A DNA stretch of 64,000 nt from Nitrosomonas eutropha. GTDB taxonomy: Bacteria > Pseudomonadota > Gammaproteobacteria > Burkholderiales > Nitrosomonadaceae. The notes below the pieces were generated by a model. The model was given only the letters and a program-made list of their open reading frames with translations, searched no databases and was not told the DNA's origin. The position numbers were made by a program, and so were the translations under genes. Below are positions 1-64,000 of the stretch, piece after piece. Within the stretch, counting starts at the first letter, position 1, and every line of letters starts with the position of its first letter. Location: assembly GCF_900116685.1 (NCBI RefSeq), contig NZ_FPBL01000001.1:1-64000 (forward strand), read 5' to 3'.

Positions 1-140
1 CAGCGAACATCGGTTGAATACTCAACCTCACCATCAGGATCAACCCTGAACACACGACCATCATTGAGGACAGGTAAATCGCCACCGATATAATCTTGGC
101 GGATGGTCGCGTAGTCGATGAAAACCGGAGAGATTTCCAT
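1..140 (-). CDS. Filamentous-phage replication initiation protein, N-terminal part (runs off the window)
   Basis: A minus-strand reading frame opens at the ATG complementary to 138-140 and stays open to the window edge. The 46 visible residues begin MEISPVFIDYATIRQDY and continue through a GGDLPV segment. This resembles, from memory, the start of gene II/X-type Rep proteins of filamentous phages, which nick the phage plus-strand origin for rolling-circle replication; their early FIDW-type motif would correspond to FIDYATIRQDY. Its start is 3 nt after the stop of the 143-481 gene, so the two are probably cotranscribed. The divergent repressor at 622-1098 fits an inovirus early region. The catalytic domain lies outside the window, so the family call rests on the N-terminus and context only. 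Confidence 0.5.
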   Translation of the reverse strand, partial: MEISPVFIDYATIRQDYIGGDLPVLNDGRVFRVDPDGEVEYSTDVR

Positions 141-142
141 GA

Positions 143-481
143 CTAAAAACGACCAAAAGTCTCAACAGTGAGACTAACTTTACGTGTTACTGGAACGTAA
201 AGTCTTTTTCGCCCATCGCGCCCCCTTCCCTCAATCGTCGCTAAAGCTCCTCTTTCGGTCTGGAATCGCTCAGTCTCATAATAGAAATCAAGAACGGTAA
301 GAAGGTTAAATATCTGGCCGGGCGGCAGCGAGTTTGTATCGTCAAGCGCAGAGAGGTAGCAGCGGGCGGCGAAGTGATTACCGGGTTTGGTGATGTTGCG
401 CAGCAGAAAGCCGAAAATACTGTACTGCAATGACAATTGATTAAGTGCCGGATATGGCGTAATGCTTGATTCTATTGACAT
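143..481 (-). CDS. Small phage-associated protein of unknown function
   Basis: An open frame of 112 residues starting MSIESSITPYP, placed directly upstream of the partial Rep gene (3 nt gap) and divergent from the repressor. I do not recognise the family. The protein is soluble, without signal peptide or membrane segment, and has a basic patch (GRGRDGRKR, about residues 84-92) that could contact nucleic acid or protein. In filamentous phages a small gene often lies between the operator region and rep, and that position is the only hint of a role. It should be controlled by the operator array at 536-606, which lies just upstream of its start. Confidence 0.55.
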   Translation of the reverse strand: MSIESSITPYPALNQLSLQYSIFGFLLRNITKPGNHFAARCYLSALDDTNSLPPGQIFNLLTVLDFYYETERFQTERGALATIEGRGRDGRKRLYVPVTRKVSLTVETFGRF

Positions 482-535
482 TTCCCCTTCCCATAATAAC
501 CTTGTTGCAAACGAGGCTATTGTTTGATGTAGAAT

Positions 536-606
536 AAACAGTTGGTAATTAAACAGTTAATATTCAAACTGTTCTCGGGGAAAATACCAGTTAAAATTCA
601 AACTGT
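536..606. promoter_or_regulatory. Operator array between divergent phage genes
   Basis: Half-sites AAACAGTT at 536-543 and 551-558 are followed by the reverse complement AAACTGTT at 566-573, each 15 bp after the last. The latter two form a dyad (AACAGTT-N8-AACTGTT, 552-573). A second dyad follows at 588-606 (CAGTT...AAACTG), and ATTCAAACTGT occurs twice (562-572, 596-606). The array fills the gap between the repressor gene and the divergent phage operon, the expected place for a lysogeny operator. The binding protein is inferred, most simply the 622-1098 product. Confidence 0.7.
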
Positions 607-621
607 CAAAGAGAAAAGAAA

Positions 622-1098
622 GTGGACATCAAAACATATATAGAAATAGGTGAGAAAAAGGCCGGAAAGCAAATAGAACTGGCTCGAATACTGGGAGTAA
701 GGGACAGTACGCTAAGACTTGCAAAGACAGGGCACGCTGGACTACCAGCAGCAATTTGCTACCAATTAGCGGAATACATCGGGGAAGAAATCGGAAACGT
801 AGTCGCAGCCAGCAACCTAGTTACCGAAAAAGACGAGAAAAGAAGAAAAGTGTTTGAAGACTACCTGAAGAAATCAGGAGAAAACGCAGCAAGGATGATC
901 GTAGGCGGACTTGTCATTTCCATATTGTCAATGACGCCGCAAGGCCCAGCAGAAGCGGCTTCAAACGGAAAAATTTACGAGAATGTAAATTATACGAAAT
1001 TGTATGTCCATGTTGCTGGCATAAAAACACCGGAGGATTTTCGTTATGTTAAGTCCAAATTGATTGCTGTTTTCTTGATTCTTGGCTGCTCCGAATAG
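622..1098 (+). CDS. Inovirus-type transcriptional repressor (DUF3693-like helix-turn-helix protein)
   Basis: A 158-residue protein starting at GTG. Residues 1-60 resemble short phage helix-turn-helix regulators in which an early K-QIELARILGV helix is followed by a recognition helix (DSTLRLAKTG) and an AICYQLAEYIG segment; DUF3693-type repressors of filamentous phages look like this. A hydrophobic stretch near residues 90-112 (MIVGGLVISILSM) then an alanine-rich piece follow, common in this family. The last ~45 residues look unrelated and may be host or junction sequence read through. It is transcribed away from the Rep operon across the operator array, like rstR and rstA of CTX-type phages. 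Probable role: repression of the phage replication genes. Confidence 0.6.
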   Translation: MDIKTYIEIGEKKAGKQIELARILGVRDSTLRLAKTGHAGLPAAICYQLAEYIGEEIGNVVAASNLVTEKDEKRRKVFEDYLKKSGENAARMIVGGLVISILSMTPQGPAEAASNGKIYENVNYTKLYVHVAGIKTPEDFRYVKSKLIAVFLILGCSE

Positions 1099-1145
1099 AA
1101 CAGGATTATTTGGAGCAGCTTGAGAAATATTTGATTATTCAGAGT

Positions 1146-1703
1146 TTATTTTACACGACTGCGATATTCGCGTGTACGGGTATCAATTTCGATCTTGTCA
1201 CCGATTTCACAAAACAACGGTACCGGCAATTCGAAGCCAGTGACAATTTTAGCTGATTTCATTACCTTACCTGATGTATCACCTTTGATTGCGGGTTCAG
1301 TGTAGATAATTTCGCGTACGACAGAATTCGGCATCTCAACCGAAATAGGTTTGTCGTTATAAAACACAACTTCGCACGGCATGCCGTCTTCCAGAAAACT
1401 GAGTACATCACTCATGGTTTCTTCTTCAACTTCATACTGATTGAACTCGGCGTCCATAAACACATACATGGGGCTGGCATAATACGAGTAGCTCACTTCT
1501 TTTTTCTCCAGCACGACAATATCAAATTTATCGTCTGCCTTGTACGCTGCTTCACCAGGCGATTCTGTCAGCAGATTTTTGTATTTCATTTTCACAACCG
1601 AGGAATTACGCCCGGATTTGGTGAATTCAGTTTTCAGCACAACCATAGGGTCTTTGCCGAGCATAAACACATTGCCTACACGAAGTTCTTGAGCTGTTTT
1701 CAT
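1146..1703 (-). CDS. efp: Elongation factor P
   Basis: 185 residues, the normal EF-P length, starting [13 protein letters not shown] binds between the ribosomal P and E sites and relieves stalling at polyproline stretches. The loop tip reads TKSGRNSS, placing arginine at position 32. This is the subclass modified by arginine rhamnosylation, not the lysine type modified by EpmA/B. The C-terminal OB domain ends in the typical [14 protein letters not shown]-like segment. The enzyme that would rhamnosylate Arg32, EarP, lies 74 bp upstream on the same strand, and that pairing supports both calls. The start ATG at 1703 gives the canonical N-terminus. Confidence 0.98.
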
Positions 1704-1777
1704 CTATTCTAATCAATATAAGTCAAGGAAAAAAAAGGATATTATACTTTGACTTCCTTGGTGCAATGAAGAAATAA

Positions 1778-2932
1778 CTACCGGTTTCTGCAAAAATTCA
1801 CTAGATTGGAAGCCAAATCAGGGGCCTGAGCAAGCTGTTCAGCCCAGGCTATAGCATGTTGCTGCAACGCCTTGTGATATCGCCAGAAATTATCCCAGTC
1901 CAGCTGTTCATTATTATTCCAACCTTGATGCAGTGCTCGCAGCGCCTTAGCTGCCTCTTGGACCAATCCCTGACAATAAAGATTCAGAAAAGCCTCAAGT
2001 TTGGGAAGATGCGCATCTTCCTGCTGCAGATAAATTTGCCAGATTACCGGCCGTGCTGCCCATTGCGCACGCATAAAAGAATCCTCGCCCCGCACAAAAT
2101 TACAATCGCACCCCCACAATAAACGGTCATAATTTTCTTGTGACATAAAAGGAATCACCTGCAACACTAGATTACCGCGCTGCACGCTATCCCCTGCTAT
2201 CAGGTGTGATTTTCCTGCCCATGTGGCCGCTTGTCGCGAGGCCACACCTTCCGGCAACAAACATCGCACAGGTGAAGTTGAAGTAACCCATGCTTCCAAC
2301 AAATGGCCAACTGGCGCATGGTCATAGCAAAATAGGGAAACGATAGTTTCGTCAGAAGCAGGAACAGGAATACCCAGTTCATACCACAGTTTTTTCGGAT
2401 CAGATTGCAGGGAATCGCGTTGTGTAAACAACCCTGCCTCCCGTATCACCCCCCCAGTTGCCGCAGCAAAACCAGGAAAAAAGAAATATTTGGTCAATGG
2501 CAGACGCGGATGTGGTGAAGCCAGCCTGTGGCAGCCTTCCACCCATGATTCAGCAGATAAGTACTCCAGGTTGATCCACATGCACTCCGCCCTCTCTTTC
2601 GTATCCGCAGAATCTGCAGCCTGGGATGGAGCCGCAGCCATCGCCGTCACATAATTGGCTGGTAATTCACAGCCGAACGCCTCAATCACGACATCTGCCG
2701 GAACAAGATCCGGAAACGGCTTAGCCCAATGTAGAATCTGTATGTTCCGGATATGCTGAACTGTCAGATTGCTATCAATCTCCGGATAAATTCGCTGTAA
2801 TGACCCTAAATCATCCACCAGCAAACGCACTGTCATGCCAAATTCTGTAGCCAACTGACATGCTAGGCGCCAGCAAACGCCAACATCGCCATAGTTATCA
2901 ACGACATGACAGAAAATATCCCAGCGCACCAT
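1778..2932 (-). CDS. earP: EF-P arginine 32 rhamnosyltransferase EarP
   Basis: 384 residues from the ATG at 2932 (MVRWDIFCHVVDNYGDVGV). A longer frame opens at 2980, but its 16 extra residues do not belong to the family and would invade the divergent neighbour. The opening WDIFCHVVDNYGD-GVCWRLA is characteristic of EarP (formerly DUF2331), a GT-B inverting glycosyltransferase that transfers rhamnose from dTDP-rhamnose to Arg32 of EF-P. The late segment LWGCDCNFVRGEDSF matches the conserved C-terminal donor-binding region. It precedes efp in the same direction, the usual genomic pairing. It acts in the cytoplasm and is needed for full EF-P activity. Confidence 0.95.
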   Translation of the reverse strand: MVRWDIFCHVVDNYGDVGVCWRLACQLATEFGMTVRLLVDDLGSLQRIYPEIDSNLTVQHIRNIQILHWAKPFPDLVPADVVIEAFGCELPANYVTAMAAAPSQAADSADTKERAECMWINLEYLSAESWVEGCHRLASPHPRLPLTKYFFFPGFAAATGGVIREAGLFTQRDSLQSDPKKLWYELGIPVPASDETIVSLFCYDHAPVGHLLEAWVTSTSPVRCLLPEGVASRQAATWAGKSHLIAGDSVQRGNLVLQVIPFMSQENYDRLLWGCDCNFVRGEDSFMRAQWAARPVIWQIYLQQEDAHLPKLEAFLNLYCQGLVQEAAKALRALHQGWNNNEQLDWDNFWRYHKALQQHAIAWAEQLAQAPDLASNLVNFCRNR

Positions 2933-3069
2933 TTTACTTTTCTTCAACCAGATAAGTTGCAGCATTACCTTGTTTGACATTCCGGAAATTTCCCGATACG
3001 TTCAGTTTTCATCAAACGAATCACCCCTTACCTTCCATTTATCTTGCTGTTTCTGCCGGAAATATGCCA

Positions 3070-4071
3070 ATGAAAATTACCTTTTTCAGCACCCAACCGT
3101 ATGACCGTGAATCATTCCTCAAACATCAAGCCGATTCGCGCCTTGAACTTGTTTTTCTGGAAGAAAAATTGACCGAGCACACTGTATCTCTCGCCAGAGG
3201 AAGTGAGGTGGTTTGTGTTTTCGTCAATGATATACTCAATGAAAATGTCATTCGCCAGCTTTCTCAATTGAATATCCAGCTCATCGCCCTGCGCTGTGCC
3301 GGCTTTAATAACGTGGATCTCAAAGCAGCTCGGGCGTGTAATATCAAGGTAGTACGGGTTCCGGCTTACTCCCCTCACGCTGTGGCAGAACATGCACTGG
3401 CAATGATCATGACGCTTAACCGTAAAACGCACAAAGCGTATAACCGTGTCCGCGAACATAATTTTTCGTTGAACGGCTTGCTTGGTTTCGATCTCTACAA
3501 AAAAACAGTAGGCGTTATTGGTACCGGCCATATCGGGGAAGTATTTTGCCGCATCCTGCACGGCCTGGGCTGCAACATCCTGGCCTGTGATCCGATAAAA
3601 AAATCTGCTGTGGAAGCAATGGGCATTCCGTATGTCTCCACGAGCGAGCTCTTCCCCCAATGCGATATTCTCTCGCTGCACTGCCCACTGAATGAAGCAA
3701 CGCGCTATCTCATCAACAGCGAAACAATTGCACAAATGAAAGCAGGTATCATGCTGATCAACACCAGCCGTGGCGGGTTGATCGACACCAAAACCGTGAT
3801 CGCCGGGTTAAAAACAGGAAAAATCGGTTATCTGGGTATTGATGTCTACGAACAGGAAGCCGATCTGTTTTTCCAGAACCTCTCTGAACAGATCCTCCAT
3901 GATGACACTATCGCCCGGCTCATGACCTTTCCCAACGTCCTGATCACTGCACACCAAGGGTTTTTCACCCAGGAAGCACTGGATCAGATTGCCCTCACAA
4001 CACTGGATAACGTAAGGCAGTTTATAGAGGGAGAGGTGCTAATTAATGAAGTCGGTAAAAATAATGGATAA
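3070..4071 (+). CDS. ldhA: D-2-hydroxyacid dehydrogenase (D-lactate dehydrogenase type)
   Basis: 333 residues from ATG 3070 (MKITFFSTQPYDR), the family's usual start; an upstream frame to 2974 would overlap the earP leader and is rejected. The fold is that of NAD-dependent D-isomer 2-hydroxyacid dehydrogenases: a GVIGTGHIGEVF Rossmann motif near residue 150, the substrate/catalytic Arg in NTSRGGLID, and the catalytic His in the late ITAHQGFFT segment. This profile matches fermentative D-lactate dehydrogenases, which reduce pyruvate to D-lactate. In a chemolithotroph it may handle redox balance at low oxygen. Specificity cannot be read from sequence alone, so another 2-keto acid is possible. 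Confidence 0.88.
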   Translation: MKITFFSTQPYDRESFLKHQADSRLELVFLEEKLTEHTVSLARGSEVVCVFVNDILNENVIRQLSQLNIQLIALRCAGFNNVDLKAARACNIKVVRVPAYSPHAVAEHALAMIMTLNRKTHKAYNRVREHNFSLNGLLGFDLYKKTVGVIGTGHIGEVFCRILHGLGCNILACDPIKKSAVEAMGIPYVSTSELFPQCDILSLHCPLNEATRYLINSETIAQMKAGIMLINTSRGGLIDTKTVIAGLKTGKIGYLGIDVYEQEADLFFQNLSEQILHDDTIARLMTFPNVLITAHQGFFTQEALDQIALTTLDNVRQFIEGEVLINEVGKNNG

Positions 4072-4190
4072 CTTTTCAATATCCGCCTATGGTTTGTATG
4101 GGAGTCAATATACTGCAAGGCTTCGAATGCCATCGGCCTGCAACTTGATTAGAAATTGTGGTATCAAAAAAATGGATAAAAAATTTCCAA

Positions 4191-5450
4191 TTACAATAGC
4201 CGGAAAGACAGCGCTGCAATGAGGGTAGGCAGCAATGCAAACAGCAGTAATCTGAATGGGTGCACTGCTTCATCATCGAAGTAGTTGCGCAGAATAGTTA
4301 CCCCTGCCGGGTTCGGGGCATTGGCAATGACAGTTAAACCGCCTCCTGTCACTGCTCCACTGGCCAGGGCATATTTATGGCTGTCGGATAACCCTTCAAC
4401 CAGTGAACCCAGATAGGTCAGCGCAGCGTTGTCAGTAAAAGCGGTCAGAATGGTTGCACCCAGAAACATCTGATCACTGGTCATACTCATCAATACCGGC
4501 TGCAGCCACCATTGCTGCTGGCCACCCAGTACCACCAGCCCAGCCAGAAAAAAAGCCACCAGTAATCCTTCACGCAAGATTAAACGATCCTGATAATGCT
4601 GATAGGCATGAGCAATTCCCAGAAAAAAGAGGAACAGCCCCATAAACATCGCGGGATGGTGAGAAAAAATCACGATACCTACGAGAAAAGCCAGATGGAT
4701 ACATGTCAGGGCAAACGGAACAGTATCACTACGGTTACTTTCTGTTTCTGGCAGCAATCGCAGTTCTTCGCGGAACAGCAGTGTCGTACATAAGGCATTT
4801 ATAACAACGGCAACAACTGCTTTCCAGCCGAATGTTGACAGCATGAACATGGTATCCCAGCCCCATTTTCCGGCTACCATCAGAATCGGAGGAGCGGCAA
4901 AGTGTGTGAGTGTGCCACCAATAGAAATATTCACAAATAGCACGGCCAACGTGGCGTACTTCATATGTGTGGTAATACCCTTCACGAAGATACGTTCTGC
5001 CAGGATCAGTGCAGCCAGTGTCATGGCCGCCGGCTCGGTAATGAATGAGCCGAGCAAAGGAACCAGTGTTAACACGGTAAAGTAAAATCCCATGCTACCC
5101 GGCAAGGGTATGATACGGGCGAAAAAATCCACAGCAATCGTTGCTGTCCGCAGGATTGGGCGAGTTCCAGCGACCACCATAATGGCAAACACGAACATCG
5201 GCTCAGTGAAATTGCGTGAATCAATGTAATGTATTGCTGCTTTTTCACTATCGGCAATAAACAGCATGACAACCAGTACCATCGCCCAGAAGCCAAACAC
5301 CACTTCCACTTCACCCAGCAAATGCCACAGCCCGGCGTGAGTCGGCTGGATAGAGGCCAATCGCTTGAAAAAACCGGTAGTAAACGTGTGCAAAATAGCC
5401 AGGACAAACAATATCGTACCCATCAACTCCACAGCAGTCGGTGTCATCAT
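4191..5450 (-). CDS. Putative Na+/H+ antiporter family membrane protein
   Basis: 419 residues, strongly hydrophobic with about eleven to twelve membrane segments. It resembles the putative Na+/H+ antiporter family PF07399 of the ion transporter superfamily. Acid-containing membrane motifs such as ITEPAAMTLAALILAER and LTAFTDNAALTYLGS recall the paired-repeat DN/EP motifs of NhaD-like and arsenite-type transporters. It probably exchanges Na+ for H+ across the inner membrane for pH or sodium homeostasis. It lies just downstream of prfB (16 bp gap, same strand) and may share its transcript. Substrate is inferred from the family. Confidence 0.8.
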   Translation of the reverse strand: MMTPTAVELMGTILFVLAILHTFTTGFFKRLASIQPTHAGLWHLLGEVEVVFGFWAMVLVVMLFIADSEKAAIHYIDSRNFTEPMFVFAIMVVAGTRPILRTATIAVDFFARIIPLPGSMGFYFTVLTLVPLLGSFITEPAAMTLAALILAERIFVKGITTHMKYATLAVLFVNISIGGTLTHFAAPPILMVAGKWGWDTMFMLSTFGWKAVVAVVINALCTTLLFREELRLLPETESNRSDTVPFALTCIHLAFLVGIVIFSHHPAMFMGLFLFFLGIAHAYQHYQDRLILREGLLVAFFLAGLVVLGGQQQWWLQPVLMSMTSDQMFLGATILTAFTDNAALTYLGSLVEGLSDSHKYALASGAVTGGGLTVIANAPNPAGVTILRNYFDDEAVHPFRLLLFALLPTLIAALSFRLL

Positions 5451-5466
5451 TTTCGTATCATGGGCG

Positions 5467-6571
5467 TTATACGCCTTGCTTTAAACTGGCTTCGATAAAC
5501 ACATCTAAATCCCCATCCAGCACTGCCTGGGTATTGCCAATCTCGATATTGGTGCGCAAATCCTTGATGCGGGATTGATCCAGAACATAGGAGCGAATCT
5601 GGTGCCCCCAGCCGATGTCAGTTTTGGAATCTTCGACGGCCTGCTTGGTTTCATTGCGCTTTCTCAATTCCGCTTCATACAGGCGGGATTTCAACACTGT
5701 CATAGCATCGGCACGGTTCCGATGCTGAGAGCGTCCGCTCTGGCATTGAACAACGATCCCGGTTGGAATATGCGTGATTCTGACAGCTGAATCAGTTTTG
5801 TTGATGTGCTGCCCACCCGCCCCGGAAGCGCGATAGGTATCCACTCGCAGATCCGCCGGGTTGATATCGATTTCTATACTGTCATCTACTTCCGGATAGA
5901 CAAATACACTGGCAAAGGAAGTATGCCGACGATTTCCTGAATCAAAAGGAGATTTACGTACCAGCCGGTGAACACCGGTTTCCGTGCGCAAGTAACCATA
6001 CGCATATTCACCGCTTACTTTAATTGTCGCACTCTTGATACCGGCCACATCACCGGGAGATTCTTCCAGCAATTCCACTGCCAGGCCACGTCGTTCACAA
6101 TAATGTAAATACATTCTTTCCAGCATCGATGCCCAGTCCTGTGCTTCGGTTCCACCAGAACCGGATTGAATATCAATGAAACAGTTATTGGGATCCATCG
6201 GATCTGAAAACATCCGGTGAAACTCCATTTCTTCCACAGTTCTGGCAAGTCCCGCTACATCCTCGGAAATACTGTGCAAAGTTTCATCATCGCTTTCTTC
6301 CTGAGCGATCTGCAGCAATTCATGCGCATCCTGTAACTGGCGATCAATCGATTGCAGGGTAAATACGATATTTTCCAGGGATTTTTTTTCTCGCCCTAAT
6401 TCCTGGGCACGTGCCGGGTCATTCCAGATGGCAGGATCTTCAGATTGACGCTCAAGCTCTGTCAGTCGTACTTGCTTGGCATCAAAGTCAAAGATACCTC
6501 CGTAAAATTTCACCCCTGTGCTTTAAATCATCCACCTGTCCGGTCAGAGCATTAATGTGTTCAGCTTCCAT
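5467..6571 (-). CDS. prfB: Peptide chain release factor 2, with programmed +1 frameshift
   Basis: RF2 ends translation at UGA and UAA. The zero frame starts at ATG 6571 and encodes 27 residues ([12 protein letters not shown]...) up to an in-frame TGA at 6488-6490. Translation then continues in the +1 frame (FDAKQVRL...) for about 340 residues to 5467, giving about 367 in all, the family size. The shift site CTT-TGA-C is preceded by an internal Shine-Dalgarno-like CGGAGG, the same architecture as E. coli prfB autoregulation. The tripeptide SPF (in VRKSPFDSG), which reads the stop codon, and the hydrolysis motif GGQ (GAGGQHINK) are both present. A naive annotation would start the gene at 6513 and lose the N-terminus. 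Confidence 0.97.
6487..6502 (-). promoter_or_regulatory. prfB programmed frameshift site
   Basis: Read on the minus strand the site is CGGAGGTATCTTTGAC: a Shine-Dalgarno-like GGAGG three bases before CTT, then TGA followed by C, the weak termination context. Low RF2 lets the ribosome slip +1 and make full-length RF2, so the protein controls its own synthesis. This mechanism is established for the family; here the site is seen directly. Confidence 0.95.
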
Positions 6572-6624
6572 GGCAGTATCTCACCCAAAACCGTTGATTA
6601 TACTGCAAGTCGAATTGGTACATA

Positions 6625-6770
6625 AATCAAGGATAAGCTTCCTTGGCTCTTTTAGAGATAACCCATAATTTTGAGCAAGTTTAACTTCTGGCTCCAACCA
6701 GAATTTTGCTTCCCCGTTTTGTCCATGAACATGGATCTGTATTCTGGGCTCCTCTCTGGAAAAGAAATAA
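6625..6770 (-). pseudogene. Degenerate DUF4160 gene remnant
   Basis: This stretch is a diverged copy of the C-terminal two-thirds of the intact DUF4160 gene at 11547-11786. Shared runs include CCATAATTTTGAGCAAGTTTAA and, at the other end, CTCCTCTCTGGAAAAGAAATAAAA. The homology stops at AAATAAAACTGGAA, exactly where the intact locus carries a similar short direct repeat (AAATAAAACCGGAA at the gene, AGAAAACTGGAA at 11829). The start codon and N-terminus are therefore missing, apparently by deletion between the two repeats. No usable frame remains. The partner DUF2442 gene is not present here. Confidence 0.75.
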
Positions 6771-6810
6771 AACTGGAATCAATAACATTTGACGGTTTGC
6801 TCTTAATTTT
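6769..6810. repeat. TA-island spacer repeat, copy 1 (partial)
   Basis: AAAACTGGAATCAATAACATTTG followed by a diverged tail. It is the left part of a ~60-bp sequence repeated at 7611, 9861, 10627 and 11831, always in the same orientation. It joins the DUF4160 remnant to the relBE-like module. Confidence 0.6.
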
Positions 6811-6874
6811 ACAAGACTATTATAAAGACCTATAATTTGGTCTTGTTATTCCTCTTAATCTTCTGATCAAAGCC

Positions 6875-7123
6875 ATGCCAAATAAAATACTTACTGAAAT
6901 TGCAGCCAGTATCTCCGAACTTAAAGCCAACCCGATGAAGGTCGTGGCCAGCGGCAAAGGCATGCCCATCGCTGTGCTAAACCACAACGAACCCGCTTTT
7001 TACTGCATACCTGCCGCTGCCTACGAAGCAATGATAGAACTACTCGATGACATCGAACTACTAAAAATTGTGAAAGAGCGTATAGACGAACCCAGCGTTA
7101 AAGTCTCGCTCGATGACCTATAA
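6875..7123 (+). CDS. Type II antitoxin, Phd/YefM (StbD/RelB-like) family
   Basis: 82 residues. The N-terminal part (ILTEIAASISELKANPMKVV, then PIAVLNHNEPAFYCIPA) has the Phd/YefM DNA-binding and dimerisation pattern found in StbD-type antitoxins, and the acidic C-terminus (about 60-82) would wrap the toxin. It overlaps the downstream toxin start by 11 nt (ATG inside the last codons), the usual translational coupling. The product should neutralise the toxin and repress its own promoter, which would lie in 6800-6874. The pair looks complete, unlike several of its neighbours. Confidence 0.88.
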   Translation: MPNKILTEIAASISELKANPMKVVASGKGMPIAVLNHNEPAFYCIPAAAYEAMIELLDDIELLKIVKERIDEPSVKVSLDDL

Positions 7124-7409
7124 ACTGGAATTTAAAAAATCTGCCCTTAAGGAATGGAAAAAGCTCGATCGTACTACCAAAGAACAATTCAAGAAAAAAC
7201 TCAAGGAAAGATTGGAAAATCCTCATATACATTCGGCAGCTTTGTCTGGAGCCAAAAACATATACAAAATCAAATTGCGGCGACTTGGCTACCGCCTCGT
7301 GTATACCGTTGAAGATCAAACGATTACAGTAACTGTCATCGCTATTGGCAAACGCGACCGCAATGAAATTTACGCTATCGCTTTATCACGATTGCGTAGC
7401 AAATACTGA
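7113..7409 (+). CDS. RelE/StbE-type toxin
   Basis: 98 residues, the usual RelE/StbE length. The pattern YKLEFKKSALKEWKKLD, a helical KEQFKKKLKERL region, a core IYKIKLRRLGYRLVY, then a TVTVIAIGKRDRNEIY strand-helix is typical of RelE superfamily ribosome-dependent mRNA interferases. The basic residues in the core strand (KIKLRR) and near the C-terminus (GKRDR) match the mRNA-binding and catalytic surface. The gene starts inside the antitoxin. Cleavage of translated mRNA is the family's role; activity here is untested. Confidence 0.88.
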   Translation: MTYKLEFKKSALKEWKKLDRTTKEQFKKKLKERLENPHIHSAALSGAKNIYKIKLRRLGYRLVYTVEDQTITVTVIAIGKRDRNEIYAIALSRLRSKY

Positions 7410-7421
7410 AATGCAAGCATA

Positions 7422-7516
7422 GGATGACGGTAAAAAGATCCCGTCTTTGTGGAGTAACTTGTCATTGCGAGGAAGCATAGCTGACGTGGCAACCCAGTAG
7501 TTGGGAAGCAATCCAG
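7422..7516. repeat. REP-like repeat segment
   Basis: This contains GTCATTGCGAGGAAGC...GAAGCAATCCAG, the REP-like palindromic family found across 7.4-16.5 kb. The whole ~95-bp segment, starting at GATGACGGTAAAAAGA, recurs with few differences at 12148-12241. It lies between the relE-like toxin stop and spacer repeat copy 2. Confidence 0.75.
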
Positions 7517-7610
7517 CACAACTATTACAACAGAGAAAATCAGTAATTTTGCGCATTATTATTACCGTGGTTTTCAAATCATTGCGCTGCTAATGGTTTA
7601 AAACCAAGGA

Positions 7611-7669
7611 AGCTGGAATTAGTTAACATCTCTGATAGCCTATTTATTCAAGATCTGGCCCCGGTTTCC
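7611..7669. repeat. TA-island spacer repeat, copy 2
   Basis: AGCTGGAATTAGTTAACATC, then ATTCAAGATCTGGCCCCGGTTT. The homology to 10533-10690 extends back through 7516, so about 150 bp are duplicated between the spaces before vapC and before the HI1420-like gene. It holds no reading frame. Confidence 0.65.
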
Positions 7670-7709
7670 GCACTTTTCAGCGAAATATTAAAGGGCTCGT
7701 GGAGATTCT

Positions 7710-8117
7710 TTAATACAGCTGGTGAATGGCAGAAAGTGCGAAAGCAACACCCGGAAATGCTTTTAGCAGCTTGCCATCCATTGTTACCAGCTTTGCGCCC
7801 AATTTCATCGCCAGCGCGACAAATTCACAGTAATAAGCTGAACATTCGCTGTCACGCACCAACTCCAAAACGCTGAATGAATCTACCTCATACTCGGCCC
7901 CAGCGAGTAAATCTTCTGCCTCGCGCTGGAGATGATATGCCTGTGAGAATGTCAAACTTCCACGCCTGAGATACCCGGTCAAAATGTTTCTGAATTCACT
8001 TCGCCATAAAACCGGCGCTGCCCAATCAGCGTCATGTTCAAATAACGCTTCTGCAGTGGCAGTGTATTCGCCGGGCAGGTAAAAATACGCCAGCACATTT
8101 GAATCCACGACGATCAT
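7710..8117 (-). CDS. vapC: PIN-domain toxin, VapC/FitB-like, with a substituted catalytic Asp
   Basis: 135 residues with a PIN-domain layout: Asp5 in VVDSNVLAYF, Glu41 in WRSEFRN, and a late DGKLLKAFPG segment with Asp114. PIN toxins are Mg2+-dependent RNases. In close relatives the third acidic residue sits in a SAYDCEFVALA motif; here the sequence is CSAYYCEFVALA (about 93-103), with Tyr96 at that position. A single G-to-T change (GAC to TAC) explains it. Loss of this metal ligand would be expected to weaken or abolish activity. The gene overlaps the upstream antitoxin by 4 nt. Confidence 0.85.
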   Translation of the reverse strand: MIVVDSNVLAYFYLPGEYTATAEALFEHDADWAAPVLWRSEFRNILTGYLRRGSLTFSQAYHLQREAEDLLAGAEYEVDSFSVLELVRDSECSAYYCEFVALAMKLGAKLVTMDGKLLKAFPGVAFALSAIHQLY

Positions 8118-8359
8118 GGGCGTCCCTGCTTTTTCATGATGTCAATATCGTCTGCTTGAAATTCTTCAACATTCAACTTGGCGCGTAACTGACGAGCGCG
8201 TGCCAATCGCTCTTTCGAAGAAATCCTGGTTGACATGAGCACAGTCTCAAGGCACATGATAATTTCACTGTTGAGGCTGCGACGATTCGCCTTTGCGACA
8301 ACTTTGAGCCGCTCATACACCTCATCCGGAATATTTTTCAACGTTAAGGTTGTAGACAT
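8114..8359 (-). CDS. vapB: FitA/VapB-type antitoxin
   Basis: 81 residues. The N-terminus (TTLTLKNIPDEVYERLKVVA) and the RRSLNSEIIMCLE segment form an Arc/MetJ-like ribbon-helix-helix DNA-binding fold, as in FitA and VapB. The C-terminal part (ERLARARQLRAKLNVEEFQADDID) is the toxin-binding tail. It is the first gene of the operon and its stop overlaps the vapC start. It should bind the PIN toxin and repress the operon promoter, which must lie within 8360-8466. Confidence 0.88.
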   Translation of the reverse strand: MSTTLTLKNIPDEVYERLKVVAKANRRSLNSEIIMCLETVLMSTRISSKERLARARQLRAKLNVEEFQADDIDIMKKQGRP

Positions 8360-8466
8360 AGCACTTTAAATTCCATCATTAAAATAAAACCATAATGGTT
8401 CCATTCTATATTCAACCTACTGATTCCACAAGTAAACAACTGGCATTAAACCACCTGATTTCCGTA

Positions 8467-8613
8467 AAAACCTGTTCAATATCTCACTAAAGGGCGCATT
8501 ACGACGTTGAAATCGAACTCAAAATGCTCACATACTTCAACAAGTATGCTCCGCTTTTTTGTTCAATTTTATCTTGCACTGCATCCCTTGATCGAGACCT
8601 TGAACAAATTCTT
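8467..8613. repeat. 143-bp MITE-like element, copy A
   Basis: AACCTGTTCAATATCTCACT at the left; CCTTGATCGAGACCTTGAACA at the right. Nested inverted repeats: CATACTT...AAGTATG in the centre and GTTCAATTTT pairing with the GAACTC region. Compared with copies at 28767 and 36429, the ends are degenerate (AAACCTGTTCAA, TTGAACAAATTCTT) and the central loop is 3 nt longer (CAAC). It carries no gene. Confidence 0.8.
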
Positions 8614-8870
8614 AGGCACTCGATATTTATTCGCACCATCAAGCAGTAAATACTTCCTTGTAAATGGAGATATAACAAAACCCATTATTCAGTAAGATTT
8701 GAATTAAACAACTTCATGAATAAAATATTGTAATCTTCCATTCTGATTACGCCTTGCTTACCCAATCTCAATCAGTTTCTTTCAAATTTCAGAAATAAGG
8801 TTTCGAGCACTTTGCTGGTGTTATAGCTGAATCGCCACATTGCTTTGCTCCTCACGAGAATGGAAAAAAG
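8614..8870. other. Intergenic AT-rich stretch, nothing recognised
   Basis: Between MITE-like copy A and the next REP-like unit no convincing frame, RNA or operator was seen. A small REP arm (TTGCTTTGCTCCTCACGAGAATGG) starts near 8840. Confidence 0.5.
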
Positions 8871-8909
8871 TCGTCCTTGCGAGAAGGCGCAGCCGACGAA
8901 GCAATCCAG
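8871..8909. repeat. REP-like repeat
   Basis: TCGTCCTTGCGAGAAGGCGC then CCGACGAAGCAATCCAG. It is the first half of a composite with the ~220-bp repeat that follows; the same REP-plus-repeat order occurs at 12186-12476. Confidence 0.75.
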
Positions 8910-8910
8910 A

Positions 8911-9126
8911 ATGATTAAAGATGCACCGATCGGCACTACAGACATATCTTGGCTGAGGAAGGGAAAACGTGATGTAAACCGCAGAAATTATCAGATTATT
9001 CAGATCTGAGCACCGGTTCTTCAGTCCAACTTCAAAGTAGATTAAAAAGCAGTTTCCAGAGAACCCGGAGCCGGGTCTGTTCAACAATCGGTTCATATCG
9101 TGGGTTGCTTCGCGATCACGGCATAA
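8911..9126. repeat. ~220-bp intergenic repeat, copy 1
   Basis: It begins ATGATTAAAGATGCACCGATCGG and ends near CTTCGCGATCACGGCATAAC. A diverged copy is at 12244-12476 in the same orientation. An open frame crosses it on the minus strand but is not conserved between the copies, so it is not called a gene. Origin unknown; possibly the relic of a mobile element or of a duplicated gene end. Confidence 0.65.
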
Positions 9127-9198
9127 CTGTTCTCATCAGAATGAAGCAGCAAGCCAGTCAGGAAACCGTGGCTTCTCTCCTCTTGTTTCCCGCTTTCC

Positions 9199-9480
9199 TT
9201 ACGAATGCTTGAGATCGCGATAGAAATTTTCGTGCGGCCCGACTGCTTCGAGATACACCAGATACACAGCCTCATCGATACTGTAGCCGAGCAGATATAA
9301 CTGATTTTGGCTGTGGAATTTATAGACCAGGAGCTCCGCCAGATCCCCTTTTTTGCGCTCACCTATTGCCGGCCTGGCTGCCACGACCTCAATCGCGGCA
9401 TCAACGTTCCGTGCGACATTACCGTGTAATTTCTTATAGGCGCGGGCGAATCTCCGGGTTTGCTTAACCCCGTAGCTCAT
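9199..9480 (-). CDS. RelE/ParE-family toxin
   Basis: 93 residues from ATG 9480 (MSYGVKQTRRFARAYKKL). A longer frame to 9501 only adds residues read from the antitoxin. The pattern of a basic N-terminal helix, DAAIEVVAARPAIGERKKGDLAELLVYKF and a C-terminal YSIDEAVYLVYLEAVG-PHENFYRDLK is the RelE/ParE fold with its family ending. The start lies inside the antitoxin gene (17-nt overlap), so the pair is translationally coupled. It may poison gyrase (ParE-like) or cleave mRNA (RelE-like); sequence does not decide between them. Confidence 0.87.
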   Translation of the reverse strand: MSYGVKQTRRFARAYKKLHGNVARNVDAAIEVVAARPAIGERKKGDLAELLVYKFHSQNQLYLLGYSIDEAVYLVYLEAVGPHENFYRDLKHS

Positions 9481-9709
9481 CAGCGGCCGACCGGGGTACA
9501 AAATCTGTAGCCTCGCTGCGAGGCTCGGCCATCGAAGCCAGCGATTCAGCGATAAAACTCACCGGTAGATCAGGATTATCCAGTGCAACACGCCCCACCC
9601 TGGCCCAGTACTCGATCTGACCGGCGATGGTACGGTGCTCAACCAGAGCCTCGCTGCGTGCCTGTTCATACAACGTCTGATCGATGCGAATAGATATTGA
9701 AGTATTCAT
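9464..9709 (-). CDS. ParD-like antitoxin
   Basis: 81 residues from ATG 9709. The start is chosen by a strong GGAGG seven bases upstream; a frame to 9748 exists but lacks such a site. N-terminus MNTSISIRIDQTLYEQARSE is a ribbon-helix-helix of the ParD-like family (PF11903 type), followed by RTIAGQIEYWARVGRVALDNPD, a characteristic helix. The C-terminal segment would bind the toxin. It is the first gene of the operon. Confidence 0.85.
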   Translation of the reverse strand: MNTSISIRIDQTLYEQARSEALVEHRTIAGQIEYWARVGRVALDNPDLPVSFIAESLASMAEPRSEATDFVPRSAADELRG

Positions 9710-9860
9710 AATAACCTCCATGTTTGCCAAAATACTCACTATCATCATCTTACTACAAATGTGGAAAAGCTAAGTTTGGAGGCTGGATTGCTCCGCACTT
9801 TTGGCATATCGCAATGATAAAACGGCTATCTTTCAATCTTTCAATCTTTCAAAGTCAGAT

Positions 9861-9921
9861 CCGGGATCAATAATACTTGTTATATTTATTTTCTTGATTC
9901 GCGACCTGGCCCCGATCTCCA
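9861..9921. repeat. TA-island spacer repeat, copy 3
   Basis: CCGGGATCAATAATACTTGT ... TTCTTGATTCGCGACCTGGC. It aligns with copies 2, 4 and 5 and has the same orientation. It lies between the ParDE-like module and the toxin remnant at 9925-9962. Confidence 0.6.
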
Positions 9922-9924
9922 CTA

Positions 9925-9962
9925 TCGGGCCTTTGCGTATGTAATAAACTCGATAGCAGGGG
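9925..9962 (-). pseudogene. Tiny remnant of an HI1419-type toxin gene
   Basis: Read on the minus strand, this 38-bp piece encodes RVYYIRKGPIV, nearly identical to RVYYMRKGPIV in the larger toxin remnant at 11035-11175. The DNA match (TGTAATAAACTCGA plus flanks) is well beyond chance. It has no start and no C-terminus. Confidence 0.6.
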
Positions 9963-9988
9963 CCATGATCACAACACGACTTTAATCG

Positions 9989-10303
9989 TCAAGCATGTGC
10001 CAATGGCTGAATTTTCGCAATTTCGCTCTCTATCGTCCGCGCAGCATCCCACAGATCCACTGCGCCTTGTGCGTTAATCCAAAATTCTGCCGAATTACCA
10101 AAAAATCGCGCTAACCGAAGCGCCATTTCAGGACTAACAGCACGCCGTTTACGCAGGAGTTCATTCACAGATTGGCGTGACACCCCAAGCTCTTTTGCCA
10201 AAGCCGAAACCGACAAATTGTAGTCCGGAAGAAAATCCTCACGTAGCATTTCACCCGGATGAGTCGGCCTGCGCTTCATCTTGATTGAATTTGGAACACT
10301 CAT
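9989..10303 (-). CDS. higA: HigA-family antitoxin (XRE helix-turn-helix)
   Basis: 104 residues. RRPTHPGEMLREDFL is the HigA/VapI signature. The helix-turn-helix follows (LSVSALAKELGVSRQSVNELLRKRRAVSPEMALRLARFFGNSAEFWIN), then a tail ending KIQPLAHA. It represses its own operon and would inhibit HigB. The gene reads in the same direction as the HigB remnant 12 bp upstream. The antitoxin frame is intact although its toxin partner is damaged, so it may now act as an orphan regulator. Confidence 0.9.
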   Translation of the reverse strand: MSVPNSIKMKRRPTHPGEMLREDFLPDYNLSVSALAKELGVSRQSVNELLRKRRAVSPEMALRLARFFGNSAEFWINAQGAVDLWDAARTIESEIAKIQPLAHA

Positions 10304-10315
10304 GGTTTCTTCCTT

Positions 10316-10528
10316 TCAGTGATAGTCGCAAACCTCGACATCGTAAGCATCACCTTCCACGAATCGGAAGCAAATATGCCACTGATTATTTATTGAAATT
10401 GAATATTGCCCTTTCCGATCACCACCAAGTACATGGAGGTGATCGCTCGGTGGAACTCGCAAATCTTCGAGGCAAGTCGCCAACTCTAGCTTCCGACTTG
10501 CGCGCTTCACGCATAGCCGACGAAGCAA
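10316..10528 (-). pseudogene. higB: HigB toxin gene truncated at its 5' end by a REP-like repeat
   Basis: The C-terminal 60 residues are typical HigB (EDLRVPPSDHLHVLGGDRKG, then QYSISINNQWHICFRF and YDVEVCDYH). The intact HigB at 17075-17356 has 93 residues; here about 26 N-terminal residues are missing. The sequence upstream of about codon 10 is the REP-like repeat at 10498-10533 (GCATAGCCGACGAAGCAATCCAG), and only TTG or GTG codons within it could start translation. The toxin is therefore probably dead, while its antitoxin at 9989-10303 remains intact. Confidence 0.8.
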
Positions 10529-10533
10529 TCCAG
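10498..10533. repeat. REP-like repeat inside former higB
   Basis: CGCTTCACGCATAGCCGACGAAGCAATCCAG. It replaces the 5' end of the HigB gene. Homology to 7516-7669 begins right after it and runs to 10690. Confidence 0.7.
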
Positions 10534-10626
10534 CTCAACTGTTACAACAAGGGGAATCAGTAATTTTGTGTATTATTATTACCGTGGTTTTTGAATCACT
10601 GCACCGCTGATGACTTAAAAACCAGG

Positions 10627-10690
10627 AAAACTGGAATCAATAGTATTTGGCAACTTGTTTTCTTCATTCAAGATCTGGCCCTGGTTTTCT
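10627..10690. repeat. TA-island spacer repeat, copy 4
   Basis: GAAAACTGGAATCAATAGTATTTGG ... TTCAAGATCTGGCCCTGGTT. It is the second end of the ~155-bp duplication shared with 7516-7669. Confidence 0.65.
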
Positions 10691-10732
10691 ATGCAGGTGC
10701 TAGAGGATGCGCAAATCGGCGCATCAGGCAGG

Positions 10733-11031
10733 TTAATTCACATGAGCAGGCTTAATATGAAATTTCAAGTCAAGCGCTTGATAACCTTAATAACTGTAGA
10801 AAATTCCGGATTGCCGTCAGGAGATAAAGCCTTATAAAGTCCCTCACGAGTCAGGCCAGTTTCACGAGCAAGCCAAGTCATTCCACGGGCACGTGCAATA
10901 TCACCTAATGCAGCACGAATGAGACTACCATCCCCCGGATCTTCTTCCGCACAGGCTTCAAAATATAACTTTATATCTTCATCTGTTTTGAGCAGCTCCA
11001 CCACATCCCAGCGGGAAAAATTTTCAGCCAT
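10733..11031 (-). pseudogene. HI1420-type addiction-module antitoxin, frameshifted near its C-terminus
   Basis: The present frame (10765-11031, 88 residues, MAENFSRWDVVELLK) matches putative addiction-module antidotes of the HI1420 type: WDVVELLKTDEDIKLYFEAC, then IRAALGDIARARGMTWLARE and LTREGLYKALSPDGNPEFSTV. The family normally continues KVxKALGLxLxxxxA. Here it ends KVIKRLT. Adding one G between 10776 and 10777 restores KALDLKFHIKPAHVN and a stop at 10733, for 98 residues, the usual length. A one-base deletion is the simplest reading; a sequencing error is possible. The toxin partner upstream is truncated too, so the module looks dead. Confidence 0.7.
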
Positions 11032-11034
11032 AAA

Positions 11035-11175
11035 TTACTCCTTCCACTCTTTCGCAATTGTGATCGCACGCACAATATCTGCATCCTGGGTAGATTTATC
11101 ACCACCAGTCAGCAGCACGATAACTATTGGACCTTTACGCATGTAATAAACTCGACGATTCAGGGAAAATCGCAA
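11035..11175 (-). pseudogene. HI1419-type toxin gene, C-terminal remnant
   Basis: The minus strand encodes LRFSLNRRVYYMRKGPIVIV, then LLTGGDKSTQDADIVRAITI and a stop 3 bp before the antitoxin start. GGDKSTQ followed by DI--A is the hallmark end of HI1419-type RelE-superfamily toxins, normally placed just upstream of the HI1420-type antitoxin, as here. Upstream of 11175 the frame runs into a REP-like unit (TGTCCTTGCGACTGCGAGCG), so the N-terminal half is gone. Confidence 0.75.
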
Positions 11176-11296
11176 AAAGCTGTCCTTGCGACTGCGAGCG
11201 TAACGTGGCAGGAAGTAACTGTGGTTTCTGAATCAGATTGATACCACGATCCGCACTGAAAATGTCCTAAACCTGATGACAGGGTAACCAGATGCA

Positions 11297-11593
11297 CTAT
11301 TCAGTGGAAGCGTGCGAAATTAAACCAGTACGATCTATTAATGGAAATTGTTCCGGATGCAAGAGAGATTCAACAGCCAGATCTATATCCAGATCAGGCC
11401 AATAAAGATGGTGTGGTGAAGGAAGCTCAACATTTAGTAATTTTCCGATCGAGGCTTCCCTAAACCAGGGAAACTCTTTAAATGGCACAAATATTTCCTG
11501 ATCAAATATCAGCAACCAGAAACCGTGCTTTGAAACATTGGTCACCTCAACTGTGGAAGTGTCTGCGCCAGGCTGTATGGATGTCATATTCAT
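11297..11593 (-). CDS. DUF2442 protein
   Basis: 98 residues. The pattern TSTVEVTNVSKHGFWLLIFDQEIFVPFKEFPWFREASI...LPSPHHLYWPDLDIDLAVESLLHPE is the DUF2442 family. Such genes commonly follow a DUF4160 gene, as here, and the pair behaves like toxin-antitoxin gene couples by size and layout; no role has been shown that I can rely on. It overlaps the DUF4160 gene by 47 nt, a strong coupling. The long overlap leaves the start uncertain by a few codons (a second ATG is two codons in). Confidence 0.85.
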   Translation of the reverse strand: MNMTSIQPGADTSTVEVTNVSKHGFWLLIFDQEIFVPFKEFPWFREASIGKLLNVELPSPHHLYWPDLDIDLAVESLLHPEQFPLIDRTGLISHASTE

Positions 11594-11786
11594 ATTCCTT
11601 AATCAAGGATAAAGCTTCGCTCAGCTCTTTTGGAGATAGCCCATAATTTTGAGCAAGTTTAACCTCTGGCTCCAGCCAGAATTTTGCTTCCCCGTTTTGT
11701 CCATGAACATGGACATGTATCCTGGGCTCCTCTCTGGAAAAGAAATAAAACCGGAAGCCACCTTCTCGAAATATAGTTGGACTCAT
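11547..11786 (-). CDS. DUF4160 protein
   Basis: 79 residues: FREGGFRFYFFSREEPRIHVHVHGQNGEAKFWLEPEVKLAQNYGLSPKELSEALSLIKE is the DUF4160 family, with the conserved EPRIHVHV motif and a histidine pair. It is the first gene of the pair with DUF2442. A truncated, decayed second copy is at 6625-6770. Function unknown; association with TA-rich loci is the only contextual clue. Confidence 0.88.
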   Translation of the reverse strand: MSPTIFREGGFRFYFFSREEPRIHVHVHGQNGEAKFWLEPEVKLAQNYGLSPKELSEALSLIKEYEYDIHTAWRRHFHS

Positions 11787-11830
11787 AAAAATGATACAAC
11801 GTTTGCGTGTTTTTGACGATCCAGAATCAG

Positions 11831-11895
11831 AAAACTGGAATCAATAACATCTGGCTGCTTGTCTTCTTGACTCAAGAACTAGCCCCAGTTCTCTA
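11831..11895. repeat. TA-island spacer repeat, copy 5
   Basis: AAAACTGGAATCAATAACATCTGGC ... CTCAAGAACTAGCCCCAGTT. This copy retains the form from which the DUF4160 remnant with copy 1 at 6769 could be derived by a single deletion. Confidence 0.65.
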
Positions 11896-11902
11896 AATCT
11901 TT

Positions 11903-12025
11903 TTATGTAATGTAACCAAGTGCGCGCCACTTTGTTACGATTTTTTCAATCCCGTCGATATAATAAATATTGCAAGTTTCTATTACATCTTCGGTTCCTG
12001 TCCAATTTAGGAAGATGTACGTCAT
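11903..12025 (-). other. Possible small ORF or gene fragment of unknown origin
   Basis: A 40-codon frame from ATG 12025 begins MTYIFLNWTGTEDVIETC. It carries on upstream into REP-like sequence, so any longer gene is interrupted. The composition is protein-like, but no family is recognised. It may be the 3' end of a lost gene. Confidence 0.25.
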
Positions 12026-12052
12026 GATATTCCTCGCGAAAGCGGCAAAAAA

Positions 12053-12241
12053 CCGTCCTTGCGAGGAAGTATGACCGACGAAGCAATCCAGCTTTTTTGT
12101 TGCTGTTACTGTTTGTTTCTGGATCACCACAGCCTTGTCAGGCTTCGTGATGACGGTAAAAAGACCCCGTCTTTGCGGAGTAACTTGTCCTTGCGAGGAA
12201 GCGTGGCTGACGTGACAACCCAGTAGTTGAGGAGTAATCCA
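12053..12241. repeat. Cluster of REP-like repeats
   Basis: A unit at 12053-12091 (CCGTCCTTGCGAGGAAGTAT ... CGACGAAGCAATCCAG) and a second segment at 12148-12241 that duplicates 7422-7516. The intervening bases carry an inverted REP half. Confidence 0.75.
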
Positions 12242-12243
12242 CA

Positions 12244-12476
12244 ATGATTGAAGATGCGCCGATCGGCGTTACAGCCATACTCGGCTGAGAATGGGAAAAA
12301 CGTAATATAAACCGCAGGAAATTATCGAGTTATGCATATCTGAAACCGGCAGCAGTGCTTTCCGGTGAAAATACCGGGCTTCCAGCCCAGCTCCAAGGCC
12401 GATCACAAAAACCCGGCTCCTGGTTTGCTCAACAACCGGCTCATGTCGTGGTTCACTTCGCGATCATGATATAACC
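12244..12476. repeat. ~220-bp intergenic repeat, copy 2
   Basis: It begins ATGATTGAAGATGCGCCGATCGGCG and ends CACTTCGCGATCATGATATAACC. It aligns with 8911-9126 with substitutions and a short insertion (ACCGGGCTTCCAGCCC). The REP-like unit directly before it parallels the first copy. Confidence 0.65.
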
Positions 12477-12483
12477 CTAATCA

Positions 12484-13104
12484 TTAGACTTCGTGCTTAC
12501 CATCCAAATGCATTTGGCAAAACTGCAAGGATGGGCCTGCCATTCGATCCAATAGTTTTTGGTGATCTTTAAGAAAATTAAGAAGTGATTGTGCTTTTTG
12601 GTGGTGATACTTGAAGATGAAGTGGGGGTCTATATTGTCACGATACAACGCAAGTGCCTCACAGTAGAGACATGTCAGTTTGTGAAGTCTCACCGTTGCG
12701 AGTTTAAATTCCTTTGGATTGATGTAGTTTGGTTCAAGGATTCCCCAGACTACGTCTCCAAACTCAACTGTTTCTCCGGATTTCAAGGCAGCGAGCTCAC
12801 GCTCAAGCCAATGCATGATCTCATCGTCTGCTTTAGTAACATGCGCTAGCAGATCTCGCTTTAGCATTTCATGCTGCACACCAGATAGCTGTTCACTCTG
12901 TAGATGAATTGTGTAAACCAGAAGAAGAATGCTGATGAAAGCAAGAAGTGCGCTAGAAACTCCACCAAAGTAATCTCCGAACTGACCCCAGTCTTCGCCG
13001 CTCGTTGAGAACGGTTTATCAAATCCAACGTAAGCATAGTAGATACCACCCACAGTAGCGATAAGCAGCAGACCAACGATAAGGACGAGGAGAATTCTTG
13101 ACAT
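12484..13104 (-). CDS. Two-TM membrane protein with WGQFGDYFGG motif, candidate phage-defence (AbiC-like) protein
   Basis: 206 residues from ATG 13104 (MSRILLVLIVGLLL); a frame to 13131 adds nine residues. Two membrane segments near residues 4-26 and 49-69 flank WGQFGDYFGGVSSALLAFISILLLVYTI, the motif of membrane proteins annotated as putative phage abortive infection proteins (putAbiC type). The remaining ~120 residues are cytoplasmic and largely helical. It is the second gene of a two-gene operon, 61 bp after the GRDP-like gene. The defence role is inferred from family annotation and the neighbouring TA island. Confidence 0.65.
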   Translation of the reverse strand: MSRILLVLIVGLLLIATVGGIYYAYVGFDKPFSTSGEDWGQFGDYFGGVSSALLAFISILLLVYTIHLQSEQLSGVQHEMLKRDLLAHVTKADDEIMHWLERELAALKSGETVEFGDVVWGILEPNYINPKEFKLATVRLHKLTCLYCEALALYRDNIDPHFIFKYHHQKAQSLLNFLKDHQKLLDRMAGPSLQFCQMHLDGKHEV

Positions 13105-13165
13105 GAAGCCCAAGCCGAAGGTCAGGGGCACGCACTATAAACGATACGTCCCCTGGAGTGAAGAG

Positions 13166-13639
13166 TTATGCTGTAATAGCAAGTTTTGGACGCTGATCCA
13201 TGGCGTATCCCGAAGGATCAGCTCGGCGACCGCAGTTTGGACACCGTTTGCTAGCTAACCAAAGATCCGTTGGAAGTTTGCCAAAACGAGCTTCGTAGAG
13301 AACGCGCGAATCACCCCATGCCGCTTTCAGGTTTTCTTCATCCTCCTTACCACGCATTCCGAAATACGGAAAATGGTGAAGAAAGTAACCAAAATAATTT
13401 TGGCAATCTTCCTGATACTTTTGTGTATCCAAGATATGGAAATGCCAGAAATCGTCCACTGAAGACGATGGGATGACAGCTACATCTGGATTTTCTTTGC
13501 AAAGAATTAAATATTTTTCGTACTCAGATGCTACCCGTCTTGTGAAATCAAGAGACCAGCCCAAGCCTTCTTCCTTATCCATGACCTTGACCATGATTGG
13601 TTCCAAGTCCAGATCGGTTAAAGATTTTTCATTCATCAT
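13166..13639 (-). CDS. GRDP-like protein (glycine-rich domain-containing protein-like family)
   Basis: 157 residues. The core VDDFWHFHILDTQKYQEDCQ (about 61-80) followed by HHFPYFGMRG (88-97) is the hallmark of the GRDP-like family (PF07173 type); the W-H-x-H, Asp and paired His suggest a metal or ligand site. A C-terminal CPNCGRR (133-139) is a CxxC that could bind metal with partners elsewhere. No signal peptide or membrane segment. It is the first gene of an operon with the two-TM membrane protein. Function in bacteria is unknown to me. Confidence 0.7.
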   Translation of the reverse strand: MMNEKSLTDLDLEPIMVKVMDKEEGLGWSLDFTRRVASEYEKYLILCKENPDVAVIPSSSVDDFWHFHILDTQKYQEDCQNYFGYFLHHFPYFGMRGKEDEENLKAAWGDSRVLYEARFGKLPTDLWLASKRCPNCGRRADPSGYAMDQRPKLAITA

Positions 13640-14049
13640 TTTACCTCACGGTTGGTTAAATAAATTTCATAACATAATGTTATACAACATCAAATATCCA
13701 GTTTGTTGTCACATCACCTTGTATAAGAAGATTTAACAATCTAATTTTTCACTAACAAATTCTTAAACATTCCATCCACACCGAAAATCAGGACATATGC
13801 ATTATTAAAAATCTACTGAATCAGATATGTAATGAAATCCATTCAGGCACAATGGTATCGAAATTGTTTTATTTTCCTGATTAACGAGCTGTTTAAGAGC
13901 TTTATCCAGCTGAGTCGGGTAGTAGAATAAATTTGTTATAACTACATAACGGGAGCCTAGTGCAAAGCTTTAGTCTCATTCGCCACTTGTTATAAAGCCT
14001 TACGGTTTTACTATTGCGGTACTTTTGTATCACTCTGGCGAAGAGAAAA
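13640..14049. other. AT-rich intergenic stretch, nothing recognised
   Basis: Low-GC sequence between the GRDP-like gene and the flagellin region. It contains small dyads such as AACATAATGTTATACAAC but no convincing gene, RNA or operator. It should hold the promoter of the GRDP-like operon near 13640-13700. Confidence 0.4.
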
Positions 14050-14143
14050 CTGTCTTTGCGAGGAAGCGCAGCCGACGAAGCAATCCAGTGCCTTTGTTAC
14101 CATTGCTGCTGGATTGCTTCACGCTGCGCGTTCGCAATGACGG
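14050..14143. repeat. Pair of REP-like repeats in inverted orientation
   Basis: CTGTCTTTGCGAGGAAGCGC ... GACGAAGCAATCCAG (14050-14088) and the inverse CTGGATTGCTTCACGCTGCGCG ... TCGCAATGACGG (14110-14143). The two face each other across about 20 bp and could fold into a large hairpin. Confidence 0.8.
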
Positions 14144-14235
14144 TTTTTAACCAATTGCCCAAACAACTGCTGATTTCTCCTTCAGTTCCAGTCTTCACTG
14201 GTTAAAAAAGAAAAGTTGTTTTTCTATTTATTCCT

Positions 14236-14263
14236 CTAAACCTTTCCTTACGCGGTCCGTTAC
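14236..14263 (+). promoter_or_regulatory. Likely sigma-28 (FliA) promoter of fliC
   Basis: CTAAA at 14236-14240, then 15 bases, then TCCGTTAC at 14256-14263; the flagellar consensus is CTAAA-N15-GCCGATAA. The -35 part is exact and the -10 part matches at five of eight positions. It lies about 125 bp before the fliC start. Confidence 0.55.
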
Positions 14264-14387
14264 TGCTCTCAACGGCGGTTGAATATTCTGCACACAGATG
14301 CAGATCAGGGCCGGAAAACGATGGTGGGCTCGCTATTAAAGAGCACCACGATACTTTAAAAAGTACTTCTCGGAAGGAGAAACAAAA

Positions 14388-15539
14388 ATGCCACAAGTTA
14401 TCAATACCAATATCGCCTCACTCAATTCACAGCGCAACCTCAATTCTTCCCAAAATGCGCTGAATACTGCCTTGAATCGTTTATCCAGCGGGCTGCGCAT
14501 CAACAGCGCCAAGGATGATGCTGCTGGCCTAGCAATTTCCGAGCGCATGACTTCACAAATTCGCGGGCTCAACCAAGCAGCGCGCAACGCCAATGATGGT
14601 ATTTCATTGGCACAAACGGCAGAAGGTGCGTTGAGTGAAATCGGCAACAACTTGCAGCGTATCCGTGAACTGGCCGTACAATCGCGTAATGCTACTAACT
14701 CCAACGATGATCGTGCTGCACTGCAAAAAGAAGCCGCACAATTAAAGGCAGAGATTAACCGGGTTGCTAGCCAGACCAGCTTTAACGGCACCAAGCTGCT
14801 GGATGGCAGTTTCTCCAACAAGGTTTTCCAAGTTGGTGCTAACGTTGGTGAAACGATCAGCATTGCCAGCATTACAAATGCCACGAGCGCTAATCTCGGT
14901 ACTTCCAGCGTAGCCCAGGTAACAGGAGTTGCTGCTACTGCATTTACCGCAATTACTGCCGGTGACCTGACCATCAATGGGGTAAGCGTCGGTGCCATTG
15001 CTGCTGATACCAATGCTGCAAACCGCGCCTCGAATATTATGAACGCTATTAACTCTTATTCCTCCCAAACTGGCGTTTATGCAACGATTTTATCCTCCGC
15101 TCCGGAGCAGTTGGTATTAACCAACTCTGGCTCTGTGACTGCTACACCGAACATCGTGATCGCTGGTGCTGCGACCGCGGCGACGACTGGCCTGACCGCC
15201 GGAACCACTGCTCCTACAACCTCAACAGGTTTTGCTGCATTGGATGTTTCCAGTGAAGCGGGGGCTGATACAGCAATCACAACAATGGATGCGGCATTGA
15301 AGGCGGTCAACTCTGCTCGCGCTGATCTGGGAGCCATTCAGAATCGCTTTGGCTCAGTTGTAACCAATTTACAAACGGCTAGCGAAAACCTGTCTGCTTC
15401 CCGCAGCCGCATTCAGGATACTGACTTCGCGGCTGAAACGGCTGCACTGACTCGTGCGCAGATTATGCAGCAGGCTGGTGTCGCGATGCTGGCGCAGGCC
15501 AATGCGCTGCCTAACAACGTGTTGTCCCTGTTGAGATAA
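14388..15539 (+). CDS. fliC: Flagellin
   Basis: 383 residues. The conserved N-terminal D0/D1 helices (MPQVINTNIASLNSQRNLNS...LSSGLRINSAKDDAAGLAIS) and C-terminal counterpart (ending MLAQANALPNNVLSLLR) are clear. The central part (about 150-290) is a variable, Ala/Thr-rich surface domain. It is exported by the flagellar type III system and polymerises into the filament. Start chosen by AAGGAGA eight bases upstream. It is downstream of a sigma-28-like site. The surface Ser/Thr would be candidate sites for the nonulosonic acid made by the locus at 48-54 kb. Confidence 0.97.
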   Translation: MPQVINTNIASLNSQRNLNSSQNALNTALNRLSSGLRINSAKDDAAGLAISERMTSQIRGLNQAARNANDGISLAQTAEGALSEIGNNLQRIRELAVQSRNATNSNDDRAALQKEAAQLKAEINRVASQTSFNGTKLLDGSFSNKVFQVGANVGETISIASITNATSANLGTSSVAQVTGVAATAFTAITAGDLTINGVSVGAIAADTNAANRASNIMNAINSYSSQTGVYATILSSAPEQLVLTNSGSVTATPNIVIAGAATAATTGLTAGTTAPTTSTGFAALDVSSEAGADTAITTMDAALKAVNSARADLGAIQNRFGSVVTNLQTASENLSASRSRIQDTDFAAETAALTRAQIMQQAGVAMLAQANALPNNVLSLLR

Positions 15540-15700
15540 GCCCCTCGCCCGTCATCGCTAATGCCACGGGCATGAAGTAATCCAGTAACGCAGATTGTTG
15601 CTGGATTGCTTCGCACTGAAGTGCTCGCAAAGACGGCACACTCCGTCATCGCGAAGCCTGACAAGGCTGCGGCGATCCAGCAGCAACGCCAGGATGGTGT
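15540..15700. repeat. REP-like repeats downstream of fliC
   Basis: Three units: 15552-15587 (GTCATCGCTAATGCCACGGGCATGAAGTAATCCAG), 15601-15635 in inverse (CTGGATTGCTTCGCACTGAAG), and 15646-15681 (GTCATCGCGAAGCCTGACAAGG). The first can form a hairpin (GCCCGT...ACGGGC) just after the fliC stop and may act as its terminator or stabilise the 3' end. Confidence 0.75.
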
Positions 15701-15722
15701 TTTTTGTCAGCAATAGGTAAAG

Positions 15723-16010
15723 ATGAAGGATCCGTGTGTTTATATCATGGCTAGCAAGCGTAATGATACGTTGTACACGGGGGTAACTTCTGATCTTGTA
15801 CAACGCGCCTGGCAGCACAGGGAAAGCGTGGTGGAAGGGTTTACCAAGAAATACCAGTGCAAGTTGCTGGTCTGGTATGAGCAGCATGGGTCAATGGAAA
15901 GTGCGATTTTGCGGGAGAAGCAGATCAAGGCCGGTAGCCGCGCCAGGAAACTTGCCTTGATTGAAGCGCAAAACCCGGATTGGCGAGATTTGTATGAGGA
16001 AATTGTGTGA
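15723..16010 (+). CDS. GIY-YIG nuclease-domain protein
   Basis: 95 residues with a complete small GIY-YIG fold: CVYIMASKRNDTLYTGVTSDLVQRAWQHRE (Y-I...Y-T-G plus the catalytic Arg in LVQRAWQHR), then a Glu in MESAILREKQIK. It resembles the stand-alone YhbQ/UPF0213-like type. Such proteins nick or cut DNA; cellular roles are uncertain. It sits between fliC and flaG, flanked on both sides by REP-like repeats, which suggests insertion of nuclease plus repeats into a former fliC-flaG unit. Confidence 0.88.
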   Translation: MKDPCVYIMASKRNDTLYTGVTSDLVQRAWQHRESVVEGFTKKYQCKLLVWYEQHGSMESAILREKQIKAGSRARKLALIEAQNPDWRDLYEEIV

Positions 16011-16029
16011 GCAGTGGTTATGGGAATGA

Positions 16030-16480
16030 AAGGGCCGGATTGTTCCGTAACGTTTCTGGGTTGCCACGTTGCTTACGCAACTCGCAAAGACGGCATACTC
16101 CGTCATCGCGAAGCCTGACAAGGCTGTGACGATCCAGCAACAACGCTGGCAGAATGCGCAAAATTGCCAATTCTCTTCGTTGTGGTGGTTGTACTGGATT
16201 TCCTGGGTTGCCACGTCAGCCTGCGGCTTCCTCGCAATGACAGCATTGCTCTCGTCATCACGAGGAGCAACGTGACGCGGTCATCCAGTATGCAGGTAGT
16301 TACCGGATTGCTGTTAATGGTGACGATGGTTACTGGATTGCTTCGTCAGCTATGCTTCCTCGCAAAGACGGGGTGGGTGGCTTCGCACCAGTGCTCGCAA
16401 TGGCAGTTTTTTTCCGTCAAGTGCTTGGCAAAGACGGCATACTCCGTGTCAGCTGAGGCTTCCGTGCAATGATGAGTCAG
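16030..16480. repeat. Dense cluster of REP-like repeats
   Basis: At least six units or half-units: 16061-16095, 16101-16137 (GTCATCGCGAAGCCTGACAAGG), 16207-16245 (TTGCCACGTCAGCCTGCGGCTTCCTCGCAATG), 16254-16290, 16331-16372 and 16380-16410, in alternating orientation. No gene was found between 16011 and 16510; the frames crossing it are repeat-derived. Confidence 0.8.
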
Positions 16481-16510
16481 TTTACAAACAGTAATTAAAA
16501 GGAGATTGGT

Positions 16511-16873
16511 ATGGATATCAACGCAGTTGCTACTGATATGCTGCGGGCGATAGCACCCGTTCAGCCGGCTGTGCCAGTTACCCGGACGGGGGAGCAGGAA
16601 ACGGCCGCCGCTCACCAGCCTCCGGCTGAAATCAGCGAAAGCGAAATTAAACCGGAGCAGGTGGTAGAGGCAGTTAACCAGATTCAGCAGTTTACGCAAA
16701 CGCTCTCACAGAACCTGAAATTCTCGATCGATGAGGATACCGGCAAGACCGTGGTCAAAATTGTGGATGTGCAAACACAGGAGGTGATCCGCCAGATTCC
16801 TTCGGAAGAAGCCATCCGAATTGCGGGGGCGCTGGGAAAAATTCAGGGATTGTTATTCAATGGCGAGGCCTGA
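16511..16873 (+). CDS. flaG: FlaG-family flagellar protein
   Basis: 120 residues. A variable proline-rich N-terminus is followed by VEAVNQIQQFTQTLSQNLKFSIDEDTGKTVVKIVDVQTQEVIRQIPSEEAIRIA, the FlaG domain: a helix, then a strand pair and the IRQIPSEE motif. FlaG influences filament length and often sits next to fliC or fliD. Start chosen by AAAAGGAGAT upstream. Separation from fliC by the nuclease and repeats is unusual; fliD is not seen next to it. Confidence 0.9.
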   Translation: MDINAVATDMLRAIAPVQPAVPVTRTGEQETAAAHQPPAEISESEIKPEQVVEAVNQIQQFTQTLSQNLKFSIDEDTGKTVVKIVDVQTQEVIRQIPSEEAIRIAGALGKIQGLLFNGEA

Positions 16874-17074
16874 TGATGGAATAATCATGCGGAACTATCC
16901 TTACAAACGCTGCCAGACGTCAAACATCAGGGTAAAAACCGGCTGGCGGCAATAATCAGCCTCACCGTAAACCACTAAGCCTCGCTATTCACGGATCAAT
17001 AAACAACTTCGCAGCAATACCTCGTCTGTTTTTGTGCATTGACGTTTAACGCTTGACGTTATATTGTTGCAAAC

Positions 17075-17356
17075 ATGATCAGAACTTTCGCTACAAAAGA
17101 AACCGCAGCATTATTTGCCAACGAAAAGGTCAAACGCTTGCCACCGGAAATCCTTCAGATTGCTCGTCGGAAACTGGTGCAGCTGCATCGCGTCTCTTCC
17201 ATAGAAGAATTGCGCATCCCTCCCGGGAACAGGCTTGAGAAATTATCTTCTGATCGGACTGGACAATGGAGTATTCGTATTAATAACCAATGGCGAATCT
17301 GTTTCCGGTTTGAAGCCGGTGATGCGTTTGATGTTGAAATTATTGATTACCATTGA
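17075..17356 (+). CDS. higB: HigB-type toxin
   Basis: 93 residues, full length: MIRTFATKETAALFANEKVK...LPPEILQIARRKLVQLHRVS...NRLEKLSSDRTGQWSIRINNQWRICFRF...FDVEIIDYH. This is the HigB/RelE-superfamily mRNA interferase, which cuts mRNA on the ribosome. The intact copy is the reference for the truncated HigB at 10316-10528. The toxin gene precedes the antitoxin, as is usual for higBA, with an 18-nt gap. Confidence 0.92.
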   Translation: MIRTFATKETAALFANEKVKRLPPEILQIARRKLVQLHRVSSIEELRIPPGNRLEKLSSDRTGQWSIRINNQWRICFRFEAGDAFDVEIIDYH

Positions 17357-17374
17357 GGAAGGAGTGTCTATTTT

Positions 17375-17734
17375 ATGACGATTCGATTCGAAGACCTGGA
17401 GCACATGGATTTCAGTGACATTGCTGAAGGTGAAAAATTACCCCCTGTTCATCCTGGTGAAATTCTGCGAGAAGAATTTCTTGTGCCCTTGCAGATGACG
17501 CCTCATGCGCTTTCCCTTGCTTTGCAAATTCCAGCTACGCGTATTAATGATATTGTGCTGGAACGCCGCGCAATTACGACTGATACTGCATTGAGGCTGG
17601 CCTGCTATTTCGGTAATACCGCCGAATTCTGGATGGGGCTGCAAATGGATTATGATATGGCAATTGCCCGCCACTCTTTGCGAGATGCGTTAAGTAGAAT
17701 TCAACGCTTTACGCCTGCTAATGCGGAGCAATGA
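17375..17734 (+). CDS. higA: HigA-family antitoxin
   Basis: 119 residues. PPVHPGEILREEFLVPLQMTPHALSLALQIPATRINDIVLERRAITTDTALRLACYFGNTAEFWM carries the HigA signature and helix-turn-helix, with an extra ~20 residues at the front (MTIRFEDLEHMDFSDIAEGE). It would bind HigB and autorepress the operon. The upstream region 16980-17070 should hold the promoter; no dyad was clear. Confidence 0.92.
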   Translation: MTIRFEDLEHMDFSDIAEGEKLPPVHPGEILREEFLVPLQMTPHALSLALQIPATRINDIVLERRAITTDTALRLACYFGNTAEFWMGLQMDYDMAIARHSLRDALSRIQRFTPANAEQ

Positions 17735-17834
17735 ATAGCAGAATGCCGTCAGGCATTGCGGATTTTGTGATCAAACAATGGATAAAATAACATTGCAGCG
17801 CTGGAACAGTTCCCGAGACTGAATGGACGATATT

Positions 17835-17937
17835 ATTCCATTTCTAAATCAAAACTAACTTTGTCGGCTTCGCCTGGCCGTATTATTTATACTGTCTGCG
17901 ACTCGCCTTCGTGTCATTTTTGATTTGGGAATGGAAT
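17835..17937. repeat. Short element with 20-bp terminal inverted repeats
   Basis: ATTCCATTTCTAAATCAAAA (17835-17854) and its inverse TTTTGATTTGGGAATGGAAT (17918-17937) match at 18 of 20 positions; the mismatches allow G-U pairs in RNA. They flank about 63 bp with a CG-rich core (GTCGGCTTCGCCTGGCC). The right end touches the udg stop codon (17937-17939). It may be a small MITE or a terminator structure for the convergent higBA and udg. Confidence 0.55.
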
Positions 17938-18674
17938 TACTTATCGCGCAAGGTCTGCATGGTTCTGCGGGCAAAACAGAGGTCTTCCCATGCCTTGGCC
18001 TTGTCCGTCAGCGAACGTAACAGATAGGCCGGGTGGTAGGTCGCAATTAGGGGAATACCTGCAAATTCATGCAATCTGCCACGCAAGCTGGCAATGCTGT
18101 CGCCCGTTGCCAGCAGATTCTGGGCGGCCACCTTGCCCAAGGTTACGATCAACCTGGGTTGAATCAGTGCAATCTGGCGCAGCAAATAGGGACGGCACTG
18201 CTGTGCTTCTATTTCTAGCGGGTTGCGATTATCCGGTGGGCGGCATTTAACGACATTGGTAATATAAACACCTTGTTCGCGCCCGAGATTAATCGCCTGC
18301 AGCATGCTGTCGAGCAGCTTCCCGGCCTGGCCGACAAACGGTTCACCCAGCGCGTCTTCCCGGGCACCCGGGCCTTCTCCAATAAACAACCAGTCTGCCT
18401 GTTCATCACCCACACCAAATACCGTTTGCTTGCGCGTCTGACAGAGTGGACAAGCGGTACAACTGCTCACCATCTGCCGTAGCTGCTCCCAGTTTGCACG
18501 CGCAATTAAAGCCGATCGGTCATCAACTATGGAAGATTCCACAGCGGTTTCTGTATGCACAGTCGGGCACTCTCTTGAATCAGACGATTGAACAGACGGC
18601 TGCCCAGAAATGGTGCCTGGTCTAACACGCCACACGGGTAGCAAGCCTAATTCTTTGAGACGATTGGGATCCAT
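17937..18674 (-). CDS. Type-4 uracil-DNA glycosylase
   Basis: 245 residues. The C-terminal ~165 residues are family 4 UDG: GEGPGAREDALGEPFVGQAGKLLD (active-site region), TNVVKCRPPDNRNP, and TYHPAYLLR. Four cysteines (CTACPLC pair, KCRPP, QQCRPY) fit the [4Fe-4S] cluster. It removes uracil arising from cytosine deamination. An N-terminal extension of about 65 residues is weakly conserved, common in betaproteobacteria, where it resembles a DNA-polymerase-linked segment. It is the last gene of the ispF-thpR-tsaB-rimI-udg run. Confidence 0.94.
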   Translation of the reverse strand: MDPNRLKELGLLPVWRVRPGTISGQPSVQSSDSRECPTVHTETAVESSIVDDRSALIARANWEQLRQMVSSCTACPLCQTRKQTVFGVGDEQADWLFIGEGPGAREDALGEPFVGQAGKLLDSMLQAINLGREQGVYITNVVKCRPPDNRNPLEIEAQQCRPYLLRQIALIQPRLIVTLGKVAAQNLLATGDSIASLRGRLHEFAGIPLIATYHPAYLLRSLTDKAKAWEDLCFARRTMQTLRDK

Positions 18675-18732
18675 GGCGGAGTCTTTCCTGATCAGGCAGG
18701 ATGAGAAGTCAGGGTATTCGAGATTCCCGGGA

Positions 18733-19221
18733 TCATAGCTCCAGCCTCATGATCAGCGCATCCTCGCGTCCGCACATTGCTGGATAATAATCCTTGCGCA
18801 CGGCAATTTGCTGGAATCCCAGTCGCCGATACAGATTTGCCGCACCGGTATTGGATTCACGCACATCCAGTAATATAAATTCTGCCTGGTGTTTTCTGGA
18901 AAGTTCGATCAGATAGCGCAACATCTCCCCGCCCAGCCCCTGATTTTGCCAGGCGTAACCCATACCCAGCGTCAGCACATGCGCTTCACCCGGCCCGATC
19001 ATAAGAATGCTGTAACCCATTACCAGATCGGTATCCGGCTCGGCACCCTGCTGCTGCACCATCACCTGGCAATGATGACCTGTCTTGATTGAATCACTAA
19101 AATTGCCGATTGACCACGGAAAAAGAAAAATTTCGTGCTCAATACAAATAACCTGTTCGAGGTCACTCAGACGCATTTCACGAATTCTGATCTGAAAAGG
19201 GCGTGCCCCGATCTGTGTCAT
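18733..19221 (-). CDS. rimI: Ribosomal protein S18 alanine N-acetyltransferase
   Basis: 162 residues, GNAT fold. It shows the entry strand (IRIREMRLSDLEQVICIEHEIFLFPWS), the acetyl-CoA-binding loop near ILTLGMGYAWQNQGLGGEMLRYLI, and the RimI-typical ILLDVRESNTGAANLYRRLGFQQIAVRKDYYP. It acetylates the N-terminal alanine of S18. Immediately after tsaB with a 4-nt overlap, the common tsaB-rimI arrangement. Confidence 0.93.
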   Translation of the reverse strand: MTQIGARPFQIRIREMRLSDLEQVICIEHEIFLFPWSIGNFSDSIKTGHHCQVMVQQQGAEPDTDLVMGYSILMIGPGEAHVLTLGMGYAWQNQGLGGEMLRYLIELSRKHQAEFILLDVRESNTGAANLYRRLGFQQIAVRKDYYPAMCGREDALIMRLEL

Positions 19222-19895
19222 CGCTGTCGTTCGCTTTCCTTCAGTGCCACCTTGTTGCGGATATACACTGGTAGTGCCTCTTCTGCCGCCCTGCCCTCGC
19301 CATTGGCAAACTTGATCGCTGCCAATTGTGCAATTTCACGCGCATGCGGGTAACAATCGGGAATAATCTGTTGCAGGTTTTCGCTGTAAGTTTTTGACAA
19401 GACTGATTGATGCAGAGCAAAACCACTGCCACATCCCGTCCATCCCTCCCCGATTACCTCTGGAGCTGTTTCTGGCCGACATAGCAGTGGAGCATGAACA
19501 GGAAACCAGCCGGTTTCCATTTTTTCATAAGCTGCAAAATAGAGTTCACCCATGCGCGCATCCCGCGCCGCCAGCACCCGAGAGGCATCCACCTGTTGCG
19601 CCAGGGCTTCCAGTGTACTAACCCCGACTACCGGAATATCCCGTGCAAAAGCCAATCCCTGAGCAATGCCGCAGGCAATACGCAACCCGGTAAAGGAACC
19701 CGGGCCAGCTCCGAAAGCGATGCCCTCAATCTGGCTCAAGGCAACACCAGCTTCAGTTAGCATGGTTTGCAGCATCGGCAATAATAATTCGGAATGGCGC
19801 TGACCCGCCAGCTTTTCCCTGCTGATAATGTTTCCATTTAGCCACAGAGCCAGGGAGCAGTATTCGGTAGAAGTATCAAGCGCGATGATGTTCAT
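19218..19895 (-). CDS. tsaB: tRNA t6A37 biosynthesis protein TsaB
   Basis: 225 residues from ATG 19895 (MNIIALDTSTEYCSLAL); a frame to 19928 only reads through the end of thpR. ASKHA-fold, with LLPMLQTMLTEAG and IEGIAFGAGPGSFTGLRIACGIAQGLA motifs. It is the scaffold of the TsaBDE complex that makes N6-threonylcarbamoyladenosine in ANN-decoding tRNAs. Its start overlaps the thpR gene by 20 nt. Confidence 0.94.
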   Translation of the reverse strand: MNIIALDTSTEYCSLALWLNGNIISREKLAGQRHSELLLPMLQTMLTEAGVALSQIEGIAFGAGPGSFTGLRIACGIAQGLAFARDIPVVGVSTLEALAQQVDASRVLAARDARMGELYFAAYEKMETGWFPVHAPLLCRPETAPEVIGEGWTGCGSGFALHQSVLSKTYSENLQQIIPDCYPHAREIAQLAAIKFANGEGRAAEEALPVYIRNKVALKESERQR

Positions 19896-20442
19896 CGGAA
19901 TCCTGTGGTTCAAGCGCCCAGTCTGCAAGAGATTGATAGACCGATTCGTATGGTGTCTGCCGGGATTGTACCAACGACCATTGAGTCACCGGCCAATCAA
20001 TCGCTTGGATTGAATCAGGCAAACTGCAGTGCCTTACATTTCTTATCAGCGTGACGTGTGGTGTAAATAGATGTGTATCGTCATACCGGATTTTCAAGGC
20101 AGAAAGCAAGTGTTGCAGATCTTGCACAAGTGCAGTTAATTCTGCTGGACATTGACTTGTCCCGGCCACCATGACTCCGGCTTTTTTCCAGAAATGAACC
20201 TTGTCCAGGGTCAAATTGAATGGAGATTGTTGGATAATCGGGGCTGCCTGACACAATCGTGGAATATTACCTGGATCAATTTCGCCCATGAATGCCAACG
20301 TCAGATGCAGATTTTTCGACTGAATGCAACGGCCTGAACAATCATCCACCAGCTGCCGCGCCAGTTTGGCTAATTGATCCCTTGCGATATCTTGCGGCCA
20401 CAATGCAAGGAACAGCCTGACAGAATGAGCAGCGCCGGGCAT
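19876..20442 (-). CDS. thpR: RNA 2',3'-cyclic phosphodiesterase
   Basis: 188 residues of the 2H family. Two HxT motifs (LHLTLAFMGE near residue 45 and HLFTPHVTLIRN near 130) mark the active site, and the N-terminus RLFLALWPQDIARDQLA is typical. It opens 2',3'-cyclic phosphates, and relatives also ligate tRNA halves in vitro. It overlaps ispF by the TAATG junction at 20440-20444 and tsaB downstream. Confidence 0.92.
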   Translation of the reverse strand: MPGAAHSVRLFLALWPQDIARDQLAKLARQLVDDCSGRCIQSKNLHLTLAFMGEIDPGNIPRLCQAAPIIQQSPFNLTLDKVHFWKKAGVMVAGTSQCPAELTALVQDLQHLLSALKIRYDDTHLFTPHVTLIRNVRHCSLPDSIQAIDWPVTQWSLVQSRQTPYESVYQSLADWALEPQDSDEHHRA

Positions 20443-20945
20443 TATGACTGTGCTTCGCCTTCGTTCCTGTCAGCGATCAGGCAGATCACTTCCGCGACGA
20501 TACCTTCACCACGCCCGACAGCACCGAGTTTCTCGGCAGTTTTTGCCTTGATATTAATATCTCCAGCAGGCATGGCAAGATCCTGTGCAATGTTGGTAAT
20601 CATTCCGGGAATATGGGAGGCCATTTTAGGTGCCTGGGCGATGATCGTCGCATCGATATTCACGATACGATAACCTGCTTCAGTCAGCAGCCGGTGAACC
20701 TCGCGCACCAGCTTGCGACTGTCGATATTTTTGAAACGCGCATCCGTATCGGAAAAATGCCGACCAATATCCCCCAAGGCAGCAGCACCCAGCAGTGCAT
20801 CACATAAGGCATGCAGCAACACATCCGCATCTGAGTGGCCCAGCAGTCCCTTCTCATACGGAATAGTTACACCCCCAATGATGAGATTACGCCCGGCAGC
20901 CAACTGGTGAATATCAAACCCTTGTCCGATTCTGATTTTTTTCAT
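20442..20945 (-). CDS. ispF: 2-C-methyl-D-erythritol 2,4-cyclodiphosphate synthase
   Basis: 167 residues from ATG 20945 ([15 protein letters not shown]); the frame extends to 21119 but that part is not family sequence. DIH and [18 protein letters not shown] bind Zn2+, and [15 protein letters not shown] and the [17 protein letters not shown] ending are characteristic. It performs the fifth step of the MEP isoprenoid pathway; ispD is 8 kb away at 28974-29681 here rather than adjacent. Confidence 0.96.
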
Positions 20946-21126
20946 GGTAGCTGGATAATATGTTCTGATATGTTCTGAAGCGAGCAGGTCACCCGAATCC
21001 TGAAGAACAACAGAAATCATCTGACTGCACGCTCCTGTACGAATAGAATTTACAATTATCGCATGGCCAATCCAGTTGTAGGAATTCGGAGCTGGCTCTT
21101 CACAAATTACTAAACACAAGCAATTG

Positions 21127-21474
21127 TCAGTGTTGTGCCAGCAAATAATCCCGTAACACTACAGCCTGGTTGCATTCGGTGTCGTGTGCCCCGTAAAGTA
21201 GTGTCAATTTCCCTTCAGCGGCCTTATCCAGCAACGTTTTCACTCCAGGATTAGCAGATAATTCATCACGATAGCACTGCTCAAATTCCGCCCATTTTGC
21301 ATGGTCATGATTGAACCATTTGCGCAAATCAGCGGTAGGCGCGATTTCCTTCAGCCACAGGTCACATGCCACCTGCTCTTTGGTTCGTCCGCGCGGCCAA
21401 AGTCTATCCACCAGGACACGGCAACCGTCCGCAGGATCAGCTGATTCATAAGCTCTTTTAATTTGGATGTCCAT
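21127..21474 (-). CDS. DUF488 family protein
   Basis: 115 residues from ATG 21474 ([17 protein letters not shown]), the start expected by the family; a frame to 21537 would overlap the ABC gene. [17 protein letters not shown] and [20 protein letters not shown] are the DUF488/YeaO signatures. No biochemical role is established that I can cite. It is divergent from the ABC transporter operon. Confidence 0.88.
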
Positions 21475-21528
21475 CTCGGTTAAAACCTCGTATGCTTTAA
21501 TCATGTCATTAACTATACAATATCTGCT

Positions 21529-22203
21529 ATGAGCCATACACCCGTTCTGGAATTAAGCGATATCAGCAAATCCTACTCGGATCGACAGGTGTTATCCGGT
21601 TTATCCTACAGCCTTGCCGCTGGAGAATATGTCGCCATCATGGGTGATTCCGGGGTGGGAAAATCGACTTTATTGAACCTGATTGCCGGGCTGGATAGTC
21701 CCGATAGCGGCGAAATCAAAATTGATAGCAAGATCCTGCCGGTGGAAGATGAAGCGGCGACAATCCTGCGACGCAAATATCTGGGATTTATCTTCCAGGC
21801 GTTTCATGTACTGCCCCATCTGACATTGCTGCAAAATGTCTCTCTGCCACTGCTGCTCAATCATCTTTCACTTGATCGCGCACCAGCTATGCTGGCAGCA
21901 GTGGGTTTGCAGGGAAGGGAGCAGGATTTTCCTCATCAACTATCGGGAGGGGAACTACAGCGGGTCGCAATTGCCCGCGCACTGGTACATCGCCCGCGCC
22001 TGATTCTGGCGGATGAGCCCACCGGCAATCTCGATCAGGATACTTCCCGGGAAATCCTGCAATTGATTCGTTCCGAAATCAAGGCGAACCAAGCTTCCGC
22101 CATTATTGTTACGCATTCTCGCCTCGCAGCCGAAACAGCAGACAGAATCCTGGTACTGGACAGGCATGGCCTGACGCCGATTTCTCTGGAAAACCGGAAA
22201 TGA
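21529..22203 (+). CDS. ABC transporter ATP-binding protein (LolD/YbbA/AttE-like)
   Basis: 224 residues. Walker [10 protein letters not shown], signature [15 protein letters not shown] and Walker [13 protein letters not shown] are all present, with the MacB/LolD-type [15 protein letters not shown] stretch after Walker A. It overlaps the permease start by 4 nt. It powers the permease encoded next. The order ATPase, permease, CrtC-like secreted protein matches AttEFGH-type systems. Confidence 0.92.
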
Positions 22204-24749
22204 GCCCGCCATTACTCACTCGCTGGCTGTTACAGGGTGAATGGCGCTCACACCGTCTGCAATCCATCGTGGCCGTGCTGGCGATTATGTTCGGGGTGGC
22301 ACTGGGATTCACCATTCATCTGATCAATACAGCGGCTGTCAGTGAATTCTCCGCTGCCACCCGCAGTCTTTCCGGGACATCTGATTTGACGGTGCGTGCC
22401 CTCCGATCCACGTTCGATGAAACACTTTATCCCATGCTCAGTCAGCATGAGGGCGTAGCGCGGGCCAACCCGGTGCTGGAAATCACTGTCGGCATACCGG
22501 CCAAGGCAAAAGCTGTGCATAACCCGGTTCTCAAGATTCTGGGGCTGGATATGTTTCGTGCAATTAGTATCACACCTGATCTGCTGGGTGTACCAGCAGA
22601 GGATAAGCCAATGGACATGTTGGCCGATGATGCTGTTTTTCTGTCTCCCGCAGCAATGGAGTGGCTTGCAGTTAAACAGGGAGATTCGATCACGGTAAGC
22701 ATGGGAACAGAGCAGATTACGTTGCGCGTGGCCGGTGGACTGGCGCGAGCACATGCCGGTCAGCGCATTGCCGTCATGGATATCGGTGCAGCACAGTGGC
22801 GCTTTGACCAAATCGGCCAGCTTTCGCGCATTGAGCTGAAACTGCAGCAGGGTGTTAATCACACTGCATTTCGGGAAATGCTGGGTAAGGAGCTGGGAGC
22901 TTCCTATTTACTGACTGAAAGTCAGGACGATGATACACGCGCGCACAATATGTCACGCGCCTACCGCGTCAACCTGAATATTCTGGCGCTGGTGGCACTG
23001 TTTACTGGCGCGTTTCTGATTTTCTCCAGTCAGGTTCTCTCTACCATCCGACGGCGATCACAGCTTGCTCTATTGCGTGTGCTGGGCATGACCCGTCGTC
23101 AGCTTCTGCGCCAGCTTCTGCTGGAGAGTGGATTACTTGGTGTACTGGGATCGCTGCTGGGGCTGGCACTGGGATATTTGCTGGCGGCGATGGCGCTTCG
23201 TCATCTTGGCGCAGACTTGGGAGCCGGTTTTTTTCCGGGACTGGAACCGCAGTTACATTTCGATCCACTGGCTGCCATATTTTATTTTTTACTGGGAACC
23301 GGCGTTACTGTACTGGGCAGCCTGTTGCCTGCATGGGAAGCAGCACACACACATCCGGCGCCCGCACTCAAGTCTGGCAGTGAATACACTGTACTGGCAG
23401 CACTACGTGCACCCCGGCTGGCTGCTGTCTGCCTGCTGACGGGTATTATTTTTGCCGGATTGCCACCAGTGTATGATCTGCCTGTGTTTGGCTACCTGGC
23501 CATCGTCCTGTTGCTGATTGGCAGTATGGCTGCATTGCCATATTTATGCGGATTACTTTTCTCCACTCTGTTACGCGCACTCAATCCAAGTAAATCAAAC
23601 ATTTTGTATATGCTGGCAGTCACCCGGCTTTCAAATGCTTCCGGCCTGGCAGCCATTGCGCTGGGTGGTGTACTGGTCAGCTTCAGCTTAATGGTGGCTA
23701 TGGCGATTATGGTAACCAGTTTCCGCGTATCGGTAGATAACTGGCTTGCACAAGTATTGCCCGCTGATCTTTATCTGCACCCCATCATTCATCAGGATAT
23801 GCGCGGCCTGACAACTGATGAACAGCAGACTATTACTTCTCTGCCAGATATTGCACGCATTGATTTTATCCGTTCGATACCGGTTACTCTGGATCCAACC
23901 AGGCCTAACATCACGCTGCTGGCACGCCCGATTGATCGCAATGACCCCGGATTGATAGTCCCATTGACAGAAAACGCGCTATCCCCCGGGGAGATTTCCC
24001 CTGATACGGTACCGATCTGGGTATCGGAAGCAATGGTTGATCTGTATGGATTTAAAATCGGCAAGCAGGTCACACTGCCTTTTGCCGACCCTTCGCAATT
24101 GTTCATCGTTGCCGGGGTGTGGCGGGATTACGGACGTATCTTCGGCGCGATTCAGATGGAATTATCTGATTATCGCAAGCTGACCGGAGATGATCATGTC
24201 AGCGATGCAGCGCTATGGATAAAACCTGGAGCAACTATTCACACAGCGATATCAGCACTAAAGGCGCTGCCGTTTGGAGATACGCTAGAAATCATGGAAA
24301 CCGGCCGGGTGCGTGCAGTTGCCTTGAAACAGTTTGACCGCAGCTTTGCAGTAACCTATCTGCTGGAGCTGGTCGCAATTGGTGTAGGGTTAATGGGCGT
24401 AGCGGCCAGCTTCTCGGCACAAACGCTGACCCGGATCAGAGAATTCGGCATGTTGCGCCATATCGGGCTCAGCAGGCGACAGATTCAGCGCATGCTGACG
24501 CTGGAAGGCGGATTGCTGGCTGGATTCGGTATTATCACTGGATTTTTGCTAGGCACAGGTATTAGTCTGATTCTTATTTTTATTGTCAACCCGCAATCTT
24601 TTCACTGGACCATGCAACTGTACGTGCCTTGGGCATGGCTGGTACTGATGGCATTGGCAGTACTGGGGGCCGCGACATTGACAGCGTCGGTGGCTAGCCG
24701 CCGCGCAGCGTCTGGCAATGTCATCCGGGCAGTTAGGGAGGATTGGTAA
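22200..24749 (+). CDS. ABC transporter permease, FtsX-like (AttF/YbbP-like)
   Basis: 849 residues with about ten membrane segments in two FtsX-type halves: an N-terminal TM, a ~230-residue periplasmic domain, three TMs (near 260-390), further TMs at 410-510, a second periplasmic domain, and three C-terminal TMs. The repeated motif RRRSQLALLRVLGMTRRQLL and RIREFGMLRHIGLSRRQIQRM mark the two halves. Such permeases move lipids, lipoproteins or peptides, or drive periplasmic enzymes, rather than importing solutes. Substrate unknown. Confidence 0.88.
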   Translation: MSPPLLTRWLLQGEWRSHRLQSIVAVLAIMFGVALGFTIHLINTAAVSEFSAATRSLSGTSDLTVRALRSTFDETLYPMLSQHEGVARANPVLEITVGIPAKAKAVHNPVLKILGLDMFRAISITPDLLGVPAEDKPMDMLADDAVFLSPAAMEWLAVKQGDSITVSMGTEQITLRVAGGLARAHAGQRIAVMDIGAAQWRFDQIGQLSRIELKLQQGVNHTAFREMLGKELGASYLLTESQDDDTRAHNMSRAYRVNLNILALVALFTGAFLIFSSQVLSTIRRRSQLALLRVLGMTRRQLLRQLLLESGLLGVLGSLLGLALGYLLAAMALRHLGADLGAGFFPGLEPQLHFDPLAAIFYFLLGTGVTVLGSLLPAWEAAHTHPAPALKSGSEYTVLAALRAPRLAAVCLLTGIIFAGLPPVYDLPVFGYLAIVLLLIGSMAALPYLCGLLFSTLLRALNPSKSNILYMLAVTRLSNASGLAAIALGGVLVSFSLMVAMAIMVTSFRVSVDNWLAQVLPADLYLHPIIHQDMRGLTTDEQQTITSLPDIARIDFIRSIPVTLDPTRPNITLLARPIDRNDPGLIVPLTENALSPGEISPDTVPIWVSEAMVDLYGFKIGKQVTLPFADPSQLFIVAGVWRDYGRIFGAIQMELSDYRKLTGDDHVSDAALWIKPGATIHTAISALKALPFGDTLEIMETGRVRAVALKQFDRSFAVTYLLELVAIGVGLMGVAASFSAQTLTRIREFGMLRHIGLSRRQIQRMLTLEGGLLAGFGIITGFLLGTGISLILIFIVNPQSFHWTMQLYVPWAWLVLMALAVLGAATLTASVASRRAASGNVIRAVREDW

Positions 24750-25819
24750 TGCGTTACTTATGGATATTATTAGGCTGGCTGATTTTTCAGAGCTCCCTGC
24801 TTTCGGCTCCACCTGTATTGGCTCCTGTTGTACCCGGTAAAATATTTGAATTCCCGGATGATCATGGCGCTCATCCTGATTTCCGGATCGAGTGGTGGTA
24901 TGTGACCGGCTGGCTGGAAACACCAACAGGTGATCCGCTAGGCTTCCAGGTTACGTTTTTCCGTTTAACTACCCAAACTGACAGGGATAATCCCAGCCAT
25001 TTTGCTCCCCACCAACTAATCATCGCACATGCAGCACTATCCGATCCTGCAATCGGCAGGCTACAGCACGACCAAAGAATCGCCCGTTCAGGATTCAATC
25101 TGGCATATGCCCGAACCGGCAATGCCGATGTAAAACTGGATGACTGGACCTTTCTACGCACAGCGGATGGCGACTACCAGACTAACATCAAGGCAGATGA
25201 TTTCACCATGAAATTATCATTTACACCTTCACAACCCTTAATGTTGCAGGGTGAAAATGGTTTCTCGCGCAAAGGGCCAAAAACAGCACAGGCCAGTTAT
25301 TACTACAGCGAGCCGCATTTACAGGTAAATGGAACAATCAGTCGCCAGGGGAAGGATATGTCTGTCACCGGAACAGCCTGGCTCGATCGTGAATGGTCGA
25401 GTGAGTATCTCGATCCGGATGCAGCAGGCTGGGACTGGGTCAGCGCGAACCTCAATGATGGTTCTGCATTAATGGCTTTTCAGATACGCGGGAAAGATGG
25501 CAGTAAAATCTGGGCATACGCTGCGCTACGCGATGCTTCTGGTCGCGTGCAATTTTTCACGCCTGAGCAAGTCAGTTTTCACCCGGTCCGTACCTGGCGC
25601 TCTACCCACACGCAGGCTGTTTACCCGGTTGCTACTCGTATTAGAACAGATAAGATCGAATGGCAGATTACTCCTTTAATGGATGATCAGGAGCTGGATT
25701 CGCGCGATTCCACCCGCGCTGTCTACTGGGAAGGTGCTATCACGCTTACACGTGATGGCAAACCGGCCGGGCGAGGTTACATGGAACTGACTGGTTATGT
25801 ACAGCCATTAACGATGTAA
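24743..25819 (+). CDS. CrtC-like secreted lipocalin-type protein (AttH)
   Basis: 358 residues with an N-terminal signal (MRYLWILLGWLIFQSSLLSA). The mature protein reads HGAHPDFRIEWWYVTGWLET, then GTAWLDREWSSEYL and a GWDWVSANLNDG segment, the CrtC/AttH family (PF07143 type), two lipocalin-like barrels. It overlaps the permease by 7 nt, so the ATPase, permease and AttH form one operon. In carotenoid makers relatives hydrate neurosporene, but without carotenoid genes here an export-partner role is more likely. Confidence 0.88.
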   Translation: MVMRYLWILLGWLIFQSSLLSAPPVLAPVVPGKIFEFPDDHGAHPDFRIEWWYVTGWLETPTGDPLGFQVTFFRLTTQTDRDNPSHFAPHQLIIAHAALSDPAIGRLQHDQRIARSGFNLAYARTGNADVKLDDWTFLRTADGDYQTNIKADDFTMKLSFTPSQPLMLQGENGFSRKGPKTAQASYYYSEPHLQVNGTISRQGKDMSVTGTAWLDREWSSEYLDPDAAGWDWVSANLNDGSALMAFQIRGKDGSKIWAYAALRDASGRVQFFTPEQVSFHPVRTWRSTHTQAVYPVATRIRTDKIEWQITPLMDDQELDSRDSTRAVYWEGAITLTRDGKPAGRGYMELTGYVQPLTM

Positions 25820-25898
25820 CAACAACACACAGATTGGGTATTCTCAAGCATTACAAACCGGTAAGATTTACTCATTTACCGATCAAGGCGATAACAAT

Positions 25899-26141
25899 AT
25901 GAATCTGGATAATGAATCCTTTGACAAGGAGCTGGATGTGCGTGGACTCGTTTGTCCGTTACCCATTCTCCGCACAAAAAAATTCCTGTCTGAAATGGCA
26001 CATGGGCAGGTGCTCAAAATCATGGCAACAGACCCGGGCGCAATGATTGATTTTCAGGTATTTGCCGATCAGACAGGGCATGAGTTGCTGTCTTCATCTG
26101 AAGCTACGGGTGAATATCTGTTCTATCTAAAAAAAAGATAG
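25899..26141 (+). CDS. tusA: TusA-family sulfur carrier protein
   Basis: 80 residues. LDVRGLVCPLPILRTKKFLSEM carries the CPxP motif with Cys19, which accepts persulfide from a cysteine desulfurase. In the main pathway TusA passes sulfur to TusBCD for 2-thiouridine of tRNA; relatives also feed sulfur oxidation and molybdenum cofactor. It is a single gene between the Att system and amoC, with no TusBCDE partners in the window. Confidence 0.93.
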   Translation: MNLDNESFDKELDVRGLVCPLPILRTKKFLSEMAHGQVLKIMATDPGAMIDFQVFADQTGHELLSSSEATGEYLFYLKKR

Positions 26142-26386
26142 CATTGAAAACCAGCATATATATTTGCTCCGAGTAACAACTTCTATCATGCCTGCCTGAT
26201 CTGTCTATCACAAAAGGCTTTGCGAACCGCGATACTGCTACTGCGACCCGAAGTTTGCACAAGCAAAGCAAGGCTTCAATCTCTCTTCTCTTCCCTCCCG
26301 TAACCGGCTATACTTACAGCGACGTACGCAAACATATTGAAAATAAACAGAAAATTTATATGATATATGTCATGCGTTTTGTTGTT

Positions 26387-26413
26387 GAACTTTATCCTAT
26401 ATATACACTCTTA
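26387..26413 (+). promoter_or_regulatory. Sigma-E-like promoter upstream of amoC
   Basis: GAACTT at 26387-26392, 16 bases, then TCTTA at 26409-26413; the envelope-stress consensus is GGAACTT-N16-TCNAA-like. Spacing is ideal. Published work on the divergent amoC3 of N. europaea, as I recall it, reported sigma-E control, which fits. The mapping of the start site is prediction. Confidence 0.65.
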
Positions 26414-26465
26414 CAAGTACCTGAAAACAGGTGTTTTTTATACTAAAACAGAGGAGGTGCTCGCC

Positions 26466-26576
26466 ATGAAAGCTTTGAAATCCGGGTGTTGTATGAGGTT
26501 GACTAGATTAACCGAGGTTTTCTTGACAACCCGGAATTGTCCTAAATCAGATTTCACTCTGAAACCAGACTGGTAA
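26466..26576 (+). CDS. Small leader ORF in the amoC 5' region
   Basis: 36 codons (MKALKSGCCMRLTRLTEVFL...), starting after an unusually strong GAGGAGGT ribosome-binding site at 26450-26457. It ends 58 bp before amoC. It is downstream of the predicted sigma-E promoter, so it would be on the amoC transcript. It has no homology I recognise; a leader peptide or a small stress protein are both possible. It could also be a spurious frame, but the RBS is much better than chance. Confidence 0.45.
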   Translation: MKALKSGCCMRLTRLTEVFLTTRNCPKSDFTLKPDW

Positions 26577-26589
26577 CTGACTTTTATCA

Positions 26590-26609
26590 GGAGCTTCCAC
26601 GGAAACTCC
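26590..26609 (+). promoter_or_regulatory. Short dyad before the amoC ribosome-binding site
   Basis: GGAGCTTCC-AC-GGAAACTCC, nearly palindromic, between the leader ORF stop and AAGGAG at 26621-26626. It could form a small RNA hairpin or be a protein site. Function not known. Confidence 0.4.
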
Positions 26610-26634
26610 AATTTTCGCGAAAAGGAGTAGTTTT

Positions 26635-27459
26635 ATGGCTACAAATGTATTGAAAGACAAAGCTGCACAGCAGGTTGCTGATCAACCAACTTATGATAAA
26701 TCTGAGTGGTTTGATGGCAAGTACTATAAATTCGGGCTGCTGCCTATCTTAGCTGTGGCTGTGATGTGGGTTTATTTCCAGCGTACATACGCCTATTCTC
26801 ACGGCATGGACTCGATGGAGCCGGAATTTGACCGGATCTGGATGGGCTTGTGGCGTGCTCAGATGGTCGCTCTGCCTCTTATAGCACTCTTCGTGTGGGG
26901 ATGGTTATATAAAACCCGCAATACTGCGGAACAGCTCGCCAGTCTGACTCCAAAGCAGGAAATAAAGCGGTATTTCTATTTCCTGATGTGGCTTGGGGTC
27001 TATATATTTGCAGTTTACTGGGGATCAAGCTTCTTTACCGAGCAGGATGCTTCATGGCACCAGGTGATTATCAGGGATACGAGTTTTACTCCTAGCCATA
27101 TTCCTCTGTTTTATGGTTCATTCCCGGTATACATCATCATGGGAGTGTCGATGATTATTTATGCCAATACCCGGTTGCCGCTGTACAACAAAGGGTGGTC
27201 ATTCCCTCTGATCATGACCGTAGCAGGACCGTTGATGAGTCTGCCTAACGTTGGCCTGAACGAGTGGGGACACGCCTTCTGGTTCATGGAAGAACTCTTC
27301 AGCGCACCGCTGCACTGGGGCTTCGTGATTCTGGCTTGGGCTGCCCTGTTCCAGGGTGGGCTTGCCGTACAGATCATAGCTCGCTTTTCCAACTTGCTTG
27401 ACGTGGAGTGGAATAAACAAGACAGAGCCATACTGGACGATGTCGTAACCGCTCCTTAA
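26635..27459 (+). CDS. amoC: Ammonia monooxygenase subunit C, stand-alone divergent copy
   Basis: 274 residues, integral membrane with about six TMs. The metal-ligand set of the PmoC/AmoC family is seen as D-x3-H-x12-H in [18 protein letters not shown] (about residues 143-160). AmoC pairs with AmoA and AmoB to oxidise ammonia to hydroxylamine. No amoA or amoB follows; the next gene is convergent. Nitrosomonas carries such a divergent singleton amoC3 besides the operon copies, and this gene fits it. The upstream sigma-E-like site suggests expression under membrane or heat stress, perhaps to replace damaged AmoC. Confidence 0.97.
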
Positions 27460-27473
27460 TCAGGTAAATTTAC

Positions 27474-27498
27474 GGCCCCCGGATTATTTTAGGGGGCC
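27474..27498. terminator. Stem-loop after amoC
   Basis: GGCCCCC at 27474-27480 and GGGGGCC at 27492-27498 with an 11-base loop, 15 bp after the amoC stop. There is no T-tract after it, so it may terminate weakly or protect the 3' end. Confidence 0.65.
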
Positions 27499-27603
27499 AG
27501 GCCTGAATGTTATCCTTCCCTGATTACTGAAACATGATGCTGCTAGCACTGGCATCAATTACCACACGGCACTTGCCTGGTAATCAGAAATTTCTACGGA
27601 ATT

Positions 27604-27636
27604 GGCTACAGACAGTAATTATTACTGCCTGTAGCC
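27604..27636. terminator. Long hairpin between convergent amoC and peroxidase genes
   Basis: GGCTACAG-A-CAGTAAT then ATTACTG-C-CTGTAGCC: two stem blocks with one mismatch and a one-base centre. It lies between the ends of amoC (+) and the peroxidase gene (-) and could terminate either. No clear T-run follows. Confidence 0.5.
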
Positions 27637-27705
27637 GCTCTGTTACATTACATATAAACTTTTCCCTGCAAAGTCTCACTCATTCACACCAAACAGCAGA
27701 TCAGA

Positions 27706-28635
27706 CTATTGTTTACTGGTAAGTGAACCCAAAAAAGCTTTTACATCTTCGACAAAACCCGAACCAACATCACGGCCCAACTGATATCTGGCCATTTTTT
27801 TGATAGCTTCATCCAGTGTGGCAACAGAACCATCATGGAAATAAGGGCCAGTTTTAGCAATATTTCTCAAGCCAGGCACCTTGAATACCTTTTTATCCGC
27901 TTCCAGACCGGTAACTTCATACCTACCAAGATCACTGGTTGCATACGGCTCAAACAAGCCAATTTTCTTGTATGAGTTGCCACCAATGGCAATACCGTGA
28001 TGACAATTGGAACATCCCATACGAACAAATTTCTTCAATCCTCGTTTCTCGGCGGCACTTAAAGCATTCTCGTCACCTCTGAGAAAATCGTCAAAGCGCG
28101 AAGGCGTGATGAGTGTGCGCTCGAAAGCACCAATTGCCCTGCCAATGTTCTTGTACTGAATAGGATCTTTTTCACCCTTGAAAGCATCGGCAAACATAGT
28201 CTGGTATTCATCTATTTTTTTTAGCTTGCTAACTACAGCTTCTTCATCAGGCATCCCCATTTCTATCGGATTCAAGATCGGGCCAAGCGCCTGTTCTTCA
28301 ACATCTCTGGCGCGTCCATCCCAGAACTGAGCCATATGCAGCGCAGCATTGAACGTGGTCGGGGCATTTCTACTACCACGTCTGCCATCATACCCCAGCG
28401 AGGTCGGTTGGCTATCAACACCAAAATTATCCAATTGATGGCAGGAGCTGCAGGAAATAGTGTCATTAATTGAAAGTCGCGGGTCGAGATACAATTTCTT
28501 GCCTAATGCAATCAAAGCGGCATTTTTTGTTTCATCAATAATCGAAGCGGGCAACGGCTCAAAACTCTGTATATAGTTTTGCGCGTAGCTATAAGAGCTT
28601 GCCACTAATGCCAGCAATAAGAATATTATTTGCAT
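27706..28635 (-). CDS. Di-heme cytochrome c peroxidase family protein
   Basis: 309 residues with a signal peptide (MQIIFLLLALVASSYSYAQ). Two heme c sites are visible: CSSCH near residue 62 and CSNCH near 209. The N-terminal heme is followed by SLGYDGRRGSRNAPTTFNAALH and the domain link WDGRARDVEEQALGPILNPIEMG, as in MauG/CCP-type enzymes. A GPYFHDGSVATLDEAI segment near the end is typical of the second domain. It would reduce peroxide in the periplasm using electrons from cytochrome c. It sits convergent to amoC. Confidence 0.93.
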   Translation of the reverse strand: MQIIFLLLALVASSYSYAQNYIQSFEPLPASIIDETKNAALIALGKKLYLDPRLSINDTISCSSCHQLDNFGVDSQPTSLGYDGRRGSRNAPTTFNAALHMAQFWDGRARDVEEQALGPILNPIEMGMPDEEAVVSKLKKIDEYQTMFADAFKGEKDPIQYKNIGRAIGAFERTLITPSRFDDFLRGDENALSAAEKRGLKKFVRMGCSNCHHGIAIGGNSYKKIGLFEPYATSDLGRYEVTGLEADKKVFKVPGLRNIAKTGPYFHDGSVATLDEAIKKMARYQLGRDVGSGFVEDVKAFLGSLTSKQ

Positions 28636-28766
28636 AAAATCTCCGGAAATTTACATAAACACCTTGACCAATTTCGCGCAATAACTCTTTTCATGAGACT
28701 GATCGCGGGAAATTCCAAGGGTTGTTTATAGAGTAGTTGACTAAAACAGGAAGTCAATATTTTATA

Positions 28767-28909
28767 AGAACCTGTTCAATATCTCACTGAAGGACGCATT
28801 ACGGCGTTTAAATTGAACTCAAAATGCTCACATACTTCAAGTATGCTCCGCTTTCTCGTTCAATTTTGCCTCGCACTGCATCCCTTGATCTAGACCTTGA
28901 ACAGGTTCT
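28767..28909. repeat. 143-bp MITE-like element, copy B
   Basis: The best-preserved copy: AGAACCTGTTCAA at the left, TTGAACAGGTTCT at the right, a perfect 13-bp terminal inverted repeat. Inside are AAATTGAAC...GTTCAATTT and CATACTT-C-AAGTATG. It lies between the ispD end and the upstream side of the peroxidase gene. No gene. Confidence 0.85.
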
Positions 28910-28973
28910 GAGAGGAGAGGTGTTCAGACCTGTTGATACAACGTTTCACCAGTATGTCAAACGCAGCCCGGAA

Positions 28974-29681
28974 TTAATTTTGGGTTGTGGCACGTTCTCG
29001 CAGGATCAGCTCAGCCAGTTTCAGATCCTGCGGGTAAGTCACTTTAAAGTTATAAGCATTTCCTACTACTAACTTGGGAGAGAATCCCAATGCTTCTACT
29101 GCACTAGCATCATCCGTAATACCCGTTGGGGCCTTTTCCAGTGCTTCAAGCAGCAGCTTCGTGCGAAACATTTGCGGTGTCTGTGCCTGCCATAGCCGTT
29201 TTCTCGATTCAGTACGCATTACCCGACCGGTATCATTCATGTGCTTTAACGTATCTGCCAGCGGCACTGCCAACAAACCACCGACTTCGTCATCTGCAAG
29301 CTGGTCAAGTAACTGCTCAACCAGGGTTGTACTTAATCCCGGGCGCGCTGCATCGTGCACCAGTATCCAGTCCCGATCCTGTGCATAATTTGCAGCACGC
29401 AATTCCTTCAGTCCGTTAGTAACACTTTCCGCACGAGTTGCCCCGCCGCAGTTAAATATCCGGATCTTGCCAGTAAACTCATCCCAATCATGCCGCACCC
29501 ATTCAGTATCATCAGGTGCCAGCACCACACAGACTGTGGAAATACGGGTAACGCTGCACAGGGTGCGCAGTGCGTGGTAAATCATAGGTTTACCTACCAG
29601 TGGCCGATACTGCTTGGGAATATCTTCCCCCATACGTGAACCGGAGCCAGCTGCCGGGATCAACGCTATAAACTCAGCCAT
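28974..29681 (-). CDS. ispD: 2-C-methyl-D-erythritol 4-phosphate cytidylyltransferase
   Basis: 235 residues. [21 protein letters not shown] is the CTP-binding signature, followed by [14 protein letters not shown] and the late [26 protein letters not shown]. It makes CDP-methylerythritol in the MEP pathway. It is usually fused or next to ispF; here ispF is at 20442-20945, 8 kb away. Upstream it is separated from ftsX by 34 bp, same strand. Confidence 0.96.
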
Positions 29682-29715
29682 AAGAGAAAATCATGTATGA
29701 AAATAGTCCAGGCAA

Positions 29716-30636
29716 TCAGGAAATGGTGCTGTCATGGTCGATTTGTGACAGATGCCGGGCGACTGACCAGCGCGCCCCAATCCACCCTAGTGCACCGGAG
29801 AATAGCAGCAGAATCAGACTATCCCGCCAGGAAAGATGATTGAGCGTAAATGTAGTGGCATATAACCGGGCCAGTTCAGACAGAGCTTCATTCAGTTTGA
29901 GGATTGCAAAATAAAGCAGCAACCAGGCCAGCGCTGCGCCCGCCGCCCCCTGTAGTGCACCGAAATAGAGAAATGGCCGGCGGATATAGCTATCCGTGGC
30001 ACCAATCAGTTTGGATAGCTCAATCTCATCATGCCGCGTCAATATTTGCAGACGGATAGTATTGAATATAACGATCACAAGCGCTACGCCGAACAGTGAT
30101 GCCAGCATAATGACGACCAGTCTTCCCACATCAAGCATGGCATCCAGTTTTCTGGCCCAGTCGGTATCTACCAATACATGCGCTACTCTGGGCCAGATCT
30201 GTACCATGGCTTGTATTTTTTCTATTTCATTGGCAGATATATGCCCAAGATTGATTACAAACACATCAGGCAATGGATTTTGCCCGAGATTATGCATCAC
30301 CTCCGCCATCCCACTTTCCTGCTGTAGTTCCTGTAACGCAATTTCCTTTGAAATAAACTGAAAGCCTTCAATTGTGGGCATCTTTTCCAGCCGAGCATTG
30401 ATCAGCTCAACATCGGCCTGGCTGGCTGCCGTATCCAGCATAATGGTCATTTGTTGCGTGTCTGTTGCCTGCCCTGATATCTCACGCAAGTTTTCCAGCA
30501 GTATAAAAATACCCGTGGGCAAGCTCAGAACAATACTGAAAACGATGATACTCAGCAGACTGGTAACAGGAGCAGCCGCAAGTTGTCTGAGTGCGCGTAA
30601 CAGCGCATATCCATGTTGGGACAGCCAGCTGCTCAT
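29716..30636 (-). CDS. ftsX: Cell-division protein FtsX
   Basis: 306 residues: an N-terminal TM (TSLLSIIVFSIVLSLPTGIFI), a periplasmic domain of ~110 residues, then three TMs in the C-terminal half, as in FtsX. With FtsE it controls peptidoglycan amidase activators at the septum. It overlaps ftsE by 4 nt. The ftsY-ftsE-ftsX order on the minus strand is the canonical operon. Confidence 0.95.
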   Translation of the reverse strand: MSSWLSQHGYALLRALRQLAAAPVTSLLSIIVFSIVLSLPTGIFILLENLREISGQATDTQQMTIMLDTAASQADVELINARLEKMPTIEGFQFISKEIALQELQQESGMAEVMHNLGQNPLPDVFVINLGHISANEIEKIQAMVQIWPRVAHVLVDTDWARKLDAMLDVGRLVVIMLASLFGVALVIVIFNTIRLQILTRHDEIELSKLIGATDSYIRRPFLYFGALQGAAGAALAWLLLYFAILKLNEALSELARLYATTFTLNHLSWRDSLILLLFSGALGWIGARWSVARHLSQIDHDSTIS

Positions 30637-31286
30637 GCGACCAGCTTTCCGTGGCGCAGCTCAAGTACACGATGTTGTGTCATATCAAGCAGTATCCTGT
30701 CGTGTGTCGAGATAAGAACGGTAACACCCACCTGATTGAACGATTCGAAAACAGCCATGATGTCTCGCGCATAGCCGCTATCAAGATTGGCAGTAGGTTC
30801 ATCTGCGATCAAAATGGTTGGGCGATGGACAACAGCGCGCGCAATGCACAGCCGCTGTTTCTCCCCCCCCGACAAAGTAACCGGGTCGGCCTTCTCCTTA
30901 TTTAGCAAACCAACTTTATCTAATGCCGCACGCACACGCGAAGCACTGGCTCTCGTATCAAAGGCCGTCACCTGCAATGGCAACATGACGTTGGCAAAAA
31001 CATTACGGTCATACAGGATTTTTTGTTCCTGAAAGATCATTCCTATATTCCGGCGCAAGTAAGGAATGGCACTTCGTCTGAGTGAATCAATATTTTGCTG
31101 CCCCACCACGATACTCCCGGAAGTTGGGCGTTCTATCGCTGTCATCAACTTCAGTAGCGTACTTTTACCAGCACCAGAGTGCCCGGAAAAGAAAATCAGC
31201 TCTCCCTGACTAATCGACAGGGTAATGCTTTTAAGTGCCTCATACCCTCCCGGATAAAACTTGCTGACATTATTGAGGCTGATCAT
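30633..31286 (-). CDS. ftsE: Cell-division ATP-binding protein FtsE
   Basis: 217 residues from ATG 31286 (MISLNNVSKFYPGG); the ORF opens at 31304 but the family starts at MI-L-NVSK. Walker A GHSGAGKST, signature LSGGEKQRLCIARAV, Walker B ILIADEPTANLD. ATPase partner of FtsX. The gap to ftsY is 37 bp. Confidence 0.96.
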   Translation of the reverse strand: MISLNNVSKFYPGGYEALKSITLSISQGELIFFSGHSGAGKSTLLKLMTAIERPTSGSIVVGQQNIDSLRRSAIPYLRRNIGMIFQEQKILYDRNVFANVMLPLQVTAFDTRASASRVRAALDKVGLLNKEKADPVTLSGGEKQRLCIARAVVHRPTILIADEPTANLDSGYARDIMAVFESFNQVGVTVLISTHDRILLDMTQHRVLELRHGKLVA

Positions 31287-31323
31287 TGCGGCCATACCGG
31301 GCACTCAAATAAAACAGAGGATA

Positions 31324-32322
31324 TTAATCGAACAGTGCTTCTGCAAATTCCCGGGCATTAAAAGGCCTTAAATCATCCAACCCTTCCCCCACTCCGATAA
31401 AACGTAAAGCGAGCGGATTATCGGCAAATTGTGCAGCGATGGCAGCAATTACGCCACCCTTGGCAGTTCCATCCAGCTTGGTCATGACCAGCCCGGTAAC
31501 GCCCAGAGCATCATTAAAGGCTTTTAGCTGGCTGACAGCGTTCTGACCAGTATTCGCATCCAGCACCAGCAGTACCTCGTGTGGTGCATCAGGTATGGCC
31601 TTGGCAACGACGCGCTTGATTTTTTTGATCTCTTCCATCAAATGGAGCTGAGTAGTCAGGCGCCCGGCGGTATCAGCCAGAACGATATCTATTTTTCTTG
31701 CAATGGCTGCATTGACCGCATCGAAAATCACAGCAGCCGGATCACCTTTTTTGCCTGGATCGCTTTCCTGGGAAATAACCGTGATCTGGTTGCGCTCGCC
31801 CCATACTTTAAGCTGCTCCTGTGCTGCCGCACGAAAAGTATCACCAGCCGCCAGCAACACCGAATGTCCCTGCGACTGGAAATAATGAGCAAGCTTACCG
31901 ATGGTGGTAGTTTTACCAACACCGTTTACACCAGCAATCATGATCACAAAAGGTTGATGCCCGGTTGTAACCAGTGGTCGCTCCAACGGCTGTAGCAATT
32001 CAGTCAGCGCATCCTGTAAAGCTGTTTTAAGTTGTTCAGAATCATCCAGTGCATCACGCTTGACACGGGTACGCAGTGATTCCAGCAACCGGTTTGTTGC
32101 CTCGATTCCAGTATCTGCTGTCAATAAAGCTGTCTCAAGCTCCTCATACAGGTCTTCATCGATTTTCCTGCCACCAAACAACCCGGACAACTGCTTGCCA
32201 AGCTGCTGTCGTGTGCGTGTCAGACCCTGCCTGATCTTGTCGGCGAAACTGACTGACTCAGCTTCAATCTGAGCAGGATTTTTTTCGTCAGAGTTCTTTT
32301 TGGATTTAAAAATGCTAAACAT
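31324..32322 (-). CDS. ftsY: Signal recognition particle receptor FtsY
   Basis: 332 residues from ATG 32322 (MFSIFKSKKNSDEKN); the frame to 32373 adds a non-conserved piece. A short acidic/charged N-terminus precedes the NG GTPase: GVNGVGKTTTIGKLA, DTAGRLTTQ, TKLDGTAKGG. It binds SRP at the membrane and delivers nascent inner-membrane proteins. It leads the ftsYEX operon and diverges from the M16 peptidase gene, so the promoter is in 32323-32427. Confidence 0.96.
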   Translation of the reverse strand: MFSIFKSKKNSDEKNPAQIEAESVSFADKIRQGLTRTRQQLGKQLSGLFGGRKIDEDLYEELETALLTADTGIEATNRLLESLRTRVKRDALDDSEQLKTALQDALTELLQPLERPLVTTGHQPFVIMIAGVNGVGKTTTIGKLAHYFQSQGHSVLLAAGDTFRAAAQEQLKVWGERNQITVISQESDPGKKGDPAAVIFDAVNAAIARKIDIVLADTAGRLTTQLHLMEEIKKIKRVVAKAIPDAPHEVLLVLDANTGQNAVSQLKAFNDALGVTGLVMTKLDGTAKGGVIAAIAAQFADNPLALRFIGVGEGLDDLRPFNAREFAEALFD

Positions 32323-32427
32323 TCTGGTAGGCTGTTTCTGTTTCGTGGAAACAAACATCATACCATCAACCAATTGCCGGGGTAATGTCGGTCACTCGCC
32401 CCAGGCCAGTTCAACTTTCAGTACAAT

Positions 32428-33822
32428 ATGAAAACCAGTTTTTGCCCCAGTCATCTCATTATTCTTCTTTGCGTTACATTGGTATTGGTATCACCACTAT
32501 CAGTTTCAGCCAACCCACACGAATATCTGTTTGATAATGGTCTTAAACTGGTTATCAAAGAAGATCATCGTTCGCCAGTGGTCATTCAGCAGGTCTGGTA
32601 CAAGGCCGGCAGTATGGATGAAGTCAACGGGACAACCGGCGTGGCACATGCACTGGAACACATGATGTTCAAGGGAACTGACAGTGTGCCTACCGGTGAA
32701 TTTTCCAGAAGAATTGCGGCCGTCGGCGGCAAGGAGAATGCTTTTACCAGTAGTGACTACACTGCTTATTATCAGCAGCTGCACCAGCGCCACTTGCCAA
32801 TGGCAATGGAACTTGAATCCGACCGCATGCACAATCTGCAGCTGACACAAGAAGAATTTTCCAAGGAAATACAGGTTGTAATGGAAGAAAGAAGGCTGCG
32901 CACGGATGATCAGGCACACGCATTACTGTACGAAAAACTAATGGCGACAGCCTTTCAGGCACACCCCTATCGTCGCCCAATTATTGGTTGGATGAATGAT
33001 CTGGAACATATGCAGGTAAGTGATGCGCGGGATTGGTATAAGCGCTGGTATGCGCCCAATAATGCGGTACTGGTGGTGGTAGGAGATGTTGATCCGGAAA
33101 GCGTGCTCGCACTGGCAAAAAAATATTACGGAAGATTCAGCGCTGGTAAAGTTCCATCGCTGTCTGAACGCAAGCCACAAATTGAACCACCTCAAATGGG
33201 AATCAAGCGACTGGTAGTAAAGGCACCTGCAAAACTCCCGCATCTGATCATGGGATACAAAGCTCCTGTACTCAAAGATCCCAAAAATGACTGGGAGCCC
33301 TACGCGCTGACTATTCTGGCTGAAATACTGGATGGCAACGCTGCAGCAAGACTTAATAAAACCTTGGTACGCGAAACACGTATTGCCATCTCGGCTGATG
33401 CCGGCTATAGCGCTATTGAGCGTGGCCCTGGTACTTTTTATATTGATGGGACTCCCAGCGAAGGCAGAACAGTAGATGAGCTGGAACAGTCGATACGTGC
33501 TGAAATCGACAAAATTATACAGTCCGGAATCACTCAGGAAGAACTTGCTCGTGTTAAGGCACAGGTAGTAGCAAGTCGTACTTATCAGCTTGACTCCACT
33601 TTTGCGCAGGCGATGCAGATCGGCAGACTGGAAAGCATCGGACTATCCCACCGGGATGCAGATATTATTCTGGAACAGTTGCAGGCAGTTACGGCAGAGC
33701 AAGTCAGGAATGTCGCTGAGAAGTATCTGATAGATGATTCGCTAACTGTGGCCGTGCTGGATCCGCAGCCTTTATCGGAAACTTCTTCTCCCCGGAACAA
33801 CAATATTGAACTGAAACACTAA
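32428..33822 (+). CDS. M16 family zinc peptidase (periplasmic insulinase-like)
   Basis: 464 residues with a signal peptide (HLIILLCVTLVLVSPLSVSA). The inverse zinc motif HALEH (HxxEH, 74-78) and a downstream glutamate (in EIQVVMEERRLR, about 150) complete the active site. Two M16 repeats of about 220 residues follow, the second lacking the motif. Many bacteria have a second, inactive M16 gene next door; here alr follows instead. Substrate unknown; small periplasmic peptides or misfolded pieces are typical. Confidence 0.9.
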   Translation: MKTSFCPSHLIILLCVTLVLVSPLSVSANPHEYLFDNGLKLVIKEDHRSPVVIQQVWYKAGSMDEVNGTTGVAHALEHMMFKGTDSVPTGEFSRRIAAVGGKENAFTSSDYTAYYQQLHQRHLPMAMELESDRMHNLQLTQEEFSKEIQVVMEERRLRTDDQAHALLYEKLMATAFQAHPYRRPIIGWMNDLEHMQVSDARDWYKRWYAPNNAVLVVVGDVDPESVLALAKKYYGRFSAGKVPSLSERKPQIEPPQMGIKRLVVKAPAKLPHLIMGYKAPVLKDPKNDWEPYALTILAEILDGNAAARLNKTLVRETRIAISADAGYSAIERGPGTFYIDGTPSEGRTVDELEQSIRAEIDKIIQSGITQEELARVKAQVVASRTYQLDSTFAQAMQIGRLESIGLSHRDADIILEQLQAVTAEQVRNVAEKYLIDDSLTVAVLDPQPLSETSSPRNNNIELKH

Positions 33823-33942
33823 CCTTGCCTATCTTCTCGAAAGACAAAGGAAAGGTAGCCGTGTTAGCAGTTACTCATTATTATTTCCAGGGCTGCACCA
33901 TCTGTAAACTGTTGATTCTTTTTCGACTCCCTTAATTGTCAA

Positions 33943-35028
33943 ATGCATCGCCCGATTCGCGCTCTCATTGACTGTACTGCTTTACAGCACAACCTTTCTG
34001 TTGTCCGCAGCCACACTCGCCAGGCTCGCATCATGGCTGTTGTCAAAGCCGATGCCTACGGCCACGGTTTACTCCGTACCACACAGGCACTAAATACAGT
34101 GGATGGATTTGCAGTACTTGAACTGGAAGCAGCGATCCAGCTAAGAGAAGCTGGATTTAATCAACCGGTTTTACTTCTGGAAGGATTTTTCTCGGCAGAA
34201 GAGCTGGAGATAATGGATCATTATCAGCTAAGTACGGTTATTCACAGTCATGAGCAGCTATCACTACTGCTGGCACACAGAAAGACAGGAAAACCGGATA
34301 TCTACCTCAAGATCAATACCGGCATGAATCGCCTTGGTTTCAGGCCTGAAGAAGAAAGTTCCGTATTGAACAGAATCAGGCAATGGCGTTCAGATGCCAG
34401 CATTACACTGATGACACATTTTTCCTGTGCGGATGACGCTCTGGAAGCAGATCAAGTTAATCAGCAACTGGATCAGTTTGCAGCACTTCACGATGTAAAA
34501 GAAAATAATCTACCCCAAACGCTGGCTAATTCCGCAGCAATTTTACGTTATCCCGGAACACATGCGAACTGGGTACGCCCTGGTATAGTCCTCTACGGTG
34601 CATCGCCCCTGCCGGACAAAACAGGTATTGAACTGGGATTACGGCCTGTCATGACACTAACCAGCCAGATCATCGCTGTACAACAGCTTGACCCATCAGA
34701 CAGAGTGGGCTACGGCGGGCAGTTTATCGCAGATCAGCCAATGCGTATCGGAGTTGTTGCAGCCGGTTATGCAGATGGATACCCACGTCATGCACCTACC
34801 GGAACCCCGGTATTGGTTAATGGCCAGCGCACACGGTTGGTCGGGCGCATTTCAATGGATATGCTAACTGTCGATCTGAATGGGATTAGCGAAGCGGGGG
34901 TGGGAAGCCCGGTAACCCTCTGGGGAGAAGGATTACCGGTAGAAGAAGTTGCAAAATCAGCACAAACTATCAGTTACGAGCTTCTGACAGCACTCTCTCC
35001 CAGAGTACCAACCATTAGTATAAGCTGA
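33943..35028 (+). CDS. alr: Alanine racemase
   Basis: 361 residues. The PLP lysine is in AVVKADAYGHG (Lys35), the second catalytic Tyr in DRVGYGGQFIADQP, and the RISMDMLTVDL segment is conserved. It makes D-alanine for the cell wall. The start at 33943 (MHRPIRALIDCTAL) gives the family N-terminus. It is 120 bp after the M16 gene, same strand, and convergent with the PpiC gene. Confidence 0.96.
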   Translation: MHRPIRALIDCTALQHNLSVVRSHTRQARIMAVVKADAYGHGLLRTTQALNTVDGFAVLELEAAIQLREAGFNQPVLLLEGFFSAEELEIMDHYQLSTVIHSHEQLSLLLAHRKTGKPDIYLKINTGMNRLGFRPEEESSVLNRIRQWRSDASITLMTHFSCADDALEADQVNQQLDQFAALHDVKENNLPQTLANSAAILRYPGTHANWVRPGIVLYGASPLPDKTGIELGLRPVMTLTSQIIAVQQLDPSDRVGYGGQFIADQPMRIGVVAAGYADGYPRHAPTGTPVLVNGQRTRLVGRISMDMLTVDLNGISEAGVGSPVTLWGEGLPVEEVAKSAQTISYELLTALSPRVPTISIS

Positions 35029-35062
35029 TGGTTACAGATTTTCTATTTCTATTGATCCCTGA

Positions 35063-35857
35063 TTATTCAACTTTGGCATTTTTACGCAACGATTCAACCA
35101 CCGCTGCAAACTTGCGCTGTAATACTCGTTGCTGCATATTTTGTTTGACTTCGTCAAAGGAAGGTGGAACAGCAGTACGCACATCATCCAGACGAATTAC
35201 ATGCCAGCCAAAGGGAGTTTGTACTGGCTGACTGGTTGTTTCGCCTTTTTTCAGTTTGGTCAATGCATCAGAAAAAGGTTTAACATAAACTGCCGACGAG
35301 CTCCAACCCAGCTCTCCACCATTACTCTTGCTGCCGGTATCAATGGAGCGCTCGCTAGCCAGTTTCTCAAACACACCACCTTTTTTCAGTGAAGCAACCA
35401 GATCCTTGGCTTCCTGCTCGGTTTCCACAAGAATATGGCGCGCTTTGTATTCTTTATCACCCATCTGTGATTTTACTGATTCATATTCCTTGCGTAATTC
35501 ATCATCACTAACCGGATTGTTTCGCATAAAATCAGCCTGATACGCCCTGATCAATATTCCCTGGCGCGCAAGATCAATCTGTGTGACAACATCCGGATTA
35601 CGGTCAAGCCCCTTTTTTATTGCTTCTTGTGTCAATACTTCTTCCGTGATGAGATTTTCGCGCAAAGCATTTCTCATTTCAGCTGAATCGGGTTGACCTT
35701 GCGCTGTTGCTGCCTTGATCACCAGGTCAAGGCGTGATTGTGGTATCGCCATACCGTTAACTTTGGCAACTGTACCACTGCCCTGGGCACTTAAGGGCGT
35801 AGTACATACAAATCCCAGTACAGCAAGTGGTACATAGAGAAACTTGGTTAAGCGCAT
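35063..35857 (-). CDS. Periplasmic PpiC-type peptidyl-prolyl isomerase
   Basis: 264 residues from ATG 35857 (MRLTKFLYVPLAVLGFVCTT), which restores a proper signal peptide. A SurA-like N-terminal helical region (VNGMAIPQSRLDLVIKAA...LREN) precedes a rotamase domain: YKARHILVETEQEAKDLVASLKKGGVFEKLA, GGELGWSSS and TPFGWHVIRLDDVR. It assists folding of outer-membrane or periplasmic proteins. Upstream 35858-36032 has nothing recognised. Confidence 0.92.
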   Translation of the reverse strand: MRLTKFLYVPLAVLGFVCTTPLSAQGSGTVAKVNGMAIPQSRLDLVIKAATAQGQPDSAEMRNALRENLITEEVLTQEAIKKGLDRNPDVVTQIDLARQGILIRAYQADFMRNNPVSDDELRKEYESVKSQMGDKEYKARHILVETEQEAKDLVASLKKGGVFEKLASERSIDTGSKSNGGELGWSSSAVYVKPFSDALTKLKKGETTSQPVQTPFGWHVIRLDDVRTAVPPSFDEVKQNMQQRVLQRKFAAVVESLRKNAKVE

Positions 35858-36032
35858 AAAATTTCCTTTAAATAGTAAAGTAGTTGACAAATTTTATCTG
35901 AATTATCTAAAAAGCATACACTTTAACAAAACACAGATAAGTTCTTTTTTGAAAATAAACAAGCTTTCACAGATTCCTTTTGAAAATATCCAAGCCTGAA
36001 TAAACTAGAAAAAATCTCTGATCATCACCAAT

Positions 36033-36335
36033 TTATTCAGGCAAAACCTTCCTGAACGGTTTTACGGCTACTTTTGCATAAATACCAGCTACCAGGTATG
36101 GATCAGCATCTGCCCATTCCTGAGCGGCATTCAGCGACGCAAATTCTGCCACTATCAGGCTTCCGGTAAAACCTGCCGGCCCAGGATCCACGCTATCAAT
36201 CGCCGGACATGGACCTGCCAATAATAATCTCCCCTGTTCCTGTAATTCCTGGATTCGCGCCAAATGTGCAGGCCGGTTAACTACCCGTTGCGCCAGACTA
36301 TCGGGAACATCTTCACCGTATATTAAATAGAGCAT
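36033..36335 (-). CDS. YciI-like protein
   Basis: 100 residues: [45 protein letters not shown] is the YciI family, a ferredoxin-like fold with a His-Asp pair ([20 protein letters not shown]). Reported relatives act in dehalogenation or as small enzymes; function here is not known. It precedes MITE copy C. Confidence 0.88.
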
Positions 36336-36428
36336 GCTATTTTCTCTTGGTCAGTACAAATCTCACACAGAGTTCTTTGTGGCAGATCTGAATATATAAG
36401 CTTTATTACCACAATTAATAATTTCCCA

Positions 36429-36570
36429 AGAACCTGTTCAATATCTCACTGAAGGGCGCATTACGGCGTTGAAATTGAATTCAAAATGCTTAATACTTCA
36501 AGTATGCTCTGCTTTCTTGTTCAACTTTGCCTTGCATTGCATCCCTTGATCGAGATCTTGAACAGGCTCT
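36429..36570. repeat. 143-bp MITE-like element, copy C
   Basis: AGAACCTGTTCAATATCTCACTG ... GATCTTGAACAGGCTCT. The last bases overlap the stop codon of the rubredoxin reductase-like gene (36569-36571). The inner stem is AATACTT-C-AAGTATG, still pairable. Confidence 0.85.
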
Positions 36571-37723
36571 AAGCCAAGACAGGCGGCAGAAGGGCAACCA
36601 GGGCATTACGTTCATTTGTTGCCGTTCCCAGCAAGGCAAAACCATGTAAATTACCAGCTTCATCCTGATACAAGGCTTTCATGCCATTCTCAACAGTTTT
36701 AATTTTCCACTCACCTTCTGCCCCAGGATCGGGAGGCGAGATAACCGCCGGGCAGGCAGGTGTTTTGACCATTACCGGCATTGCCGGGTAGCGCAGTAAC
36801 GTCGGGTTACCGGCAATTGTTGCAGCCAGAGCTCGACCAGCATGCGAAATTGGCAGAATAAAGGGTAATACTCTCCCGGCCACTTCTGCACAATCACCCA
36901 AGGCATAGATATTCTGAATACTGGACTGCAAATAACGGTCAACCACGATTCCACGATTAATCTGAATTCCTGCTGCTACAGCTAAATCAGTACGTGGTTT
37001 CAAACCAATGGCGGACAGCACCATGTCGGCCTGAACAACCCCTCCTCCTTTGTAATATAAATGATAGTATCCGTTCTCCTTGCTTATCTTCTCAACAGTT
37101 GTACCGAGCAGAAATTTAACACCTGCCGCTGACAACTTCTCTCGAAAAAAATGTCCGGCTTCGGAAGGAAGCAACCGACCTAATGGTTGTGGACTCAAGT
37201 CAAAAATGCTTACCTGATAGCCTTTTGCCACAAGATCGTTGGCAAACTCGCAACCAATCAAGCCGGCGCCCAGTATAGCGACATGACGCTTATTTTCCAG
37301 GCTCTCACGAAATCTCCGGTAATCATCCAGATCATTAATGGATAGTATGTCATCCGCGCCGTTTCCAGGTATTGGCAGACGTATCGGATCAGCTCCCAAT
37401 GCCAATACGAGCCGGCTATAAGTCAGCTGTGTACCATTTTCGAAATAAACATTATTCGCAGCCACATCAAGTGTATCGACGCGCGTATAAGGCTGCACTG
37501 TGATACCCAGTTGTCCGGACATCTGTTCCGAGCTCGTGCTCAGAATGGAATCAGGTGTTTTACCTGTTGCCAAAGCATTGGATAACATGGGCTTTGAATA
37601 AAAACCACCATGATCGGCAGATAAGAGAGTGATTGGCACAGCAGAATCCAATCTCCGCAGCTCGCGTACAACCGTATAACCTGCCAGCCCGCTTCCTATA
37701 ACTACGACAGGCAATTGACTCAT
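36569..37723 (-). CDS. FAD-dependent pyridine nucleotide reductase, rubredoxin reductase-like
   Basis: 384 residues. FAD motif VVIGSGLAGYTVVRELR at the N-terminus, an NAD(P) motif AILGAGLIGCEFANDL in the middle, and a C-terminal FAD-binding IYALGDCAEV. This is the rubredoxin-NAD+ reductase layout. A rubredoxin gene exists in the window at 42763-42951. The pair could serve oxygen or ROS detoxification. Its stop is supplied at the edge of MITE copy C. Confidence 0.86.
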   Translation of the reverse strand: MSQLPVVVIGSGLAGYTVVRELRRLDSAVPITLLSADHGGFYSKPMLSNALATGKTPDSILSTSSEQMSGQLGITVQPYTRVDTLDVAANNVYFENGTQLTYSRLVLALGADPIRLPIPGNGADDILSINDLDDYRRFRESLENKRHVAILGAGLIGCEFANDLVAKGYQVSIFDLSPQPLGRLLPSEAGHFFREKLSAAGVKFLLGTTVEKISKENGYYHLYYKGGGVVQADMVLSAIGLKPRTDLAVAAGIQINRGIVVDRYLQSSIQNIYALGDCAEVAGRVLPFILPISHAGRALAATIAGNPTLLRYPAMPVMVKTPACPAVISPPDPGAEGEWKIKTVENGMKALYQDEAGNLHGFALLGTATNERNALVALLPPVLA

Positions 37724-37935
37724 ATTGATATACCCTGTTTGATCACAATCAATTTATCTCCTCTCTTTTCGCCCAAACCAGCGAACAATCGAATTCATAC
37801 AAGCATTCCCACTCTTTCAGGACTTCGCAACTACGCGGCAACCAGCATGTACCTTAGCTTTTTATTGTACCTCAACCCCAAAAATTCCAGCGACATATAG
37901 GATTAGATTACACATAGAAATACCTTATCCCGGCA

Positions 37936-37963
37936 CTTGATGTTGTGAAATATGTCACCATAT
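37936..37963 (+). promoter_or_regulatory. Sigma-32-like heat-shock promoter of htpX
   Basis: CTTGA at 37936-37940, then CACCATAT at 37956-37963; the heat-shock consensus is CTTGAA-N13-CCCCATNT. It lies about 80 bp before htpX, whose E. coli counterpart is heat-induced. Spacing (about 15) is allowed. Confidence 0.6.
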
Positions 37964-38042
37964 ATCCGTTTGCTTTGAACGATTACTTTTTATTACATTC
38001 AAAATCAGACACGCGTATTAATAAACCTGAAGGAAGAGGATG

Positions 38043-38921
38043 ATGAAACGGATTTTTCTTTTTATTGTAACGAACTTGGCCATACTGGTAATGCTGAGTA
38101 TAACCCTGCGTTTGCTCGGTGTTGACCGCATACTGGATGCTGAAGGCAGTGGATTAAATTTTAATGCTCTACTGGTTTTATCGGTTGTAATAGGATTTGG
38201 CGGTTCGTTCATCTCGCTTGCCATGTCCAAATGGAGTGCCAAGCACATGACGGGGGCCACGGTCATTGAAATCCCTTCAAATTCTACCGAAGGCTGGCTG
38301 GTGGAAACTGTCCGCCGGCAGGCCAAAGCAGCCGGCGTGGGTATGCCTGAAGTAGCCATTTACGATTCACCTGATATTAATGCATTCGCAACAGGAATGA
38401 ACAGAAACAATGCATTGGTAGCAGTCAGCTCAGGATTGCTGCAAAAAATGAGTCGTGACGAGGCTGAAGCGGTACTGGCTCACGAAGTCAGTCATATTGC
38501 CAATGGCGACATGGTAACGTTGGCATTGATTCAGGGTGTGGTGAATACATTTGTGATTTTCCTCTCCCGTATCATCGGCCATGTAATTGATCGCGCTGTC
38601 TTCAGAACGGAAGAGGGACATGGCCCTGCCTATTTCATTACCAGCCTTATCGCACAACTGGTACTGGGCATACTCGCCACGACTATCGTAATGTGGTTCA
38701 GTCGTCAGCGTGAATTCCGCGCAGATGCCGGGAGTGCACAGATTTCCGGAAGAGATAAAATGATTGCCGCACTACGTCGATTACAACAGGAATATGAGCC
38801 ATCTCATTTGCCGGATAAGATCGCTGCTTTTGGAATCTCTGGACAAAAGAGCCAGATTGGGCGTCTGTTCATGTCGCACCCCCCTCTGGAAGAACGTATT
38901 CAGGCATTACAATCTGCCTGA
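38043..38921 (+). CDS. htpX: Membrane protease HtpX
   Basis: 292 residues from the second ATG ([20 protein letters not shown]); AGAGG is ten bases upstream. Two N-terminal TMs (about 4-23 and 44-64) precede the HEVSH zinc motif (near 148-152), two more TMs, and an ExxxD-type third ligand in FRADAGSAQ. It degrades misfolded inner-membrane proteins. The heat-shock-like promoter above supports the call. Confidence 0.97.
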
Positions 38922-38929
38922 TAGAGCAG

Positions 38930-38961
38930 CCGGAGCTGGTGAATCCTTACACCGGCTCCGG
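38930..38961. terminator. Bidirectional terminator hairpin between htpX and mlaA
   Basis: CCGGAGCTGGTG (38930-38941) pairs with CACCGGCTCCGG (38950-38961) with one G-U pair and an 8-base loop. It lies between convergent genes. No strong T-run, but the position and 12-bp stem make it a likely terminator. Confidence 0.75.
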
Positions 38962-38990
38962 TAAAAATGTAAATAACCATCTGATTGAAT

Positions 38991-39770
38991 TCAATCATCA
39001 ATGATTATTTCCTCATCATCAAAATCTACTGACTCTTCTGCGGATGAAGTACCGTTGTTTTGAATCAGGCTATCACGCCTCTGTAAATAAGCATCGCGTA
39101 CAAACTCGTATTTATCCAGTGAAGCTTCCTCCAGCGTCTTATCCAGATCCAGCAACTGCTCACGCCTATCGATAAATTCCATAGTAGCAACAGGCGTACG
39201 CACAGTCAGTAGATCAAATCCGGTATAAATAGCTCGTGCAGGATGAATGAATGTGCTATCCACACCAAGTCCAACTGCATCCCTTACAGTACTGGGCCCC
39301 AGTATCGGCAATACGAGGTAGGGTCCACTACCAACACCATAAAAACCCAGTGTTTGGCCAAAATCTTCGTTGCGCTTATTGATGTCAATATCGCTCACCT
39401 GAGTGATATCACTGGCCAGATCAATAGCTCCCAACATCCCAAAAGTTGTGTTAATCACCACACGTGTTGTGCTCGCCATTGCATCCATAAATTTCAGCTG
39501 CAGCAGGGAGTTCGCAGCAATGACAACATCATCAAGATTAGAAAAGAAGTTTCCGACAATCATTCTGAGTGGGGGTGGTAAGAACCGTTGATATCCCCTG
39601 GCAACAGGTTCCACTACAATTTCATCAAGCTTTTCATTAAATGAAAATATTGCTCGGTTCATGGATTCCAAAGGATCGTGCCGATTATCTGTGGTAGCAC
39701 AACCTGATAGTGCACTGCCTAATGACAGAATCACGAAAAATTTTCGGAAATAAAGAGAGTAAACAACCAT
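38991..39770 (-). CDS. mlaA: Outer-membrane lipid asymmetry lipoprotein MlaA (VacJ)
   Basis: 259 residues. Lipobox LSGCATT gives a lipidated Cys at residue 23. The core (DPLESMNRAIFSFNEKLDEIVVEPVARGYQRFLPPPLR...FFSNLDDVVIAANSLLQLKF...TLGFYGVGSGPYLVLPILGPSTVRD) is MlaA. It removes phospholipids from the outer leaflet for return by MlaBCDEF, which are not in the window. It ends in an unusual acidic tail (ESVDFDDEEIIIDD). Confidence 0.96.
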   Translation of the reverse strand: MVVYSLYFRKFFVILSLGSALSGCATTDNRHDPLESMNRAIFSFNEKLDEIVVEPVARGYQRFLPPPLRMIVGNFFSNLDDVVIAANSLLQLKFMDAMASTTRVVINTTFGMLGAIDLASDITQVSDIDINKRNEDFGQTLGFYGVGSGPYLVLPILGPSTVRDAVGLGVDSTFIHPARAIYTGFDLLTVRTPVATMEFIDRREQLLDLDKTLEEASLDKYEFVRDAYLQRRDSLIQNNGTSSAEESVDFDDEEIIIDD

Positions 39771-39919
39771 AATTTGTTAATTATTCTTTATTATGAATTT
39801 GACATTTTGCCACGACTGCAAGAATCGCAACAAGCCGGTTGGAAAAAATATAAACGGCACCCAGCCTCACGAATTGAATCTTTTATTTATATGTCGTGAA
39901 TTGCACTCTTTGGTATCTC

Positions 39920-41203
39920 TTACGCTTTTTGACTGAAAACACGATCGGCTGCTTCCAAAGTTTTGTCGATTTCCACATCACCGTGCGCAATAGAGACGAA
40001 GCCTGCTTCGAAAGCCGAAGGTGCGAAATAAATACCTTCTTTCAGCATGGCATGAAAAAAGCGGTTAAACGCTTCACGGTCACTCTCCATCATTTCCGTA
40101 AAACTTTCTGGTGGTGTTTTTCTGAAATAAATTCCAAACATCCCACCCACTGCCTGCGCACTAAATGCCACGCCATTTTTTATGGCGACAGAAGTCAGAC
40201 CGTCTGTTAACTTACGTGCCATCACTGACAGTTTGTCAAAAAAACCAGGAGTCTGTATTTGACGCAAAGTTTCTAATCCAGCAGCAACTGCAACCGGATT
40301 GCCGGAAAGTGTACCTGCTTGATACACGGGTCCCAATGGTGCAAGGCATTCCATTACATCACGCCGTCCGCCAAACGCTGCCATGGGCAAGCCTCCACCG
40401 ATTACTTTCCCCAGAATGGTTAGATCCGGCCTGATACCATATAACCCTTGGGCACATTCCAGGCCAACGCGGAAACCTGTCATTACCTCGTCCAGAATCA
40501 GCAAACTGCCATACTTTGTACATAGTGCACGCAGTGTTTCCAGAAACTGGGGAGTTGCCTTGATCAAATTCATATTGCCCGCCACTGGTTCGACGATCAC
40601 AGCAGCAATCTCAGAGCCAAACTTACTAAAGGTTTCTTCCATCCCGGCAACATCGTTATAGTCCAGCACCAGAGTATGTCCCGCTGTTTCAGCGGGAACC
40701 CCTGCTGAACTGGGATGACCGAAAGTCAATGCACCTGAACCTGCTTTAACCAGCAATGCATCATCGTGCCCGTGGTAACAACCTTCAAACTTGATAATCC
40801 GGTTTCTGCCGGTATAACCACGCGCGAGCCGAATAGCACTCATTCCAGCTTCTGTACCGGAACTTACTAGCCGTACCAGTTCCAGGGAAGGCAATAACCG
40901 ACATAACAATTCGGCTATTTCCAGCTCTGCTGCCGTCGGAGCACCAAAAGAAGTGCCACGGCTTGCCGCATCCCGAACAGCTCTGACAATATCAGGGTGC
41001 GCATGCCCAAGAATAAGCGGCCCCCACGATCCAACATAATCAATATAGGACTTTCCTTCCACATCCCAAAAATAGGCACCCTGCCCACGCTGAAAAAAAA
41101 CAGGTGTACCTCCCACAGACTTAAAAGCACGTACTGGTGAATTAACACCTCCCGGAATGTACTGCTGGGAACGCTCGAATAGTTGTTGATTAGTGATCGT
41201 CAT
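39920..41203 (-). CDS. hemL: Glutamate-1-semialdehyde 2,1-aminomutase
   Basis: 427 residues. N-terminus [27 protein letters not shown], then [30 protein letters not shown] and the PLP lysine in [19 protein letters not shown]. It makes 5-aminolevulinate in heme synthesis. It follows thiE with a short gap (36 bp), same strand; thiDE-hemL may be one transcript. Confidence 0.97.
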
Positions 41204-41239
41204 TGGAATATTTGCTTAAAAATTATCGAAATTGATGGT

Positions 41240-41875
41240 TCAACAGAATAGCTTTGAAAAATGCCGGGCAGCAGACTGGATATCTTGTGCGCCGAACAGT
41301 GCCTGACTAACAGCGACGGCATCACATCCACGGGTAATCAGCGCCTCAGCATTGTCCAGATTGATGCCACCGATTGCCACAATGGGAATATTCAACGTTT
41401 TTTTTGCAGCATCAAGCAGATGAATCGGTGCTTGATATGTATCAATCTTAGTCATTGACGGATAAAAAGCACCAAATGCAACATAATTTGCTCCCGCCTT
41501 TCCAGCTTCAATTGCACGACTGAGCTGATTGTAGCAGGAGACACCAATGATTTTATTCTGACCGAGATAGTGTCTAGCTGCCGCCACAGAAGTATCTTCT
41601 CCACCCACGTGCAAACCTTCGGCATCGATCTCCATGACTAAATCCATATGATCATTAATAATCAGAGGAACTTGAAACTGCCTGCAGAGAAGATGAATTT
41701 CCAGGACTTGCATCAATCGCAGTCGACTGTTGGCCTTTTTATTCCTGTACTGAAGCCAGCTTATGCCGCCAACCAATACGTGATAAACCATTTCACATAG
41801 TTGATCGATATCTTCAATATCAGGTGTGATTGCATAAAGGCCGCTCACCCTAATCCGATCCATAGGATCAATCAT
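41240..41875 (-). CDS. thiE: Thiamine-phosphate synthase
   Basis: 211 residues from ATG 41875 ([19 protein letters not shown]), which overlaps the thiD stop by 8 nt; the longer frame is thiD's shadow. YRNK (QYRNKKAN), [22 protein letters not shown] and [23 protein letters not shown] are the ThiE pattern. It joins HMP-PP to the thiazole phosphate. Confidence 0.95.
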
Positions 41876-42710
41876 CGGAGCCGTCGGCTTCCTCTTCCAA
41901 ATTATCACTTTCCATCCAAAAAAATCTGTCTGGTATGTATTGTCCCATTCCGGGGCGGAAGCCTGCCTTGAGTGTATGCCAGGTAAATTCCTGTGCCTCA
42001 TAGACGCTGTCCGTAATTGACATACCATGAGCAAGTGAAGCCGCTATTGCAGATGACAAGGTGCACCCCGAGCCATGAAACGATCCCGGCAAACGCTGCC
42101 ATGCATCAGATCGGACGATACCATTGACATCGTAAAGTACGTTAACCACTTGTGGTGTATTTTCATGAGCACCCTTAATAAGCACGTAACTGCAACCCCA
42201 TTGCAACAATTGATCTGCACTTTGCTTCAAATTTAGAATCTCCAGATCATCTTCGTGATCAAGCGCAATACGCCTGGCCTCAATACTGTTAGGGGTAATA
42301 ATTGTCGCCTGGGAAAATAACATCTCACGCATGGCAGAAATTACTTCTTCATTGGCAAACATGTCGCCACGACTGGAAGCCAGCACTGGATCAAGTACCA
42401 GTGGAATATCCGGATAATCCGATATAACTTCAGCAATAGCTGCGACAATTTCGACACTGCCCAGCATGCCAATCTTGAATGCTTGTACCGGCATATCTTG
42501 CAACACGGTTCTCGCCTGATCAATAACCCATTCAGGATCCATCACGAATATATCCTCGACACCAGTTGTGTCCTGAACGGTTACAGCTGTGAGTACAGTG
42601 AGCGGATGACAACCCATTCCGGCAAGAGTCAGTATATCCGCCTGAATACCGGCGCCCCCGCTTGGGTCACTCGCAGCGAAGGATAGTACAATTGGAGGTG
42701 GTAGTGACAT
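41868..42710 (-). CDS. thiD: Hydroxymethylpyrimidine/phosphomethylpyrimidine kinase
   Basis: 280 residues. [22 protein letters not shown] and the late [17 protein letters not shown] are the ThiD signatures (substrate site and anion hole). It phosphorylates HMP twice to HMP-PP, used by ThiE next. No TPP riboswitch is possible in the 52-bp gap to the divergent rubredoxin gene. Confidence 0.96.
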
Positions 42711-42762
42711 GCATTAATACCGTAAAATGTTATTTTAACTTAAGCAAATCTACTTATCTATT

Positions 42763-42951
42763 ATGACTACAGAAAGTAACCAGGATTATTACCGCTATAT
42801 GTGCATGATTTGTGGCTTTATATACGATGAAGCAGAAGGGTGGCCACAAGATGGCATCCCCGCTGGAACCCGCTGGGAAGATGTTCCCATGAACTGGACC
42901 TGCCCTGAATGTGGCGCACGAAAAGAAGATTTCGAAATGGTGAAAATGTAA
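42763..42951 (+). CDS. Rubredoxin
   Basis: 62 residues with the two CxxC knuckles ([14 protein letters not shown] and [16 protein letters not shown]) binding one iron. The core [16 protein letters not shown] is typical. It carries electrons, with the reductase-like gene at 36569 as a possible partner. Its stop overlaps the gloA start (TAATG). Confidence 0.96.
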
Positions 42952-43346
42952 TGCGCATTCTTCATGCCATGTTGCGGGTGGGTAATCTGGAGCGTTCGAT
43001 CCGGTTTTATACCGATGTACTTGGAATGCAGGTGCTGCGCCGCAAAGACTACCAGGAAGGAAAATTCACATTGGTGTTTGTTGGTTACCAAAGTGAAGCA
43101 GAAGGTACCGTTCTGGAGCTGACGCATAACTGGGAAACGGATCATTACGACCTCGGAACAGGTTTCGGACACATTGCAATCGAAGTAGACAATGCCTATG
43201 AAGCCTGTGAAAAGGCTAGGAACCTGGGAGGTCACGTCACGCGAGAGGCTGGCCCGATGAAACATGGAACTACCGTAATTGCTTTCATAGAAGATCCGGA
43301 TGGGTACAAGATTGAATTTATTCAAAAGAAAACAGTAACAGTGTAA
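42951..43346 (+). CDS. gloA: Lactoylglutathione lyase (glyoxalase I)
   Basis: 131 residues from ATG 42951 ([20 protein letters not shown]). [12 protein letters not shown], a GHIAIEVDN segment and the terminal [13 protein letters not shown] supply the metal His/Glu ligands. It converts the methylglyoxal-glutathione adduct to S-lactoylglutathione. It is translationally coupled to the rubredoxin gene. 43347-43526 after it has no gene. Confidence 0.95.
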
Positions 43347-43526
43347 CTGATGTCGCCATGGAGAGCTTGGCTGTAGCATAGCGCTCAGCCACTCAAAACT
43401 ATACTTGCAGTCCGTGCTGAACATAACCTGCAGTTTATTGTCTGGCAAAGAAGGGGGCAGATAAATTTCAGAACCACCAAAGCAACAGTAATTGCTTAAT
43501 ATCAAAATAATCAATTATATAAACAA

Positions 43527-43901
43527 GTGAATAAAATGAACACGATAACCCATGAAGAAGCAAATACAGTTCAACCCCCGTTATTTTTTACCGATAGCGC
43601 TGCCAGCAAGGTAAAAGAACTGATTGAAGAAGAAGCAAACCAGGCACTCAAACTGAGAGTTTTCGTCAGCGGAGGGGGCTGCTCCGGATTTCAATATGGT
43701 TTCACATTTGATGAAATCATCAATGAAGATGACTTTGTAATAGAAAAGCAAGGAGTCAGGCTTCTGGTGGATTCAATGAGTGTTCAATATCTGCTGGGAG
43801 CAGAAATCGATTATCAGGAAAATGCCCAGGGTGCACAGTTTGTTATCAAGAATCCAGCTGCAGCCAGTACCTGTGGATGTGGCTCCTCATTCTCGGTCTG
43901 A
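43527..43901 (+). CDS. erpA: Iron-sulfur cluster insertion protein ErpA
   Basis: 124 residues. [43 protein letters not shown] and the C-terminal [10 protein letters not shown] supply the three conserved Cys. It is an A-type carrier that delivers [Fe-S] clusters, needed for isoprenoid IspG/IspH in relatives. ATG 43536 is an alternative start. Its TGA stop coincides with the edge of MITE copy D. Confidence 0.95.
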
Positions 43902-44031
43902 GAATCTGTTCAAGGGATGTAGTGCAAGGCAAAATTGAACGAGAAAGCGGAGCATCCTTGAAGGATGTGGGCATTTTGAGTTCAATTTCAACACCGTAAT
44001 GCACCCTTCAGTAAGATATTGAACAGATTCT
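43901..44031. repeat. 143-bp MITE-like element, copy D (inverted, 131 bp)
   Basis: Inverted relative to A-C. It lacks 12 bp near one end (between CAAGG repeats). The inner stem is CATCCTT-G-AAGGATG, a compensatory change from CATACTT/AAGTATG. It begins at the last base of the erpA stop and ends 10 bp before the anmK stop, lying between the convergent genes. Confidence 0.85.
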
Positions 44032-44040
44032 GAAGAATTT

Positions 44041-45132
44041 TCAGGCAGGATAAATCGCACCCAGTACCCGCCTGCCGGTTGCGCCTGTCACGGCGGGAAA
44101 ATTTCCAGGAGCACGTTCAATCGATTGTCGCGCCAGCCACGCAAATGCACACGCCTCCACCCAATCAGCATCGATACCTAACACATCGGTTTTCCTGATC
44201 TCGCGATCCGGTAATTCCTGCTGTAGCCGAGTAACAAGGGAGTCATTATGCGCCCCTCCCCCACACAAATAGAGTTCACGGGCTATCGGATAGTAAGTTC
44301 GTATTGAGTTGGCAATCGTTCGTACAGTCAGTTGCAGTAACGTGGATTGAACATCCTGTGCAACTTCCTTGCCGGTCAAATAGGGCTGCAACCAGTCAAG
44401 ATCAAACATCTCTCTACCTGTACTTTTGGGAGGTGGCAGAGAAAAATACGGAAAACTCAGCAGATCTTTCAGCAGACAGTCAATCACTTTGCCTGAGCTT
44501 GCCCATAATCCGTTTCGATCATAGCGCTCGCCTGTATGCTGCAGACACCAAGCATCCATTAACATATTCCCCGGGCCGCAATCAAAACCACTTGCGCCAT
44601 TCCGGGCAGGCAGGCTGGTAATATTGGCAATCCCGCCAATATTAATGATCAGACGGTGAACGCTCGGGTGAGAAAATATCTCCTGATGAAATGCAGGAAC
44701 CAGTGGCGCTCCCTGCCCGCCAGCAGCAATATCACGATTTCTGAAATCTGTTACAACAGTAATATCTGTCAACTCCGCCAGCAGAGCGCCGTTCACCAGC
44801 TGGATGCTATACATATTTTCCGGTTGCGGACAATGTCTGATGGTCTGTCCATGACAGCCAATTGCCATAATCTCCTCGGAATTAACCTTGGTTTTTTCAA
44901 GCAAGCACACCACCGCTTCTGCATATAACCTTGATAAGCGATTGCCTGATAAAGCCGCGCGATGTAATTCATTTTCACCACTCTGATTCAGGCCCAATAA
45001 TTCCACCTGAAGAGACGGATCGTAAGGAACATAACAGGTATCAATGAGTGAGAATGACGATCCGAAAAAATTTACCAGTACTGCATCGATACCATCCAGA
45101 CTGGTACCCGACATAATGCCAATGTAATACAT
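44041..45132 (-). CDS. anmK: Anhydro-N-acetylmuramic acid kinase
   Basis: 363 residues. YIGIMSGTSLDGIDAVLV is the phosphate-binding start, with GCHGQTIRH, LIINIGGIANIT, FDCGPGNMLMD and YLCGGGAHN. It phosphorylates anhMurNAc during cell-wall recycling. It is directly downstream of the M23 peptidase gene (35-bp gap), a sensible pairing in cell-wall turnover. Confidence 0.96.
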   Translation of the reverse strand: MYYIGIMSGTSLDGIDAVLVNFFGSSFSLIDTCYVPYDPSLQVELLGLNQSGENELHRAALSGNRLSRLYAEAVVCLLEKTKVNSEEIMAIGCHGQTIRHCPQPENMYSIQLVNGALLAELTDITVVTDFRNRDIAAGGQGAPLVPAFHQEIFSHPSVHRLIINIGGIANITSLPARNGASGFDCGPGNMLMDAWCLQHTGERYDRNGLWASSGKVIDCLLKDLLSFPYFSLPPPKSTGREMFDLDWLQPYLTGKEVAQDVQSTLLQLTVRTIANSIRTYYPIARELYLCGGGAHNDSLVTRLQQELPDREIRKTDVLGIDADWVEACAFAWLARQSIERAPGNFPAVTGATGRRVLGAIYPA

Positions 45133-45167
45133 TTCACCTGCCTTTGCAGACGACTGTCCGGGCTGAA

Positions 45168-46499
45168 TCAGTTCAATGCAGCAAAGCTGGTATTGCGCAG
45201 CAAATCAAGCCGGGAAGTCAGTTCCCTGGTTTGTCTGCGAAAAACCGAATAATGTTTTTTACTGACGGGCTGTGCTGCCGGCATTACAATTTTGGAAGGA
45301 TCACGCTGAACTCCGTTTATCCGCAACTCATAATGAAGGTGGGGACCGGTCGCCATCCCGGTTGATCCAACAAAACCAATAATATCGCCTTGTTTAATGC
45401 GCATTCCTTTCTGTAGCTTTTTATTAAAGCCCGACAAGTGGCCATATGCGGAGCTATATTGGGCATCGTGCTTAAGTACAACCAGATTACCGTAGCCACT
45501 CTGCTTGCCTTTAAACTCAACAGTACCATTTGCTGTCGCCATCACAGGCGTTCCGGTCGGAGCAGCATAGTCAATTCCTCTGTGAGCTCGCCAGCGTTTC
45601 AAGATGGGATGGTAGCGCGCATGAGTAAACCCGGAACTGATCCGGGAAAATTTCAAAGGTGCCATCAGAAATGGTTTGCTCAGACTTTCTCCCTCTGGTG
45701 TGTAATAACCGCCCTCATCACCCGATGGCTGAAAATAGACAGCGCGCCTGGATTTCTCCTTGTTGAAAAACTCTACCGCAAGCACACGCCCGACTTGTGT
45801 TTTCCCGCTTTCATCCTGTGTGGATTCATAAACAACCGTAAAACGATCACCCTTTCGGATATCACGGTGAAAATCAATACTGCTGGAAAATATATCAATC
45901 ATCTGAGAGGCAATTGTGCTCGGCAAATCAGCTTTATCAACGGCCGCAAACAATGATGAGCTAATCATTCCCGAACCTACCAGGACACGCGTATCACCTT
46001 CGGCTGACTGCTCGTTCAGCTCAAATGTCCCATCGACTTTTTCAACCTGAAACTGCTCACCATTTCCGTAAAAATAGCGCAGTGCCAGCAATTCTCCGTC
46101 CGGCCGAGTTTCCGCATGAATAATTTCCCCCGGTTTAAGCTGGCTCATCGCCCGACTCCCCCGGACAGTATCCAGAAAGCGGCTCTTGTCTTTTTGACTG
46201 ATTTCAAGACGAGCAAGAATCGCTGAAATGGTATCTCCCCGACGTATGCTTTCCTGATGCCAGAAAGTCATTTCAGGATCAGAAGACGCAAACTTTTCCG
46301 GTAATGGCAAGGCACGAACTATTTTTTTATTGGGTATTTCCTGAAGGGAAGAATCCGGGACAATTCCGAAAGCGGTAACCATTCCGAATAACGGCAAACT
46401 GGACAAGATAGTAATCCAACGTACCTTTTTTTGTGCGAAAACAGCGAGTTTTTGCGCTAGAATGTTTTTTCTTTTACGAGGTGATTGGTAGTAAATCAA
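45168..46499 (-). CDS. M23 family peptidoglycan endopeptidase (MepM/OapA-like)
   Basis: 443 residues. A membrane segment near residues 30-50, an OapA/LysM-like region (about 80-200), and the LytM domain: HRGIDYAAPTGTPV (His and Asp) and GPHLHYELRING (HxH). The catalytic set is complete. It cuts peptide cross-links in the wall during growth or division. Divergent from tyrS. Confidence 0.93.
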   Translation of the reverse strand: MIYYQSPRKRKNILAQKLAVFAQKKVRWITILSSLPLFGMVTAFGIVPDSSLQEIPNKKIVRALPLPEKFASSDPEMTFWHQESIRRGDTISAILARLEISQKDKSRFLDTVRGSRAMSQLKPGEIIHAETRPDGELLALRYFYGNGEQFQVEKVDGTFELNEQSAEGDTRVLVGSGMISSSLFAAVDKADLPSTIASQMIDIFSSSIDFHRDIRKGDRFTVVYESTQDESGKTQVGRVLAVEFFNKEKSRRAVYFQPSGDEGGYYTPEGESLSKPFLMAPLKFSRISSGFTHARYHPILKRWRAHRGIDYAAPTGTPVMATANGTVEFKGKQSGYGNLVVLKHDAQYSSAYGHLSGFNKKLQKGMRIKQGDIIGFVGSTGMATGPHLHYELRINGVQRDPSKIVMPAAQPVSKKHYSVFRRQTRELTSRLDLLRNTSFAALN

Positions 46500-46591
46500 A
46501 TGCCATCACTCCTATTCGTCTGTTGGAAATTTTTCAAGTCTAACACGGAAAAGCATAAATATAATGACGACTGATTTTTTACTGGCTGGCC

Positions 46592-47812
46592 GTGTCTGAG
46601 TCAATTATTCATCAACTTCAAGTAATCAAACGGGGCTGTCAGGAACTGCTGATTGAGGAGGAGCTCACGCAAAGACTCACCAAAAATCAGCCTCTAAGGA
46701 TCAAAGCCGGCTTTGATCCTACCGCACCGGATTTGCACTTAGGGCATACCGTTCTGCTGAACAAACTGCGCCAGCTTCAGGAGCTTGGCCACCACATCTT
46801 GTTCCTGATCGGTGACTTTACTGGAATGATCGGCGACCCCAGCGGTAAAAACGCGACGCGCCCACCGCTGACACGCGAGCAGATTGCACAAAATGCAGAA
46901 ACTTACACATCTCAGGTATTCAAAATACTTAAACCTGAGCAAACAGAAGTGGTTTTCAATTCAACCTGGATGGACAAATTTAGTGCAGCTGACCTGGTCA
47001 GACTGACCTCCACTTATACCGTCGCACGTATGCTTGAGCGGGATGATTTCAGCAAGCGCTATCATGAGAATCGGCCAATCGCTATCCATGAATTTCTTTA
47101 TCCGCTTGTGCAGGGTTACGATTCAGTGGCGCTGAAAGCCGATCTCGAACTGGGCGGCACCGATCAAAAATTCAATTTACTGGTGGGACGTGAATTACAG
47201 AAGCACTACGGCCAATCGCCCCAATGCATACTAACCATGCCACTTTTGGAAGGGATGGATGGTGTCCAAAAAATGTCCAAATCGCTCAACAACTATGTGG
47301 GCATTAATGAAACACCTACTGAAATATTCGGCAAACTGATGTCAATCAGTGACACCCTGATGTGGCGTTACATTGAATTATTGTCTTTTGAATCACTGAA
47401 TACCATACGCCAGTGGCAACATGAAGTGGAATCAGGCCGCAATCCACGTGACATCAAGGTGCAATTCGCACAGGAAATTGTGGCACGCTTCCATAACCAG
47501 ACGGCTGCCACTCAAGCCATACAGGATTTTGAGACACGTTTCAGCAAAGGTGCTATTCCTGATGATATTCTAGAAAAAAAACTGTATGTCCAGGGCACAG
47601 AACTGGCTGTACCTCAACTACTCAAACTGACCGGATTAACCACCAGCACCAGTGAAGCTCTGCGTATGATCGAGCAGGGTGGTGTAAAGTTGGGTGGTAG
47701 CAAGGTCAGTGACAAAACCCAAACTATTCCTGTCAATACGACAGTTATTGCCCAAGTCGGGAAAAGGAAATTCGCAAAAATAACACTTTTGCCTGGTCAA
47801 GATGACATATAA
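46592..47812 (+). CDS. tyrS: Tyrosyl-tRNA synthetase
   Basis: 406 residues from GTG 46592 ([12 protein letters not shown]). Class I motifs: [18 protein letters not shown] (HIGH-like) and KMSKSLNNY (KMSKS). A C-terminal S4 domain ([30 protein letters not shown]) follows. This is the TyrS2/TyrZ-like type common in proteobacteria. Confidence 0.96.
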
Positions 47813-48077
47813 ATATGCCTCTCTGTAAAATCAATGCCGTCTATATAAGTTATATGACAACATTGTTTATCTGACCCGAAAAATATCAATATGTGAATTC
47901 GACCATAACGGTACCGCCAACTTCGCTATCCCCAGCTTAAATAATTCATTAGTAAGTACAAAATGCCAACTATCGCAGATTTAGCTGCGCATATATGTGG
48001 TTTAGATCAATAAAAGAAAACCAGGGTAGTATGAAGGATAATCTAGAAATAATTGAAATGGATATGCAGAGAAATAC
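47813..48077. other. Intergenic stretch between tyrS and the surface-glycan locus
   Basis: 265 bp, nothing recognised. A 16-codon ATG frame (47963-48013, MPTIADLAAHICGLDQ) is seen but is too short to call. It marks the left border of the glycan locus. Confidence 0.4.
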
Positions 48078-48914
48078 CTACAATGCTGTCCACCCCCCAT
48101 CAATGACTAGATTTGCACCCGTCATATAACTGGATGCATCCGAAAGTAGAAAAATAATTGCTCCTCGATACTCATCTTTTTCTGACATACGTCCCAGAAT
48201 GGTTCGCGACGAATAGCTACCGATAAACTCGGGGTCATGTTCGTTCCAAACACCACTGGGCGTAAGCAGATTGATACGAATCGACGTATGCATGTAATAG
48301 GCGGCAAGAAATTTTGTGAGTCCCAGCAATCCTGCCTTACACACCGAATAGACTGCCGGTTTATATGTCTGTGTCTCCTGCCCTGCCTTTTTGTAGATAC
48401 GCTGATCCGGCCCAACGAGACCGTAATTGGATCCAAGAAAAACGATGGATCCCTTGCCGGATTTCTCCATTATGCGGCATGTAGCCTGAGCCAGCTGAAA
48501 CGCACCCGTTAGATTGACATCCAGAGATGTCTGCCAGAGCGCCAAGGGAAATTCAGTAAACTTTGAAAAACGGGAAGTATCAGAATCTTTCTCAAATTTT
48601 GGGTCGATTGCAGCACTGTGGACCACTGCATCGAGCCGGCCAAACTGGTTTTCACATGACTGCGCGATGGACTGGCATGAATCTGCACGAGTGACATCCA
48701 GAATCTGGACCAGGATTCGTGTATCCGGGTATGAAGCAGTTATTTCATTTTCCAATGATTTCAACTTGTCACCATCCAGATCACCCAGTATCAGGTCCGC
48801 ACCGGCTGAAGCTGCTGCAAGTGCGAATTCTGTGCCAAGAAGCCCGGTTGCACCGCTGATAAGTACTGCGCGGCTGGTCAAATCGAAAGGGGTGCCTTTG
48901 TAAGGTTGATTCAT
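48078..48914 (-). CDS. Short-chain dehydrogenase (PtmA-like surface glycan oxidoreductase)
   Basis: 278 residues. NAD(P)-binding GATGLLGTEFA, and the catalytic Tyr-Lys in YSVCKAG; C-terminal GANLVIDGGWTAL is typical SDR. It resembles the flagellin-modification oxidoreductase PtmA type. It overlaps the Gfo/Idh/MocA gene by 4 nt, in an operon with the CMP-sugar synthetase. It probably oxidises or reduces a sugar or sugar nucleotide in the nonulosonic acid pathway. Confidence 0.85.
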   Translation of the reverse strand: MNQPYKGTPFDLTSRAVLISGATGLLGTEFALAAASAGADLILGDLDGDKLKSLENEITASYPDTRILVQILDVTRADSCQSIAQSCENQFGRLDAVVHSAAIDPKFEKDSDTSRFSKFTEFPLALWQTSLDVNLTGAFQLAQATCRIMEKSGKGSIVFLGSNYGLVGPDQRIYKKAGQETQTYKPAVYSVCKAGLLGLTKFLAAYYMHTSIRINLLTPSGVWNEHDPEFIGSYSSRTILGRMSEKDEYRGAIIFLLSDASSYMTGANLVIDGGWTAL

Positions 48915-49912
48915 AATCTGACCTGCCGTCCGGTCTGAAGAGATTTTCTGGCTGCAAGCGCTATATTCAGCACATCCATACCCTCCTGTAAAGTGACTCG
49001 CGGAATCGATCTGCCGGGAATACCCTCGATAAATTCTTTCATCATCGACAGAAAAAGCTCATTCCGATCCCAAGAAGGCACCAGAGCCACTGCTTCCACA
49101 ACCTGCCCATTCTGCTTCAGCGTAGTGAGGCGCGAAGGATAATCCCAGTCGACGATCCCTTTTTCAGCCACGATATTCATATACCGGACTGGTGGTTTAC
49201 GCCAGTAATCCATGCGAAGTTGAACACAAATCCCCTGTTCCGTTTCAAATGAGATGAGCGCAGTATCTTCTGCCGCCACCTCCAAAGAGGTTCGATGCCC
49301 GCCAACAGCAAAGACATGTTTCGGCTTACCGAAAAGCCAGTATAAATAATCCAATTCATGGATTAGCGTGAGTATAACGCCCCCACCCTGATCAGCCCGT
49401 GCCGCATAACTCTGCCGGTAATCCTCCCAGGGATGCCAGTCAGGCAGATACTCCCCCAGATCGACCTGTACGGAATAGATTTTTCCCAGCCTGCCTTCCT
49501 GCATCCACGCTTCGATCTTCCGTAATCCGGGATGCATCCTGAGCTGGCAGCCGACCAGTACGCGAGATCCGCGCGGATCAACATAACGTGCCAATCCGGA
49601 CAAATACCGTTTTTCATGCGCGACAGGCTTTTCCACATAGACATGACACCCTGCCTTGAGTGCCTCGACAAGCGTTTTCAGATGTAATGAAGTTGGATTG
49701 GCTACCACTACCAGGTCAAAGTTTTGTTTGAGTGCCTGATCGAGACGCTGGAACAACTGCACCTCTGTCGGAACAATCTGTACAGGAGGTGGCAAATTGC
49801 GAGTACGCACCGCGCCCAGTTCCCGAACCCCGAGCGCATGCAGGTTATTGAGATGCCTGACTCCGATGGAACCCAATCCAACCACCAAGGCCTTCAACGG
49901 ATGACTCCCCAT
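48911..49912 (-). CDS. Gfo/Idh/MocA-family oxidoreductase
   Basis: 333 residues. LKALVVGLGSIGVRHLNNLHALG (Rossmann), VYVEKPVAHEKRYLSGL (EKP), and VILTLIHELDYLYWLFG match the family. Likely handles a sugar derivative in glycan synthesis. It overlaps the CMP-sugar synthetase gene by 19 nt, so the three genes are tightly coupled. Substrate unknown. Confidence 0.87.
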   Translation of the reverse strand: MGSHPLKALVVGLGSIGVRHLNNLHALGVRELGAVRTRNLPPPVQIVPTEVQLFQRLDQALKQNFDLVVVANPTSLHLKTLVEALKAGCHVYVEKPVAHEKRYLSGLARYVDPRGSRVLVGCQLRMHPGLRKIEAWMQEGRLGKIYSVQVDLGEYLPDWHPWEDYRQSYAARADQGGGVILTLIHELDYLYWLFGKPKHVFAVGGHRTSLEVAAEDTALISFETEQGICVQLRMDYWRKPPVRYMNIVAEKGIVDWDYPSRLTTLKQNGQVVEAVALVPSWDRNELFLSMMKEFIEGIPGRSIPRVTLQEGMDVLNIALAARKSLQTGRQVRL

Positions 49913-50610
49913 TTTTCCATCAGAAATTCAGCAAGCTGGAATGAAAATTCATCATCGATATCGATCGAATCTCCACTTTCTATTTTCAATGGTAGTATGC
50001 GGCTACCTGTGAGTGATTTCTTCTCCAGAATCGTCCGGGTACGTATTAGATCCAGATAACCTACCTGCCAGTAAACCTCGGGCAAGCGTTGCCTTGGTTC
50101 GTTAAAAGGCTCCGGGACGTCGGGAATACTTAGCAGAGCCTGCATAAAACCATCATTACCGATGGTCCACATCTTGTAAGGATTCTGCGCTGGTTCGGTC
50201 ACTCCACGGATGGAATCAGCATCTGGATGTTTTTTCAGCAGTCCGACCGCTTCCTCTATTTTTTCAACCCTGCGCGCAGGAGAAGTGGGGCGAAACTGGA
50301 AAATGGCATCAGGAAGAGGAACATGGTGCTGTTCCAGCCAACTCAGAAAATGCAGGAATACCGGCAGATCCCTCGTATCATCCTGTGCCAGATCAACCGG
50401 TCTCAAAAAAGGAACCTCCGCTCCGGCATTTCTTGCAATTTCCGCAATCTTCTCCGAATCGGTACTGACAAAGGTTCTCTGAATAGAAGGTGACCTAAGC
50501 GAAACTTCAATTGAATGGGCAATCAGTGGCTTACCGCATAAAAACCGGATATTTTTATGCGGAACGGCTTTTGACCCGCCCCGCGCGGGGATAAGAGAAT
50601 AAATTAACAT
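49894..50610 (-). CDS. Acylneuraminate cytidylyltransferase family (CMP-nonulosonic acid synthetase)
   Basis: 238 residues. LIPARGGSKAVPHKNIRFLCGKPLIAHSI is the CTP-binding start of NeuA/LegF/PseF-type enzymes, followed by FQFRPTSPARRVEKIEEAV. It activates a 9-carbon sugar acid with CMP for transfer. First gene of the minus-strand operon. Which sugar (sialic, legionaminic or pseudaminic) cannot be decided. Confidence 0.9.
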   Translation of the reverse strand: MLIYSLIPARGGSKAVPHKNIRFLCGKPLIAHSIEVSLRSPSIQRTFVSTDSEKIAEIARNAGAEVPFLRPVDLAQDDTRDLPVFLHFLSWLEQHHVPLPDAIFQFRPTSPARRVEKIEEAVGLLKKHPDADSIRGVTEPAQNPYKMWTIGNDGFMQALLSIPDVPEPFNEPRQRLPEVYWQVGYLDLIRTRTILEKKSLTGSRILPLKIESGDSIDIDDEFSFQLAEFLMEKWGVIR

Positions 50611-50900
50611 TGGCTGGAATTTATCAAATCAGATATCAAATAAAAATGGGTAACGTCAAATTCTGATGATTCGCAAGTTGGTATTTTACAAACCATCTAC
50701 CAGCCTTCCGACTGGTAATTCTACTGTTGAAGTATGCCTGATGCACATGAACCATAAAATGTTTACAATTCAAGACCTATATTCAAAATAAAATCACTAC
50801 ACAAACTTCGAGCAATATTGACATACTCCATCGGTATAAATTTTTATATCCCTGTCATGCATACCCGGTAATAATCACCCCCACCAAACAGGATTGCAGC
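50611..50900. promoter_or_regulatory. Divergent intergenic region in the glycan locus
   Basis: 290 bp between the CMP-sugar synthetase (-) and NeuB-like (+) genes; low-GC, so the promoters of both operons must lie here. No consensus site was clear. Confidence 0.5.
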
Positions 50901-53150
50901 ATGCGTATCGAAAAAAGAATCAAGGATCATCTGGTTTTTTCCGGCGACAGTATTCTCGATGCCCTGAAACACATCAATGACAACCAGTCCCGGATCGTTT
51001 TCGTCGTACAGGACAACGGCGTATTGATCGGAGCGGTCAGCGACGGTGATGTGCGACGCTGGATGACCCAGGCGATCGAATTTGATCTGAATCTGCCGAT
51101 CGATCATGTGATGAATCGTAATTTCATCGCTCGGCCTGTTGCCGAATCCCAGAATCAGATCGCAGATTATTTTGATCACAAATGCGACATTATCCCGCTG
51201 ATCGATGAACAGGGGCGTTTTGTCGCCCTGGCACGAAAATCAGCCACAGGGATCCAGATCGGGGATTTCCTGATTACTGATCAGAATCCCACATTTATCA
51301 TCGCCGAAGTCGGCAACAACCACAATGGGGATATTAGCCTTGCGAAAGAACTAGTAAACCTGGCGGTGGAAGCCGGGGCTGATTGTGTCAAATTCCAGAT
51401 GCGGGATCTTTCCTCTCTGTATTCAAACCAGGGCAGAAATGCAGAAGCAGGCTATGACCTGGGATCGCAATACACGCTGGATTTGCTCAATAAATTCCAG
51501 TTGAGCCATGATGAACTCTGTCAGGTATTCGATTATTGCAAGCAGCAGGATATTCTGCCTCTGTGCACGCCCTGGGATATGGTGAGTATCCGTGTATTAG
51601 AAGAATACGGACTGGAAGCCTTTAAAGTGGCTTCAGCCGATTTTACCAACTATGAAATGCTGGAAGCGCTGGCCAAAACAGGTAAACCGCTAATCTGCTC
51701 CACGGGCATGAGTTCGGAAGCAGAGATCAAGGGCTCGGTGAGCCTGCTGCGCCGGTTGGGCGCCCCCTTTGCTTTGCTGCACTGTAATTCGACCTATCCT
51801 GCCCCCTTCAAGGATGTAAACCTCAACTACCTGCCGCATTTAAAGCAGCTGGCAGGTACAGTAATCGGCTATTCAGGCCATGAGCGCGGGTTTGCGGTAC
51901 CTTTAGCTGCCATTGCCCTGGGAGCCCGTATCGTGGAAAAACATTTTACTGTCAACCGTAGCATGGAAGGCAATGACCACAAAGTCAGTTTATTACCGGC
52001 AGAATTTACGGAAATGGTGCAGCAGATTCGGAATATTGAAGAGGCCATGGGACAAGGCGGTGAACGGGCACTGACCCAAGGGGAGATGATCAATCGTGAA
52101 AATCTGGCCAAGAGCCTGATAATTAATTGTGATCTTTCACAAGGGCAACTCATCAAGCGCAGCATGATCGTGGTAAAAAGCCCCGGGCAGGGTCTGCAAC
52201 CCAATCGCATCGATGAACTGGCAGGCAAAGTGGCACAGCGCGATTTCAAGGTGGGAGATTTTTTCTTTGAAACAGATATCGCCCCGAGATCAGCTAAAAA
52301 ACAACACTATATCTTTTCACGCCCCTACGGAATTCCGGCGCGTTATCATGATTATCAGGCACTAACCGAAGGAATGAAAATCGACTTTATCGAATTTCAT
52401 CTGAGTTACCACGATCTGGACGTGAAACTTTCCGACTATTTCTCTGATCCATTGCCAATCGGCTATGCCGTGCACAGCCCAGAGTTGTTCGCTGGTGATC
52501 ATATTCTCGATCTGGCAAACAACGATGAAGATTATCGAGCTCATTCCATTACCGAACTGAAACGTACAACAGCTGTAGCAAGCGAGTTGCATCAGTATTT
52601 TCCGTCAACACCCAGACCGATACTAGTACTCAATGCCGGAGGCTGGTCACCACAAAATTTCCTGCCAGTTGAAGCACGCATGAAACTTTATGACAGAGTG
52701 GCCAAAGCACTGAGCGAAATTGACTTGAGCTCCATTCAATTGGCCATTCAAACCATGCCCCCGTTTCCTTGGCACTTTGGAGGACAGAGTCACCATAACC
52801 TCTTTGTCGATCCGGATGAAATTGCGTCATTTTGTGAGAAAACAGGCTATCGTATCTGCCTCGACATTTCACATTCCATGATGGCCTGCAACTATTATCA
52901 GTGGGATTTCAGCGCATTCCTCAAGAAAGTACTGCCTCATACCATCCATCTGCACATAGTCGATGCCAAGGGAGTAGATGGTGAAGGAGTGCAGATCGGC
53001 CATGGTGATGTGGATTTCACCCTGCTGCGCGATCGATTGAACCAACATGCTCCCGGAATACAGTTCATACCTGAAATCTGGCAAGGCCATAAAAATAAAG
53101 GAGAAGGATTCTGGTCAGCATTGGCGTTTCTGGAAAAAATCGGTTTCTAG
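50901..53150 (+). CDS. Nonulosonic acid synthase fusion: CBS pair, NeuB, SAF, TIM barrel
   Basis: 749 residues, about twice a normal NeuB. 1-118: two CBS motifs (VFSGDSILDALKHINDNQSR and KCDIIPLIDEQGRFVALARK). 130-375: NeuB barrel (FIIAEVGNNHNGDISLAKEL, DCVKFQMRD, GYSGHERG, IVEKHFTVNRSMEGNDHKVSL). 405-465: SAF/antifreeze-like domain (SLIINCDLSQGQLIKRSMIVVKSPG). 470-749: a further TIM barrel of the xylose-isomerase/AP-endonuclease type, ending HIVDAKGVDGEGVQIGHGDV. NeuB condenses a 6-carbon sugar with PEP. The extra barrel may act on the precursor or product. CBS domains could sense a nucleotide. Confidence 0.9.
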   Translation: MRIEKRIKDHLVFSGDSILDALKHINDNQSRIVFVVQDNGVLIGAVSDGDVRRWMTQAIEFDLNLPIDHVMNRNFIARPVAESQNQIADYFDHKCDIIPLIDEQGRFVALARKSATGIQIGDFLITDQNPTFIIAEVGNNHNGDISLAKELVNLAVEAGADCVKFQMRDLSSLYSNQGRNAEAGYDLGSQYTLDLLNKFQLSHDELCQVFDYCKQQDILPLCTPWDMVSIRVLEEYGLEAFKVASADFTNYEMLEALAKTGKPLICSTGMSSEAEIKGSVSLLRRLGAPFALLHCNSTYPAPFKDVNLNYLPHLKQLAGTVIGYSGHERGFAVPLAAIALGARIVEKHFTVNRSMEGNDHKVSLLPAEFTEMVQQIRNIEEAMGQGGERALTQGEMINRENLAKSLIINCDLSQGQLIKRSMIVVKSPGQGLQPNRIDELAGKVAQRDFKVGDFFFETDIAPRSAKKQHYIFSRPYGIPARYHDYQALTEGMKIDFIEFHLSYHDLDVKLSDYFSDPLPIGYAVHSPELFAGDHILDLANNDEDYRAHSITELKRTTAVASELHQYFPSTPRPILVLNAGGWSPQNFLPVEARMKLYDRVAKALSEIDLSSIQLAIQTMPPFPWHFGGQSHHNLFVDPDEIASFCEKTGYRICLDISHSMMACNYYQWDFSAFLKKVLPHTIHLHIVDAKGVDGEGVQIGHGDVDFTLLRDRLNQHAPGIQFIPEIWQGHKNKGEGFWSALAFLEKIGF

Positions 53151-53292
53151 GTAGATTCAGAACCGATTCAAGGTTCTGGTAATAATCATTCCCTTTGGCT
53201 TACGAATATTTAATAATGACTAATTCCCCCAGGTAAATCACCTGCTGGTTCCATAAGCACCTACTGCCAACCTATTCCAATCTGACCGAACT

Positions 53293-54696
53293 ATGGCTTC
53301 CACTTCTGCTTCAACCCTTATCATTCCCGTCGAAAATCAGGTACGTGAACTGGATGCAAAACTCCTGCTGGCGTGCGTAGCAGCTGAGCGCGGGTTTCCG
53401 GTGATCATCGGCTCACGGGCCTTTGTTCATTTTGAAATCGCATCACTACCGCGCGGCATCTATCTAGCGAAAAGCATGCGCAGCCTGAGTAATTCCATGT
53501 TCAGGATAATTCGCATGCTCGGACACGAAATCGTCGCCTGGGAAGAAGAAGCACTGGTCCATCCACCGGCCGATACTTATTACACACTGCGGTTGTCTCC
53601 CACTACGATCAGGAATGTTTCTCATATTTTCGCTTGGGGCCAGGAAAACGTCGATCTGCTTCAGAAATATCCACAATTTCCGAAAAATCTACCTATCCAC
53701 CTGACTGGAAATCCACGCGGAGATATCCTGCGGCCCGAAATGCGCGCCTATTTTGCAGTGGAGGTAGAGCGTCTACGCAATCTGTATGGTAATTTCATTC
53801 TCATCAATACCAATTTCACTGATGTCAATCCTTTCATCTCCAGTATCGGTCTGTTCGTTCCAACAAAGGACGGGGATAAAAAATCCCGGCGCGGACAAGC
53901 CGGGATCGGCATGAGTGAAGAATTCGCTGAAGGCCTGTGGTATCACAAGAAAGCCATACTGGAAGATTTCAAGCAACTCATTCCGGCACTGGAACGAGCA
54001 TTCCCGGATATAACGATCGTAGTACGGCCCCATCCAAGTGAAAATTTTCAGGTTTATCACGATATTGCTGCTCGATGCCAACGTGTCAAGGTCACTAACG
54101 AAGGTAATGTCATTCCCTGGCTTCTCGCTTCGAAAACAATGGTACACAACGGCTGCACCACCGGCCTGGAAGCCTATGCCCTGGGAGTTCCAGCTATTTC
54201 CTATCTTGCGACTTTCAATGAATATTACGACTACGATTTCCAGGGTCTGCCTACCCGGCTGAGTTACCAGTCATTCAATTTTAGCGAACTTCAGGGTACC
54301 CTGTCTCGGATCTTGAACGGTGATCTGGGTACTGCCGGAGGTGAAGAACGAAAAACACTCATTGATTACTATCTGGCAGCACAAAGCGACCGTCTCGCAT
54401 GCGAACGTATCATCGATGTACTAGAAGAAAGCGGCTACGGCCAGTCTCAACCACCGGCCAGCTCTGCTCCAATGTATCTGGCAGGATGGGCGCTCGCAAA
54501 CCTCAAAGCCACACTGGCCCAATTGAATATGCGCCGGCCCGGACCGAACCGGCTGTCTTACCACGATCATCGTTTTCCTGAAATCCAGGTTGGAAAAATT
54601 GAACAGAAAATTGCACGGTTTGGCAGTTTGCTGAATCGTTTCGACACCATCAAGGTAAAACAGCATTCACGCCATTTGTTCAAAATAAACAGTTGA
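53293..54696 (+). CDS. Surface carbohydrate biosynthesis protein (CDP-glycerol/capsule-type transferase-like)
   Basis: 467 residues. The N-terminus STLIIPVENQVRELDAKLLLACVAAERGF is that of the surface carbohydrate biosynthesis family, and the C-terminal half (DITIVVRPHPSENFQVYHD, VHNGCTTGLEAYALGVPAISY) is the GT-B-like pattern of capsule or teichoic-acid type transferases. It may transfer the nonulosonic acid, or help polymer assembly. Downstream of the NeuB fusion in the same direction (142-bp gap). Confidence 0.75.
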   Translation: MASTSASTLIIPVENQVRELDAKLLLACVAAERGFPVIIGSRAFVHFEIASLPRGIYLAKSMRSLSNSMFRIIRMLGHEIVAWEEEALVHPPADTYYTLRLSPTTIRNVSHIFAWGQENVDLLQKYPQFPKNLPIHLTGNPRGDILRPEMRAYFAVEVERLRNLYGNFILINTNFTDVNPFISSIGLFVPTKDGDKKSRRGQAGIGMSEEFAEGLWYHKKAILEDFKQLIPALERAFPDITIVVRPHPSENFQVYHDIAARCQRVKVTNEGNVIPWLLASKTMVHNGCTTGLEAYALGVPAISYLATFNEYYDYDFQGLPTRLSYQSFNFSELQGTLSRILNGDLGTAGGEERKTLIDYYLAAQSDRLACERIIDVLEESGYGQSQPPASSAPMYLAGWALANLKATLAQLNMRRPGPNRLSYHDHRFPEIQVGKIEQKIARFGSLLNRFDTIKVKQHSRHLFKINS

Positions 54697-54922
54697 GATC
54701 AGTAGTAGCGATAGAACCTACCCCTGCTGCCATAACGTGCGTCCAGACATTCTCAAAATCCTCTCACGACATGATCGTCCGTTCGGGATACACGCTTCTC
54801 ACGTGTTTAACATAGATACTATATTCCGGCACCCCTATCATTAGACGCAAACTTTGCGCAAACCGCTTCCAGAGATGTAATTCATTTAATTATTGACCAT
54901 AATAATTTCTCCTGGTCATTTG
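54697..54922. other. Intergenic stretch, nothing recognised
   Basis: 226 bp between the convergent glycan locus and nrdR. No clear terminator or repeat was seen. Confidence 0.4.
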
Positions 54923-55405
54923 TTAGCCTGGCAGCTCATCATCCGGGTTTGATGGAGAAGCTTGAACCTCCCGGATTACCTCTTGAAAATCACCTACATC
55001 TTCAAAACTTCTGTACACAGAAGCAAAGCGGATGTAGGCTACTTTATCCAGCTTGTACAGCTCTTGCATGACCCATTCACCAATTGTGCGCGATGAAATT
55101 TCCTGCGCCCCGCTCCCCAATAATTTTTGTAGGATAAGTTCTATTGCGGCATCTACTTGCCCAATCGGAACCGGGCGTTTATGTAACGCCCGGGCAAAAC
55201 TGGTGTAGAGCTTTTCCCGGTTAAACTCAACGCGATTACCACCCTGCTTGATAATCTGCGGAAAACGCACTTCGACTGTTTCATACGTCGTGAAACGCTT
55301 TCCGCATGCCGTACATTGTCGCCTGCGTCTGATCCTTGAGCCTTCCTCGCTGACACGTGAATCGACTACGCTGGTATCTTCAGCACCGCAGAACGGACAT
55401 CGCAT
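54923..55405 (-). CDS. nrdR: Transcriptional repressor NrdR
   Basis: 160 residues: the zinc ribbon ([17 protein letters not shown]...[12 protein letters not shown]) and the ATP-cone ([20 protein letters not shown]) are complete. It represses ribonucleotide reductase genes in an ATP/dATP-dependent way. It follows glyA in the same direction, as in many betaproteobacteria. Confidence 0.97.
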
Positions 55406-55484
55406 TGCTCTGTACCTCCAAAATTAAAACAGGTGACTAGAGCCGAATATCCGACACAGAAACCTGGTGTTCAAGACAAAATAA

Positions 55485-56735
55485 TCAATTTCCATACACC
55501 GGAAATTTTGCGCACAAAGCTTGTGCTTGTCTGGCAACCTGATCCAGCACCGCCTCATTGGTCGGGGCTTCCAACACATCTGCCACCAGATTTGCAAGCT
55601 GCTCGGATTCAAGCTCCTTAAATCCGCGTGTGGTAATCGCCGGCGTACCAATCCGGACACCGCTGGTGACAAACGGTTTTTGCGGATCATTTGGAATTGC
55701 ATTTTTATTAACGGTGATGTGCGCGGTTTCCAATGTAGTCTCCGCTTCCCTTCCAGTCAGATTTTTGGCGCGCAAATCCACCAGGAACATATGGCAATCC
55801 GTATGGCCGGATACAATCCGCAAGCCGCGCTGTTGTAATACCCTTGCCATGACCCGTGCATTCTCAATTACCTGTTTCTGATAATCCTTGAATGCCGTGC
55901 TGGATGCCTCCTTGAAAGCCACTGCCTTGGCCGCGATCACATGCATCAGCGGACCACCCTGTGTCTGCGGAAAAACTGCCGAGTTGAGTGCTTTTTCATG
56001 CTCAGGTTTAGCCATGATCACGCCACCACGCGGACCACGTAGTGTTTTGTGCGTGGTACTGGTAACAAAATCGGCGATTCCCACAGGATTGGGATAGTAA
56101 CCGGCAGCAATCAGCCCTGCATAATGAGCCATATCCACAAACAGATAGGCACCTACATTGTCGGCAATCTTGCGGAAAGCCTGCCAGTCAATTACTCGTG
56201 CGTAGGAAGAAGCACCGGCAACGATCATGCGAGGTTTATGCTCATGCGCAAGTCGCTCCAGTTCCGCGTAATCAATCTCTTCGGTTTCAGGATCCAGGCC
56301 GTAGGCAATTGAATTGAATATCTTGCCGCTCATATTAACCGGTGCGCCGTGTGTCAAATGGCCACCATGCGCCAGTGACATCCCCAGAAGCGTATCGCCT
56401 GGCTTCAGCGCTGACAAATAAACCGCAGCATTTGCCTGGGAACCGGAATGCGGCTGCACGTTAACGTATTCGGCATTGAACAGCGCTCGCAGGCGATCAA
56501 TGGCAAGCTGTTCGACGATATCTACATGCTTGCATCCTCCGTAATACCGTTTACCCGGATACCCTTCGGCATACTTGTTAGTCAGCACGGTACCTTGTGC
56601 CTGTAAAACAGCCGGGCTGGCATAGTTTTCCGAAGCAATTAGCTCGATATGATCTTCCTGTCGCTGTACCTCCCCCTGGATTGCCTGCCATAAATCCGGA
56701 TCAACCTGCTCAATCGTCATACTCTTTGAAAACAT
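55485..56735 (-). CDS. glyA: Serine hydroxymethyltransferase
   Basis: 416 residues. PLP lysine in [14 protein letters not shown]-terminal [20 protein letters not shown] and the [19 protein letters not shown] motif. It converts serine to glycine and supplies one-carbon units. Neighbouring nrdR downstream and the pABA synthase divergent; both tie into folate/nucleotide supply. Confidence 0.98.
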
Positions 56736-56928
56736 AGCATTTACTCTCTGATTTTTACTGAAAAACGATTATTCTATCATCGCGTCATGGCGCAAACTTC
56801 GTAATTGTATTACTACGCCACGCGTACAAAAACGACACAATTCTCTGGCATAAAATTGACTTCATTTACTGAATTGGCGATGATTAGCGGCGCATCACAT
56901 TTCATTCCACACTGAACAGGAGCTTTTC

Positions 56929-57669
56929 ATGGCTACAAGCATATTCAAGCAACAGGTTGATTCCATTATTCAAAGCAAACATCTGTTACAACATCCGTTC
57001 TACATCGCCTGGACCGAAGGCAAACTGACCCGTGAGCAGCTGCGCCACTACGCCGAGCAATATTTCTACAATGTATTGGCTGAACCTACCTACCTCAGCG
57101 CAGTTCACTTCAACACTCCGCATTTTCACAATGAAGAAAACTGTGGTGATATTAGCGTGCGTCAAGAGGTTCTCAAAAATCTAATTGATGAAGAACACGG
57201 AGAAAAAAATCACCCTGCCCTGTGGAAAGCATTTGCCTTTGCATTAGGTGCGAATGATGCCAGCCTGGCAAAAGCCGATGCATTGCCGGAAACAGAAAAT
57301 CTGGTTTCAACCTTTCGCGACATCTGCATGAACGAATCTTTTTATGCAGGACTGGCCGCATTGCATGCATTTGAATCCCAGGTACCCGATATTGCTGCCG
57401 TCAAGATCGACGGCCTGGCCAAATTCTATGGTATGAAAAATCCGGAGGATTATGAGTTCTTCTCGGTACACCAGACAGCAGATATCTTCCACTCACAAGC
57501 AGAATGGGCAATCATTGAAAAATTTGCTGACACCCCGGAAAAACAAGCTGAGGTACTGGCTGCCACACGCCGCGCTTGTGATGCACTGTGGAAATTCCTG
57601 GATGGTATTCACGAAAATTACTGCGCCAATCTCATCTGCGAGGAAAAAGTGGCAGTTACACTGCACTAA
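56929..57669 (+). CDS. p-Aminobenzoate synthase of the CADD (CT610-like) family
   Basis: 246 residues of the TenA/PqqC fold. HPFYIAWTEGKLTREQLRHYA places Tyr25 where Chlamydia CADD has Tyr27, the residue proposed to be the self-sacrificed substrate; the lysine in the AAVKIDGLAKFYGM segment aligns with its partner Lys. Metal ligands are seen in EEHGEKNH, an ALHAFESQ segment and HQTADIFHSQAEW. A Nitrosomonas homologue was reported to supply pABA where pabABC is missing (recollection). Divergent from glyA, so the folate link is contextual too. Confidence 0.85.
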   Translation: MATSIFKQQVDSIIQSKHLLQHPFYIAWTEGKLTREQLRHYAEQYFYNVLAEPTYLSAVHFNTPHFHNEENCGDISVRQEVLKNLIDEEHGEKNHPALWKAFAFALGANDASLAKADALPETENLVSTFRDICMNESFYAGLAALHAFESQVPDIAAVKIDGLAKFYGMKNPEDYEFFSVHQTADIFHSQAEWAIIEKFADTPEKQAEVLAATRRACDALWKFLDGIHENYCANLICEEKVAVTLH

Positions 57670-57685
57670 TCCTGTATTGGCCTGA

Positions 57686-58708
57686 TCACAACAATTTATA
57701 CCGGGCAATCATCCTCAGTTCAGAGAATGATTGCCCTATTTTTTTTGAGCCCTTCGTTTTTCCCGCTTCTCTCTTAGTTTTCCCTCGTTCTTTTTTACTC
57801 AGTGGCTTTATTCCATCCAGTCTGGCAAAACAAACCTGGTCAATCGTTTCCAGAAAATCCCGCAAATAACGCAGCGAAGCATCTTGCTCCCGCACCGAAA
57901 GATACAGATCGCTCCACAACCCATTCGTACCGATACGCCGGGCAATCACATATTCATAATCCAGATAATTTTTGATTCCCCATCCCGGCAGTGCAGCAAT
58001 CCCCCGCCGGCTTGCCACCAGTTGCAAAATGGCCACGGTCAATTCGGTTGTTCGGCGCTGCCAGCTGACACCCGCAGGCATCAGCACTTGCCGGATCAAA
58101 TCTATCCGCTCTTCCGGAACCGGATAGGTAATCAGCACGTCCTGCGCAAAATCAGCAGCTTCAAGTATTCGTTTGCTCCCGAGCACATGTCCCGGTGCCA
58201 GTACAGCCAGGATTTCAAAACGGAACAATGGAAAATGAATAATCCCCTGCTGTGGCTTGTTCTCTGAACCGATCACCACATCAGCAACCTGCTGTCGGAG
58301 CAACGACACCGGATCACTATGAAAACCGGAAACCAGATCAAGCTCCACTTCCGGCCAGTGTTGCCGAAAATCATCCATGATCGGCATCAGCCAGTCGAAA
58401 CAGGTATGACACTCCAGCACAATCCGCAAACTCCCCGCCGCCTGCCGCGATATTTTTGCCAGATCCCGCTCCGCTGACTGAACCTCACCAAGTATCTTCC
58501 CCGCTAGTTGCACCAGACGTTTGCCTGCATCGGTCAACTGTACCGCATGGCCACTGCGCTGAATAATCGGCAACTGGTAGTACTCTTGCAGTGCCTTGAT
58601 CTGGTGCGATACCGCAGATTGAGTCAAATGTACGCGCTGTGCCGCCAGTGAAATACTGCCAGTCTCATCCAGGGCATTCAATGTACGGAGATGTCGTAAC
58701 TCAAGCAT
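57686..58708 (-). CDS. metR: LysR-type regulator MetR
   Basis: 340 residues. The N-terminal helix-turn-helix (LRHLRTLNALDETGSISLAAQRVHLTQSAVSHQIKALQ) is LysR type, and the effector domain resembles MetR, which senses homocysteine. It is divergent from metE, with a perfect MetR box between them. The last ~35 residues (KKERGKTKREAGKTKG..., lysine-rich) are beyond the usual ~305 and are encoded across the pABA synthase gene terminator. Confidence 0.92.
   Translation of the reverse strand: MLELRHLRTLNALDETGSISLAAQRVHLTQSAVSHQIKALQEYYQLPIIQRSGHAVQLTDAGKRLVQLAGKILGEVQSAERDLAKISRQAAGSLRIVLECHTCFDWLMPIMDDFRQHWPEVELDLVSGFHSDPVSLLRQQVADVVIGSENKPQQGIIHFPLFRFEILAVLAPGHVLGSKRILEAADFAQDVLITYPVPEERIDLIRQVLMPAGVSWQRRTTELTVAILQLVASRRGIAALPGWGIKNYLDYEYVIARRIGTNGLWSDLYLSVREQDASLRYLRDFLETIDQVCFARLDGIKPLSKKERGKTKREAGKTKGSKKIGQSFSELRMIARYKLL
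57703..57746 (+). terminator. Rho-independent terminator of the pABA synthase gene
   Basis: GGGCAATCAT (57703-57712) pairs with ATGATTGCCC (57727-57736), then a run of T (57739-57746). Classic. It overlaps the last codons of the convergent metR gene. Confidence 0.9.
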
Positions 58709-58711
58709 ATA

Positions 58712-58724
58712 TGAAAATTATTCA
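58712..58724. promoter_or_regulatory. MetR box between metR and metE
   Basis: TGAA-AATTA-TTCA, a perfect match to the MetR consensus TGAANNNNNTTCA. It is 4 bp upstream of the metR start and 83 bp before metE. It suggests metR autoregulation and activation of metE. Confidence 0.85.
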
Positions 58725-58807
58725 TGTTTATCTATAAAAAATTTCATTTGATTCATTATAGGGTATTCCACACAATGATGGTTTTCCGATCATGCAGAGA
58801 AAATATC

Positions 58808-61084
58808 ATGAGAACACTGACACATAATCTTGGCTTTCCGAGAATCGGCGCACAACGTGAATTAAAAAAAGCACTCGAAGCTCACTGGAAAGGACAAAGT
58901 GAGGCTGCGCAATTATTGGCTACTGCATGCGACATTCGCGCCAGTAACTGGCTATCACAACAAAAATTAGGCATTGACCTGATCCCGGTGGGAGACTTCT
59001 CTCTGTATGACCATGTACTGGATATGACCGCATTGCTCGGAGCGATTCCCCATCGCTTCGGACACACTGGCGACCAGGTCCCGCTTGATCTGTACTTTGC
59101 CATGGCGCGTGGCACTGCTGATCAGCCAGCCATGGAAATGACCAAGTGGTTCAATACCAATTACCACTACATCGTTCCTGAATTCGATCACAACACCCGA
59201 TTTCATCTGGCATCCGACCGACTGTTTCAGGAAATTAAAGAAGCCAAAGCGCTGGGGATAAACACAAAAGCTGTTTTGATCGGCCCGCTGACCTATCTGT
59301 ATCTTGGCAAGGAAATTACGCCAGGTTTTCAGCGACTGGATCTGCTTCCCCACCTGCTGCCGGTTTATCGTGAGATTCTGCAAAAAATTGCTGCACTGGG
59401 CGTAGAGTGGGTACAAATTGATGAACCTATCCTTGCTCTCGATCTCGAACAGCCTTGGCTAGATGGTTTTACAGAAGCCTATCATGCGCTGAATGATACA
59501 GGCAGCCGCCTGCTGCTCACCACCTACTTCGGCACAGTCGATCACCATCTTGCACTGCTTGAAAATCTGCCAGTAGATGGCCTGCATATTGACCTCAGCA
59601 GTGCTCCGGAACAGCTCGAATCATTCCTCACCAAAAATTTCTCCAGCAAAACCCTGTCACTGGGCTGCATCGACGGACGCAATATCTGGCGCGCCGATCT
59701 GTCACAAAAACTGGAAATGCTGTCGCAAGCCGCCTCCCGTTTTGCAGGAAACCTGTGGATTGCTCCGAGCTGCTCCTTACTGCATTGTCCAGTAGATTTA
59801 TCACTGGAAACCAAACTGGATCCTGAAATCAAAAACTGGCTGGCCTTTTCCACTCAGAAACTGGAAGAAATTGCCATACTCGGGCTCGGGCTGAACCAGG
59901 GCAAGGAATCAATCCAGGAAAAGCTTGCTGTTTCCGATCAAGCCAGTCAATCGAGAAAGACATCCTGTCGCATCCATAACCCGGTAGTTCATCACAGAGT
60001 CAACCACCTGACTGATCACGACAGCCAACGCACACATCCTTTTGCAATTCGCAAACAACAGCAACAGCAGCGCTTCAATCTGCCCTTACTGCCTACCACC
60101 ACTATTGGCTCTTTCCCGCAAACTGTTGCCATTCGCCAGGTACGTGCTGCATTTAAAAAGAACGAACTCAGCCATCTCGATTACTTGTCAGCCATGCGTG
60201 ATGAAATTAAAGAAGTCATCCGTAAACAGGAAGAAATCGGGCTGGATGTATTGGTCCACGGTGAACCGGAACGTAACGATATGGTGGAATACTTTGGCGA
60301 ACAGCTATGGGGTTATGCCTTCACTGAAAACGGCTGGGTGCAAAGCTATGGCTCGCGCTGTGTCAAGCCGCCTATTTTATATGGTGATGTCTACCGCCCC
60401 GAAGCCATGACTGTCGAATGGATAAAATATGCTCAAAGCCAGACCGACAAACCGGTCAAAGGTATGCTGACCGGGCCGGTTACCATGCTGTTCTGGTCGT
60501 TCGTGCGCGATGATCAGCCACGAGCAGATACTGCTTTGCAACTGGCACTGGCAATTCGTGATGAAGTTACTGATCTGGAAAAAGCTGGTATCGGCATGAT
60601 TCAGATTGATGAACCGGCCTTTCGCGAAGGGCTCCCGCTCAGAAAACAGGACTGGCAGCATTATCTTGATTGGGCAGTCAAAGCATTCCGCGTTGCCAGC
60701 TCAAGCGTAAAAGATGAAACCCAGATCCACACCCACATGTGTTATTCCGAATTTCACGATATTCTACCTGCCATCGCCAAACTGGATGCGGATGTCATTA
60801 CGATTGAAACTTCACGCTCACGTATGGAATTGCTGGATGCATTCGTAAAATTTTCCTACCCGAATGAAATCGGCCCAGGTGTGTATGACATTCACTCTCC
60901 CCGTGTCCCTGACGTATCGGAAATGCTGGAATTGCTGAAAAAGGCATCACGCCATATTGATCCAACGCTACTCTGGGTCAACCCGGATTGCGGTCTGAAA
61001 ACGCGCAACTGGCCAGAAACCCGAACAGCTCTGCAAAAAATGGTGGATTGCGCAAAATCCCTGCGCAGTACCCTGCAAACCTAA
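58808..61084 (+). CDS. metE: Cobalamin-independent methionine synthase
   Basis: 758 residues from ATG 58808 ([27 protein letters not shown]); the frame opens upstream at 58724, over the MetR box, so is rejected. The zinc site is in HTHMCYSEF and [14 protein letters not shown], with the [18 protein letters not shown] core. It transfers methyl from methyltetrahydrofolate to homocysteine. The linker between domains (about 400-445) is Gln/His-rich here (KQQQQQRF). Confidence 0.97.
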
Positions 61085-61260
61085 TCTACCGCCTATTATC
61101 CCTTCCCGCAGTTGCCGGACGCAATCGAGGCTGTTAACCTCCCTCCCCTGACAGCTTGTCCGTGTAACTGCCTCCCTACCCGTAGCAGAGCTGATTGGAT
61201 GAAGCTGCCAGCAATGTCCAATGCAGGAATCAGTTTGCATAACAATCTTTCTGTGGCGTT

Positions 61261-62514
61261 CTAACCTATGCGTTTGATGTGTGCACCCACTTGCGCCAGT
61301 TTCTGTTCGATTTGTTCATAACCACGATCCAGATGATAGATTCGGTCAACGATAGTTTCGCCTTGCGCAATCAGTCCGGCGATGATGAGGCAGGCGGAGG
61401 CGCGCAGATCGGTTGCCATCACGCTGGCACCATCAAGTTGAGGAATACCATGCACGATCGCAGTATTACCCTCGACCTGAATATCTGCGTTTAGGCGTGT
61501 AAGTTCCTGTACATGCATGAAGCGATTTTCAAAAATTGTTTCTGTCATGATGGAAGTACCGTCAGCGATGCTGTTTAGTGCCATGAATTGCGCTTGCATG
61601 TCGGTGGGAAAAGCCGGATAGGGCGCAGTACGCAGACTGACCGATTGCGGCCGCTGCTGTATACGCAACTGGATCCAATCCTCGCCTGTATCAATGTCTG
61701 CTCCAGCTTCGGCCAGCTTGCCCAGTACGACATCAAGTGTGTCTGCGCGTGTCCCGGTCAGGGTGACGTCACCCCCACAGGCAGCGACTGCGGTCAGAAA
61801 AGTCCCGGTTTCAATGCGATCAGGCATAACAGTGTGTGAACCACCATGCAGGTGATCCACTCCTTCGATGACGATGATGTCACTGCCTGCTCCTTCTATT
61901 TTTGCTCCCATGCTGATGAGACACTCTGCTAGATCAACCACTTCAGGTTCACGGGCGGCATTTTCCAGAATGGTTGTGCCAGAAGCAAGTGTGGCAGCCA
62001 TCATTAGGTTTTCGGTCCCGGTCACGGTAACAACATCCATGGCAATACGTGCACCTGAAAGGCGGCCAGCCTGGGCACGGATATAACCCTGCTCAATACT
62101 AATTTCTGCCCCCATAGCTTGCAATCCCTTGATATGCTGATCAACCGGCCGCATGCCGATTGCGCAACCACCTGGCAAGGAAATATATGCCTGCCCGGTT
62201 CGCGCCAGTAATGGACCCAATACCAGGATGGCGGCACGCATGGTTTTCACCATGTCGTAGGAAGCAGTTGGATTAGTAATATTGGCCGCAGACAGTTCTG
62301 TTGTGCTCGGCGCATTTGTTAAAATGCGCACACCAATCTGTTCAAGCAATGCCAGCATGGTAGTGACATCCCTGAGATGCGGGATGTTCTGTATGGCAAA
62401 TGGTTCAGCAGTCAGTAGCGATGCGCACAATACGGGCAAAGCTGCGTTTTTGGCACCGGAAATACTGATTTCACCATGGAGTTTTGACCCCCCGTGAATG
62501 ACAAGTTTCTGCAT
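61261..62514 (-). CDS. murA: UDP-N-acetylglucosamine 1-carboxyvinyltransferase
   Basis: 417 residues from ATG 62514 ([20 protein letters not shown]); the open frame extends to 62892 but this is not MurA and overlaps ridA. Active Cys117 is in [13 protein letters not shown] (fosfomycin-sensitive type). It starts peptidoglycan precursor synthesis. Convergent with metE, divergent from ridA. Confidence 0.97.
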
Positions 62515-62601
62515 GAATCCACTCTTAACAAGAATTAAAATATTGTTGCACCCACATGGGCGCAATCCATTGCATTTTATCGTATTAACCGAGGAGTCAG
62601 A

Positions 62602-62991
62602 ATGAGCAAATTTATTATCCAGACCGATGATGCCCCGCAGGCAATCGGCACCTATTCCCAGGCTGTCCGCGTAACAGGTGGGGAAACTATTTATCTTTCC
62701 GGCCAGATCGGTCTTGATCCAACCAATATGGAAATGGTACAGGGCATTGATGCGCAGATTGAACAGGTTATTACCAATCTCAAGGCAGTCATTGTTGCCA
62801 GTAGCGGCAGCTTGAGTGATGTCGTCAAACTGAATGTTTATCTGACTGATCTGAGCAATTTTTCCAGAGTTAATGAAATCATGGGCAAGCATTTCAGCCA
62901 GCCTTATCCCGCACGTGCTGCTATTGGTGTATCAGCGTTGCCGCGTGGTGCGCTGGTAGAAATAGATGCCGTGGTGGTACTGGCTAAATAA
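62602..62991 (+). CDS. ridA: RidA family reactive-intermediate deaminase
   Basis: 129 residues: [64 protein letters not shown] and a terminal [23 protein letters not shown]. The active Arg is in YPARAAIG. It deaminates enamines/imines made by PLP enzymes. Its stop (62989-62991) is about 28 bp before the recG start. Confidence 0.96.
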
Positions 62992-63019
62992 TCCTGCTGA
63001 CCGTTCCATTATTTCTCCA

Positions 63020-64000
63020 TTGACTGCTCAATCTTTCAACTCACTGGACGAGGCGTTATGCAAGAAACTTAGAAAACTTAGCCTGTTCAGTGATTTTGAT
63101 CTGGTTTTACATTTGCCGCTACGCTATGAGGATGAGACAAAGTTGTCATCTATCAGTGAAGCGGCTCCCGGAAATACAATACAAATAGAAGGAGTGATTA
63201 CCGAACAGGAAGTACTGGTTCGTCCGCGACGGCAGCTCGTTTGCGGGATAAGTGACGATAGTGGTGTGCTTTATCTGCGTTTTTTGAATTTTTATGCTAG
63301 CCAGATAACCACCTGGTCACCAGGTACCCGGCTACGTGTACTGGGTGAGGTGCGTGCTGGTTTTCATGGAATGGAGATGGTGCACCCAAAATGTCGGGTG
63401 GTGCGTGACAACATGGCACTAGCAACTGCCTTAACACCGGTTTATCCGGTGACAGCCGGATTACCACAGCGCACACTCACGCGATTGATCACACAAGCTT
63501 TTGAACGGTTGCGAAGAAAGCAGCTTCTGTGCGAAATTCTGCCGGAAACGATCCTGTCTGCCTGCCAGCTCCCTACGTTTGAGGAAAGCCTGTCTCTGTT
63601 GCATTGTCCGCCATCTGGTATTCCCATGGAATCATTACAGCAACGTTCCCATCCAGCCTGGAATCGGATCAAATTTGACGAATTACTGGCGCAGCAGATT
63701 TCTCTGCGCTGTCATTATCATCAGCGGCGCAATCAGCAGGCGCCTGCTTTACCACAACAGGTTAATCTGCAACAGGCATTGCTGGGAATGCTGCCATTCA
63801 GCCTGACTGAGGCACAACGTAAGGTGGTAGCTGAAATCAGTAAAGATCTTGTACAGCCTTACCCTATGCAGCGGTTATTACAGGGTGATGTAGGCAGCGG
63901 CAAAACTGTGGTGGCGGCACTGGCTGCATTGCAGGCGATTGGAAATGGCTATCAGGTCGCTGTCATGGCACCGACAGAGATTCTGGCCGAGCAGCATTTC
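63020..64000 (+). CDS. recG: ATP-dependent DNA helicase RecG, N-terminal part (runs off the window)
   Basis: A frame open to the window end, starting at TTG 63020 (no ATG or GTG in frame upstream, so the start is provisional). The wedge/OB domain (DLVLHLPLRYEDE, RLRVLGEVRAGFHG) and then the helicase domain with Walker A GDVGSGKTVVAALAAL and MAPTEILAEQHF are seen. RecG remodels stalled replication forks. It follows ridA closely and may be cotranscribed. Confidence 0.9.
   Translation, partial: MTAQSFNSLDEALCKKLRKLSLFSDFDLVLHLPLRYEDETKLSSISEAAPGNTIQIEGVITEQEVLVRPRRQLVCGISDDSGVLYLRFLNFYASQITTWSPGTRLRVLGEVRAGFHGMEMVHPKCRVVRDNMALATALTPVYPVTAGLPQRTLTRLITQAFERLRRKQLLCEILPETILSACQLPTFEESLSLLHCPPSGIPMESLQQRSHPAWNRIKFDELLAQQISLRCHYHQRRNQQAPALPQQVNLQQALLGMLPFSLTEAQRKVVAEISKDLVQPYPMQRLLQGDVGSGKTVVAALAALQAIGNGYQVAVMAPTEILAEQHF

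Follow-up and report, generated by a model that had tools for sequence, protein, structure and literature searches.

The window, a stretch of 64,000 nt of Nitrosomonas eutropha DNA (contig NZ_FPBL01000001.1, positions 1 to 64,000), carries a solitary amoC gene of the amoC3 type. It is preceded by a leader with a sigma-E-like promoter, a short open reading frame (ORF) and several RNA structures. The gene tusA lies 5' of this leader, and a gene for a di-haem cytochrome c peroxidase lies 3' of amoC3 on the opposite strand. The features of the locus are as follows:

26387 to 26413, + strand: sigma-E-like promoter GAACTT-N16-TCTTA, from a pattern match and conservation in relatives
26418 to 26433, + strand: hairpin ACCTG-AAAA-CAGGT with an additional G-U pair, where the RNA is predicted to begin, from folding energy against shuffles
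26450 to 26459, + strand: Shine-Dalgarno sequence of the leader ORF, AGAGGAGGTG, an 8-base match
26466 to 26576, + strand: leader ORF of 36 codons, MKALKSGCCMRLTRLTEVFLTTRNCPKSDFTLKPDW, from a profile search of genomes and column permutation
26481 to 26492, + strand: 5' arm of an internal stem, within the ORF, from pairing over relatives
26526 to 26535, + strand: 3' arm of the internal stem, within the ORF, from pairing over relatives
26538 to 26573, + strand: codons 25-36, under the strongest constraint within the ORF, with a pN/pS of 0.075 against 0.42 in codons 10-20
26563 to 26637, + strand: 3' leader element, hit by covariance model R1 (E 1.5e-11), the only match in the source assembly, the window being among the 15 sequences from which the model was built
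26569 to 26575, + strand: ACTGGTA element, common to several Nitrosospira and Nitrosovibrio leaders, where it does not lie at the end of this ORF
26590 to 26609, + strand: hairpin before the amoC ribosome site, dyad GGAG-c-TTC-CACG-GAA-a-CTCC, from covariation
26622 to 26627, + strand: Shine-Dalgarno sequence of amoC, AAGGAG, a 6-base match
26635 to 27459, + strand: solitary amoC (amoC3 type), 274 aa, Pfam AmoC 433 bits and NCBIfam AmoC_BACT

A preliminary description of this leader had claimed a sigma-E site, a leader ORF with a ribosome site better than that of amoC, and a dyad 5' of the ribosome site of amoC. Both the sigma-E site and the dyad are present at the coordinates listed here; the former is kept at the orthologous place in relatives, and the latter is a covarying, conserved RNA hairpin over 15 sequences. 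The claim on the ribosome site was likewise borne out, the Shine-Dalgarno match being 8 bases for the leader ORF and 6 for amoC.

The source assembly (2.34 Mb) holds two amoC matches. The second copy, on another contig, shares 70% identity with the window amoC and has an amoA motif 3' of it. Judging from sequence identity, close orthologs of the window gene are found in strain Nm57 (AmoC 97% identical) and in N. europaea ATCC 25978 (87%), the latter with the same leader. Altogether, 87 distinct amoC leaders were collected, 22 of them with an AmoC at least 75% identical to that of the window. One of these 22 (L090, with 76 nt upstream and 217 aa) was excluded from the leader counts and from the tree. 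In the midpoint-rooted tree, the solitary-type ("amoC3") AmoC proteins form a single clade comprising 21 of 86 tips with a support of 1.0; the 75% cut had been picked after the identities were known, and the tree then returned that group as a clade. The window AmoC is a member of the AmoC family and lies inside this monophyletic group, and the 2200 nt 3' of its gene contain no amoA motif. For comparison, 31 leaders with a recognised amoA motif 3' were taken as amoCAB operon leaders, of which four with less than 250 nt upstream were dropped, leaving 27; the amoA test employs a short motif list, by which operons can be missed. Leaders below 75% identity and with no recognised amoA were placed in neither the solitary nor the operon group.

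Promoter and 5' end of the leader RNA

The pattern GAACTTN15-17TCTTA has a single match in the window, with 0.07 expected and at least one match in 7 of 100 shuffles. Across the collected leaders, the strict pattern GAACTT-N15-17-TCNNA was found in 13 of 21 solitary leaders and in 0 of 27 amoCAB leaders, against 0.24 and 0.08 expected from shuffles; as the leaders share descent, these and the other shuffle-derived expected numbers are not independent tests. A relaxed pattern occurs in 16 of the 21 solitary leaders and in one of the 27 amoCAB leaders. The sigma factor itself is encoded in the source genome (RpoE, TIGR02939, 331.7 bits at a cut-off of 236.15). We also considered the genome-wide count of GAACTTN15-17TCNNA, which proved uninformative, with 17 matches in the source assembly and 51 for the reversed control. 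Since the pattern is not enriched genome-wide, the case for the promoter rests on its conservation at the orthologous place, which supports a promoter of the sigma-E type for the amoC3 leader.

Between the -35 box and amoC, identity of the leader to six relatives is 73.6-94.4%. Over the 200 nt 5' of the -35 box, identity is 89% in the near-identical Nm57, a marginal 78% in HPC101 and 68-74% in the other four relatives, the last values lying inside or close to what three shuffles per relative gave. The gene 5' of the leader is tusA in N. eutropha Nm57 and a different gene in N. europaea. Because identity falls off 5' of the -35 box and the upstream gene differs, the conserved unit appears to start at the sigma-E site. 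Just 5' of it, a sigma-70-like site, TTGAAA-N16-TATGAT (10/12), lies at 26337-26364 and is also present in N. eutropha Nm57; it is a possible second promoter.

Transcription would begin a few bases past 26413, and with such a start the RNA would open with a hairpin able to shield its 5' end. For 18 distinct 30-mers behind promoters of this kind, the summed folding energy is -81.8 kcal/mol, compared to -43.2 ± 7.5 kcal/mol for shuffles, and 0 of 300 shuffles reached it. Taken singly, the hairpin is unremarkable in N. halophila, at both G112 sites and in the five segments of the ACTGGTAG type that L010, L012 and L156 contain. Stem-loops at the 5' terminus, e.g. that of ompA, stabilise mRNAs, and the amoC3 leader hairpin resembles them in beginning at the predicted first nucleotides. 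A tandem arrangement was observed 5' of amoC in L010, L012, L155 and L156, which contain consecutive small ORFs, several of them behind a sigma-E-like site whose -10 box is followed within a few bases by ACTGGTAGT. These tandem sites look like serial sigma-E start sites.

The leader ORF and its peptide

The leader ORF starts with an ATG at 26466, 52 nt past the -10 box, and ends with a TAA at 26574-26576, leaving a gap of 58 nt to the amoC start. A profile of seven leader peptides, to which an eighth from SJ624 (L117) was added later, gave strong matches in 8 of 125 Nitrosomonadaceae genomes (E <= 7.3e-24, one each). The next matches begin at E 0.004 and are weak, that in G112 being the one inspected individually. 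All eight strong matches lie directly 5' of amoC3, in G040 with the contig ending within amoC, and no strong second copy was found elsewhere in the 125 genomes. The eight ORFs each comprise 36 codons with a W-stop end, and residues C9 and C25 are invariant in all eight peptides.

We analysed the constraint on the ORF by column permutation. The observed amino-acid identity was matched in 1 of 5,000 permutations for the whole ORF, in 203 of 5,000 for codons 1-21 and in 0 of 5,000 for codons 22-36, and half of the peptide is free to vary. In codons 25-36, amino-acid constraint is accompanied by third-position changes (1 of 10,000 permutations). The nucleotides encoding KPDW-stop (AAACCAGACTGGTA) recur in G112 outside its ORF, so the conservation of KPDW may partly reflect a nucleic-acid element. 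For this reason the test on codons 25-33 alone matters, in which 14 of 10,000 permutations reached the observed value. The reading of the ORF as a real coding sequence stands up: amino-acid constraint exceeds nucleotide constraint, and the eight occurrences among the 125 genomes all precede amoC3. The 36-codon ORF is apparently translated. The peptides of the window and of N. europaea, searched out of the eight, matched no family in Pfam at E <= 1 and none in NCBIfam, so that the leader adds a constrained small ORF outside the families of both collections, as far as these two peptides were tested.

An upstream ORF of 8-60 codons led by a Shine-Dalgarno sequence is present in 16 of the 21 solitary leaders (2.2 expected) and in 8 of the 27 operon leaders (4.9 expected). 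Upstream ORFs are therefore common in the solitary clade, with five of its 21 leaders lacking one by this definition. The constrained 36-aa peptide was found within the 125 genomes in the europaea/eutropha/halophila group only. Four further solitary leaders keep the ORF start with a shortened or different peptide. G112 has a homologous leader with the same start (MKALKTGTC); it retains the outer pairs of the internal stem as well as the ACTGGTAG element, and its ORF has 25 codons. In G005 and G079, start and ribosome site are kept and much of the internal stem is retained, and a stop follows after 9 codons. Nm132 has a similar start and a different ORF of 30 codons. By this comparison, the leader appears to be older than the 36-aa peptide.

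Other small ORFs were seen in more distant relatives. Nitrosospira and Nitrosovibrio leaders contain a family of ORFs, 25-29 aa long and sharing a hydrophobic stretch (MxxGKLLAISYFLGM...), located before amoC in L166-L170 and L178, and with no amoC match nearby in L162-L165 and L177. ORFs of about 136-154 aa with an N-terminus like that of this family occur at L174, L176, L183 and L186. In L151, L152, L153, L159 and L160, the ORF and the leader element are retained without an amoC 3' of them.

RNA structure within the leader

The hairpin at 26590-26609 is paired in 84.2% of cells over the 15 sequences, with two-sided changes in six of its eight pairs. We counted 15 cells with two-sided changes, compared to 5.4 ± 1.7 in shuffles, none of which (0 of 500) reached this number. 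Folding of the whole leader as a single sequence was rejected as evidence (z -0.84, with 39 of 200 shuffles equal or better). As the leader alone folds no better than shuffles, the hairpin claim rests on covariation among relatives. The internal stem within the ORF is paired in 94.4% of cells over ten sequences, and its covariation score was reached by 4 of 500 shuffles. Over twelve sequences it is weakly supported, the score being reached by 57 of 500 shuffles and one slid control scoring slightly higher.

Covariance model R1 of the 3' leader element matched 28 places in 23 of 125 genomes, 15 of the 28 being sequences of the model's own build. In 23 of the 28 places amoC follows 3', five of these 23 being cut by a contig end, and near the other five no amoC was matched. 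An AmoC (59-72% identity) is also encoded on twenty IMG/VR viral contigs, of which 18 were searched with R1 together with 16 amoC loci of lower identity; the best match in these 34 loci had an E of 0.61. A search of Rfam 15 gave 0 matches at E <= 1 in 26142-27705, and the plasmid records contained no match to 26380-26640.

Two further structures were considered. RNAalifold predicted that the leader start (GCCATGAAA) pairs with the start of amoC (TTTTATGGCT). We rejected this pairing as evidence for coupling: its outer pairs (columns 60-250, 65-245 and 66-244) are lost in two of ten sequences, and no pair shows a two-sided change. An alternative hairpin over the amoC Shine-Dalgarno sequence (ACTCC with GGAGT) was also rejected, with -4.5 kcal/mol in the window compared to -7.9 kcal/mol for the conserved hairpin. 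When the 5' arm was blocked in folding, the other species showed no common alternative hairpin, and we found no two competing structures that are conserved around the ribosome site of amoC.

Proposed function of the leader and alternatives

A stabilising effect of AmoC on ammonia monooxygenase under stress is assumed in PMC5960693, and according to PMC6967387 the singleton amoC transcripts of N. europaea were 1.9-fold up under oxygen limitation, a change that was not significant. The amoC3 of N. europaea is the same gene as that of the window. Its protein and its expression under stress were reportedly described by Berube and Stahl in 2012, and control of amoC3 by sigma-E is said to have been reported in print. 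We know of no account of how the expression of a solitary amoC is set after transcription. Likewise, no description of an amoC leader ORF or peptide was found in the literature searched, most subscription papers lying outside its reach. Our data suggest that the leader adds a further level of control to a key protein of the nitrogen cycle.

Comparison among relatives provides the promoter site, the coding constraint, the hairpin before amoC and the restriction to the solitary-amoC clade. Beyond these, we infer the transcription start, translation, stabilisation, coupling and any arrest. With roughly even confidence, we propose that the region is the leader of a sigma-E-driven, monocistronic stress mRNA of amoC3, in which translation of the leader tunes amoC3 output in cis. 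A ribosome would load at the strong leader site, read the 36-codon ORF through the internal stem and stop 58 nt 5' of amoC, the conserved hairpin then standing just 5' of the amoC ribosome site. Leader translation would thereby open the internal stem, keep the leader covered and stable, and set ribosome loading on amoC. In the N. europaea, N. eutropha and N. halophila leaders, the constrained peptide end may add a nascent-chain step, either slow termination or arrest. In favour of this cis-acting leader we count G005 and G079, in which the long peptide is lost while start, ribosome site and most of the stem within the ORF persist. Constraint peaks towards the C-terminal end, as in arrest peptides, and the fixed place directly before amoC3 in eight of eight strong matches fits a regulatory leader peptide. 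Against it stand the weak internal stem over twelve sequences, the unremarkable single-sequence fold and the failure to find conserved competing structures; moreover, direct termination-reinitiation would usually span less than the 58 nt between stop and start.

As the main rival we consider a functional stress micropeptide co-expressed with AmoC3, which might e.g. bind the enzyme or the membrane, the place of the ORF then being simple operon co-expression. Purifying selection on the peptide, its fixed length, the strong ribosome site and the two invariant cysteines would all fit such a small stress protein. However, the peptide has no strong second copy in the 125 genomes, four leaders within the clade retain the ORF start but have lost or replaced the peptide, and half of it varies freely. 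We consider a micropeptide possible but rather unlikely.

Within the cis-acting leader, a more specific version would make the peptide end CPKS(D/N)F..KPDW-stop a nascent-chain sensor, such that under envelope stress the leader ribosome would pause near the stop on a signal read by the peptide, and the pause would remodel the leader and let amoC3 be translated. Arrest leader peptides of the SecM type are short or secreted with a constrained C-terminal end, and the amoC3 leader peptide is like them in the constraint on its end; no known arrest motif was recognised in it by eye. We regard such a sensor as doubtful. If true, a dedicated leader peptide would control translation of ammonia monooxygenase, layered on sigma-E.

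It is distinctly unlikely, in our view, that the leader acts as RNA only, i.e., that mRNA stabilisation or the binding of a regulator is the task of its ribosome site, stems and hairpins, with translation of the ORF incidental. The covarying hairpin at 26590-26609 and the 5' hairpin would be expected of such an RNA, as would G005 and G079, in which the ORF is cut to 9 codons and the stems are largely retained, but the amino-acid constraint with third-position changes in codons 25-36 and 25-33 stands against it.

Two copper-related upstream ORFs invite comparison. According to PMC9426467, CruR of Bordetella pertussis is a DUF2946 protein of 145 residues with CXXC and RAPP motifs and Rho-dependent termination, and it controls the next gene post-transcriptionally. 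The amoC3 leader resembles it in having an upstream ORF with cysteines and a conserved C-terminal stretch, yet contains none of the CruR family features described there. CutF of Rhodobacter capsulatus, as described in PMC9973294, is likewise encoded by an upstream ORF, with a stem-loop 3' of it close to where ribosomes load on the next gene, but it is exported, with a CxxxC motif and a proline-rich end. The CutF stem-loop masks the Shine-Dalgarno sequence itself; the conserved amoC3 hairpin lies just before that sequence. Membership in the CruR/CutF (DUF2946) copper-uORF group was rejected on DUF2946 (two peptides against Pfam) and on the Cys and C-terminal motifs (peptide alignment). By analogy to these ORFs, which use cysteines and a C-terminal stalling-like motif according to the same sources (PMC9426467, PMC9973294), an arrest peptide that senses copper or redox state by means of C9 and C25, ahead of a copper-enzyme subunit, is conceivable given its two invariant cysteines and constrained C-terminus, but very improbable, as it has no DUF2946 match in the two peptides searched and no CXXC, CXXXC, RAPP or proline-rich end, is 36 aa long against 145 in CruR, and has its C9 codon within an arm of the internal stem, so that conservation of C9 may be structural.

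The cis-acting leader remains our preferred reading. The conserved cassette of sigma-E site, 5' hairpin, leader ORF and covarying hairpin occurs with this amoC clade and offers concrete nucleotides to mutate in cultured Nitrosomonas. The ACTGGTA element at 26569-26575 holds a UGG triplet, and UGG is the cleavage motif of an N. europaea MazF (PMC6186784); cleavage of the leader at this triplet might be imagined, purely as an idea.
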